43,866 bases of DNA from a bacterium (GTDB lineage Bacteria > Auribacterota > UBA3054), in NCBI GenBank assembly GCA_017649705.1, contig JAGCGH010000095.1:1-43866 (forward strand), written 5' to 3'. The notes under the pieces were generated by a model. That model was not told where the DNA came from. It ran no database searches and saw only the letters and a program-made list of their open reading frames with translations. A program made the position numbers and the translations under genes. Shown here piece by piece: positions 1 through 43,866 of this stretch. The stretch's first letter is position 1. Each line of letters begins with the position of its first letter.

Positions 1-75
1 ATCGACACCACGAAGTGCATCAAGTGCGGCGCTTGTATGGATAACTGCAAATTCGGCGCTATCAGCAAGAAATAA
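1..75 (+). CDS. C-terminal end of a HydB/NuoF-like hydrogenase subunit (partial)
   Basis: Only the last 24 codons are in the window, ending in TAA. They carry one complete [4Fe-4S] motif, C-x2-C-x2-C-x3-C (codons 6, 9, 12 and 16 of the visible part), followed by a short lysine-rich end. HydB subunits of electron-bifurcating [FeFe] hydrogenases, and related NuoF-like NADH-binding subunits, end in such a ferredoxin-like domain. The next gene, 12 bases downstream, is hydA, which supports this identity. The FMN and NADH sites lie outside the window, so the exact subunit cannot be confirmed and another ferredoxin-domain protein remains possible. Confidence 0.7.
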   Translation: MDTTKCIKCGACMDNCKFGAISKK

Positions 76-87
76 GGGAGAAATACT

Positions 88-1842
88 ATGGAAAATGTAA
101 ATGTCAAAATAAACGGTAAAGATTACAGCGTGCCCGCCGGCTCCACCATTCTGGAAGCCTGCCGCATCGCCGGAGTGGAGATCCCGACTCTCTGCTACCT
201 GAAAGGCATCAACGAGATCGGCGCCTGCAGAATGTGCGTGGTGGAAGTGAAAAAAGCCCGCACCCTCGTGGCCGCCTGCGTCTACCCTGTCAACGAGGGC
301 ATCGAGATCACCACCAATTCAGCGCGCGTTCTGGAAGCGAGGAAGAAGACCCTGTCTTTGATCCTCTCCAACCATGACCGCAAGTGCCTCTCCTGCGTCC
401 GCAGCAGCAAATGCGAACTGCAGACTCTGGCCCACGACATGGGCGTCGAGGACGAGGGCTACTACGACGGCGTGAGAAGCGAGTCCGAAGAGGACATCTC
501 CGCCGCGCACATGATCCGCGACAACAACAAGTGCATCCTCTGCCGCCGCTGCACGGCCGTCTGCGAAAAGATCCAGGCTGTGGGCGTCATCGGCGCCAAC
601 GGCCGCGGCTTCAAGACCAGGATCACCTCCCCCTTCGAAATGGGATTAGGTGAAACGAGCTGCGTCTGCTGCGGACAGTGCATCGCCGTCTGCCCGGTGG
701 GCGCCCTGAAGGAAAAGGACTACACCGAGGAAGTGCAGAAAGCCATCAACGATCCCGAGAAATTCGTGGTCGTGCAGACCGCCCCGGCTGTCAGAGCCGC
801 CCTGGGCGAGGAATTCGGATACCCCATGGGCACTCCGGTGGAAGGCAAGATGGCGGCCGCTCTGCGCCGCATGGGCTTTGACAAAGTCTTCGACACGAAC
901 TTCTCCGCCGACCTTACCATCATGGAAGAAGCCAACGAGTTCGTGGAAAGAGTCAAGAACGGCGGCAAGCTGCCCCTTATCACCTCCTGCTCCCCCGGCT
1001 GGATCAAGTTCTGCGAACATTACTTCCCCGAACTGACGGAGAACCTCTCCTCCTGCAAATCCCCGCAGCAGATGTTCGGTGCGACCTTGAAGACCTACTA
1101 CGCGCAGAAGATGGGCATCGATCCCAAGAAGATCGTCTCCGTCTCCATCATGCCCTGCACGGCCAAGAAGTTCGAGATCGGCCGCGACGACCAGTCCGCC
1201 GCCGGCCCCGGCATCCCGGACCTCGACTACAGCCTGACCACCCGCGAACTGGCCCGCATGATCAAGCATCACGGCATCAAGTTCCGCGAACTGCCCGACG
1301 AGGGCTTCGATGATCCTCTGGGCGAAGGCACCGGCGCGGCCGTCATCTTCGGCGCCACCGGCGGCGTTATGGAAGCGGCTCTCCGCACCGCGGTGGAATG
1401 GATCACCGGAAAAGAACTGCAGAGCGTCGACTTCAAAGAAGTCCGCGGCACCCAGGGCATCAAGGAAGCCACTTACAACGTGGCCGGCATGGATGTCAAG
1501 GTCGCCGTGGCCAGCGGCCTTGCCAACGCCAAGGAACTCTTGACGAAGGTCAGAAACGGCGAAGCGGATTACCACTTCATCGAGATCATGGCCTGCCCCG
1601 GCGGCTGCGTCAACGGCGGCGGCCAGCCCCAGGTCCACGCCTCCATAAGAAATACCGTGGACATCAGGGCTGAACGCGCCAAAGCGCTCTATCAGCTGGA
1701 CAGCGAGAACACGATCCGCAAATCCCACGAGAATCCCAGCATCAAGAAGATCTACGCTGAATTCTACGAGAAGCCGGGCAGCCACAAGGCTCACGAGTGC
1801 CTGCACACGACTTACGTGAAACGCGGGATGTACAAGAAATAA
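88..1842 (+). CDS. hydA: [FeFe] hydrogenase catalytic subunit, NADH/ferredoxin-linked type
   Basis: This cytoplasmic enzyme interconverts protons and H2 at an H-cluster. The domains are in order: a plant-type [2Fe-2S] domain (Cys36, 47, 50, 64); a His/Cys-ligated [4Fe-4S] site (His96, Cys100, 103, 109); two [4Fe-4S] sites (Cys149, 152, 155, 159 and Cys192, 195, 198, 202); then the H-cluster domain. All three H-cluster signatures are intact: TSCSPGW at 299-305, MPCTAKK at 355-361 and MACPGGCVNGG at 501-511. At 584 residues it has the modular size of HydA in trimeric HydABC enzymes but lacks an extra C-terminal [2Fe-2S] domain. The ATG has a GGGAG-type ribosome site and follows the HydB-like end by 12 bases, so the two are cotranscribed. 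HydE, HydF and HydG maturases are not in this window. Confidence 0.95.
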   Translation: MENVNVKINGKDYSVPAGSTILEACRIAGVEIPTLCYLKGINEIGACRMCVVEVKKARTLVAACVYPVNEGIEITTNSARVLEARKKTLSLILSNHDRKCLSCVRSSKCELQTLAHDMGVEDEGYYDGVRSESEEDISAAHMIRDNNKCILCRRCTAVCEKIQAVGVIGANGRGFKTRITSPFEMGLGETSCVCCGQCIAVCPVGALKEKDYTEEVQKAINDPEKFVVVQTAPAVRAALGEEFGYPMGTPVEGKMAAALRRMGFDKVFDTNFSADLTIMEEANEFVERVKNGGKLPLITSCSPGWIKFCEHYFPELTENLSSCKSPQQMFGATLKTYYAQKMGIDPKKIVSVSIMPCTAKKFEIGRDDQSAAGPGIPDLDYSLTTRELARMIKHHGIKFRELPDEGFDDPLGEGTGAAVIFGATGGVMEAALRTAVEWITGKELQSVDFKEVRGTQGIKEATYNVAGMDVKVAVASGLANAKELLTKVRNGEADYHFIEIMACPGGCVNGGGQPQVHASIRNTVDIRAERAKALYQLDSENTIRKSHENPSIKKIYAEFYEKPGSHKAHECLHTTYVKRGMYKK

Positions 1843-1870
1843 ACTTGTTTCTTGAAGGCGAAAAAAAAGA

Positions 1871-1898
1871 CCCGCGGCGAAAGCCGCGGGCCTTTTTT
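1871..1898. terminator. Bidirectional intrinsic terminator after hydA
   Basis: A perfect 8-bp GC-rich stem (1871-1878 with 1883-1890) closes a GAAA tetraloop. It is followed by six T on the plus strand and preceded by a run of A, so it can stop hydA transcripts from the left and the convergent GH110-like gene from the right. Confidence 0.9.
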
Positions 1899-1914
1899 AT
1901 CGCTGATCTTCAGG

Positions 1915-3612
1915 TCAGTTCTGCTGCACCACCTTTTCGGCGTGCTTTATCCTGACGGGATTCTTCGTTTTGGCTGAGAAGATGTTGTGGCGCAGCATGA
2001 CGTTCTTGGCGTAGGAGACGACGACGTCCGGCTGGTCGAGCTCCGACTCGAAAATGTTGTTTTCTATGAGGATGTTGTCGTGCACGCGGGACTTCTCGTT
2101 GCCGTCGCAGTTGATGCAGATCCCGGTGCAGCCGCCTCCGTAGCCGCAGCGGATGAAGCGGTTGCCCCTTATCACGACGTTCTCAGAGCCCGGGCCTTCG
2201 CCCCAGCCTTTCTCGACGCCGATGTGAATGGCGTACAAGGTCGTCTCCATGATGGTGCAGTTCTCTATGAGAACGTTCCTGGTCTTGATGAGAATGCCCC
2301 TGGCGCGGTGCGACATGATGGAGCAGCCGCGCATCCTGAGGCTCGGCATCCTGGAAGCGTTGATGCAGGCGTACTTCTCAAGATGATTGGGAAGCGGTGT
2401 GTCGAAAGTCACTTTGCTTCTCAGATTCTTCACGTCCTTTTCGACTTTCACGACCTTCATGGTGGTAAGCACGTTCATGGTCTCGTAATCCACGATCTCC
2501 ATGATGTCGCCGACTTCCGGAGCGTCCAGGACCAGGGCATGGGTCATGGCTTTCACTTTGAGGACCGCGCTTGAGTCGTCCCCATCGACCGGCAGCATCG
2601 TGTAGTAGAAGTTATGCAGGTTGGTGGCGTCGTCGCCCTGGTTGGCGAACATGCAGTTCTCGAAATCGATGATGCCGGAGCAGTTGGTGAAGTGTGTGGC
2701 GTCCGTGTTGGTAGAGAGCTTCTTCCCGGGGAGAGGCACCACTCTTAATCCCTGCATGAAGATGTTCCTCGTCTTATTGCCGACTATGCCCATGCCGGGT
2801 TGGCAGAAGATCGTCACGTCCTTTAGGGTTATGTCCTCGCACTCGTTCATAAGGATGGCCGGACGGAAGTGCAATGAGTGGTTGAAGATCACGATATAGC
2901 CTTTGTAGTGGCTGGGCAGCGAACTGTGCACGCGGAAGGTGCCGTCGGAGAGGACTTCATTATTCCTTTGGTAATAATCCTGGTTGGGCTCCAGGCGTTC
3001 CCTGACGGGATCCCAGTAAGAGATCCGGGACAGCGCGGCGCCCTCGGTCAGAGGAGTATCTTCGTCCAGCTTAACGTCGTAGTAGTCTTTTTCGACTTTC
3101 GTTATTACGCCCTGGGTGAAAGGCAGCCTTTTGTACGAGATGTTAAGGCCTTCTATGCAGACGTTCTTTGAGCCTTCCAAAGTCACCGGTTCCATGAAGC
3201 CTTCGCAGAGGATCGTGACGCCTTTGGCGCTCACCTTGACGTTTTTAAGGCCGCGCATGTCCAGCCCCGTGACGTAGGGGAAATAGAACTGGAAGATGGT
3301 TCCTTCGTCCTGGCTTTTGTCCTTCAAAGACATGACGGCGTCTCTTAGCTTTATGGCCTCGGGGTCGCTGATAAGATAGACGCCCGGGTCTATCACGAGC
3401 TCGCAGTTCCCTTTCGCCCTGCAGGCGTCAAGGGCGGCCTGGAAAGCGTCTTTGGCATTGGCGCTCCCGTCCTTCACGGGGCCGTAGTCGCTTAGTTTTA
3501 TTTGTGCAAGAGGCATATTTTTTCCTTTTGATTTAAGGTTGGTTTTCGCGAACATATTGGATGAGCAGCCCAGGGCGAGAAAGGCCAGGGATAAGAGGAA
3601 AAATTTTTTCAT
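1915..3612 (-). CDS. GH110-like right-handed beta-helix lipoprotein, putative alpha-1,3-galactosidase
   Basis: From the ATG at 3612 the protein is 565 residues with a lipoprotein signal: KK, a hydrophobic stretch, then the lipobox ALGC with Cys16. An in-frame GTG at 3648 would add 12 residues, but it lies upstream of the predicted transcription start, so I chose 3612. The mature part is a series of short beta-strand turns typical of right-handed parallel beta-helices. Around residues 313-330 a DATHF segment is followed by a GQGDDATNLH segment with adjacent Asp327 and Asp328. This resembles the active-site region of GH110 alpha-1,3-galactosidases, which remove terminal galactose from blood-group-B and related host glycans. 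Family assignment rests on remembered motifs; another beta-helix carbohydrate enzyme is possible. It probably acts on the outer membrane. The gene is monocistronic and shares a terminator with hydA. Confidence 0.65.
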   Translation of the reverse strand: MKKFFLLSLAFLALGCSSNMFAKTNLKSKGKNMPLAQIKLSDYGPVKDGSANAKDAFQAALDACRAKGNCELVIDPGVYLISDPEAIKLRDAVMSLKDKSQDEGTIFQFYFPYVTGLDMRGLKNVKVSAKGVTILCEGFMEPVTLEGSKNVCIEGLNISYKRLPFTQGVITKVEKDYYDVKLDEDTPLTEGAALSRISYWDPVRERLEPNQDYYQRNNEVLSDGTFRVHSSLPSHYKGYIVIFNHSLHFRPAILMNECEDITLKDVTIFCQPGMGIVGNKTRNIFMQGLRVVPLPGKKLSTNTDATHFTNCSGIIDFENCMFANQGDDATNLHNFYYTMLPVDGDDSSAVLKVKAMTHALVLDAPEVGDIMEIVDYETMNVLTTMKVVKVEKDVKNLRSKVTFDTPLPNHLEKYACINASRMPSLRMRGCSIMSHRARGILIKTRNVLIENCTIMETTLYAIHIGVEKGWGEGPGSENVVIRGNRFIRCGYGGGCTGICINCDGNEKSRVHDNILIENNIFESELDQPDVVVSYAKNVMLRHNIFSAKTKNPVRIKHAEKVVQQN

Positions 3613-3649
3613 AGGCGTTGGCAAAGTCGGATTAACAATTGTTTTCACT

Positions 3650-3658
3650 ATTATAACA
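3650..3658 (-). promoter_or_regulatory. Extended -10 promoter for the GH110-like gene
   Basis: On the minus strand the sequence is TGT followed by a perfect TATAAT (hexamer at 3650-3655). I see no good -35 hexamer at the usual distance. Transcription would start near 3643, about 30 bases before the chosen ATG and just past the alternative GTG at 3648. Confidence 0.6.
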
Positions 3659-3700
3659 AAGGACGGAACCTTGCCGCCATGCCATATTAAAACAGAGTAA

Positions 3701-3709
3701 TGATATAAT
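3701..3709 (+). promoter_or_regulatory. Extended -10 promoter directly before the MazG-like gene
   Basis: TGA followed by a perfect TATAAT (3704-3709). The ATG at 3717 begins only seven bases after the hexamer, so the transcript should start at or next to the start codon and be leaderless. It faces away from the minus-strand promoter at 3650-3658. Confidence 0.65.
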
Positions 3710-3716
3710 TAAGGAT

Positions 3717-4256
3717 ATGAATGAACCGTTAAAGGATTTGGGATTCTGGTCATCCTATCCTTCTCTGTACGAGAAAGCCGCCAGGATCCAAAAGGAATGC
3801 TTCCCCTATTCCCCCGAGGAGAAGGGCGCGCTTTTTTACGCCCTGGAAGTCTGCGGGGAGGTTGGAGAACTCCTGAACGTCTGCAAAAAGATAATCAGGA
3901 CCTCCGATCGGGAAAAAGCATCCTCCCTCCGTCTGAAGGCTTTCCCGGAAGAAGCCGCCGACTGCGCCATCGCTCTTTCCATGCTGTCCCAGGCCGAAGG
4001 CCTAATGCCCCGGGAGACGGAATACGCGTTCCCCGTGGAGGACGGCGGTTTTCATCCCCTGCTGATAGCCCTGGCGGAAGCCGCCTCCGGCCTTTACGCC
4101 GCCGCCTGGAAGAACGCGGTGACCGCGGAGGGCATCTCCTCCGCCCTGTCCGTTCTTTATGCCCTTTCAAGAGTCATGAATTGCGACCTGGCGGGAGCCG
4201 TTAACGAAAAACTTGACAAGATCGCCGTAAGAGCGTTGGAAAAACACTATGATTAA
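3717..4256 (+). CDS. MazG-like nucleotide pyrophosphohydrolase
   Basis: This 179-residue cytoplasmic protein has the metal-binding pattern of MazG-type all-alpha NTP pyrophosphatases: Glu48-x-x-Glu51 in a helix, then Glu79-x-x-Asp82, separated by 27 residues. Such enzymes hydrolyse NTPs or dNTPs to monophosphates and pyrophosphate, often as house-cleaning of abnormal nucleotides. About 90 residues follow the core; they are alpha-helical in composition and could be a second degenerate MazG-like repeat, but no catalytic pattern is visible there. The ATG sits directly behind an extended -10, implying a leaderless mRNA. The stop overlaps the next gene by 8 bases, suggesting coupled translation. 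The substrate cannot be told from the sequence. Confidence 0.7.
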   Translation: MNEPLKDLGFWSSYPSLYEKAARIQKECFPYSPEEKGALFYALEVCGEVGELLNVCKKIIRTSDREKASSLRLKAFPEEAADCAIALSMLSQAEGLMPRETEYAFPVEDGGFHPLLIALAEAASGLYAAAWKNAVTAEGISSALSVLYALSRVMNCDLAGAVNEKLDKIAVRALEKHYD

Positions 4257-6318
4257 AAGATCTCTTCTCATTTTGGCATCGCTTTCCTGCCTTTTCGCCT
4301 TTTCATTGGAATCTCTTCCCAAGCAGCCTCAAAGGGACGATTTTCTGGAAGCCTACCGCATGGCCCTCGCCATCTACGGCGTCAACGCTTCCTACGAAGA
4401 ACTGGCCTGCCTGAACGCGCTGCCCTTCACGCCGCTCAGGAAAAGCGACACCGTCTGCGGACGCAACGCCGACCTCCCCTACTCCTGCGAATACAATGTG
4501 CAGCGCCTCAACAATTTCTACCGTCTGAGGAACGAGGAGAGGATCTTCCCGCCGAAAGACCAGTTCTCCGCTTCCAAAAGGACGGAATACCGCAAGCTAA
4601 TAGCGGATTCCCAAAAGGAGGGCGTCTCGGCCATCCAGTTCGCCAAGCTCCCGGGCCTCATTTCCCCCTGCTGGCATTTTGTGGAGCCCGGCACCGGCCT
4701 TACCATCAGGGCGACATATCAGGGAAGAGTCTTCAACTTTTCCGGCGTTCCTGAAAAAGTCTGGCTTTTGAAGAGATCCTCCCGCCCGGCTTCCGAAGAG
4801 ACTCCCCAGATCTTCATCTGGGAAAACATCGGAAAGCTCATCAACGGCACCACCACCGTGCCGTTTTTGTCCTGCGGCGTCAACATGCTGCGGGAAATGG
4901 CGGACAATTCCTACGCCGTGCCCTGGTGCCCGGAATGCCAGTCCCCTTTCAACAACTGCATCTACAAGCATCTTCTGCGCTGGCAGTTCGACGCCTCCCA
5001 GGGACTTAAGCTTTTCCCCTGGATGTACCAGCTCTGCTCCAACGAGGAGGAGAAAGCCCTCATTTCCCACGCGGAGCACGAATACCGCTCCTATTGTGAA
5101 CTTTTCGCTTCTATTTTGAACGATCCCAACTGGGAACACCTGCAGAACGACCCGGCCCGCCAGAGTCTTCTGGGCGAAAAGATCCGCTCTCTCACCGTCC
5201 CCCTCATGAGCTGTGCGGAATGCTTCTTCTCCCTTTCCAACAAAAGGAATTCCCTCAGCCAGGAATACTTCTCCCCCACCAAGCGCACCCAGCAGGTCTC
5301 CGACAAACTGGCCAACACCATGGTGGAGATGAACATTGAATCGCGCTACGAAGGCTCCCTGGCCTTCTCGCTTATAATGGCCGCCCAGCTCTCCGGCTGC
5401 GACCGCCCGGCCTTTGTGGTGCGCTCCATCGCCGGACTTCCGGCGAGGCTGGCCCTCAGGACCAACGACTGGCATTTCTGCCGCGAGATCAACGAAGGGA
5501 CGGATCTCAGCGCCGCCCTGGCGGAAGCCGCCGGCTTCAAGGTCCGCTACCTTACGAGTCAGGTCAGCGATCCCGACGCCGCGGGATCGGACGGGGTCGT
5601 GAAACGCGTTTACGACGCGGCGGTAAGGAAAATAATCGATAACATCAGTTTGAAACGCAAGGCCGTGGTTGGCTCCAACCTTAACCGTTCCGGCTTCTGG
5701 GGCGTCATTGCGGGCTATACCGACAACGGCTTCACCTGGCGCGGCCGCACCGCTTCCGACACCAGGCCGCAGCTTTCCGAGTTCACCACCCTTCCCGCAA
5801 ACATCATTCTCATCGACAAGGCCATGCCCAAGCCCTCCTTTGAAGACGACGTGTCCCTCGCCCTCAGCCGCTGGCTGAAATTCATCAAGGGCTCCTCCGG
5901 GCAGGGCGTCCTAACGGGTCTGCAGCTTTGGGATTACTGGATGAGGAACGTGTCCGAGTGGTCGCTGGAAGCCAATTATCCCTCCCCGGAAAAGGCTGCG
6001 GCCAACCGCAGCCTCTGGAACACCTTCATAGACAGCCGCAGCGACGCCTTGCTTTTCGTGAATCATCTCATCAAAGCCGTCCCCTCCTGCTCCATCCCCA
6101 TGGCGGAAGTTAAAGACATATTGGAAAGGGAGCAGACCATCATGCGCAGCGCTTTCAACAACGGCTACGTCCTGGGTCACGACGGCTCCCGCTTCCTGCC
6201 TCCGGATTACCGCCTGGAGCTTCTTCCAAGGCAGCTGGACGCCATGCGCCAGGTAAGGGAATTGGAAAAGCAGCTCATCCCGCACCTGGAGATGGCTCAG
6301 CAGAACCTGCGGCTTTGA
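4249..6318 (+). CDS. Large secreted protein of unknown function
   Basis: I do not recognise this 689-residue protein. It opens with a signal peptide (MIKRS, then about 15 hydrophobic residues; no lipobox Cys), so it is probably periplasmic or secreted. A Cys-rich patch at about 227-237 (CPEC, then Cys237) could bind metal or form disulfides. A segment around 365-410 (GCDRPAFVVRSIAGLPARLA) and one around 480-505 (GFWGVIAGYTDNGFTWRGRT) recall papain-like, transglutaminase or C39-type folds, but I cannot assign a catalytic Cys-His pair. The C-terminal 130 residues are helical and charged. It overlaps the MazG-like gene by 8 bases and so is translated from the same mRNA. The next gene converges only 16 bases downstream with no hairpin between them. 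Confidence 0.75.
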   Translation: MIKRSLLILASLSCLFAFSLESLPKQPQRDDFLEAYRMALAIYGVNASYEELACLNALPFTPLRKSDTVCGRNADLPYSCEYNVQRLNNFYRLRNEERIFPPKDQFSASKRTEYRKLIADSQKEGVSAIQFAKLPGLISPCWHFVEPGTGLTIRATYQGRVFNFSGVPEKVWLLKRSSRPASEETPQIFIWENIGKLINGTTTVPFLSCGVNMLREMADNSYAVPWCPECQSPFNNCIYKHLLRWQFDASQGLKLFPWMYQLCSNEEEKALISHAEHEYRSYCELFASILNDPNWEHLQNDPARQSLLGEKIRSLTVPLMSCAECFFSLSNKRNSLSQEYFSPTKRTQQVSDKLANTMVEMNIESRYEGSLAFSLIMAAQLSGCDRPAFVVRSIAGLPARLALRTNDWHFCREINEGTDLSAALAEAAGFKVRYLTSQVSDPDAAGSDGVVKRVYDAAVRKIIDNISLKRKAVVGSNLNRSGFWGVIAGYTDNGFTWRGRTASDTRPQLSEFTTLPANIILIDKAMPKPSFEDDVSLALSRWLKFIKGSSGQGVLTGLQLWDYWMRNVSEWSLEANYPSPEKAAANRSLWNTFIDSRSDALLFVNHLIKAVPSCSIPMAEVKDILEREQTIMRSAFNNGYVLGHDGSRFLPPDYRLELLPRQLDAMRQVRELEKQLIPHLEMAQQNLRL

Positions 6319-6334
6319 GATCCGAATAAGATCT

Positions 6335-7564
6335 TCACTTTGTTTTCCAAAGCAGGGCCGCGAGTATCATAAGTTCGCCGCAAACAAGGCCCGCAGCGGC
6401 CCCGAGAGCGCCCTTTGAAAGGACGAGGAAGGAAGTTATGCCCACGCTGGCGGAAACCGCCAGAATAAGCGGCAGGAGGAGTTTTCCGGCCTTTCCCCTC
6501 ACCAGGGCGTACTGCCAGGCCAGGACTCTCAAGGGCACCAGCGCCATCTGAAAGACACCCGCCCGCATGACCATGGCGCCATCCCTGTAGGAAGCTTTGA
6601 ACAAAACCGAGTAGATGAGATCCGAGGAGAAATAACCGGCCAAAGCCATTGCGAGGCCGAGGACCAATGCCGCCCACCTGGCTTTTCCGTAGGACTCCCT
6701 GGCTTTCTCAGGATTTTCCTTCTGCTGTTTGCTGAAACGGGCCAGGAAGACGAAGCCTCCCAGATTCGCGAAAGTGACCGCCGTGTAGATGAGCCGGAAG
6801 GATGAGGCGTAAAGCCCGGCTTCCTCGTCCCCTCTCAAAAAGAAGACCAGGAACTGGGGGGCGTTCTCATGCAAAAGCAAAAGCGCGGTAAGCGCCGTCA
6901 GCAGCAGGACCGGCTTCAGATCGATCGCGGGAGCGGAGACCGAGGGATCGCCTTTTTTGTTGTAGCGGAGGAAAAGGCACAGGAAAAGGAAAATGTTTTC
7001 CGCCGCGATGGCCAAGGTGAAGGCGCCGGCGGCAAAATAAAGATCGGCCGGCCCCTTTACCAGAAGGAAAAGCAGCGCAAGATAAAAGATCCTGCCGCCC
7101 ACGAAATAAGCGGCAATGGGGCCGGGCCATTCCAGGCCGTAGAAAAGGTTGACGGAATAGACTTGCTGGGGCAGGAAGCTCAAGCCGAAGAGAACAAGCG
7201 CGAAGCCCATCTCCCTGTGTCCTTTTCCCATGAACAGGGCGAATGCCGCCGTCAAAACGACCGCCAGGTTGACAAGACGCCGGCGGCAGGAGAAAAGCTT
7301 TTTGGAAAAGGCCCAGGTATTTTCCGGGACCAACGAGGCGCTTTCCCTGGTCACCAGGGTGTCAAGCCCGGTGAAGAGCGCCAGGCTGATGTAATTGACC
7401 ACGGCAAAAGCCGTGCTGAAGATCCCGAAGCCCTCCACTTCCAGCGCGTTGGCCAGATAAATGGTAGCGGCGAACATCATGACCTTGGAAAGGAGGTTGC
7501 CTCCCCAAACGAAGGCCAGCTCCTTCAAGGGCCAGCGCGCGCCATTTGCTTCCGGGCCGGGCAT
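6335..7564 (-). CDS. Polysaccharide flippase (Wzx/MATE-like), first copy
   Basis: This 409-residue integral membrane protein has roughly 11-12 hydrophobic helices and the N-terminal pattern of oligosaccharide flippases: a short hydrophilic start, a GGNLLSKVM segment, and an EGFGIFSTAFAVVNY-type second helix. Such proteins move undecaprenyl-linked oligosaccharides across the inner membrane for O-antigen or capsule assembly. It is the last gene of a minus-strand operon, 6 bases after the nucleotide-sugar dehydrogenase, so the glycan it exports may contain uronic acid or xylose. It is at the short end for the family. Teichuronic or exopolysaccharide export is also possible. Confidence 0.8.
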   Translation of the reverse strand: MPGPEANGARWPLKELAFVWGGNLLSKVMMFAATIYLANALEVEGFGIFSTAFAVVNYISLALFTGLDTLVTRESASLVPENTWAFSKKLFSCRRRLVNLAVVLTAAFALFMGKGHREMGFALVLFGLSFLPQQVYSVNLFYGLEWPGPIAAYFVGGRIFYLALLFLLVKGPADLYFAAGAFTLAIAAENIFLFLCLFLRYNKKGDPSVSAPAIDLKPVLLLTALTALLLLHENAPQFLVFFLRGDEEAGLYASSFRLIYTAVTFANLGGFVFLARFSKQQKENPEKARESYGKARWAALVLGLAMALAGYFSSDLIYSVLFKASYRDGAMVMRAGVFQMALVPLRVLAWQYALVRGKAGKLLLPLILAVSASVGITSFLVLSKGALGAAAGLVCGELMILAALLWKTK

Positions 7565-7570
7565 AAATTT

Positions 7571-8866
7571 TTAGAGCGTCACGATGTTTGTGCGATCCTT
7601 CACGTTCTTGGCGGCGTTCCTGGTGTCCACGATAAGCTTGGCGCTCTTCGCGATCTCTTCGTAATCAAAGCAGGAATGGTCCGTCAGGATCACCAGGCAG
7701 TCGTAGGAGGCGAAGTCCGGAACGTCCACGCCGGTCACGGTCTCGTCGTTGTAGCGGAAGCTCTTGATGAAGGGATCAAAGTAGAAAAGGTCGGCGCCCT
7801 TCTGGCGGAGCCTGTCGTAGACCAGAAGCGAGGGGCTTTCCCTGAGATCGTCGATGTCCTTTTTGTAGGCCATGCCCAAAAGCAGTATTTTGGAGCCTTT
7901 GATGCTCTTTCTGTGATCGTTCAGGGCTTCTCCCACGAGGTTCACCACGTAGTCGGGCATGGCGCTGTTGATGTCGTCCGCCAGCTCGATGAAGCGGGCC
8001 TTGTAATGCAGCGTCCTGAGTTTCCAGGAAAGATACAGGGGGTCTATCGGGATGCAGTGGCCGCCGATGCCGGGTCCGGGATAGAAGGGCATGAAGCCGA
8101 AGGGCTTGCTGGAAGCGGCTTTTATGACTTCCCAGACATCGATGCCAAGGTATTTGCACATGATGGCGATCTCGTTGACAAGGCCGATATTGATGCTGCG
8201 GAAAGTGTTTTCCAGAAGCTTGGCCATTTCCGCCGCCTCGCAGGAGGACACCGGAACAATGAGAGGGATTATGCTGCTGTAAAGGGCCACCGCCAGATCA
8301 GTGCATTCCGGCGTCGCGCCGCCCACCACCTTCGGGGTGTTCAAGGTGTTGTATTTGGGGTTGCCCGGGTCCACGCGCTCCGGGGAGAAAGCCACGAAGA
8401 CGTCTTTCCCCAGTTCGAAGCCGGCTTTCTGAAGCGGCTTGATCATCAGTTCCTTGGTGCTGCCGGGATAAGTGGTGCTTTCCAAAACGAAGAGCGTGCC
8501 TTTCCTGAGATGGGGCAGGATGTAGTCCCTGGCGTTGATCATGTAGGAGACGTCGGGCTCTCCGGTCTTGGCAAGGGGCGTGGGAACGCAGATGGAGATG
8601 CAGTCCGCGTTCCTTAAGGCGGAGAAATCAGTGGTGGGAGAAAAAGCGCCCTTGTCCACCAAAGCTTTCAGCGTTTCCGACTTCACGTCGATTATGTAGC
8701 TCTCGCCGGCTTTGAGGCTCTCGACTTTCTTTTCCGAAAGGTCGACGCCGATCACTTTGTAACCCTTAGTGGCGAAGGCGCAGGCCAGCGGAAGGCCGAC
8801 GTATCCCAGGCCCACTACCGCGACTGTCGCTTCGCGGGCGATGATCTTTTCTTTCAAGCTCTTCAT
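7571..8866 (-). CDS. Nucleotide-sugar 6-dehydrogenase (UDP-Glc or UDP-GlcNAc type)
   Basis: This 431-residue NAD-dependent enzyme oxidises C6 of a UDP-hexose to the uronic acid in two steps. The N-terminal Rossmann fold shows GLGYVG at 19-24. The catalytic cysteine is Cys271 in a GIGGHCIP motif, and the C-terminal half carries the UDP-binding domain. The ESTTYPGST and PGPGIGGHC segments resemble the WbpA-type UDP-GlcNAc dehydrogenases more than classic Ugd. However, the upstream overlapping gene is UDP-glucuronate decarboxylase, which needs UDP-GlcA, so UDP-glucose is the simplest substrate from context. Start and upstream stop form an ATGA overlap, indicating tight translational coupling. 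Confidence 0.88.
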
Positions 8867-9816
8867 TTTATAACTCTTTTTGTAAGCTCTTTATCAAAAT
8901 ACGCTATGGTCAGCAGCAGCCCCTCGTTCAAATCGATCTTGGGCTCCCAGTGAAGCTCTTTTTTCGCCAGGGAAATGTCCGGCCTCCTTACGGTGGGATC
9001 GTCGGAAGGAAGGGGCAGGTTTATTATTCTGCTTTTCGAATTTGTCATCTTTATAATTATTTCCGCCAGATCCCTGACTTTGTATTCCCCGGGATTGCCG
9101 AGGTTGACGGGGCCCGGGAAAGAGTCCTTTGTCATCATGGCCAGGATGCCTCTGACGAGGTCTTTCACATAGCAGAAGGAGCGCGTCTGGCTGCCGTCGC
9201 CGTAAACGGTGATGTCTTTGTCCTGCAGGGCCTGCACGATGAAATTTGAGACCACCCGTCCGTCGTTCACTCTCATCCTGGGGCCGTAGGTGTTGAAGAT
9301 GCGGATGATCTTAGTGTCCACGCCGTTCTGCCTGCGGTAGTCGTTGCACAGCGTCTCCGCCACGCGCTTTCCCTCGTCGTAGCAGCTTCTGACGCCCACC
9401 GGATTGACGTTGCCCCAATAGGATTCCACCTGGGGGTGGACCTTGGGATCGCCGTAAACTTCCGAAGTGGAAGCCTGCAGCAGCCGGGCTCCGCAGCGCT
9501 TGGCAAGGCCGAGCATGTTGAAGGCGCCCAGCATGCTGGTCTTAGTCGTCTGAATGGGATCCGTCTGGTAGGCGTCCGGGGAGGCCGGGCAGGCCAAGTT
9601 GAAGATCCAGTCGAAATCCTCGCAGAAGGGTTCGGAGACGTCGTGCTTTATGAAGCGGAAAGATTCGCAGCCTTCAAATTCCTGTATGTTCTCCAATCTT
9701 CCGGAGGAAAGGTTGTCCAGGACCGTCACCTGGTGACCAAGTTTGAGAAGTTCGCCGGTCAAATGGCTGCCTATGAAGCCGGCGCCGCCGGTCAGCAATA
9801 CTCGTTTAGCGTTCAT
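8863..9816 (-). CDS. uxs: UDP-glucuronate decarboxylase (UDP-xylose synthase)
   Basis: This 317-residue extended SDR protein converts UDP-glucuronate to UDP-xylose with bound NAD. The nucleotide motif TGGAGFIG is at 9-16, the active-site STSEVYG at 116-122, and the catalytic pair Tyr146/Lys150 lies in CYDEGK. The CYDEGKR and FNTYGPRM segments and the segment ACPASP are characteristic of UXS rather than of dTDP-glucose dehydratase or UDP-glucose epimerase. It overlaps the dehydrogenase downstream and dapB upstream by ATGA each. With the dehydrogenase it would supply UDP-GlcA and UDP-xylose for surface glycans. Confidence 0.9.
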
Positions 9817-10604
9817 TTTTCAAAACCAATTACGTCAGACATTGTATAAAAGCCCGCCTTTTTTCCGCAGAGGAAAGCGGCGGCTTTCAAAGCTCCTTTG
9901 GCAAAGTTGGAACGGCTGGAGGCTTTGTGGGTGAACTCCACCCTCTCCCCTTCCGCGGCGAAGATCACGGTGTGGTCCCCCACCACGTCGCCGCCCCGCA
10001 GGGCGTGGATGGCGATCTCTCCCCTGGGCCTTTCCCCAATCTGGCCGCGGCGGCCGTAGATCTCCGATTCCCTGCCGACTTTTCTGCCTTCCTCGACTTT
10101 TTCCGCCAGGAACAAAGCGGTCCCGCTGGGGGCGTCCTTTTTATGGCGGTGGTGCATCTCCAGGATCTCCACGTCGTAGTCGCTTCCCAAAACGGAGGCG
10201 GCCTTTTTCAGAAGTCCGGCCAGCAGATTGACTCCCAGGCTGAAATTGGAGGCGCGGATCAGGGGTATCTTTTCCGAAGCTTCTTTCAGCGCGGCTTCGG
10301 AGGAAGCGTCAAGCCCGGTGGTGCCGATGACGCAGGGTATTCCGAATTCCAGGTATTTCGCCAGCCTTTCGGCGAAGCCTTCCGGCAGGGCGAACTCCAC
10401 CACCGCGTCGGCCCCCCTGAGGGCTTCATTTATGTCGCTCGTGATGAGAGCGCCGCCAAGCTTCTGGCCAAGGGAGGGGGAAGCGGCTGCTTCCAGCGCT
10501 CCGGAGACTCTGAAGCCTTCTTCCTCCGCAAGGGATGCCACCATGCGGCCCATGCGGCCGGCGGCTCCCGCGATGCAAAGGTTCAATAATTTTTTATTGT
10601 CCAT
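9813..10604 (-). CDS. dapB: 4-hydroxy-tetrahydrodipicolinate reductase
   Basis: This 263-residue cytoplasmic enzyme reduces 4-hydroxy-tetrahydrodipicolinate in the lysine/diaminopimelate pathway, and so feeds peptidoglycan synthesis. The N-terminal nucleotide motif GAAGRMG is at 13-19. The substrate loop [12 protein letters not shown] begins at residue 151, with His151 and Lys155 matching the E. coli catalytic His159 and Lys163. I chose the ATG at 10604 because the in-frame extension upstream runs inside the heptosyltransferase gene and has no resemblance to the family. It lies 2 bases after the heptosyltransferase stop and overlaps uxs by ATGA, so this amino-acid gene is embedded in an envelope-glycan operon. 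Confidence 0.95.
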
Positions 10605-10606
10605 AA

Positions 10607-11647
10607 TTATCCGATGTTTCCTTCTTCCCGCAAAAGTCCCTCGATGGCTTCCACCACCATTTCCGGGGTGATGTCCGCCATGCAAAGGGCGGGGCTGTCC
10701 GGTTCTCCCAGCACGCAGTTCCTGTGGTAGCAGGGCAGGCAGCGGCGGCCGCTCTGGAGCACTTTGCTCCTGGCGCCGTAGGGGCCGTGGCGCCTGGGGT
10801 CCGTGGGGCCCATAACCGCCACCATGGGTGTGCCGGCGGACGCCATGACGTGCATGGGCCCGGTGTCCGGAGTCACGGCGCAGGCCGCCTCCGCCGCCAG
10901 CGCCAGAAACTCCGACCAGTCGGTCTTGCCGGCCAAATCAAGAAAAGTCCCGGGATGCATGGAGGCTATCCTTTCGCAGATCTCCCTGTCGTTCTCGCCG
11001 CCTATCAAAACGCCGGTCCAGCCGTATTTTTCCCCGAGGATCTTTCCGACCTCGGCGATGCTCTCCGGAACCCAGTTCTTGCTGAACCACCTGGTGGTGG
11101 GCACGGCGATGAAATATCCTTTTGCGCTAAGGGAGAAGCGTTTCAGGGTCTCCCCTGTTTCCTTCGGCGCGAAGGAAGGCCACACTTTGGGCTTCTCAAT
11201 GCCGAATTCTTTCAGGAGAGCCAGATTGCAAAGGGAGGCGTGGGTTATTTTGCGCTCCACCACGACTTTCTTGTCGTAAAAGAAGCTGGAGCCCTCCCTG
11301 GCGTCGGCAAAGCCGATGGATTCCTTGGCGTTGGAAAGCGCGGTGAAGATACCGCTGCGCAAAAGCCCCTGCAGGTCGATGGTGTAGTCGTATTTCTGGA
11401 AAGGCAGCTTCAGCGCCACGGAAAGATAATTCAAAAGCGCCCTGGGCCAGGAGGAGAACTTCTTCCAGGCCTGCCGGTCTATTTTCCATACTCTGTCAGC
11501 CCCGGCCGCCAGGGCCAGTCCGGCGTATTCCTCGTTGATGAGCCAGTCCACGGACGCGTCGGGGTAGCGCTGCTTTAAAAGCGCCACCACGGGCATGGCG
11601 CAGGCCACGTCCCCCAGCGAGCTTGGTTTGACGAGCAGGAATCTCAT
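10607..11647 (-). CDS. Glycosyltransferase family 9, lipopolysaccharide heptosyltransferase
   Basis: This 346-residue GT-B protein transfers heptose from ADP-heptose to lipid A-core on the cytoplasmic face of the inner membrane. The start (MRFLLVKPSSLGDVACAMP) is the typical WaaC/WaaF opening. The C-terminal half has the family pattern DTGPMHVMASAGTPMVAVMGPTDP (shown here in two parts: DTGPMH, then GTPMVAVMGPTDP). A late Cys-rich loop (RRCLPCYHRNC) is common in this family. Whether it adds the first or second heptose is not clear from sequence. The window also holds an HldA-type kinase for ADP-heptose synthesis. It follows the Nfu-like gene by 2 bases. Confidence 0.88.
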   Translation of the reverse strand: MRFLLVKPSSLGDVACAMPVVALLKQRYPDASVDWLINEEYAGLALAAGADRVWKIDRQAWKKFSSWPRALLNYLSVALKLPFQKYDYTIDLQGLLRSGIFTALSNAKESIGFADAREGSSFFYDKKVVVERKITHASLCNLALLKEFGIEKPKVWPSFAPKETGETLKRFSLSAKGYFIAVPTTRWFSKNWVPESIAEVGKILGEKYGWTGVLIGGENDREICERIASMHPGTFLDLAGKTDWSEFLALAAEAACAVTPDTGPMHVMASAGTPMVAVMGPTDPRRHGPYGARSKVLQSGRRCLPCYHRNCVLGEPDSPALCMADITPEMVVEAIEGLLREEGNIG

Positions 11648-11649
11648 CG

Positions 11650-11874
11650 CTATGAAACGTTGATCACGTCCTCTATCTCGGGAATCTTTTCCTGCAATTT
11701 AACCAGCACGAAGTTGCGCAGCGTTTCTATGGCGTGCAGGCAGTGGGCGCAGGCGCCCTGCAGCTTGACCTTGACCACGTTGTTTTCAATGCCCACGAAC
11801 TCGCAGGAGCCGCCGTGTGTCTGAAGCAGAGGAATGACTTCTTCCTCCAGGATCTTTTTCACTTTTTCTTCCAT
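11650..11874 (-). CDS. Nfu/NifU C-terminal domain Fe-S scaffold protein
   Basis: This 74-residue protein is a stand-alone NifU C-terminal domain. The signature is LQTHGGSCEFV early and GACAHCLHA later, where the Cys-x-x-Cys holds a transient [4Fe-4S] cluster for delivery to target proteins. Clients could include the hydrogenase and ferredoxin encoded nearby. The ATG at 11874 is preferred over an in-frame GTG at 11883 because an AGGG ribosome site lies at the right distance from the ATG and would overlap the GTG. It is the first gene of the minus-strand operon that continues to the flippase at 6335. Confidence 0.88.
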   Translation of the reverse strand: MEEKVKKILEEEVIPLLQTHGGSCEFVGIENNVVKVKLQGACAHCLHAIETLRNFVLVKLQEKIPEIEDVINVS

Positions 11875-11913
11875 TTCGATCACCCTTTTTAAATTTGATT
11901 AATTTATCTAATG

Positions 11914-11922
11914 ATTATAGCA
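11914..11922 (-). promoter_or_regulatory. Extended -10 promoter of the nfu/heptosyltransferase/dapB/uxs operon
   Basis: On the minus strand TGC precedes a perfect TATAAT (11914-11919). A poor TTGCTT lies 18 bp upstream. The predicted start is near 11907, giving a leader of about 30 bases that includes an AAAAAGGG ribosome site. Confidence 0.65.
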
Positions 11923-11987
11923 AAAGCCTCTCTCGCTAAGCAAACCGGACCCAGATCGGGCCGCCCTTGCGGTATTAAATCCGTTTT

Positions 11988-11996
11988 TGATAAAAT
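11988..11996 (+). promoter_or_regulatory. Probable extended -10 promoter for the esterase/ilvA/ridA unit
   Basis: TGA followed by TAAAAT (11991-11996), one mismatch from TATAAT. Transcription would start near 12003, about 19 bases before the ATG at 12022. A second TGATAAT-like element at 12011-12017 lies only five bases before the ATG and is a weaker alternative. Confidence 0.4.
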
Positions 11997-12021
11997 GAAT
12001 TATTAAAAAGTGATAATTCCT

Positions 12022-12816
12022 ATGAATAAAACAACTGTTCCCGAGCCTCTTTATTTGTGGCCTGAAGACCGCGTCCCCTTTCGGAAATACCGCTCGAAGA
12101 CCGAGCGGCACGTCCCGGACGACGCCCCCGTCACGCTCATTTCCGGCATCAATTACCCTTCCCTTACGCCGTATCCCGCCGAAGGGGCCGCGAAGGCCTC
12201 CCCCGCCGTCATTGTCTGCCCGGGCGGCGCCTACGACTTTTTGTGCATCGACTACGAAGGCTATGAGATCGCGGACTATCTCTCCAAACGCGGCGTGGCG
12301 GCTTTCGTTTTGAAGTACCGCGTGCCGAGGCAGCGCGTGGCCGCCCTCTGCGACGCCCTGCGCGCCGTCAGGTATCTGCGTTTCAACGCCGATAAATTCG
12401 GCATTCGAAAAGACTGCATCGGAATCATGGGCTTTTCAGCCGGCGGCAACCTCGCCGCCTGGTGCGCCGGAAGTTATGGGAAGGTCCCCTACGAACCGGC
12501 GGACGAGATCGACCTGGTGTCCGCCAGGCCCGACACCCTTGGGCTTATTTATCCGGCCTATCTCGAGGAGAAGCCACGCTTCCCACTCGGCAAAGATCAT
12601 CCGCCGACCTTCCTTCTGCAAACCAGCGACGACCCCTATTTCCCGAGCTTGACGGCTTATGCGTCCGTCCTTTTGAAAAAGAAGTTTCCCCTGGAATGCC
12701 ACATATATCCCGAAGGCGGCCACGGCTTCGGCTCCAGGCCCTGCGGCAAAGCCACGGACGGCTGGCTTGAACTCTACCTTGACTGGTTAAAAAGACAAAC
12801 CAAACTAACGAAATAA
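12022..12816 (+). CDS. Alpha/beta-hydrolase, putative carbohydrate esterase
   Basis: This 264-residue protein has no signal peptide, so it is probably cytoplasmic. The oxyanion-hole segment is CPGGAY. The nucleophile is Ser139 in GFSAGG, the acid is Asp203 or Asp204 in TSDDPYFP, and the base is His234 in GGHGFG. This order and spacing fit the BD-FAE/acetyl-xylan-esterase-like group of small esterases found in polysaccharide-degrading bacteria. Likely substrates are acetylated or feruloylated sugars, but that is not readable from the sequence. A GTG at 12010 could add four residues; ATG 12022 is preferred for its codon. IlvA starts 2 bases after its stop. Confidence 0.8.
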   Translation: MNKTTVPEPLYLWPEDRVPFRKYRSKTERHVPDDAPVTLISGINYPSLTPYPAEGAAKASPAVIVCPGGAYDFLCIDYEGYEIADYLSKRGVAAFVLKYRVPRQRVAALCDALRAVRYLRFNADKFGIRKDCIGIMGFSAGGNLAAWCAGSYGKVPYEPADEIDLVSARPDTLGLIYPAYLEEKPRFPLGKDHPPTFLLQTSDDPYFPSLTAYASVLLKKKFPLECHIYPEGGHGFGSRPCGKATDGWLELYLDWLKRQTKLTK

Positions 12817-12818
12817 AA

Positions 12819-14327
12819 ATGTTTTCCGAAATAGTCAAAAAAATAATCTCCACCTCCGTCTATGAGGTCGCCAAGGAATCGCCCCTTGACACCATGTCCA
12901 TACTGAGCGCCAAGACCGGCAACACCATCCTTGTGAAACGCGAGGATCAGCAGGAAGTCTTCAGTTTCAAGCTGAGGGGCGCCTACCAGAAGATCCACTC
13001 CCTTAAAAAGGAAGAGCTGTCCCGCGGGGTGATCGCCGCCTCCGCCGGCAACCACGCCCAGGGAGTGGCGCTGGCCGCCGCGCACCTGAAATGCTCCGCC
13101 ACCATCGTCATGCCCAAGCCCACGGCCACCATTAAAGTCGACAACGTGCGCCGCCTGGGGGCGGATGTCATCACCTACGGCGACAATTTCGACGAAGCCT
13201 GCGCCTACGCCCTGGACCTCGCAGCTGAAAAAGGGCTCAGCTTCATCCATCCCTACGACGACCCTGATGTCATCGCCGGCCAGGGCACCATCGCCATGGA
13301 GCTTCTGCGCCAGAATCCCGAGGAACTGGACGCGGTCTTCATCCCGGTGGGCGGCGGCGGACTCATATCCGGCATGGCCTCCTACATCAAGACCTTCAGG
13401 CCCGAGGTGAAAGTTTTCGCGGTGGAACCCGAAGGCAGCGCCTGCTGCAAAGCCGCCATGGAAGCCGGAAGCAGAGTGACCCTGGACAAAGTCGATCTTT
13501 TCGCCGAAGGCGTGGCCGTCAAGCAGCTGGGAGCCCTTCCCTTCGAGATCTTGAAGGGGACGCTGGACGGCTGCATAACCGTGTCCCCCGAGGAAATGTG
13601 CGCGGCCATCCGCGACATCTACAACGACACCAGGGCCATTTCTGAAACTTCCGGCGCCGTGGGATTGGCCGGCATCAAAAAGTACATCCGCGAAAACAAC
13701 GTGAAGGGCAAAGTCTTCGCCACGGTCTTGTCCGGCGCCAACATCAACTTCGAGAGGCTCCGCGTCGTCTCTCAGCTGGCCGAGATGGCCGAAGGCGAGA
13801 TCCTCTTCGCCGCCAAACTCAAAGAGCAGCCCGGCAGTTTCCGCGCTTTCGCCGCCGCCATCGACGGCCACGACGTCACGGAGTTCAACTACCGCCACGC
13901 CGACGATAAGAAGGCTTACGTCTTCGTCGGCATCAGGCTCGCCCCCGGCCAGAAAAGGGAGGAGCTCTACGCCAAACTTAACGGCCTGGGATACGAGATA
14001 GCCGACATGACCGGGAACCTCCTGGCCATGACGCATGTCCGCTACATGGTTGGCGGGCACGCGAACTTAAAGGGCGAGGAGACGCTCTTCCAGTTCGAGT
14101 TCCCGGAAAGGGCCGGAACGTTGAAGACCTTCCTGGACGCCCTGGGCAGCCGCTGGGACATAACCATGTTCCACTACCGCAACCTGGGCGCCAGCATAGG
14201 CCGGATCTTCATCGCTCTTATGGTTCCCCCCGAGGAGAAACAGCTGCTTGACGACGTCCTCAAAGGCCTGGGGTACCCCTATTCCGTCGAAAAGAACAAT
14301 CCCGCTTACGAATATTTCCTCAGATAA
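12819..14327 (+). CDS. ilvA: Threonine ammonia-lyase, biosynthetic
   Basis: This 502-residue PLP enzyme deaminates threonine to 2-oxobutanoate, the first committed step of isoleucine synthesis. The PLP lysine is Lys51 in FSFKLRGAY, and the phosphate-binding glycine loop is VGGGGLISG. From about residue 325 two ACT-like regulatory domains follow (EILFAAKLKEQPGSFRAF and TLFQFEFPERAGTLKTF starts), as in the isoleucine-inhibited biosynthetic form. Length matches E. coli IlvA (514). There is no clear ribosome site; the stop of the esterase gene is two bases upstream, so initiation may be coupled. RidA follows 17 bases downstream. Confidence 0.95.
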   Translation: MFSEIVKKIISTSVYEVAKESPLDTMSILSAKTGNTILVKREDQQEVFSFKLRGAYQKIHSLKKEELSRGVIAASAGNHAQGVALAAAHLKCSATIVMPKPTATIKVDNVRRLGADVITYGDNFDEACAYALDLAAEKGLSFIHPYDDPDVIAGQGTIAMELLRQNPEELDAVFIPVGGGGLISGMASYIKTFRPEVKVFAVEPEGSACCKAAMEAGSRVTLDKVDLFAEGVAVKQLGALPFEILKGTLDGCITVSPEEMCAAIRDIYNDTRAISETSGAVGLAGIKKYIRENNVKGKVFATVLSGANINFERLRVVSQLAEMAEGEILFAAKLKEQPGSFRAFAAAIDGHDVTEFNYRHADDKKAYVFVGIRLAPGQKREELYAKLNGLGYEIADMTGNLLAMTHVRYMVGGHANLKGEETLFQFEFPERAGTLKTFLDALGSRWDITMFHYRNLGASIGRIFIALMVPPEEKQLLDDVLKGLGYPYSVEKNNPAYEYFLR

Positions 14328-14344
14328 AGACACGGAGAAAATTT

Positions 14345-14725
14345 ATGAAAAAGATCTTGAACACTAAAAAAGCGCCCGCGCCCATCGGCCCCTACAACCA
14401 GTCGGTGGAAGCCAACGGCTTACTTTTCGTTTCCGGCCAGATCCCGGTGATCCCGGAGACCGGCGAATTGGTCAAAGGCCCCGCCGCCGACCAGGCCAGG
14501 CAGTCCCTTAAAAACATCGCCGCCATTTTGGAGAACGCCGGGCTTTCTTTTGAAAACGTTGTCAAGACTGTGGTCTTCCTTTCCGACATCAACGATTTCG
14601 CGTCTGTCAACGCCGTTTACGCTGAATGCTTCCCAAGCGAATCGGCTCCGGCCAGAAGCTGCGTGGAAGTCGCGAACCTGCCCAAGGGCGTGGCGGTGGA
14701 AATAGAAGTGATCGCGGCCCTTTGA
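14345..14725 (+). CDS. ridA: 2-iminobutanoate/2-iminopropanoate deaminase
   Basis: This 126-residue protein hydrolyses reactive enamine/imine intermediates released by PLP dehydratases such as IlvA, preventing damage to other PLP enzymes. The family signature is complete: APAPIGPYNQS near the N terminus, FVSGQIP at 28-34, and PARSCVEVANLPKG, where Arg104 matches the essential E. coli Arg105. Length is normal. A GGAG ribosome site precedes the ATG. It sits directly behind ilvA, whose product it processes, so the pair is very likely cotranscribed. Confidence 0.96.
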   Translation: MKKILNTKKAPAPIGPYNQSVEANGLLFVSGQIPVIPETGELVKGPAADQARQSLKNIAAILENAGLSFENVVKTVVFLSDINDFASVNAVYAECFPSESAPARSCVEVANLPKGVAVEIEVIAAL

Positions 14726-14757
14726 AGTCTTTTTAACTAATTCACCTTTTTCCTCTC

Positions 14758-17001
14758 ATGCTGGCTCCCCGTTACGCTTTTACCCCCTTCGGATATCTTG
14801 ACAATCCGGCCCACACCGCTCATCTGAACATCTCCGGGATCGTCAGGTCCGTTCCTCCCCTGGGCTTCGGTTTTTGGAAGCGCGGCCTGCCCTGGACCTA
14901 CGCCAGCGGCGTCTGCCCGAATTTCAACAACTACCTTTCCTTCCTGCGTCTTTCCCTTATCTCCGGCCCGACGCGCATAAGCACAATGGAAGAGGCCAAA
15001 GCTGAGAACGTTTCCTCTTTTCTTCACACCGACAAGCTGATGAGCTACAACTGGGAAGGCCACGGCCTCGTCTTCACCGTCACCTATCTGTTGGCTGACG
15101 AGGAGACCATCGCCTGCGACTGGGAGATGAAAAACACCACCGGCGATCCCCAGAACTTCACCCTGCGGCTTTCCAATCTCTACGGCTACGTGGAAAAATT
15201 CTGGTGGGGCAGTTCCGGCCTGGTAAGCCGCTACGTTCCGGAAAAGCGCGCCTGGATAAACAAGATCTGGGAAGGCGGCGACGTCTTCGCCCTCGCTTCC
15301 GACGACGAGCCAAAAAAGCTCGGGCTTCTTTTCTACAAACAGGGCGACGATCCCTCCTCCTGGCCCGGAAACGAACTGAACGGGGTCGCCTACGGCACCA
15401 AGGATTTCGAAGCCTGCGTCGCGGCGGAAGCCTTCTCCGACTATTGCTTCACCCTGGAGGGCAACTGCACCCGCACCGGGCACTTTTACCTCGTAAGAGA
15501 GCGCAACGAAGCCTACGCCTGGCGCCGCCTGGGAAAGATCAGGCTTGACTACGACAGCGTGAAGGCCTGGAAGATCAGGGAGGACGACGAGTTTTATTCC
15601 GGCACGCCTTTGCTTACGGGCGCCTGGAGCGACGAATGGAAGCAGGGCTGGGTCCAGGATTTTGAGACTTTGAGAATGACCATCAGGCCTCCCGTGGGCA
15701 TCTACACCACGCCCTGGGACGGCATGCAGATCTTCTCCCCCCGCTGCGTACTGGGCGAGACACACCTTGACATGATGTGTTACGCCTACGCCGATCCCGA
15801 GACCGCCAAAGATGTCATCTACGGCTGCTTCAAGGACGCGCCCATGCCCAACGTTCCCTGCTCCAGGGAAGACGGCAGCATGAACATGATCGGCGCCGGC
15901 GGATCGGAATGCGGGACGAGCCCCGTCTGGGGCCTTCCCTTCTACGTCATACGCTCCATCTTTTTCAGGGAGCACGACATCAACTGGCTGAGGAAACTCT
16001 ACCCTTACCTGCGCTCCTTCATCACCTGGTGGCTTGAGAACCGCACGGACAGCGAAGGCTGGTTCCACTGCGACAACACCTGGGAATCGGGGCAGGACGG
16101 ATCCAAGCGCTTCACCTTCGACGGCTGCAGCGAATCAGACGTGGTGGATTTCGTGCGCACGGTGGACGTGGAGGCGGTCATGGCCCACGCCATGGAGTCC
16201 ATGGCGATCTTCGCCAAACTTCTGGGGCTTGAGAACGACATCCCCTACTGGCAGGAAATGGCCAACGAGCGCATCAAGCGCACGAGGGAAATGTTCGCGC
16301 AGGGATGGTTCAGGGATTTCGACGCCCGCAGCAACAAGCCCATCATCCTGAAAGACTATTACGACGTCATGATGCTTCTGCCCATCACGGTGGGCGTGGC
16401 ATTGCCGGAGCAGATAGAGGAAATGAGTTCCTCCTTCGGGTATTTCATAGATAATCCGAAGCTGATGCTGGAGTGGCCTTCCTTCCAGTTCCCCTTCACG
16501 GAGGCCGCCAGAAGGGCCGGCCACTCCGGAATGGTGAGCGACCTTCTTATCTCCACCGGCGACCGCGTCTACGGCCGCGAGACTTCCAGGGACGTCCGTC
16601 CCCTGGCCAGCCGCCATCAGTCCACCTTCCCCAACTGCTTCCGCTACAAAATGCCCGGGCAGGCTTCGGAGTTCTGGCCGATGAAGCCGGATCCGGTCTG
16701 GGAGTGCGGCGCGGAGCACTACGGCTGGGGCGCCACTCTCCCCGCCATGGTCATAAGGAACATCTTCGGCATCCGCGAGACGGAAGCGGACCACCCCTCC
16801 ATCACGATCCAGCCCAGCCCCCCGTCTTCCTGGAAGGAAAACGAAAGCTACGGAATGTCCAATTTCCACATCGGCCCCTTCTCCTTCGACATCACCATTG
16901 CCAAGACCGCCGGGGGAACGAAAGTCTCGCTGGATTTCTTCACCCCCGAAAAGCAGCGCGTTGAAAAGACCCTCTCTCCGGGAGAAAGCCTGACCTTCTG
17001 A
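14758..17001 (+). CDS. GH63-like glycoside hydrolase with (alpha/alpha)6 barrel
   Basis: This 747-residue protein has no signal peptide, so it should act in the cytoplasm. Residues 1-290 are beta-rich, as in the N-terminal domain of clan GH-G enzymes. The remainder is helical, with the hallmark WESGQDGSKRF at 442-452, in which Asp447 aligns with the catalytic acid of GH63 and GH37 (ESG-x-D). A second conserved region, ASEFW at 636-640 followed by AEHYGWGATLPAM from 652, should hold the catalytic base, Glu638 being my candidate. Clan members include alpha-glucosidases, mannosylglycerate hydrolases and trehalases; the substrate is unknown here. The start ATG lacks a ribosome site. It follows ridA by 32 bases with no terminator. 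Confidence 0.75.
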   Translation: MLAPRYAFTPFGYLDNPAHTAHLNISGIVRSVPPLGFGFWKRGLPWTYASGVCPNFNNYLSFLRLSLISGPTRISTMEEAKAENVSSFLHTDKLMSYNWEGHGLVFTVTYLLADEETIACDWEMKNTTGDPQNFTLRLSNLYGYVEKFWWGSSGLVSRYVPEKRAWINKIWEGGDVFALASDDEPKKLGLLFYKQGDDPSSWPGNELNGVAYGTKDFEACVAAEAFSDYCFTLEGNCTRTGHFYLVRERNEAYAWRRLGKIRLDYDSVKAWKIREDDEFYSGTPLLTGAWSDEWKQGWVQDFETLRMTIRPPVGIYTTPWDGMQIFSPRCVLGETHLDMMCYAYADPETAKDVIYGCFKDAPMPNVPCSREDGSMNMIGAGGSECGTSPVWGLPFYVIRSIFFREHDINWLRKLYPYLRSFITWWLENRTDSEGWFHCDNTWESGQDGSKRFTFDGCSESDVVDFVRTVDVEAVMAHAMESMAIFAKLLGLENDIPYWQEMANERIKRTREMFAQGWFRDFDARSNKPIILKDYYDVMMLLPITVGVALPEQIEEMSSSFGYFIDNPKLMLEWPSFQFPFTEAARRAGHSGMVSDLLISTGDRVYGRETSRDVRPLASRHQSTFPNCFRYKMPGQASEFWPMKPDPVWECGAEHYGWGATLPAMVIRNIFGIRETEADHPSITIQPSPPSSWKENESYGMSNFHIGPFSFDITIAKTAGGTKVSLDFFTPEKQRVEKTLSPGESLTF

Positions 17002-17018
17002 ACCAAACGAGTATAGTT

Positions 17019-18854
17019 ATGAGCGACAAATTATCAAAGGCCCTGAAATACCTGATGCTTCCGCTGCTTCTTTTGGCGGTGGCGCTGTGCTATTTCCCCG
17101 CCCTTACCTCCGCCTTCCACCTGGACGACTTCGAGATCGTGCTTAACAACAATCTCGTCGATTCCCCCGTTCTGCCGCTCGTCAAAAAATATCCCACCCG
17201 CTGGCTGGTTTTTCTGACCTATTGGCTCAACCTGCGCCCCTCTGTGACGGAACTATTCGCCCGTTTCAGTTCTCCCGAGGAAGCGCCTCTGGTGTCTCTG
17301 CATTCCTTCAACCTTGTGATCCACGCGCTGAACGCCTGGCTCGTTTACCTTATTTCCCTGCCGTTGTTTTTGCCCCTGAGGCTCAGAGGGCGTCTTGATA
17401 AAGCCCCCTTGTCATGCCATCTCTGCGCGGCGGCCTCGGCTTTCTTCTTCGCCTTGATCCCCTTGCAGAGCCAGGCTGTGATCTACATAGGACAGCGCTT
17501 CACGCTGCTCTCCTCTTTCTTTTATCTTCTGATGCTCTATTTCGTCACCAGGGCTTATTTCGGCCATCTGAAGAAGAGCCTGGCTATTGCGTGCGCGATC
17601 CTGACGCTTATAGTGGGACTCTTCTGCAAGGAGACCATCGTGACGGCTCCCATCTCCTGCCTGGTCCTTCTTTGGCTTTTCGAAGCGTCGCCCGGACTGA
17701 AATATCTCCAGAGCCACCAGAAGAAAAATCTTCTCATCATAGCCCTCGGCGCCGCGGCGCTGTTTGTGATACTGCCGGCGGTCATTTTCTGCCAGCTCAA
17801 CCAGTGGAACCCCGAGCTTATCAAAAAATCGCTGGAGGGCGTGGGCGGCACCGGGCACGTTGACATAAACGTGGAGGGCATGTCGCGTCTCACTTACTTC
17901 CTGACCCAGCCCTTCGTGATGCTTTTTTACGTCGCCCTGTTCTTCTGCCCGGGGCTGCTCTCCGTCGACCATGACATCCCCCTCTGCCTGTCCTTCTTCT
18001 CCTGGCAGTGGATAGTGCCGGTCGTCATACTGCTTTTGTGCTGCTATGTTTTCTTCAAGGTCAGGCACAAGTATCCGCTTTTAAGCTTCGGATTTTTCTT
18101 TTTCATTTTCCCGCTTCTGCCCCAGAGCTCCTTGGTGCCCACTCTCGATCTGGCTTTCGAGCACAGGATGTATCTCAGCGTGGCCGGCCTTGTCTGGATG
18201 TTCGCGGACCTGATCAGGATCCTGTGCCGGGAGCTGCCCAAAGCCGTCACCTACGCCGTGTGCGTGCTGGTGCCCGCTGCCCTTCTTCTCTACGCCGCTG
18301 CCTCCTTCCAAAGGAGCCAGGTCTGGAAAAGCGAACTGACGCTCTGGGCGGACGCCATTAAGAAAGCCCCCCAGAAGCAGCGCGTCATGATCAATTTCTA
18401 CTCCGCCTATCTCAGCGAGACCGGAGATCATGAAACGGTGATAAAAGCGCTTTCCGAGTACCTCCCGAAATGGCACAAGATCCATCCCCGCGCCTTCGCG
18501 CTTTTGGGAAGCGCCTACCAGATGGCGGGGAATTTCCAGCTCGCCATCAACAACTACGTCAGCGCCATCGACTGCGACAAGACGAACCCGGTGCTCCGCT
18601 ACAACGCGGCCATCCTTTACCTCAACACAGGCAAGCCGGGCAAAGCCATCGACCACCTCAACCGTCTTATCGAATTCAATCCGGGCTACGCCGACGGATA
18701 TTATCTGCGCGGAGTGGTCAACCGTTATCTCAACCGCAAAAACCAAGCCTTAAGGGACTTGGAAAAATATATCGAGCTTGCTCCCCACGGCGAAAACCTG
18801 GAGGAAGCCCAAAAACAAATACAAGCCTTGAACGAAAAGGTAAGCTCGGAATAA
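17019..18854 (+). CDS. Multi-pass membrane protein with C-terminal TPRs, GT-C/TMTC-like
   Basis: This 611-residue protein has about 11 hydrophobic helices up to residue 435, then tetratricopeptide repeats (about 455-605; for example the NPVLRYNAAILYLNTGKPGKAI unit, cited here as NPVLRYNAAILYL). The first extracytoplasmic loop contains HLDDFEIV with Asp36-Asp37, the usual place for the catalytic acids of GT-C transferases. This layout matches TMTC-like proteins, some of which O-mannosylate proteins in eukaryotes; bacterial relatives are mostly uncharacterised. It would use a lipid-linked sugar and act on the periplasmic side. Start ATG has no evident ribosome site. A secreted acidic protein follows, a possible substrate (inference only). 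Confidence 0.75.
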   Translation: MSDKLSKALKYLMLPLLLLAVALCYFPALTSAFHLDDFEIVLNNNLVDSPVLPLVKKYPTRWLVFLTYWLNLRPSVTELFARFSSPEEAPLVSLHSFNLVIHALNAWLVYLISLPLFLPLRLRGRLDKAPLSCHLCAAASAFFFALIPLQSQAVIYIGQRFTLLSSFFYLLMLYFVTRAYFGHLKKSLAIACAILTLIVGLFCKETIVTAPISCLVLLWLFEASPGLKYLQSHQKKNLLIIALGAAALFVILPAVIFCQLNQWNPELIKKSLEGVGGTGHVDINVEGMSRLTYFLTQPFVMLFYVALFFCPGLLSVDHDIPLCLSFFSWQWIVPVVILLLCCYVFFKVRHKYPLLSFGFFFFIFPLLPQSSLVPTLDLAFEHRMYLSVAGLVWMFADLIRILCRELPKAVTYAVCVLVPAALLLYAAASFQRSQVWKSELTLWADAIKKAPQKQRVMINFYSAYLSETGDHETVIKALSEYLPKWHKIHPRAFALLGSAYQMAGNFQLAINNYVSAIDCDKTNPVLRYNAAILYLNTGKPGKAIDHLNRLIEFNPGYADGYYLRGVVNRYLNRKNQALRDLEKYIELAPHGENLEEAQKQIQALNEKVSSE

Positions 18855-18919
18855 TTCGCTTCCCCCTTTTGCCCAGGCTGAAAAATTTAACAAAAAACAA
18901 CATAAAAAAGGAGTGCAGG

Positions 18920-19648
18920 ATGAAAACGAATCTTTTCCTCTTAATTCTCTTGAGCCTTGTCTCCTTCTCCCTTCTGGGGGAAGAAACCGCTTCCGCCCCG
19001 AAGGAAGTCGACATCCAGTTCACCGAATCTCCCGTCACCACTGATTATCTGACAGCCAAAGCGGACTCCGACGCCATAAAGGTCGGCGTGGTGGAGATCG
19101 TGACCGAAACCGAAGGGCAGCCCCAGGACGAGTCTCTGGAAGCCGAAGCCGAATCTGAATCTGAAAGCAAAGAGCTTTCCATAGTGGCCGGCCCGGCTGA
19201 AATAGCAACTTCCCTGGCCGTTCCCCTGGCCTTCACCGGAATAGGCGCCTCCCTGGGCGTCCTGCCCGCTTCTAAAGGCTACGCCGGGATGGCCGTCACG
19301 CCTCTCACGACCACGTTGGGCGCCGGCATCGGCGCCGTCTGCGGCGCTCTCTTTACGCCTTTCGTGGCTCTCAAGGGCGTCTTCGACACCTTCACCCTGG
19401 CCGCCTTTACGGACACCGATTTCAATATCAACGACAACACCGGCATCATGGAGGATCAGATCGGCAACGTCAACGAGCTCGTCCTTTTCAACAATCCTTT
19501 CAACGAAGACGAGATCCCCGAGGCGGTCATTGTCATCGTAGAAGAGGAAGTTGATCCGGAAGAAGCTTCCGAAGAGGCTGCCGAAGAGGCTGCCGAAGAG
19601 TCTAATGAAGAAACTCCCGAAGAGACTGCCGAAGAAACGGCCAACTAA
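18920..19648 (+). CDS. Secreted protein with acidic EEXX-repeat tail, unknown function
   Basis: I do not recognise this 242-residue protein. A strong AAAAAAGGAG ribosome site fixes the ATG at 18920. A signal peptide spans about residues 1-20 (KTNLFLLILLSLVSFSLLG), without a lipobox Cys. Residues 22-90 are acidic and Thr/Ser-rich. Residues 95-160 are small and hydrophobic with Gly/Ala (LAFTGIGASLGVLP, TLGAGIGAVCGALF), like a membrane-inserting or glycine-zipper segment. The last 29 residues are seven EEXX units. It lies between the TMTC-like gene and dnaX. The middle part recalls outer-membrane exosortase- or assembly-linked proteins in which a glycine-rich hairpin spans a membrane, but this is only a resemblance. 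Confidence 0.75.
   Translation: MKTNLFLLILLSLVSFSLLGEETASAPKEVDIQFTESPVTTDYLTAKADSDAIKVGVVEIVTETEGQPQDESLEAEAESESESKELSIVAGPAEIATSLAVPLAFTGIGASLGVLPASKGYAGMAVTPLTTTLGAGIGAVCGALFTPFVALKGVFDTFTLAAFTDTDFNINDNTGIMEDQIGNVNELVLFNNPFNEDEIPEAVIVIVEEEVDPEEASEEAAEEAAEESNEETPEETAEETAN
19559..19642 (+). repeat. Seven tandem 12-base units encoding EEXX
   Basis: Seven in-frame 12-base units begin with GAA GAR and encode EEAS, EEAA, EEAA, EESN, EETP, EETA and EETA. Units two and three are identical at DNA level. The array forms residues 214-241 of the secreted protein and stops one codon before its end. Copy number may vary between strains by slippage. Confidence 0.9.
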
Positions 19649-19663
19649 AATCAATTCTCTCTT

Positions 19664-20950
19664 ATGGCTGAAAACAACGATTACCAAGTCTTAGCCAGAC
19701 GCTGGCGTCCCCAGCGCTTCTCCGAGGTCGTGGGCCAGGATCACATCGTGACCACATTGCAGAACGCCATCTCCCAGGGGCGCGTGGGCCAGGGATACCT
19801 GTTCATCGGCACCAGAGGCACCGGCAAGACCACCATCGCCAGGATCCTGGCCAAAGCCCTGAACTGCCTTTCCGACAGCAAGCCTGTCACCGAGCCTTGC
19901 TGCCAATGCGCCAGCTGCCAGGCCATCAAGGATGGCGCGTCCCTGGACGTCATCGAGATCGACGGCGCCAGCAACCGCACCATCGACAACATCCGCCAGA
20001 TCAGGGACACCGTCTCCATCGCCCCCGTCTCCTCCCGCTACAAGATCTACATCATCGACGAAGTCCACATGCTGACAAAGGAGGCCTTCAACGCGCTTTT
20101 GAAAACGCTGGAGGAACCGCCCGCCCACGTGAAGTTCTTCTTCGCCACCACCGATCCCCAGAAGATCCCGCCCACCATTCTCTCGCGCGTTCAAAAGTTC
20201 GAGCTGCACCGGATGGACTGGAACACCCTGAACTCTTACCTTTCCATGATGGCGGAAAAAGAGGGGCTCAAAGCCTCCCCCGCAGCCATAGCGGCTGTGG
20301 CGAGAGCCGGCAACGGCAGCATGCGCGACGCCCTCTCCGTCTTCGACCAGGTCTTGGCCTGGGGCGGCGAAGAGGTTACGGAGAAAGACGTGGCTTCGCT
20401 GTTGGGTCTCACCGACCGTGAGATCATTTCCGAATTGAACGAAGCCATCGTCAAAACGGACTGCGCCGCAGCCCTGGAGTGCGTCGCCAAAGTCTTGGAA
20501 GGCGGCCGCGACGCCGAGCGCTTCATTCTCTCGCTTATCCAGTATTTCCGCGACCTGGCGGTGATGAAGATCTCGAATTCCCCCGGCAAGCTTCTCGAGG
20601 AAAGCCCGGAGTATCTGGACTCCCTCCGCAAAGCGGCCGGCGGGCACACGCTTTCCCGCCTGACGCAAAGCATCGACGAGCTGCTCCAGATACTGCCGAA
20701 GCTCTCCTCCACCGAGGCCAAGCAGACCATATTGGAGCTGGCGGTCCTGAAGCTTATACACATCCGCTCCCAGATATCCCCGGACGAGATCTTTAAAAGG
20801 CTTCAGGAACTGGAACAAGGATCCGTCATTAAAGAGCGTGAAAAGATCGCGGAGCGGCAGGCAGCCGCCCCCGAAAACGGCAATCAACCCGATCTCAGCG
20901 GCGATCTGGCCCTGGCGAAACAACTTTTCCCGGGCAGCCGTCTGGAATAA
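19664..20950 (+). CDS. dnaX: DNA polymerase III clamp-loader subunit gamma/tau, short form
   Basis: This 428-residue AAA+ ATPase loads the sliding clamp. Walker A is GTRGTGKT at 49-56, a zinc site uses Cys68, 79, 82 and 85, Walker B is IDEVHML at 131-137, and sensor 1 is the FFFATTDP segment. Domain III for oligomerisation extends to about residue 370. The protein ends about 55 residues later, so the tau-specific C-terminal domains that bind the helicase and the polymerase in E. coli are missing; it is gamma-sized without any visible programmed frameshift. The ATG has no clear ribosome site. AspS follows 29 bases downstream. Confidence 0.95.
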   Translation: MAENNDYQVLARRWRPQRFSEVVGQDHIVTTLQNAISQGRVGQGYLFIGTRGTGKTTIARILAKALNCLSDSKPVTEPCCQCASCQAIKDGASLDVIEIDGASNRTIDNIRQIRDTVSIAPVSSRYKIYIIDEVHMLTKEAFNALLKTLEEPPAHVKFFFATTDPQKIPPTILSRVQKFELHRMDWNTLNSYLSMMAEKEGLKASPAAIAAVARAGNGSMRDALSVFDQVLAWGGEEVTEKDVASLLGLTDREIISELNEAIVKTDCAAALECVAKVLEGGRDAERFILSLIQYFRDLAVMKISNSPGKLLEESPEYLDSLRKAAGGHTLSRLTQSIDELLQILPKLSSTEAKQTILELAVLKLIHIRSQISPDEIFKRLQELEQGSVIKEREKIAERQAAAPENGNQPDLSGDLALAKQLFPGSRLE

Positions 20951-20979
20951 AACCAAAAATCAAATCTTAAGGAAAAATA

Positions 20980-22749
<1,770 letters not shown>

Positions 22750-24782
22750 GATTCACATAAAAAGCAGGGAGCAGACCGACGCGGCGGAACCGAAGGCTAA
22801 GTTTATCCTGCGCCTTCTCCTGATCGTTCCGGTCTGCTATCTCCTCTACGCGCTACTCCCTCCCCTTTTCGCCAACAATTTCATCTTCCAGGACCACCTG
22901 GCCAGGAAGATCTCCAAAGCCACGGGGACGAGGGCGGAATTGGTCGGCTTTTCCCTTTCCTCCTGGACCGGACCCTTCAAAATAGAGATCGCGGCCCTTG
23001 ATCTTTACGAAGCGAAAGAAAACGGCAGGATGATCGTTAGCCTCGACCACATCAAGGCCAAGACGCAGCCCTGGCGGGTCCTGCCGCCCTTCTTTGCCCT
23101 CAGCGAAGGCAATGTTAGGGTCATGGAGTGGTGCCGGGCGGGCGAAAGCATCAAAAAGGTCCTCCGCTCCCTTCCTTATCTTCCTTTGGAAAAATGGCCG
23201 GTCTGGGAAGACGAGAGCCGGAGCGCCGAATTCCACAGCGTCCGCTTCGATCTTAAAAAGGAGCAGGGCAACCTTCTTTTCAGCTTGACCTCCGACGTTG
23301 ACTGCCCAACCCTCAGCGAGAGCGAGATCTCAACGAGGGGCTGCTTTTATCGCGATTCCAAAGCGCTTTCCCTTTACGACCTTAATTTTTCAGGGCGCAG
23401 CCGTTCCCTGTACCGCAGCATAAAGGACGGAAAGATCGTCGAGGAAGCCTACGACGTGCCCTTCGTGCTCACCTGCGATCTGGAGATCGAAAAAGACAGG
23501 ACAGAAGTTAAAAACATCTCTTTCCTGGCCGACCGCTTCCTTTCCACGGGAAAGATCTCAAAGACCCCGGAGGAGTTCTCTTTCGTCCTGAACGGCACCG
23601 GCCACTTCTCCCAGGAGCTGGCGCAGCTCTGCGGGCTCACGAGGCGCGTCTCCTATTTCAACGAACTGGACTGCCAGGTTAAAGGCTCCGCCGCAAAAGG
23701 GCAAAAATTAAAATCAGAGGGAGAAGCGCGCTTCAAGGAAGGCCAGATCATAGGCTTGTCCCTGAAGGACGCCAAACTGACTTTCAGCGCCATGGACGAC
23801 CACCTGACCGCCCTGGACCTCGACTCCTCCTTCTGGCAGGGGCAAATTAAGCTGAAGGCTCTGGAAAGCAACATAGGAAAAAGCGGAGACACGCTTCTCA
23901 AGTCCACATTCGAGATCAAGGAAGCCTCCGCCGGCGACATGCTGGAATACTTCAAATGCCGCGGCAAAATGCCCGGCGGCACCATCTCTTTGTACTCCGA
24001 GATCTTCCTGACCAACGGCACGCTTACAGCAGTACTGTCCAGCGGAGAGGAGACCCTCCGCTCCCTTTACGGCTCCGGAAAGGTCACCGCCAGCAACGTC
24101 GACCTAGCCTATTTCGCGAAGGACGATTTTTTAAGCGGCCAGGCCCCGCTTGTTTTGCAGAGAGTCCTGGGCAGCGGCGCGACTCTCGCCTCAGCAAAAG
24201 AAAAACTTCCCTTCCTGCAGCAGATCATGCAGTCCCTCGGCAAGGAGAAACTGAAAAATTATTCCGCCTCCTTCAAGATCAAAGACGGCTCAGTCATCTC
24301 CCCCGCCACCAGGCTCAACGGCACTATCGGCCAGATGGAAGCCTCCGGACGCTGCCAATTATCGAACGGCGACGTGGACTATTCGCTGAAACTGACTTTG
24401 AACCAAACGCTCTCCTCCAAATACGCCAAGCAGCCACTGGCCTCCCTGTTTTTGGAGAACGGGCTTATCGTGCTGCCAATTAAAATGCAGGGCGATCTGA
24501 GGGAGCCCAAGATCTCGCTTGACCTCAGCGAAGACAAGAAAGCCCTTTTCGAGGACAGGGTGCTGCAGCTGGTGACGGACTTTTACAACGACAAGCTGCG
24601 CGGCGCCGCGGGCCGCTTCCTTGGCGAAGGCGAGAGCGGCGACCTTATGCAGAAGATCGAGGATTCCGTAAAGGAACTTTTGAAAAAGCTTCTCTGACGC
24701 CGACGGGTTTGTTTTCAATTTACCGCTTTTTTTACGCCTTCGTATCGCCGGGCCTGTTTATCTATCTTTTACGATCCTCTTT

Positions 24783-24791
24783 TGGTATAAT
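24783..24791 (+). promoter_or_regulatory. Extended -10 promoter directly before lepA
   Basis: TGG followed by a perfect TATAAT (24786-24791). The lepA ATG starts exactly seven bases after the hexamer, the same spacing as at the MazG-like gene, implying a leaderless mRNA. No convincing -35 is present. Confidence 0.65.
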
Positions 24792-24797
24792 CCTTTT

Positions 24798-26594
24798 ATG
24801 CTAAATAATATTCGCAATTTCTGCATCATCGCCCACATAGACCACGGCAAGACCACCCTTTCAGACCGTTTTCTTGAACTGACCGGGGCCGTGGCCAAAA
24901 GAGAAATGGTGGACCAAGCCCTCGACGACATGGATCTTGAAAGGGAAAGAGGCATCACCATCAAGTCCCACCCCGTCAGATTAAATTATCATTCCCCCGA
25001 CGGGCAGGATTATATCCTGAACCTTATCGACACTCCCGGGCACGTGGATTTTTCCTATGAAGTCTCCAGAAGCCTCGCCGCCTGCGAAGGCGCCATCCTT
25101 CTGGTGGACGCATCCCAGGGCGTGCAGGCCCAGACCGTGGCCAACGTCAGGATGGCCCTGGATCACGATCTGAACATCATCCCGGTCCTTAACAAAATAG
25201 ACCTTCCCTCCGCCGACGTGGACTACTGCTCGCAGCAGATCATCGACCTTATCGGCGGGACCAAGGACGAGATACTGAAAGTCAGCAGCAAGACCGGCGA
25301 AGGCTTGGAAACGCTCCTGGAGCACATCATAAAGGACGTTCCCCCGCCGAAGGAACCGGAGGATGAAAAGCTCCGCTGGCTCATCTTCGACTCCGTTTAC
25401 GACCCCTACCGGGGCGTCATCGTTTACGGCCGCGTCTTCTCCGGCAGAATAAAAAAAGGCGTTAAAGTCCGCTTCATGTCGAACGGATTGGAGTACGAGA
25501 TCATCGAGGTGGGAACTTTCACCCCGCACATGAAAGCCGTTGATGAGATAAGGCCCGGCGAAGTCGGCTATTTCACCGCGCTCATCAGGGACGCGTCCCA
25601 CGTCAGGGTCGGCGACACCGTGACGATTGCCGACGATCCCGCTCCGGAACCGCTGCCGGGCTTCAAGGAATTCAAGCCCATGCTCTTCTCCGGGTTCTAC
25701 CCCGTGGACACCAGCGATTACGAAGATTTCAAGAAGGCCCTGGAAAGGCTGAGGCTGAACGACGCCTCCTTCACCTACGAGCCGGAGACCTCCATCGCTT
25801 TGGGCTTCGGTTTCCGCTGCGGATTTCTGGGCCTCCTGCACATGGACGTCATCCAGGAGAGGCTGGACAGGGAGTTCAACATGAACCTCATCGCCACGAC
25901 TCCCAGCGTCATTTACCGCATCACGAAAAAAGACGGATCCGTCCTGGAAATAGACAATCCTCTGCACTTCCCCGACCCCAGCGAGATATTGAAAGCCGAG
26001 GAGCCCTTCGTGGCGGTCAACATCCTGACGCCCTCAGACCGCATCGGCGTCATCATGCAGCTGGCCCTGGACCGCCGGGGCGAGATGAAAGGCACGGAGA
26101 CTCTGGACCCCTTGCGCTGCGTCCTGCACTTTGACATGCCCCTGAACGAGATCATCACCGATTTCTATGACAAGATAAAAAACATGACGAGCGGCTACGG
26201 CAGCATGGATTACGAGCCCATCGGCTTCAGGGAAGGAGAACTGGTGAAACTGGATCTTCTTCTGAACGGCGAGCCCGTGGACGCCTTCTCCATGATCGTG
26301 CACAAGGACAGGGCTTATCCCAAGGGGCGTCTCCTGGCCGAACGTCTGAAGGAAGTGCTGCCCAGGCAGCAGTTCGCCATCGCCATCCAGGCGGCGGTGG
26401 GCGGAAAAGTCATAGCCAGGGAGACCATCAACGCCCTCAGGAAGGACGTTCTGGCCAAATGCTACGGCGGCGACATAACCAGAAAACGCAAACTCTTGGA
26501 AAAGCAAAAGGAAGGCAAGAAGAAGATGAAGCAGATCGGCAAAGTCTTCATTCCCCAGAAAGCCTTCATCGAAGTCTTGAAGTCGGAAGATTGA
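24798..26594 (+). CDS. lepA: Elongation factor 4 (ribosome back-translocating GTPase)
   Basis: This 598-residue translational GTPase binds stalled ribosomes and promotes back-translocation or assembly. The P-loop is AHIDHGKTTL at 12-21, G2 is the RERGITIKS segment, G3 is DTPGHVDF, and G4 is the VLNKIDLPS segment. The C-terminal LepA-specific domain ends with RKRKLLEKQKEGKKKMK. Length is normal. The only upstream signal is an extended -10 seven bases before the ATG, with no room for a ribosome site. The second flippase gene follows 6 bases downstream of its stop. Confidence 0.97.
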   Translation: MLNNIRNFCIIAHIDHGKTTLSDRFLELTGAVAKREMVDQALDDMDLERERGITIKSHPVRLNYHSPDGQDYILNLIDTPGHVDFSYEVSRSLAACEGAILLVDASQGVQAQTVANVRMALDHDLNIIPVLNKIDLPSADVDYCSQQIIDLIGGTKDEILKVSSKTGEGLETLLEHIIKDVPPPKEPEDEKLRWLIFDSVYDPYRGVIVYGRVFSGRIKKGVKVRFMSNGLEYEIIEVGTFTPHMKAVDEIRPGEVGYFTALIRDASHVRVGDTVTIADDPAPEPLPGFKEFKPMLFSGFYPVDTSDYEDFKKALERLRLNDASFTYEPETSIALGFGFRCGFLGLLHMDVIQERLDREFNMNLIATTPSVIYRITKKDGSVLEIDNPLHFPDPSEILKAEEPFVAVNILTPSDRIGVIMQLALDRRGEMKGTETLDPLRCVLHFDMPLNEIITDFYDKIKNMTSGYGSMDYEPIGFREGELVKLDLLLNGEPVDAFSMIVHKDRAYPKGRLLAERLKEVLPRQQFAIAIQAAVGGKVIARETINALRKDVLAKCYGGDITRKRKLLEKQKEGKKKMKQIGKVFIPQKAFIEVLKSED

Positions 26595-26600
26595 TTCAGC

Positions 26601-28163
26601 ATGCAGGAATACGTACAGGAAAAAAAGACTGTGGCCCTGGGAGCCGGATTCGGAATGTTCGGCTACGTCCTGTCCACTCTGATGGGACTCATGACCAACG
26701 TCATCCTCTACCGCCGCTTCGACATCTCTTCCGAAGTGGACGTCTGGGTCCTGGCCTTCTCCTTCTTTGCGGTGCTTGAGCCCTTCGCCAGGCTGGGCCT
26801 CTCCGACGGCGTGCAGCGCTTCATTGGTGTCCACTGGGTGGACAAGGACTGGGGCAAAATAAAGGGCGTCATCCTCGGCGCTTTCCAGCTTTCCTTCGCC
26901 GCCTCCATTCTGATGATCGGCTGCGTCTGGCTCCTGGCCCCGAAGATCGCTTATTATTACACCGGCGGGTCCTCGGAAGCGGCCATCCTTTGCAAGGTTC
27001 TGCGCGTCCTTTCCTTTTATCTCATCCCCATCGCCCTCACCACCATATCGCTGGCGGTGCTGCGCGCCCTGAACGACATCAGGCACTCCGTATGGATCGA
27101 GACGCTTTGCCAGAAACTGGGCTGGTTTTTGGTGGTGCTTTTGACCAGCTTCCTGCCCATGAACGAAAACAGGATCATGTTCCTGGTCTGGGGCATGGTG
27201 GTGGTCAACATAACCGCTTTCCTGATCTCGGTCAGCAAATACAAATTCAACGCCCCCCAGCTTAAGGATCACTCCCCCGTCTTCGAGAGGAAAGCGCTCC
27301 TTTTCTTCTCCATACCTTTGGTGCTCCAGTCCGCCATTTTGATCTTCATGAAAAAATGCGACATCATGATGCTGGGGTATTTCTTCCAGGGGGAAAACTA
27401 TTCCGCCCAGTATAACGCCGCCGGCATCGCCACGCTCGTCATAGCCAACATTCTCCTGGCCTTCTCCTCCCTTTTCGCGCCGCTTATCGCCAAGGTCAGC
27501 GAAAAGAAAGATTTCAAGCGCATGAACGAGCTGTATAAGACCGTCACCCGCTGGATGCTTTACATAACCATGCCCGCGGCGGCCATGATGCTGCTTTTCC
27601 CTGTCCAGATACTCGCCGTCTTCAAGCTTCCCGCCACGCCGCTTTTGATAAGCAGCCTGAGAGTTTTGGTCTGCGCCCAGATAGTCAGCACCCTGGCGGG
27701 ACATTCCGGCACTATGCTCATAATGTCCGGGTACTCCCGGATGATACTTTACATCAACGTGCTGGCGGTCTTCGCCAACATTCTTTTCAACCTGCTTTTG
27801 ATCCCCTCCTACGCCATGTTCGGCGCGGCCCTGGCGACCCTTGTGGCCATTTCCATCCGCAACTTGCTGGCGGTTTTCTGCACCTTGATCTTCGTGAAGA
27901 GCCAGCCCTTCAGCCTTGCCACGGTGACGATCTCCCTGACCGCTTTTCTAAGCGGCGTCCTGGCCTATTTGCTCTTCAATTTCCTAAGGACGCTTTTGCC
28001 GGACAGCGCGCTTTTCGGGCACTGGATCTTCCAGCTTCTTTTCGCGGGCTTCCTTTACGCGCTTATCTACCTTCCTCTCTCCGCCCTTACCATGCACAGG
28101 GACGACCGCAGCTTCCTGAAAGACGAAGTGGTCCCCCGTTTCAAAAGGGCGATAGGGCGCTGA
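26601..28163 (+). CDS. Polysaccharide flippase (Wzx/MATE-like), second copy
   Basis: This 520-residue protein has about 14 hydrophobic helices in the arrangement of PST/MVF-type flippases. The start (VALGAGFGMFGYVLSTLMGLMTNV, cited in part) is typical of the first helix. The central cytoplasmic loop carries KKDFKRMNELYKTVTRW, as in O-antigen flippases. It would move lipid-linked oligosaccharide to the periplasm. It lies 6 bases after lepA, without its own ribosome site, and upstream of an O-antigen ligase-like gene and a GT4 gene. It is much longer than the flippase at 6335-7564 and not a recent duplicate by eye. Confidence 0.85.
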   Translation: MQEYVQEKKTVALGAGFGMFGYVLSTLMGLMTNVILYRRFDISSEVDVWVLAFSFFAVLEPFARLGLSDGVQRFIGVHWVDKDWGKIKGVILGAFQLSFAASILMIGCVWLLAPKIAYYYTGGSSEAAILCKVLRVLSFYLIPIALTTISLAVLRALNDIRHSVWIETLCQKLGWFLVVLLTSFLPMNENRIMFLVWGMVVVNITAFLISVSKYKFNAPQLKDHSPVFERKALLFFSIPLVLQSAILIFMKKCDIMMLGYFFQGENYSAQYNAAGIATLVIANILLAFSSLFAPLIAKVSEKKDFKRMNELYKTVTRWMLYITMPAAAMMLLFPVQILAVFKLPATPLLISSLRVLVCAQIVSTLAGHSGTMLIMSGYSRMILYINVLAVFANILFNLLLIPSYAMFGAALATLVAISIRNLLAVFCTLIFVKSQPFSLATVTISLTAFLSGVLAYLLFNFLRTLLPDSALFGHWIFQLLFAGFLYALIYLPLSALTMHRDDRSFLKDEVVPRFKRAIGR

Positions 28164-28175
28164 GCTTTTTTTAGA

Positions 28176-28204
28176 TTGCAAAGCGAACTTCCTTTTGATA
28201 GAAT
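28176..28204 (+). promoter_or_regulatory. Promoter with -35 and extended -10 before the O-antigen ligase-like gene
   Basis: TTGCAA (28176-28181) is separated by exactly 17 bp from TAGAAT (28199-28204), which is also preceded by TGA. Transcription would start near 28211, giving a leader of about 104 bases. The leader has several GC-rich segments but I see no clear riboswitch; an AAGGA ribosome site lies just before the ATG. Confidence 0.65.
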
Positions 28205-28314
28205 ATCTTAAAGGTAATATTGTCCTCATTTTAGCCTGCGGGATAACGCCGCGCTGCCGGCTTTGATGGGGCGGAAAAAATTTTGAACGTAAATAATTTT
28301 AAGGACAAAGCCAA

Positions 28315-30885
28315 ATGCGCAACATATTTCTTCTCATAGCCCTGGCCTTCTGCGTTTACTTCGGGTCGTCTCTGTGGACATTCACCGATCCCGCCTCCTT
28401 CAAGGTGGTGGCCAATTACATTCCGCTGGCCGTAATGCTTTTGACCTTGGTCATCGGTCTCATACACCTGCGCTTTGCCTTGACGCTGGCCGTGATATTC
28501 ATTTTCTTCTGCGGCAACCCCGCCATCTTCGACCAGATGCTCTACAGGGTCTGCTCCCTCTGCGGCTGGGAGACCTTCCTCTCCGACAGCGTCAGCGTCG
28601 GCCCCTCCATGAAATTCTTCCAGCTGGCGCCTATCTCCTACGAATGCATTATCCTTGCGCTTTTCGCCGCCTGGGCCCTGACCCGCTTCTTCGGCAATCC
28701 CGAATTGGACTTTGAAGTCAACCGCGCCAGGACCGCCAGGCAGATGCACTTCCCGATCTTCATCTTCGGGCTCACGGCTGTCATCGCCGGCCTTTACGCC
28801 ATTGTTTGCAGCGGCAACGTTTTCATGCCGGGCTTCTTCCCCAAGATCCAGCACGTCCTCTGCTCCTTCCCCTTCCCGTTCTTCCAGAAAACGGGCGCCC
28901 AGAACCTGGCCGCTCTCAGGAACGCGGCCATGGTCATCGAGCTCATCGCCCTTTACACCGTGGTGGTCAACGAGGTCTGGTCGGAGAAACACATCAAGTT
29001 TTACCTGGGGATCCTTCTGCTCCTGGCCGTTGGTTCGGTCTTCGTGGGCGTTTTCCAACGCGTGACGCTGACGGGCTTTTCCAACTACGTTTACCGCTAC
29101 ACCAGAGAAGTGCACGCCACCTTCAGCGACCCCAACTCCTGGAGCGTTTTCCTTCTCGCCATACTGCCCATCGGACTCGGACTGCTTTTCGCCGGCATAG
29201 TTCCCGCCTTCTGCGGCCTGGCCGTGATCGTTATCATCCTTTTAGGGCTCGCCCTTTCCGGTTCCAAGGTGATGCTTCTTTTCGCCGCCCTTGCCCTTTT
29301 GATCTTCTTTGTCGCTACCTTGGTGAAGACCTTCCGGGGCGGCAAGATCATTCCTCCGGTCTTCGTGGGGATCCTCATAGCGCTGGCCGTTACCTTCGCC
29401 GTGGGCTCCTATGTCAACGTTGACAAGGAAGAGCTCTTGTCCACCAAGAACAGCGCCAAGAGCGGCGCCTACACCGCCCAGAAAGACGTGGACAATCCCT
29501 CCGGAAAGCCCCTGAGCCTCTTCCACAACAGCCTGGCCACCTCCGTGGCCAACCAGCTGGATTCCTTCCGCGAGGCCCTTTCCAAGGACGATCCCGAGTT
29601 CGTCAAGATCAGCAAGACCCAGTCTTCCTTCGAGGCCGATCTCTACGCCCGCACGAACCACAAATCCGCCGACTGGCTGACCGTCTGGAATTTCCTGAGA
29701 CCCGCCAACGGCAATTGGGACCTTCTGGCCCTCGGCTGCGGCAACGGCGGCTTCAAGAAGGTCTACCGCCAGTATCAGCCGAAATATGTCAAGGAGAGCA
29801 GAGGCGGCGCCTCCAACTTCCTGCTGCAGGTCCTGGCTGAGCAGGGCGTCTTCGGATTCGCGGCCCTTCTCATCGTCACGGTCCTGACCATCTGCGTGGC
29901 CTTCGGCTGCGTGGAGCACACCGTCTCCCCCAGGACTTCCAGAGTTCTGGCCTGGATGTTCACGTTCCTGACCCTTGGCTGTTTCTTTGAAAACGCTTTC
30001 ACCCAGTATCAGATCGCGTCCCTCTACTGGTTCCTATGCGGCCTCATCATGGTCAACGCCGCCACCACCAACAGGGATTTCCAGCCCAGTTTCAAGGTCC
30101 TTTACGGCCTCATACTGCTTCTGCTCCTGGCCGGCGCCGTGGCGGTCTTCTGGCCGAAACTGATGGAAGAGCGCTTTGAGAAGAAGTCCTTCGACTCCGC
30201 CGTTTCCAGAATGGAATCCTCCCTGAGCGAATCGCTGACGGAAGAGCAGCTGGAGACGCTCTACGCCAAGGGCGAATACAACTTCCACTACAACCAGATG
30301 GGACGCTGGAGCGACAAGCAGTCCTATATGATCGTCCGTCCCGACAAAGGCAGATCCGTCATGAGACTGGACGTGGCCTGCGGCCAGCCCGACGTTTCCG
30401 CCGAGGCGCCTTTCGAAGTGGAAGTCCTGGCCGAGAACGAAACGGCCATGCGTTTCTCCTTCACCAATTCCTGCCTGAAGACTCTGGAGTTCAACCTCAA
30501 TTCTTCGCCGCAGCTCAGGGCCCTCTGCCAGGAAAGGGACTACATCGTCCTGTGCTTCAAGAACAGCCGCACCTTCGTGCCCGCCGAGCAATACCCCGCG
30601 CTTTCCAACATGACCTACAACGTGGGCTGCTTCGTCGGCAAGCTCCTCTGGATGGACAAGCAGACGCTGCCCTCCGAAGAGATGAAAGAGATCCCGGACG
30701 AAGAGGAGCCCCAGGAACCCGTCCAGGAAGTCAGGGAAACCGTTCCCCAGGAGGAAGTGAAGGAGGAGAAAACGAAGGAGATCGACGTTCCCAAGGAGAC
30801 CATCTTCGGCGACAAAGTCAACGAGGAACAGCTTGACGAAACGCTGAAAGAAATGAGCAACTTCGAGCTGGAACTGCCCCAGTGA
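28315..30885 (+). CDS. O-antigen ligase/polymerase-like membrane protein with long periplasmic tail
   Basis: This 856-residue protein has about 12-14 hydrophobic helices between residues 1 and 620, with the Wzy/WaaL-type segment HATFSDPNSWSVFLLAILP and a large periplasmic loop (about 370-500) that includes GNGGFKKVYRQY. Such proteins polymerise O-units or ligate them to lipid A-core at the periplasmic face. The C-terminal 230 residues are soluble: a beta-rich part (about 680-770), then a Glu/Pro/Lys-rich tail (PDEEEPQEPVQEV). This tail is not part of the usual ligase. The GT4 gene follows after 4 bases. Confidence 0.8.
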   Translation: MRNIFLLIALAFCVYFGSSLWTFTDPASFKVVANYIPLAVMLLTLVIGLIHLRFALTLAVIFIFFCGNPAIFDQMLYRVCSLCGWETFLSDSVSVGPSMKFFQLAPISYECIILALFAAWALTRFFGNPELDFEVNRARTARQMHFPIFIFGLTAVIAGLYAIVCSGNVFMPGFFPKIQHVLCSFPFPFFQKTGAQNLAALRNAAMVIELIALYTVVVNEVWSEKHIKFYLGILLLLAVGSVFVGVFQRVTLTGFSNYVYRYTREVHATFSDPNSWSVFLLAILPIGLGLLFAGIVPAFCGLAVIVIILLGLALSGSKVMLLFAALALLIFFVATLVKTFRGGKIIPPVFVGILIALAVTFAVGSYVNVDKEELLSTKNSAKSGAYTAQKDVDNPSGKPLSLFHNSLATSVANQLDSFREALSKDDPEFVKISKTQSSFEADLYARTNHKSADWLTVWNFLRPANGNWDLLALGCGNGGFKKVYRQYQPKYVKESRGGASNFLLQVLAEQGVFGFAALLIVTVLTICVAFGCVEHTVSPRTSRVLAWMFTFLTLGCFFENAFTQYQIASLYWFLCGLIMVNAATTNRDFQPSFKVLYGLILLLLLAGAVAVFWPKLMEERFEKKSFDSAVSRMESSLSESLTEEQLETLYAKGEYNFHYNQMGRWSDKQSYMIVRPDKGRSVMRLDVACGQPDVSAEAPFEVEVLAENETAMRFSFTNSCLKTLEFNLNSSPQLRALCQERDYIVLCFKNSRTFVPAEQYPALSNMTYNVGCFVGKLLWMDKQTLPSEEMKEIPDEEEPQEPVQEVRETVPQEEVKEEKTKEIDVPKETIFGDKVNEEQLDETLKEMSNFELELPQ

Positions 30886-30889
30886 CGCT

Positions 30890-32029
30890 ATGCGCGTTCT
30901 CCTTGACGCCTTTCCACTTCTGGCTCCGAAATCGGGCGTAGGCTACTACGCTCTGAATCTGGTCAAAGCCCTGGCGCAGGAATTTTCGGAAGACGAATAC
31001 GTTTATTTTTACGGACGCCGCTTTTCCAGGGAGATCCTGGAGGCGGCGCCTTCTTTTGACGCGGGGCTCAGGACTTTCCTGAAAAAAAGCTTCAAAAAGC
31101 CCTACCGCCTTACCCAGCCCGTGAAGGAGCTGTTTTTCCGTCTGGGCGCCCCTTTCTGCAAGGCTGACGTCTACCACGAGCTGAACTACGTTCCCCTGCC
31201 CTACAAAGGTCCCCAGGTGGCCACGGTCTTCGACATGTCGCTTAAAAGGTATCCCATGACCCATCCGGCGGACCGCCGGGCGTATTTCGAAAGCTATTTC
31301 CCCAAGCGCCTGAAGAACGCCGACCATTTCATCACCATCAGCGATTTTTCCAAAAGGGAGCTTTCGGAACTGTACGGCGTGCCGCTGGAAAAAATAACCA
31401 CCGTCTATCTGGGCGGCCTTTCCCAAGGAGACCCGTCCCCGGAAGAAGTCGCCGCCTTCAGGAAGGAAAAAAATCTTCCCGAACGCTATTTCCTCTACTG
31501 CGGCAATCTGGAACCCAGGAAAAACCTGCCGCTTCTCATCGCCGCCTACTCCCTGGCTTTGAAAAAAGAGCCCCTGCTTCCGCCTTTGGTCCTGGTGGGA
31601 TCCCCTTCCTGGCTCTCGGAAGATATCTTCTCCGCCATAAGGAAAGAATCGCTGGGGGAAAAAGTCCTGGTCACGGGATACGTTCCCTACGGCGATCTTC
31701 CCCTTTACTACGCCGGCGCCACGGCCTTTTTCTTCCCCTCCCTTTACGAAGGCTTCGGGCTCCCCGTCCTGGAAGCCATGGAAAAAGGGCTGCCGGTGGC
31801 GGCTTCGGATTGCTCCTCCATCCCGGAAGTGCTCGGCGACGCCGGGCTCCTCATTCCGCCCGAGGACGCCGGCGGCTGGGCGGAAGCTCTGCTGCGCCTG
31901 TCCGGGGATGAAATCTTGAGACGCGAACTTTCAAAAAAGAGCCTGGAGCGCGCCAAACTATTCTCCTGGCAAAGAGCCGCCCGCGAGACCCGCGCGGTCT
32001 ATGAGAAGACGCTGAGCCTTTACTTTTGA
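30890..32029 (+). CDS. Glycosyltransferase family 4
   Basis: This 379-residue GT-B retaining transferase has the family layout: N-terminal KSGVGYYALNLVKAL, a linker with YCGNLEPRKNLPLLIAAY, and the nucleotide-sugar E-x7-E motif in YEGFGLPVLEAMEKG. It most likely builds a surface glycan at the inner membrane. It follows the O-antigen ligase-like gene by 4 bases and has no separate ribosome site. The donor sugar cannot be read from the sequence. The closest general type is mannosyl- or rhamnosyltransferases of O-antigen clusters. Confidence 0.9.
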   Translation: MRVLLDAFPLLAPKSGVGYYALNLVKALAQEFSEDEYVYFYGRRFSREILEAAPSFDAGLRTFLKKSFKKPYRLTQPVKELFFRLGAPFCKADVYHELNYVPLPYKGPQVATVFDMSLKRYPMTHPADRRAYFESYFPKRLKNADHFITISDFSKRELSELYGVPLEKITTVYLGGLSQGDPSPEEVAAFRKEKNLPERYFLYCGNLEPRKNLPLLIAAYSLALKKEPLLPPLVLVGSPSWLSEDIFSAIRKESLGEKVLVTGYVPYGDLPLYYAGATAFFFPSLYEGFGLPVLEAMEKGLPVAASDCSSIPEVLGDAGLLIPPEDAGGWAEALLRLSGDEILRRELSKKSLERAKLFSWQRAARETRAVYEKTLSLYF

Positions 32030-32038
32030 CCGGCTTTC

Positions 32039-32047
32039 TGATATTAT
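32039..32047 (+). promoter_or_regulatory. Probable extended -10 promoter for ferredoxin and tRNA-Glu
   Basis: TGA followed by TATTAT (32042-32047), one mismatch from TATAAT. The start would be near 32054, about 35 bases before the ferredoxin ATG. A TACAAT at 32053-32058 is an alternative, but its nearest -35 (TTGACC at 32026) is 21 bp away. Confidence 0.45.
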
Positions 32048-32088
32048 CGTCTTACAATCTTCTTAAAACTTAACCAAGAGGAATCAAT

Positions 32089-32259
32089 ATGGCTTACAAA
32101 ATTAGTGATGAATGTCTCAGCTGCGGCGCCTGCGCCGGAGAATGCCCCCAGGGCGCCATTTCTGAAGGCAGCGCTCATTTCCAGATCGATCCGGAGAAAT
32201 GCGTTTCCTGCGGCCTCTGCGCCAGTGTCTGCCCCGCCGGAGCCATAAGCGAGGAATAA
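32089..32259 (+). CDS. 2[4Fe-4S] ferredoxin, clostridial type
   Basis: This 56-residue protein holds two complete cluster motifs: Cys9, 12, 15, 19 and Cys38, 41, 44, 48, each ending in Cys-Pro and separated by 18 residues. It is a low-potential electron carrier for enzymes such as pyruvate:ferredoxin oxidoreductase and the hydrogenase at 88-1842. A GAGG ribosome site lies 7 bases before the ATG. Its stop is only 8 bases before tRNA-Glu, with no terminator between them, so both should be on one transcript. Confidence 0.95.
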   Translation: MAYKISDECLSCGACAGECPQGAISEGSAHFQIDPEKCVSCGLCASVCPAGAISEE

Positions 32260-32267
32260 AAAGATCC

Positions 32268-32343
32268 GCTCCTTTCGTCTAGTGGCCTAGGACATGTGGT
32301 TCTCATCCACAAAACAGGAGTTCGATTCTCCTATGGAGCGCCA
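32268..32343 (+). tRNA. tRNA-Glu, anticodon CTC, CCA encoded
   Basis: The 76-base cloverleaf aligns along its whole length with bacterial tRNA-Glu. The acceptor begins GCTCCTT; the D-arm is GTCTAGTGGCCTAGGAC; the anticodon stem TGTGG/CCACA encloses loop TTCTCAT, giving anticodon CTC, which reads GAG; the T-arm is AGGAG/CTCCT around TTCGATT. The discriminator is G and CCA is encoded at 32341-32343. One oddity is a U-U mismatch at acceptor positions 6:67. The gene starts 8 bases after the ferredoxin stop. Confidence 0.93.
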
Positions 32344-32350
32344 AAATTCA

Positions 32351-32381
32351 AAAGACATCCCTTGCGGGGTGTCTTTTTTTT
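32351..32381 (+). terminator. Intrinsic terminator after tRNA-Glu
   Basis: An 8-bp stem (32354-32361 with 32366-32373, one G-T pair) around a TTGC loop is flanked by AAA and followed by eight T. It ends the ferredoxin/tRNA-Glu unit. Confidence 0.9.
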
Positions 32382-32451
32382 CGCCTCCCATCCTTTCCGA
32401 AGGGATCTTTTCCGCCCGTTTCGGAACCTCCTCCCAAAAATAAAATCAAAA

Positions 32452-32460
32452 TGGTATAAT
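32452..32460 (+). promoter_or_regulatory. Extended -10 promoter for the zinc-ribbon/DedA/OmpA operon
   Basis: TGG followed by a perfect TATAAT (32455-32460). The predicted start is near 32467, about 20 bases before the ATG at 32487. Confidence 0.65.
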
Positions 32461-32486
32461 TATTTTAATCTTAAATCGTGGATAAC

Positions 32487-32870
32487 ATGAAAACAGAAAA
32501 TTATACCGACGCTCACAAAATTGAGCTCAACTGCGTGGGCTGCGGCCACAGCGTGGAATTCTCGCTGATCGACCTCAACCCGGAAACCAAACTTGTCTGC
32601 AAGGAATGCGGCAAGACCTACGCCTTCACGCCGGAACTGGCCGATCAGATCAAACGGTTCAGCGACCTTCTGTCCACCGTCTACGCCTGCCGCGACCTTC
32701 TGGGCCAGGCATCCATCGGAGTCAAAGTGAAGGATGAGGAGATCAAAATCCCCTACCAGCTGCTTCTGACCAGACTTAATTCGCTCTTAAGCCTCAAGGT
32801 CAACGACCAGGAGATGACCTTCCGTTTCCGGGTCGACCCCACGGCGATCTTCGACAAGAAAACGGAATGA
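32487..32870 (+). CDS. Small zinc-ribbon protein of unknown function
   Basis: This 127-residue protein begins with a zinc-ribbon: Cys16-x-x-Cys19 and Cys38-x-x-Cys41 with glycines after each pair (CVGCG, CKECG). The C-terminal 80 residues are a mixture of helix and strand with no motif I know. There is no signal peptide, so it is cytoplasmic. A GTG at 32478 would add three residues; I chose the ATG. It overlaps the DedA-like gene by ATGA, so the two are translated together. Function cannot be assigned; a zinc-dependent adaptor or regulator is possible. Confidence 0.75.
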   Translation: MKTENYTDAHKIELNCVGCGHSVEFSLIDLNPETKLVCKECGKTYAFTPELADQIKRFSDLLSTVYACRDLLGQASIGVKVKDEEIKIPYQLLLTRLNSLLSLKVNDQEMTFRFRVDPTAIFDKKTE

Positions 32871-33520
32871 AATTCTTTCGTCGCCTCTATGACCTGGTCA
32901 TGCGCTGTGCTCCCTCACCGTACGCGCTGGCGGCCTTAAGCGTTCTTTCTTTTGCCGAATCTTCGTTCTTTCCCATACCGCCCGATCCTCTACTGATAGC
33001 GATGTCGCTGGCGAGGCCCAAGCGCGCCCTCTGGTACGCCGCCTGGTGTTCCGTCGCCTCGGTGCTCGGAGGGGTCTTGGGGTACGTGATAGGAGCCTTC
33101 CTCTGGAGCGCCACCAAGGACTTTTTCTTTGCCTACGTTCCGGGGTTCACTCCCGAGGGATTCCAACACGTGGAGGCCCTCTACGGAAAATACGGCTTCT
33201 GGTGCGTCTTCACCGCAGGCTTCACTCCCATACCCTACAAGATCTTCACCATCGCCTCCGGCGTCTTCAGCATGGCCTTCGCGCCTTTCATCATCGCTTC
33301 AGCCGTGAGCCGTTCCGCCAGGTTTTTCCTGGTGGCGGGGCTCATCAGGATCTTCGGCGAAAAGATCAAAAATTTCATAGACAAGTATTTCAACATCCTA
33401 ACCATAGCGTTCCTTGTCCTGCTGATAGGATTTTTCGCGCTCTTCGGATTACTGAAAAATCCGGATAGTTCGGAAGAAAAGGAATCGCCAAAGCAAAGCA
33501 TAAGCGAGGTCTCGGAATGA
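32867..33520 (+). CDS. DedA/YqaA-family inner membrane protein
   Basis: This 217-residue protein has a VTT (SNARE-associated) domain. The motif ESSFFPIPPDPLLIAMSLARP early in the chain and GVLGYVIGAFLW after it are typical of YqaA-type members, followed by a reentrant-like FTAGFTPIPYKIFTIASG segment (cited in part) and a final membrane helix near 175-200. DedA-family proteins act as lipid flippases or scramblases, for instance recycling undecaprenyl phosphate, though YqaA substrates are unknown. It overlaps both neighbours by ATGA, so it belongs to a tight four-gene operon with two lipoproteins. Confidence 0.88.
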   Translation: MKFFRRLYDLVMRCAPSPYALAALSVLSFAESSFFPIPPDPLLIAMSLARPKRALWYAAWCSVASVLGGVLGYVIGAFLWSATKDFFFAYVPGFTPEGFQHVEALYGKYGFWCVFTAGFTPIPYKIFTIASGVFSMAFAPFIIASAVSRSARFFLVAGLIRIFGEKIKNFIDKYFNILTIAFLVLLIGFFALFGLLKNPDSSEEKESPKQSISEVSE

Positions 33521-34557
33521 AAAGAACTCCCCTGCTCTCAGCACTCATACTTTTAGCGTTGTGCCTTAGCGGCTGCTCCGCCATGCAGCGGGGCGGCTTG
33601 ATAGGCGGATTAATCGGCGCCGGAGCCGGCGCCGGCATCGGCGCCGCCGGCGGCGGCGTCGGCGTGGCCATCGGCGCAGGCGCGGGCGCCGGAGCCGGTC
33701 TTCTGACCGGAGCCATTGCCGGCGAAGCCTACGAGATCCACAGGGCCCGCATGCTGGAAGATTACGCCGACGTCGACCGCTACAGCGGCGAAGCCAAGGT
33801 CTCCAGCAAAGTCGTGGCGAAATATGAAAAGCAGCTGGCCCGCATGGAAGCAAGGACCAAGATGATGGCCGCCCGCTACGAGGAGATCGTGGCGAAGAGC
33901 TACGTTTTGGCCAACTCCATCCAGGCCGACGGACGCTACGTCCAGGTCGAGACCACCAAGGAAGGCGCCACCCAGATCACCATGCTCTCGGAAGTCCTTT
34001 TCGACGAAGGCCGCGCCCAACTGAGGGAAGCTGTTTATCCCGTGCTTGAGGAAGTCGGCCGCGTGGTGAACACCGAGTATCCCGGCTATCTCGTGGCCAT
34101 CGAAGGCCACACGGACAACAACGAGCTGGCCGAAGGCTCCAACTTCCTGTCCAACTGGGAGCTCTCCGCCGCCCGCAGCCTTGCGGTCCTGCACTTCCTG
34201 GAGAAGGAAGGCGGCGTGGATCCCAAGCGCATGGCCATTTCCGGCTATTCCGCCAACCGCCCCGTGGCCAGCAACGCCACCTCGGACGGCCAGAGGCTCA
34301 ACCGCCGCGTGGTCATTACGCTCATTCCGACGGATCTGCCGGCGCTGCCCCAGGACACCTCTCTTGATTCCACGGCCAACAGCATCATGAACGACGTATT
34401 GCCTCCCCCGCAGTCCGGCAGCGTCCCGATCCCGCAGTACGAACCCGGCGGCAGCACGGGCCTCAACGTGGCCCCCGCTCAGAATCTCCCGGGCGCCTCT
34501 CCCCAGAGCGAGTCTGAAATGCTTCAGAATCTTCCCGCCTTCCCCACCATCGACTAA
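33517..34557 (+). CDS. OmpA-type peptidoglycan-binding lipoprotein with glycine-zipper segment
   Basis: This 346-residue lipoprotein has a lipobox LSGC with Cys20. Residues 27-72 are a strongly Gly/Ala-rich glycine zipper that could insert in a membrane. A helical charged linker (about 75-140) follows, and then an OmpA C-terminal domain with GHTDN (Asp200) and NWELSAARS (Arg220), the pair that contacts diaminopimelate in known structures. The last 65 residues are Pro/Ser-rich and unstructured. It should tether the outer membrane to peptidoglycan. It overlaps the DedA-like gene by ATGA and is followed 8 bases later by another lipoprotein. Confidence 0.9.
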   Translation: MKRTPLLSALILLALCLSGCSAMQRGGLIGGLIGAGAGAGIGAAGGGVGVAIGAGAGAGAGLLTGAIAGEAYEIHRARMLEDYADVDRYSGEAKVSSKVVAKYEKQLARMEARTKMMAARYEEIVAKSYVLANSIQADGRYVQVETTKEGATQITMLSEVLFDEGRAQLREAVYPVLEEVGRVVNTEYPGYLVAIEGHTDNNELAEGSNFLSNWELSAARSLAVLHFLEKEGGVDPKRMAISGYSANRPVASNATSDGQRLNRRVVITLIPTDLPALPQDTSLDSTANSIMNDVLPPPQSGSVPIPQYEPGGSTGLNVAPAQNLPGASPQSESEMLQNLPAFPTID

Positions 34558-34565
34558 AGGAGAAC

Positions 34566-35240
34566 ATGAATATGCGTAAATTTGCCTTTGAATCTCTTCT
34601 TTTAAGCGGCTTGACCTTCCTGCTCTTCGGCTGCGCAACCAGCGAAGTCACCTATCCCCAGCCGCTGGCTCTCAACAACGGCTCCTTTGAGAACAAGACC
34701 ATGTGCGTCATGGCCTACGGCGACCCCACTGACAATTACGACACCCTTTCGGAAACTTACCACCGCTGGTGGCTCCCCCGCTTCATTTACGGCAGCGGCG
34801 AAGTGACGGTCCTCGACCACCCCTACGTCAACGACGACGGCCAGGTCTTCCAGGACAACACCAACGAGGCTTTCGCGGAAGCCCTCTTCAACCGCCTCAG
34901 AGGATACAGCATCTTCAAGCGCGTGGTGATGGTGAAAGACAGGTCCGAAGCTGACGAGTTCAAGTACGATTACCTGCTTGTCTTCCACATCAACGAATGC
35001 TACGCCAAAGGTCTTGGCGCCAACGCGAATTTCGTCGAATGGTCCACCATCGAGGGCAACGTCGACGTTTCCGTCTTCGTCTATGACCTGAAGGCCAACC
35101 AAAGGATCAGCGAGCAGAACATCAGATCCACCGCCACCTCCACCTACGCCTGGGCAACCCCCGACGTCAGGGAATACCTGAGAAGAAAGCTTCTGAAGGG
35201 CACCACCTTCCACAACGCCATCTCTCAGATCACCTTCTGA
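34566..35240 (+). CDS. Lipoprotein of unknown function
   Basis: This 224-residue protein has a lipoprotein signal with lipobox LFGC at Cys23. After that I recognise no motif. The mature part has a TMCVMAYGDPTDNYDT stretch, a WWLPRFIYG segment and a C-terminal TYAWATPDVREYLRRKL helix, which suggest an alpha/beta soluble domain on the outer membrane. An AGGAG ribosome site lies 3 bases before the ATG at 34566 and 9 before an in-frame ATG at 34572; the second spacing is better, so the true start may be two codons later. It ends the operon, with a terminator 21 bases after the stop. Confidence 0.78.
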   Translation: MNMRKFAFESLLLSGLTFLLFGCATSEVTYPQPLALNNGSFENKTMCVMAYGDPTDNYDTLSETYHRWWLPRFIYGSGEVTVLDHPYVNDDGQVFQDNTNEAFAEALFNRLRGYSIFKRVVMVKDRSEADEFKYDYLLVFHINECYAKGLGANANFVEWSTIEGNVDVSVFVYDLKANQRISEQNIRSTATSTYAWATPDVREYLRRKLLKGTTFHNAISQITF

Positions 35241-35261
35241 AAAAGCTCTTCTGACAACCTG

Positions 35262-35289
35262 AAAAAAAGCCCCTTCCAGGGGCTTTTTT
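35262..35289 (+). terminator. Intrinsic terminator abutting the next gene
   Basis: A 5-bp GC stem (35269-35273 with 35279-35283) around TTCCA, extended by A-T pairs, is followed by six T. The next start codon lies at 35294, only four bases past the T run. Confidence 0.85.
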
Positions 35290-35293
35290 CTAT

Positions 35294-36391
35294 ATGCGCG
35301 TCGTCCACATCGGAAAATATTACTGGCCCTATCAGCGGGGCATCGAGACTTACCTGAAAACTCTTGCGGAAGGTCTCAATTCCCGCTGCGAACTGACCGT
35401 CATCGTCAGCAACGAAGACCGCACTACTGTGGAGGAAACTGTAAACGGCGTCCGGGTCATCCGTCTGAAAAGGGCTTTCAAACTGGCCGGCACCGATTTT
35501 CTCTTTTCCCTTCCCGCCAAGCTGAAGGAGCTGAAGCCCGACATAGTCCACGTGCATCTCCCCAACCCCTGGGCTGAGACCGCCTGGAAGCTTGCCGGCC
35601 GCCCGGGCCGGCTTTTCGTCTCCTTCCACAGCGACATCATCAGGCAGAAGTTCCTGCTGAAATTTTACGCTCCTTTCCACCGCGCCTTTTTGAGGCAGGC
35701 GGAAAAAATTATCGTGGCCACCCCCAACCATATCAAATACTCCCCCTTCCTCTCCCAGCTTCCTCCCGAAAAACTTTCAGTGGTGCACTACGGCCTGAAG
35801 GCGGAGGAATACCTTCGCCCCTCCGAGGACATTATAGGGGCGTTAAAGGACAAATACTCGCCCTATGTCCTTTCCGTGGGGCAGCTGGTGTATTACAAAG
35901 GCTTCGAGGTCTTGATCGCGGCGCTTGGGGAAACGCGGGACCTTTCCCTTTTGATCGTCGGAACGGGGCCTTTGATGGAGAAGCTTAAAAAGCAGGCAAG
36001 GGAGCTCGGCCTTCAGGACCGCGTGGCGTTTCTGGGCCACATACCCCAGGAAGAGCTGCTGGCCGCCTATTACGGCTGCGAATTTTTCGTTCTTCCCTCC
36101 ACTTTTCGCAGCGAAGCTTTCGGCCTGGTGCAGCTGGAGGCGTTCCTTGCTGAGAAGGCGGTCGTCAGCACCGATCTTCCCTCCGGCGTCCCCTACGTCA
36201 ACCAGGACGGAGTGACAGGCATAGTTGTGCCACCCGGCGACGCCAAGGCCCTTTCCGCGGCCATGAGGACCCTTGAAGACGATCCCGAGGCGATGTCTCG
36301 GATGGGGAAAGCCGCCCGCCAAAGGGCGCTGAGAGATTTCAGTTCCGAAACTATGGTGGAAGAGACCTTCCGGCTTTACCAGGAAAAATAA
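35294..36391 (+). CDS. Glycosyltransferase family 4
   Basis: This 365-residue GT-B protein opens with the GT4 pattern MRVVHIGKYYWPYQRGIETY and carries the donor-site motif RSEAFGLVQLEAF, with Glu residues seven apart, followed by TDLPSGVPYVNQDGVTG. A VHVHLPNPWAE segment is seen in mannosyl- and glucosyltransferases of exopolysaccharide clusters. No ribosome site exists: the ATG follows a terminator hairpin by four bases and I see no promoter hexamers suitably placed. How it is expressed is unclear; readthrough of the terminator is one option. It converges with rnhA on a shared terminator. Confidence 0.9.
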   Translation: MRVVHIGKYYWPYQRGIETYLKTLAEGLNSRCELTVIVSNEDRTTVEETVNGVRVIRLKRAFKLAGTDFLFSLPAKLKELKPDIVHVHLPNPWAETAWKLAGRPGRLFVSFHSDIIRQKFLLKFYAPFHRAFLRQAEKIIVATPNHIKYSPFLSQLPPEKLSVVHYGLKAEEYLRPSEDIIGALKDKYSPYVLSVGQLVYYKGFEVLIAALGETRDLSLLIVGTGPLMEKLKKQARELGLQDRVAFLGHIPQEELLAAYYGCEFFVLPSTFRSEAFGLVQLEAFLAEKAVVSTDLPSGVPYVNQDGVTGIVVPPGDAKALSAAMRTLEDDPEAMSRMGKAARQRALRDFSSETMVEETFRLYQEK

Positions 36392-36417
36392 AAAAAGGCG
36401 GCTTTGCCGCCTTTTTT
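36391..36417. terminator. Bidirectional intrinsic terminator between GT4 and rnhA
   Basis: A 6-bp stem (36397-36402 with 36406-36411) around TTT, flanked by six A and six T, works in both directions. It overlaps the last stop base of the GT4 gene and the first two of the rnhA stop. Confidence 0.9.
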
Positions 36418-37111
36418 AATCCTCCTCGATGCCCCACTCGTTGAGGTCTTTCTTTTTCTCCGCCTCCTCGAATTCCTCGTAGGCCATCTCCTGCTCCACC
36501 AGCTTTCTTATCTCCTCGCTCTGGGGATCTTCCAGCTCGTGGCCGCCGCTGTCGTCGTAATAGGGGTCCTTGTATGAGCTTTCCTTCTTTTCCGAGGCGG
36601 CTTTCTTCGGTTTGTTGATCTTTTCGCCGTGAGGGACGCTGACTTCCTTCAGGACGCCTTCCTCCATCCTGTTCCTGGCCTCGAAGCTGGCTATTTTGTC
36701 CGCGTCCTCGTTTTCCGGGACTTTGGAATGGCCTGGCACCTGCAGGAAGGAGAGTTTGGGGAATTCCTTTATGTACTCCCTTAGAGCCTCCACCAGCTCA
36801 ACATTGCTCTTGGCCTTCCAGCCTTTGCTAAGAAGCCCTATGACGTAGCTGCTGTCGGAGCAGATGACCACGGGCTTGCTTTTGTCCTTGATGCATGAGA
36901 GCCCGTGACGCAGCGCTTCCAGCTCGGCGATGTTGTTGGTGACGTTGTCCCCCAGATAGACGCCGAAATTCTTGCGGTAGCCGTTGTATATAAGGACAAT
37001 CCCGCACCCACCGGGTCCGGGATTGCCTTTGCAGGCGCCGTCGCAGTACAGGTATATGACGTTCTTGTAATGTGTGACGGGCCGCGCTTTGGAAGAGGAT
37101 TCGAAGCTCAT
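36416..37111 (-). CDS. rnhA: Ribonuclease HI with charged C-terminal extension
   Basis: This 231-residue protein degrades RNA in RNA-DNA hybrids. The catalytic residues match E. coli RNase HI: Asp24 (in DGACKGNPGPGG), Glu63 (NNIAELEA), Asp86 (CSDSSYV), Asp138, and His128 in VPGHSKVPENEDAD. The fold ends near residue 145. The remaining 85 residues are Glu/Lys/Asp-rich (EEAEKKKDLNEWGIEED at the end) and probably disordered, which is unusual for a bacterial RNase HI. The length excludes the usual N-terminal hybrid-binding domain. The start overlaps yebC by ATGA. Confidence 0.93.
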   Translation of the reverse strand: MSFESSSKARPVTHYKNVIYLYCDGACKGNPGPGGCGIVLIYNGYRKNFGVYLGDNVTNNIAELEALRHGLSCIKDKSKPVVICSDSSYVIGLLSKGWKAKSNVELVEALREYIKEFPKLSFLQVPGHSKVPENEDADKIASFEARNRMEEGVLKEVSVPHGEKINKPKKAASEKKESSYKDPYYDDSGGHELEDPQSEEIRKLVEQEMAYEEFEEAEKKKDLNEWGIEED

Positions 37112-37860
37112 TCTTCCGAAGCCTGCTCCATTATGCTGTCGTCCATTTTGTAGTTGGCGTAGACGTTCTGCACGTCGTCCAGCTCGTCCAGGGCGTCGAT
37201 GAGGCCCAAAACCATTTTGGCGGTCTTGACGTCAAGGACGTCCACGGTGGAAGCCGGGATCTGCTCAAGGTTGGCCTCGATGTAGTCTATTTTGGCGTCT
37301 TCCAAAGCCTTCTTGACGGCCTCGAATTCGGAGATGCCGCAGATGATCTCGTAGTTCTCCTCGTCGCTGGTCATGTCCTCGGCGCCGGCGTCGGAGACCA
37401 GAAGGAAGAGATCGTCTTCCGTTGCCTTGCTGAGAGGCACGCGGATGACGCCTTTCTTGTTGAACTGCCAGGCCACAGCGCCGTTGCTGGCGAGGGAGCC
37501 GCCCCTCTTGTCGAGGGTGGTGCGGACTTCCGCGGCCGCGCGGTTCTTGTTGTCGGTCAAGACTTCTATGATTAGGCCCACGGGACCGGCGTAACCTTCG
37601 TAGATGATCTCCTCATAGCTCACGCCGGGCAGTTCGCCAGTGCCTTTCTTGATGGCGCGGGTCACGTTGTCCTGGGGCATGTTGACGGCTTTGGCCGCCA
37701 GAATGGCGGTTCTCAGCCTGGGGTTCATGTTGGGATCGCCGCCGCCGTCCTTGGCCGCGATGGTGATCTCCTTGGAGATCTTGCTGAAGGCTTTGCCGCG
37801 CTTGGCGTCGGCAGCCGCTTTCTTGTGTTTAATGGATGACCACTTATTATGTCCACTCAT
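37108..37860 (-). CDS. yebC: YebC/PmpR-family DNA-binding regulator or translation factor
   Basis: This 250-residue protein begins with the family signature MSGHNKWSSIKHKKAAADA and continues with KGTGELPGVSYEEIIYEGYAGPVG (cited in part), as in the three-domain YebC family. YebC proteins have been described as transcription regulators and, recently, as factors that help translate proline-rich stretches. Length is normal. An AGGAG ribosome site lies before the ATG. It lies 28 bases after the hldA stop and overlaps rnhA downstream by ATGA. Confidence 0.96.
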   Translation of the reverse strand: MSGHNKWSSIKHKKAAADAKRGKAFSKISKEITIAAKDGGGDPNMNPRLRTAILAAKAVNMPQDNVTRAIKKGTGELPGVSYEEIIYEGYAGPVGLIIEVLTDNKNRAAAEVRTTLDKRGGSLASNGAVAWQFNKKGVIRVPLSKATEDDLFLLVSDAGAEDMTSDEENYEIICGISEFEAVKKALEDAKIDYIEANLEQIPASTVDVLDVKTAKMVLGLIDALDELDDVQNVYANYKMDDSIMEQASEE

Positions 37861-37888
37861 TTTTATATCTCCTGATTGTGGATTTTAA

Positions 37889-38863
37889 TTAATTTTCCAT
37901 ATTGTTTATATTCTGCCGCAGTTCTTCTATGGTCGTGCTTGCGGTTCCGCTCTTTCCGACCACTATGCCGCCGGCGACGTTGGCCAGTTTGCAGGCGTCC
38001 CAGGGGGATGCCCCGGCCGCGAGAGCCGCTGCCAAAACAGCCACGACGGTGTCGCCAGCGCCGGAAACGTCGAAAACGCCTCTCAGGGTCGCCGCCTTGG
38101 CCCTCTTTACGGAGCCAGAACGCTCACAGAGGGCTATTCCGTGCTCGCTGAGGGTGATGACAAGGCTTTCGATGTTATGGCGCCTAAAAAAGGCCTGAGC
38201 GATGTTTTCAAGCTCGTCCACCGGCGCTCCCTTAGGAGTGTAGCCGGAAAGGATCAGCGCTTCCTCAAGATTCGGGGTGGCGAAAGTTCCGCTGTAGGGC
38301 TCCTTGCAATATCTGTTGGGATCCACCAAAAGCGTTTTGCCGGAGGCCGCAAGCGCGTCGTTGAGCGCCTTGTCGCACAAACCTTTGTTGTAGTCCTGAA
38401 GGATCAGCACATCGCAGGTGGAGGATAGTTCCTGCGCGGTATGATAAAGTTTTTCATGGACTTTATCCTCGTTTTTTATGATGCCGTCCCAGTCGACTCT
38501 CACGACGTGCTGGGATCTGGCGATTATCCTGACTTTTCTGGTGGTGTGGATCTCTTCGCTCACGATGAGCCCTGAGCAGTCCACGCCGGCTTTCGTCAAA
38601 AGGTCCCTGAGGTGAGATCCGTCCGCGTCGTTGCCGATGGCGCCAACCATGACAGGCACGGCGCCCAGCGAGGCCAGGTTCATGGCCACGTTGGCGGCGG
38701 CTCCCGGCATGTCGCTTTCAGAGGTCACTCTGACCACGGGCACCGGAGCCTCGGGAGAAATCCTGTTGACCTCTCCCCTGACGAAGTGATCCAGCATGAC
38801 GTCCCCCACCACTAAGACGCGGCGGCCCGCCATGCCGTCCAGAATGTTCGGGATATTATTCAT
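37889..38863 (-). CDS. hldA: D-glycero-beta-D-manno-heptose-7-phosphate kinase
   Basis: This 324-residue PfkB-family sugar kinase matches the first domain of HldE or stand-alone HldA. The start (GRRVLVVGDVMLDHFVRGEVNRISPEAPVPV, cited in part) and GAAANVAMNLASLG segments are diagnostic, and the catalytic Asp271 lies in GAGDT. It phosphorylates heptose 7-phosphate at C1 in the route to ADP-heptose for lipopolysaccharide core. The adenylyltransferase domain is absent, so a separate HldC should exist elsewhere. It overlaps the end of the EF-G-like gene by 8 bases. Confidence 0.93.
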   Translation of the reverse strand: MNNIPNILDGMAGRRVLVVGDVMLDHFVRGEVNRISPEAPVPVVRVTSESDMPGAAANVAMNLASLGAVPVMVGAIGNDADGSHLRDLLTKAGVDCSGLIVSEEIHTTRKVRIIARSQHVVRVDWDGIIKNEDKVHEKLYHTAQELSSTCDVLILQDYNKGLCDKALNDALAASGKTLLVDPNRYCKEPYSGTFATPNLEEALILSGYTPKGAPVDELENIAQAFFRRHNIESLVITLSEHGIALCERSGSVKRAKAATLRGVFDVSGAGDTVVAVLAAALAAGASPWDACKLANVAGGIVVGKSGTASTTIEELRQNINNMEN

Positions 38864-40874
38864 CCTCTTTCTTGGTGGCTTCGTAGGCGGCTTTGATCTG
38901 CTGGGCGATGTTGGGAGGAACTTCGCTGTAGTGGGAGAATTCCATGGAATAGGTGCCTGAGCCGCCTGTGATGGAGCGCAGTTCGGAGCAGAAGCGGAAC
39001 ATTTCCGCCTGCGGGACCTGGCACTTGATGACCTGGAAATCTCCGTCCATGTCCATGCCCATGATCTGGCCGCGCTTCGAGTTGATGGTGCCGTTGATGT
39101 CGCCCATGAATTCCTGCGGGCAGGAGATAGCGACGTTCATGATGGGCTCGAGAAGAATGGGGTCCGCTTTCTTGATGGCTTCGCTGAAAGCCATGCGTCC
39201 GGCGATCTGGAAGGCGATATCCTTGGAGTCGACGGGGTGTTCCTTGCCGTCGTAGAGCTCCACGACGACGTCCACCACGCGGCAGCCGGCGATGACGCCT
39301 TCGCTCATGCGGGACTGAATGCCTTTGTCCACGGAGGGAATGTAGGAGCCGGAGATAACGCCGCCCACGATCATATCCTTGAATTCATAACCCTTGTCCC
39401 TTTCGTTGGGTTTCAGGCGGATGGCCACTTCGCCGAACTGGCCGGCGCCGCCGGACTGCTTTTTATGGCGGTATCTGACGTCCGCGGTGCCGCGGATGGT
39501 CTCATGGTAAGCGACCTTGGGAGTGGCGGTCTTGACTTCGGCTCTGAATTTGTCCTTGAGCCAGCGGAAGGAAACGTCCAGGTGCACGTCGCCCATGCCG
39601 GAAACAAGCAGTTCGTGCGTTTCCTGGGGACGGTCGACATGGATCGTGGGATCCTCCTCCACCAGCCTGTTCAGGCCTTCGGAGATGCGTTCCTCGTCGC
39701 CCTGCTTGGCGGCGGTCACGGCCACGGTCATGACGGGATTCGGGAATTCTATGGGCGGGAAGTCGACTTTGACGGCGCCCAGGGTGTCGTTCAGTTTGGT
39801 CTTTTTAAGCTTGGAGACGGCCACGATCTCGCCAGGGAGCGCGGCGTCCACGGTGATCCTTTCCTTGCCCTGCATGATCATCAGATCGCCGAAGCGTTCC
39901 TTCTGGCCGCTGGTCTGGTTCTGAACTTCCGTTCCGGAAGAGATCTTGCCCTGATAGACTCTCAGGAAGGTGATCTGTCCTACGGAGGAATCCGTCACGG
40001 TCTTGAAGACGTAGGCGCAGGCCGGGGCGTTGGGATCGGGTTTCAATTCCACGTCGCCGACTTTCTTCACGCCTTTGTCGGCGGGGCTGGGCAGATAATT
40101 CAAAATGGCGTCGATGACTTCCTGGATGCCCAGAAGGCCGGTGGCGGAGGTGACCAGAACGGGGCAGATCTTGCCCTGGGCCATGCCTTTCTTGAAGCCT
40201 TCGGCCACTTCCTCGTCGGAGAGCTGTTCACCATCCAAATATTTCATCGTCAAAATGTCGTCGGTCTCCGCCACGACTTCCACAAGTTTCGTCTTCATGG
40301 ATTCGAAGAGAGCCGGATCGGCGGAGCCGGGATCGGAGCCGAAAAGCGACACGACGCCTTTGAAACCGGCTTCCATGCCCACGGGGATGACGATGGGGCA
40401 GCACTTGTTGCCGAAATCTTTCACGAGAGCCGCCAGAGTATCCTCGAAATTGGCGCCTTCCTTGTCGGCTTTGTTGATGACGAACATCTTCGGGAGCTCG
40501 AACTTGTCCAGGATCTTGACGTTCTGGATAGCGCCCACTTCCACGCCCTTGGTGGCGTCCACCACAACGATGGCGCTGTCGGCCACCGCGGCGTTGGCCA
40601 CCACCTGGCCCACGAAGTCAGTGTAGCCCGGCATGTCGCCTATGAAGACGTTGTAGCCGTTGGTGGTGAAGTAAAGGTTGCTGCCGTGGATGCTGACGCC
40701 TCTTTCCTGTTCTTCGGGCGTGCAGTCGGAAACTGTGTTCTTATCGAGGATCGTCCCTAATCTTTGGGTCATACCCGTTTTGTTTAACATGGCTTCCACA
40801 AGGCTGGTCTTGCCGGAAGCGGCGTGGCCGACCACAATGACATTCCTGATCTTCTCTACCGGGACGTTTTTCAT
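38856..40874 (-). CDS. EF-G-like translational GTPase paralogue (FusA2 type)
   Basis: This 672-residue protein is a full-length EF-G-like GTPase. The P-loop is GHAASGKT at 16-23, and G4 is in VINKADKE. The G3 motif at 80-84 is DMPGY; the canonical DTPGH has His, which activates the hydrolytic water, so Tyr84 replaces it. The P-loop AAS also differs from the AHIDAGKT of canonical EF-G. FusA2-type paralogues share this Tyr; some appear to lack ribosome-dependent GTPase activity. So it is probably not the main EF-G, and a canonical copy should exist elsewhere. It is the first gene of an operon with hldA, yebC and rnhA, and has a strong promoter and a 90-base leader. Confidence 0.9.
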   Translation of the reverse strand: MKNVPVEKIRNVIVVGHAASGKTSLVEAMLNKTGMTQRLGTILDKNTVSDCTPEEQERGVSIHGSNLYFTTNGYNVFIGDMPGYTDFVGQVVANAAVADSAIVVVDATKGVEVGAIQNVKILDKFELPKMFVINKADKEGANFEDTLAALVKDFGNKCCPIVIPVGMEAGFKGVVSLFGSDPGSADPALFESMKTKLVEVVAETDDILTMKYLDGEQLSDEEVAEGFKKGMAQGKICPVLVTSATGLLGIQEVIDAILNYLPSPADKGVKKVGDVELKPDPNAPACAYVFKTVTDSSVGQITFLRVYQGKISSGTEVQNQTSGQKERFGDLMIMQGKERITVDAALPGEIVAVSKLKKTKLNDTLGAVKVDFPPIEFPNPVMTVAVTAAKQGDEERISEGLNRLVEEDPTIHVDRPQETHELLVSGMGDVHLDVSFRWLKDKFRAEVKTATPKVAYHETIRGTADVRYRHKKQSGGAGQFGEVAIRLKPNERDKGYEFKDMIVGGVISGSYIPSVDKGIQSRMSEGVIAGCRVVDVVVELYDGKEHPVDSKDIAFQIAGRMAFSEAIKKADPILLEPIMNVAISCPQEFMGDINGTINSKRGQIMGMDMDGDFQVIKCQVPQAEMFRFCSELRSITGGSGTYSMEFSHYSEVPPNIAQQIKAAYEATKKEDE

Positions 40875-40900
40875 AATTTTTCTTTGATTGGTTTGGGATT

Positions 40901-40926
40901 AAAAAATTTCCGGAGGGCATTCTCCG
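40901..40926 (-). other. Possible weak attenuator hairpin in the EF-G-like leader
   Basis: In the minus-strand leader, CGGAG (40926-40922) can pair with CTCCG (40915-40911) around a six-base loop, and six T follow after a GAAA spacer (40906-40901). The gap before the T run makes it a poor terminator, so any attenuation is speculative. Confidence 0.3.
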
Positions 40927-40970
40927 ATCCTTTTGGGACCTTAAATGCTCTCTTGTTTTATGATTATAGA

Positions 40971-40999
40971 ATTATACAAAAAGGGCATTTTCATGACAA
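40971..40999 (-). promoter_or_regulatory. Strong promoter of the EF-G-like/hldA/yebC/rnhA operon
   Basis: On the minus strand TTGTCA (40999-40994, 5 of 6 matches) is separated by exactly 17 bp from a perfect TATAAT (40976-40971). A second TATAAT lies at 40968-40963. It is the only clear consensus-spaced promoter with a strong -35 here. The start is near 40964. Confidence 0.8.
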
Positions 41000-41034
41000 G
41001 GGGGCGTTTTATTCCCTCCCGGCCGTCCGAAATC

Positions 41035-41061
41035 AAAGAAAAAGGCCCTCAAAAGAGGGCC
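41035..41061 (-). terminator. Intrinsic terminator after ung
   Basis: A 7-bp stem (41044-41050 with 41055-41061) with a four-base loop is followed, on the minus strand, by TTTTT-C-TTT. It ends the ROK/PIG-L/nagB/ung unit and lies just upstream of the EF-G-like promoter. Confidence 0.88.
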
Positions 41062-41096
41062 GGGCAAAATGGAAAAAGGTGTTTAAAAACAGATCG

Positions 41097-41744
41097 TCAG
41101 CACCACTCTACAGGCTCTCTGCCGACGGAGGCGAGAAATTCGTTGCAGGTCTTAAAATGACCGCAGCCGAAAAATTTCCTGACGGAAAGCGGCGAGGGAT
41201 GAGCGGATTCCAGCACAAGGTTGCCTTCGACTTTTATAACATCTTTCAATTTTCTAGCGTTGTTGCCCCAGAGGAAGAAGACCAGCCCTCCCCTTCCGCT
41301 CAATTTACGCAATACGCCGGAAGTGAATATTTCCCAACCTTTGCCGGCATGGGAGTTGGCCTCCCCTTCCCTGACGGTCAAGACCGTGTTCAAAAGCAGG
41401 ACGCCCTGGGCGGCCCAGTTTCTCAATTCGAGTTTCGGGATCTCATACCCATATTCCAGTGAGAGTTCCCGCCGGATGTTCCGCAGCGAGGGCGGCTCCC
41501 GCACACCTTCCGGCACGCTGAAAGCCAAGCCCTCAGCCTGACCTTCCTCATGGTAGGGATCCTGTCCCAAAATGACCGCTCTGGTCTCCTCGGGAGGGAA
41601 AAAAGAAAAGGCGCGGTACACCTTTTCCTCGGGAGGAAAAACAGCGTACCGCGCCCGTTCCGCAACGAGAAACTCTTCCAGTCGAGCGAAGCTTTCGGCC
41701 TTCGTTTCCTCAAGAAGAAATTCTCGCCACTTATCAGGAAGCAT
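41097..41744 (-). CDS. ung: Uracil-DNA glycosylase, family 1
   Basis: This 215-residue enzyme removes uracil from DNA in base excision repair. The water-activating motif GQDPYH has Asp62 and the His65 at its end; LLLNTVLTVREGEANSH is the next conserved block (cited in part), and the minor-groove/leucine loop is SAHPSPLSV near residue 185. Size matches the family. The ATG overlaps the nagB stop by two bases (TAATG), so it is translated by restart after NagB. The role is housekeeping; the link to amino-sugar genes is probably incidental. Confidence 0.96.
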   Translation of the reverse strand: MLPDKWREFLLEETKAESFARLEEFLVAERARYAVFPPEEKVYRAFSFFPPEETRAVILGQDPYHEEGQAEGLAFSVPEGVREPPSLRNIRRELSLEYGYEIPKLELRNWAAQGVLLLNTVLTVREGEANSHAGKGWEIFTSGVLRKLSGRGGLVFFLWGNNARKLKDVIKVEGNLVLESAHPSPLSVRKFFGCGHFKTCNEFLASVGREPVEWC

Positions 41745-42541
41745 TACTTTTCTTCGATTATGGCCTTCATGTCCGGATCGTTCTCCATGACCCAGCGGTA
41801 GTGCGCCTGGCGAGTCAGCTTGGCCGCGGCCGCCTCGTCGGCGATGATGAGGGCGTGCTGGTGGAACTGCAGGGCGGAGGAGCTGATAAGGGAGGTCACG
41901 GGGCCTTCCACGGCCTTGGCCAGGATCTCAGCCTTACTGGATCCGGTGGCGAGAAGCAGGCAGGCCTTGGCGTCAAGGACGGTGCCGACGCCCATGGTCA
42001 GGGCGTGGGTCGGGACGTTCTTGGGATCGCCGCCGAACATTTCGCAGTTCTGTTCCAGCGTTTCCGCGGAAAGCACGACTTTCCTGGTGCGGGAAGACAG
42101 AGGAGACAAGGGCTCGTTGAAGCCGATGTGGCCGTCCACGCCGATGCCCAGGAGCTGGAGGTCGACGCCGCCCGCTTCCTTCATGGCTTTCTCATAATTG
42201 GCGCATTCCTCCACCGCGCATTTGGCCGTGCCGCAGGGAACGTGGGTGTTGGCTTTGTCGATGTCGATGTGGTCGAAGAGGTGGTAGTTCATGTAGTAGC
42301 GGTAGGAGTTCACATCCGTGCCGGGGAGTCCCCAGTATTCGTCCAGGTTGAAGGACTTGCAGCCTTTGAAGCTGATGCCTTTTTCCTTGGCGCGCTGGGC
42401 CAGGCAGGCGTAGACTCTTTCCATGGTGCGACCGGTCGCGAGACCCAATACCGCGTTCGGTTTGCTTTTAACGAGATCGGCTATGATCTTGGCCGTCAGC
42501 TGACAGGCGTCTTCCGTGGTTTTGCAAATGATAACTTCCAT
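41744..42541 (-). CDS. nagB: Glucosamine-6-phosphate deaminase
   Basis: This 265-residue enzyme converts glucosamine 6-phosphate to fructose 6-phosphate and ammonia. The N-terminal LGLATGRTMERVY binds phosphate; Asp67 (in FNLDEYWG) and Asp136, His138 and Glu143 (in GVDGHIGFNEP) match the E. coli catalytic set (Asp72, Asp141, His143, Glu148). An AAGGAAA ribosome site lies before the ATG. It lies 17 bases after the PIG-L gene and overlaps ung. With the upstream deacetylase and ROK-like protein it forms a plausible amino-sugar salvage unit. Confidence 0.95.
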   Translation of the reverse strand: MEVIICKTTEDACQLTAKIIADLVKSKPNAVLGLATGRTMERVYACLAQRAKEKGISFKGCKSFNLDEYWGLPGTDVNSYRYYMNYHLFDHIDIDKANTHVPCGTAKCAVEECANYEKAMKEAGGVDLQLLGIGVDGHIGFNEPLSPLSSRTRKVVLSAETLEQNCEMFGGDPKNVPTHALTMGVGTVLDAKACLLLATGSSKAEILAKAVEGPVTSLISSSALQFHQHALIIADEAAAAKLTRQAHYRWVMENDPDMKAIIEEK

Positions 42542-42558
42542 AATGTTTCCTTAATTTT

Positions 42559-43410
42559 TTACTTTAAGAGCAGATCCTTGAGGGATTCCTCGCTGGAGAG
42601 CATTTTGCCTTTTTCGTAGAAGGGCTTGAATTCGCCGTTCTCGAACTTCGTGGCGTAGTAGATGGCCGCGAAGGTGAAATCGGGCACCGCGCCGCCCTGG
42701 CCGCCGACTATTTCGCCGCCGCGTCTGACGTTGTCGATCATCCAGCCCGGAAGGGAGAGATGATAGGGGTTCCTGCTAACTTCGCCGATGTGGAAGGAGA
42801 TGCCGGTCATCAATGCCGCCACGTCCTCGGGCTGCAGTTCGCACATAAGGTTCGGCTTGTCCATGGCGCCCCAGAATTCCGTTTCCACGAAGGTGCACTT
42901 GTAGTTCAGCTGACGGACGGCGTCCTCGACGACGTAGTGCGTGCCGATATGCGTGCCGTTCCAGTCGCCGGCGTGCGGAACGCCTATTATGGCGGGCTGG
43001 TATTTCTCGATGATGCCTTTGATGACGTCGACTTTCTTCTGCCACTCTTCCGGATTGGCTTCCCTTTCCTTCTTGGTGACGTGCTCAAGTCCGACGCCCG
43101 GAACGGAGACTTCCAGACCGAAGTTCATGTATTCGCAGGCGGTCTTCAGTTCCGCTTCGCGGCCCAGCTGGCGGGCCTTGTTGCTGCCCAAGGTGACGGC
43201 CACGTCGATGACGTTGCAGCCTTCCTTTCTCAAACGGAGAGCCCAGCCGCCGGAGATGCATTCATCGTCCGGGTGCGGAGCGAACCAAAGGACGGTCGGA
43301 CCGTCGGCGGGAGGCATAGGGAGTTTCTCGAAACCGCCGCAGGGGAAAGTTCTACCTTCGGCGAACAGTTTGGCGTACTTCTGCGCCAGGGTAACATACG
43401 GGTTTTCCAT
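42559..43410 (-). CDS. PIG-L family zinc-dependent N-acetylglucosamine deacetylase
   Basis: This 283-residue LmbE-like protein has the motif APHPDDE (His46, Asp48, Asp49) that binds zinc and supplies the general base, and a second zinc ligand in the HIGTH segment downstream. The family removes N-acetyl groups from GlcNAc-containing molecules. It is followed by nagB, which suggests that its product enters glycolysis as glucosamine 6-phosphate, although the usual enzyme for GlcNAc-6-phosphate is NagA; the PIG-L protein may substitute for it here. There is no signal peptide. A long basic/acidic region follows residue 90. Confidence 0.88.
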   Translation of the reverse strand: MENPYVTLAQKYAKLFAEGRTFPCGGFEKLPMPPADGPTVLWFAPHPDDECISGGWALRLRKEGCNVIDVAVTLGSNKARQLGREAELKTACEYMNFGLEVSVPGVGLEHVTKKEREANPEEWQKKVDVIKGIIEKYQPAIIGVPHAGDWNGTHIGTHYVVEDAVRQLNYKCTFVETEFWGAMDKPNLMCELQPEDVAALMTGISFHIGEVSRNPYHLSLPGWMIDNVRRGGEIVGGQGGAVPDFTFAAIYYATKFENGEFKPFYEKGKMLSSEESLKDLLLK

Positions 43411-43440
43411 GTTTAAAGCCTGATATTGTTTGATTAAATT

Positions 43441-43866
43441 TTATTCCTGTCCGGGAACGACAGCCAAAGAGGCGGCGGCGATGGCCTGGCCGTGGCGTTT
43501 GTCGCGTTCGCTGGGGGTGTGGAAAGCGATCTTCTCGGAGAGTTCGGGGAACTCGGCCTTCAAGGTTTCCTGCGCCTTCTCAAGGATGATGGCGCCGCCT
43601 TCGCCGCTCGTCACGCGGCCGAGGCTCAGGATGTGGCGGATGTCGTAGAAACTGGCGTAATGCGCCACGCCGTAGCCCATGAAGACGCCGATGGTGTTGT
43701 AGATCTTCCTGGCTCTGGCGTCACCTTCCGCCATCAGCTGCTGCACGTATTTCAGTTTTTCAGGCAGCTTCAAGCTTTCGTCGCATTCGATGCCGGCGGG
43801 CTTCAGAAGACGGCCGACGCACTGCTGGGAGAAATACTGCACGCCGCAGCCGGCGTCGCCGGACCA
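43441..43866 (-). CDS. ROK-family-like protein, C-terminal part (partial)
   Basis: The frame is open to the window edge, so the N terminus is missing; 141 residues are visible, ending in TAA. At the edge it reads WSGDAGCGVQYFSQQCVGRL, a segment I associate with ROK-like proteins near amino-sugar genes. Later come a GVFMGYGVAHYASFYDIRH segment (sugar kinase-like) and an EKAQETLKAEFPEL helix. The ATP-binding DxGxT and zinc-binding regions lie outside the window, so kinase or repressor activity cannot be judged. It is transcribed with the PIG-L and nagB genes, 30 bases upstream. Confidence 0.55.
   Translation of the reverse strand, partial: WSGDAGCGVQYFSQQCVGRLLKPAGIECDESLKLPEKLKYVQQLMAEGDARARKIYNTIGVFMGYGVAHYASFYDIRHILSLGRVTSGEGGAIILEKAQETLKAEFPELSEKIAFHTPSERDKRHGQAIAAASLAVVPGQE

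Follow-up and report, generated by a model that had tools for sequence, protein, structure and literature searches.

An EFG II-type elongation factor G that appears to share a transcription unit with yebC in an Auribacterota genome

Does a tyrosine at the site of the catalytic G3 histidine of elongation factor G (EF-G) set a protein apart, or do the genes around it say more about what it does? The question is raised by a gene in a 43,866-nucleotide stretch of DNA (the window) from an Auribacterota assembly of 2.12 Mb in 178 contigs, estimated to be 89% complete. The gene occupies positions 38856–40874, exactly where the original prediction had put it without stating the strand. It lies on the minus strand and encodes a protein of 672 amino acids plus the stop codon, identified by profile models, Pfam and trees. 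The predicted Tyr84 is present: the G3 motif reads DMPGY (codons at 40623–40637, minus strand), with the tyrosine at the site of His87 of T. thermophilus EF-G. The P-loop, GHAASGKT (40806–40829, minus strand), has Ala19 at the site of Asp22, and the G4 motif is NKAD at residue 134.

The protein has all five EF-G domains, found by Pfam in the order GTP_EFTU, EF-G_D2, EFG_III, EFG_IV and EFG_C, and its GTP-binding motifs are intact. Gln479 and His546, which we take to be the tip of domain IV, are in place, with an additional Lys471-Lys472 pair. The five domains, the GTP-binding motifs and these two tip residues are shared with canonical EF-G (EFG I). In contrast, the P-loop Asp and the G3 His, both invariant in the canonical EF-Gs of the sampled set, are missing from the window protein. 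Its score on the EF-G equivalog model TIGR00484 (594.9) falls below the cut-off of 659.4. The protein also stays below the cut-offs of the actinobacterial FusA2 model NF009377 (507.3 bits, cut-off 890), so that it resembles that equivalog without belonging to it, and of NF058620, the model for the GTPase-less EF-G2 of Bacteroides (557.3 bits, cut-off 1000). The NCBIfam model PRK12740.1-5 was rejected as a subfamily identifier; the EFG I (837.8) and EFG II (811.3) of this genome both exceed its cut-off of 583.

For the placement of the gene we aligned 248 EF-G family proteins from the organism's own phylum, Omnitrophota, the phylum that contains Lentisphaerae, Cloacimonadota and actinobacteria, along with 80 named loci and two reference structures. 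Trees were built from domains II–V only, to avoid circularity with the G-domain motifs, and one locus set that repeats the named loci was omitted. In the FastTree analysis of 247 rows, the 195 EF-Gs without the G3 histidine form a single clade, with the 52 histidine-bearing proteins outside it (support 0.925), and IQ-TREE recovers the same split for 73 chosen rows (SH-aLRT 99). Both the window gene and the PDB 7uvp chain fall inside the clade that lacks the histidine. The simplest reading of this split is a single loss of the histidine in the ancestor of the clade, with no regain in the sample. Judged by sequence, the window gene is assigned to the EFG II subfamily of Margus, Remm and Tenson 2011 (PMC3150367), apart from canonical EF-G. 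The expectation of a FusA2/EF-G2-kind paralogue is thereby upheld.

The published EFG II positions agree with this assignment at 11 of 13 sites. All six type I positions carry the expected residue (G16, L25, S61, T292, G336 and K355), as do five of the seven type II positions (Asp, Val, Leu, Lys, Lys, Glu, Gly), the exceptions being Val253, where Leu is expected, and Asp516, where Glu is. Since type II positions are defined by frequency (84–96% in PMC3150367), these two departures do not exclude membership. The features shared with EFG II as described in that paper are the Gly and Leu of the P-loop region, Gly336 and Lys355 in domain II, the Lys-Lys of domain IV loop I, and the G2 serine; in the window protein the G2 motif is RGVSI (40689–40703, minus strand), in which Ser61 replaces the Thr of RGITI. 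The subfamily is further described there as always accompanied by another EF-G and kept beside that of the str operon, and the window's genome has one such protein. This only other full EF-G is encoded on a separate contig (C148) in the cluster rpoC-rpsL-rpsG-fusA, has the G3 motif DTPGH, and scores 1105 bits on TIGR00484. It shares 36% identity with the window protein. The canonical fusA that the original prediction had proposed looking for therefore exists, and the window gene is not the only fusA of its genome.

Several genomes of the organism's phylum encode a third EF-G type, which we considered as a possible identity of the window gene and rejected because that type keeps both the Asp and the His. 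It lies outside the EFG II clade in all 13 rows that could be placed, a fourteenth being left unplaced with too few aligned residues.

The tyrosine had been put forward as a distinguishing oddity, and this part of the original prediction was not borne out. None of the 195 EFG II rows has a histidine at this site, which in relatives is occupied by Y, F, D, T, N, S, A, C, L or M. Among the 203 rows without histidine (duplicates still included), Tyr is found in 156, and the P-loop Asp is absent from 199. Because the proteins without histidine form one clade and those with it lie outside, Tyr84 is best read from the alignment as a hallmark of the EFG II subfamily, ordinary for the family yet not fixed, and not as a peculiarity of this protein. 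Where PMC3150367 gives the G3 motif, it does so only as DxPG.

Tyr84 was also rejected as the mark of a GTPase-dead protein, both because ten different residues occupy the site with no histidine in any EFG II row and because reported GTPase behavior differs within the subfamily. One mycobacterial EF-G2 reportedly has no ribosome-dependent GTPase activity. Among characterized EFG II members, GTPase activity on the ribosome varies (as cited in PMC3150367 and PMC12775393), and a Bacteroides EF-G paralogue is described as translocating without GTP hydrolysis (Han 2023, as cited in PMC12775393). The H92A variant of E. coli EF-G is reported to be strongly defective in hydrolysis, still to perform many rounds of translocation, and to leave the ribosome slowly (PMC12775393). 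The ribosome-dependent GTPase status of the window protein cannot be read from Tyr84.

The protein was also compared with two groups of relatives. As had been proposed, the tyrosine is shared with actinobacterial FusA2 (PDB 9k0z/9k10, NF009377), in which G3 reads DTPGY, the P-loop Asp is likewise lost and the G2 serine is present. The G2 motif, however, is QQRSV there. DTPGY together with a QQRSV-type G2 occurs in the three strongest actinobacterial matches, and DTPGY also in PDB 9k0z. Unlike the window protein, M. tuberculosis EF-G2 is described as having an insertion in domain II (PMC8446442). The Bacteroides EF-G2 structures (PDB 7uvp/8dmf, labelled TetQ and taken as EF-G2 by similarity) share the EFG II clade and the absence of both the G3 His and the P-loop Asp, but have Ser in place of Tyr and a long insertion in domain IV.

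The window gene appears to head a transcription unit. A predicted sigma-70-like promoter, TTGTCA-17-TATAAT (40971–40999, minus strand), lies 97 bases before the start codon and matches 11 of 12 consensus positions. With the runner-up at 10 of 12 in three scans that covered the whole window, this is the best sigma-70-like match of the window, in line with the original claim. It is conserved at the same place in the seven genomes of the same genus that were aligned, with TATAAT present in all of them and the first hexamer slightly varied. Upstream, a terminator-like hairpin (41044–41061, minus strand) separates ung from the EFG II gene. Downstream on the same strand are a gene for an HldA-like kinase of the PfkB family (37889–38863), which overlaps the EFG II gene by 8 bases; yebC, of the YebC/TACO1 family (37108–37860), after a gap of 28 bases; and an RNase HI-like gene, rnhA (36416–37111; profile models, Pfam), which overlaps yebC by 4 bases. 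A strong terminator-like hairpin of 12 pairs (36391–36417, minus strand) closes the unit after this last gene. Gene order, overlaps and the closing hairpin favor the proposed operon with hldA, yebC and rnhA; for the name hldA, the kinase scores below the NCBIfam cut-off (308.7 against 345 bits, TIGR02198). The HldA-like gene is found beside EFG II only in four families of the organism's own order. On this evidence, EFG II and yebC are encoded in one apparent unit. The original prediction listed yebC only as an operon member; as a conserved neighbor it is more informative than Tyr84.

The window yebC encodes a full-length family member (317 bits on NF001030, cut-off 243). Its best score is on PRK00110, presumably the model of YebC_I. 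The protein is thus YebC_I-like, of a group for which roles in both translation and transcription have been claimed. YebC is reported to relieve polyproline stalls; E. coli YebC_I is described as the form with higher activity in vitro, and YebC_I as redundant with EF-P in Salmonella (PMC12234827). A similar role is described for B. subtilis YebC2 (PMC11990639), and other YebC proteins are presented as transcription factors or regulators (PMC11990639, PMC12724405). The human homologue TACO1 is reported to bind close to bL12m, uS12m and the A site; the authors of that structure list engagement with mtEF-G1 among the possible mechanisms and leave the timing of release as an open question (PMC12724405).

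The link between the two genes was followed across genomes by tblastn, counting yebC as linked when it lies within 1.5 kb downstream of the EF-G gene on the same strand. Loci with less than 1 kb of downstream sequence were dropped as not testable (five named EFG II and three named EFG I loci, two EFG II and one EFG I in Omnitrophota, one in the phylum that contains Lentisphaerae, three own-phylum EFG I and one actinobacterial locus). Up to 30 loci per phylum were sampled first and the remaining strong EFG II matches later. Among the 44 genomes of the organism's phylum, EFG II was found in 36 and yebC in 40, with exactly one copy in each. All 34 testable genomes of the 36 show the linkage, across 15 families; they comprise 29 loci with analyzed context, the window and four further genomes. 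In one of these four (G021) the EFG II gene is spread over two contigs, with 13 bases between the end of its C-terminal portion and yebC. The two excluded genomes have contigs that end before the expected yebC, and no yebC was found in either genome. The spacer between the genes holds the HldA-like gene in the organism's own order and is about 1.1 kb long in one other family, where in one genome it contains another reading frame. When neighborhoods were compared, only yebC, with ruv genes behind it, persisted outside the organism's own order.

Linkage was also frequent in other phyla, in a sample biased by the choice of Omnitrophota, the phylum that contains Lentisphaerae and Cloacimonadota, each of which had come to notice through a named locus with the pairing. 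It was found in 54 of 57 Cloacimonadota loci (30/30 first, 24/27 later; of the rest, two have the genes in divergent orientation and one has no pairing), in 15 of 25 testable Omnitrophota loci (15/20 first, 0/5 later), and in 11 of 33 testable loci of the phylum that contains Lentisphaerae (10/29 first, 1/4 later). Of the 80 named loci, 65 are EFG II and 60 of these testable; linkage was found in four (Omnitrophota, Lentisphaerae, UBP18 and Cloacimonadota) and not in the other 56. The Omnitrophota, Lentisphaerae and Cloacimonadota loci among the four are the same genes as loci counted in the phylum samples, so that these tallies overlap. A Bacteroidales locus, to which the Bacteroides comparison extends, differs from the window in having no yebC nearby, and the actinobacterial loci differ likewise, with linkage in none of the 14 testable. 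None was detected in five other relatives or in 31 testable canonical EF-G loci. On the FastTree tree of all rows, the linked state changes 10 times over 214 rows, 84 of them scored as linked and 130, which include canonical EF-Gs, as unlinked; gain or loss of the arrangement has thus occurred repeatedly. The same-strand adjacency to be expected of a functional pair was thus found across families and phyla. We did not find the pairing described in the open-access literature, which is weak evidence, as subscription papers lay mostly outside the search; the word YebC does not occur in the text of PMC3150367.

We propose that the window encodes a GTP-binding, five-domain EFG II that would act beside canonical EF-G and, with YebC, in the same process of slow or stalled elongation, a reading that we regard as evenly poised between right and wrong. 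From gene order we infer that the two proteins may serve the same step. YebC would help peptide bonds to form where the sequence is difficult and rich in proline; EFG II would then bind the ribosome and carry out the following translocation, pushing tRNA and mRNA forward and perhaps triggering the release of YebC. Its ribosome-triggered GTP hydrolysis may be slow, may not occur or may have a different trigger. Because an EF-G must come after YebC in the elongation cycle, the two could plausibly share a role. Weighing against the proposal are the lack of the pairing in most EFG II lineages and the transcriptional roles described for some YebC proteins. A more specific form, which we offer tentatively and think rather unlikely to hold in full, is that EFG II is a dedicated translocation partner of YebC/TACO1 in an elongation-rescue unit of two genes, or three with EF-P in places. 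In this form EFG II would replace YebC in the factor site and translocate without normal ribosome-triggered GTP hydrolysis.

The inherited structure of the operon is a serious rival to such a functional pairing. The ruvC, ruvA and ruvB genes, first spotted by clustering neighboring reading frames and identified by NCBIfam, commonly follow yebC: the next gene is usually ruvC, often with ruvA and ruvB. On the same strand, ruvC follows yebC in 17 of the 29 linked own-phylum context loci and in 29 of the 30 first-sampled Cloacimonadota loci, so that in those loci EFG II heads a yebC-ruvCAB unit. EFG II may therefore have done no more than enter a pre-existing, widespread yebC-ruvCAB operon at its head in an ancestor, to be kept there for shared expression only, with no step in common with YebC. 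Three genomes, in which yebC stands with ruv genes (ruvC in two of them) and no adjoining EFG II, fit this explanation, to which we give a substantial minority share of probability. Against it, no ruv gene was found in the window or in the flanks across the organism's own order, and EFG II and yebC still form one unit there despite the inserted hldA-like gene. The two genes are also side by side in divergent orientation in two Cloacimonadota loci and one Chloroflexi locus. In addition, three genomes (G029, G039 and G021) have efp, which encodes another polyproline factor, as the gene immediately before EFG II (gaps of 117, 317 and about 160 bases), giving the order efp-EFGII-yebC; in the window's genome efp is on a different contig (C136).

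Another possibility, which we find somewhat improbable, is that EFG II is a plain spare translocase that substitutes for EF-G under stress or at low GTP, the role put forward for Bacteroides EF-G2, and is not specially tied to YebC. Bacteroides fusA2 is reported to be induced when carbon is limiting, as fusA declines (PMC6989115), and both the hydrolysis-free paralogue cited above and the intact domain IV tip of the window protein would suit such a substitute. The repeated yebC and efp neighbors are left unexplained, however, and the near-consensus sigma-70-like promoter is as compatible with constitutive expression as with induction. A recycling or ribosome-protection factor that splits or guards stalled ribosomes without translocation, for which the recycling-specialized paralogues mtEFG2 and spdEFG2 (PMC3150367, PMC4342817) provide precedent, is improbable, as the gene groups with EFG II and not with the third EF-G type, and the translocation-tip residues Gln479 and His546 are kept in 194 and 195, respectively, of the 195 EFG II rows.

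The gene order around EFG II is thus the part of this locus worth following, and Tyr84 is ordinary for its subfamily. For a subfamily as widespread as EFG II, a conserved neighbor with a known ribosomal role turns the proposed action with YebC in slow or stalled elongation into a concrete, testable guess where the motifs gave none. The pairing would also bear on what triggers the exit of TACO1/YebC from the ribosome and on whether an EF-G takes part in it, a point raised for TACO1 (PMC12724405).

In the window, an HldA-like kinase gene lies between the gene for the EFG II protein, the EF-G subfamily without the G3 His, and yebC (36391-38863), which is the arrangement of the window's order. After yebC, this order carries an RNase HI-like gene in the place held by ruvC in other families. 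A frame at the end of the window (43441-43842) found no match in NCBIfam.

In three genomes of the window's phylum (families f14 and f11), the gene for EF-P, another polyproline factor, sits immediately 5' of EFG II, giving the order efp-EFGII-yebC, with efp at 10139-10690 of locus L167, 6279-6830 of L181 and 1648-2199 of L325. In genome G014 (L178, 5322-9398), canonical fusA is followed by efp about 1.5 kb downstream. The EFG II gene of genome G037 (L327, 3753-5752) is in two frames, reflecting either an assembly error or a broken gene.

Several families of the phylum also have a third EF-G type (L305-L317), with 33-36% identity to the window gene. It retains both the canonical Asp and the canonical His, and is placed outside EFG II.

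Some EFG II proteins from Omnitrophota (L328-L332) form a group with a length of about 650 aa, and only their C-terminal two thirds were aligned in the first search. Part of the G' subdomain appears to be missing from this group, as judged by eye from L328 and L330. None of the five loci has yebC near EFG II.

The EFG II proteins of Cloacimonadota (L275-L304, L338-L363) show a wide range of G3 residues, with Y, N, S, T, C, A, F and L among them, a spread that looks as if the position were unconstrained. Finally, a chain in PDB entries 7uvp and 8dmf is labelled tetracycline resistance protein TetQ. Its sequence is that of an EFG II protein near a Bacteroidales EF-G2.
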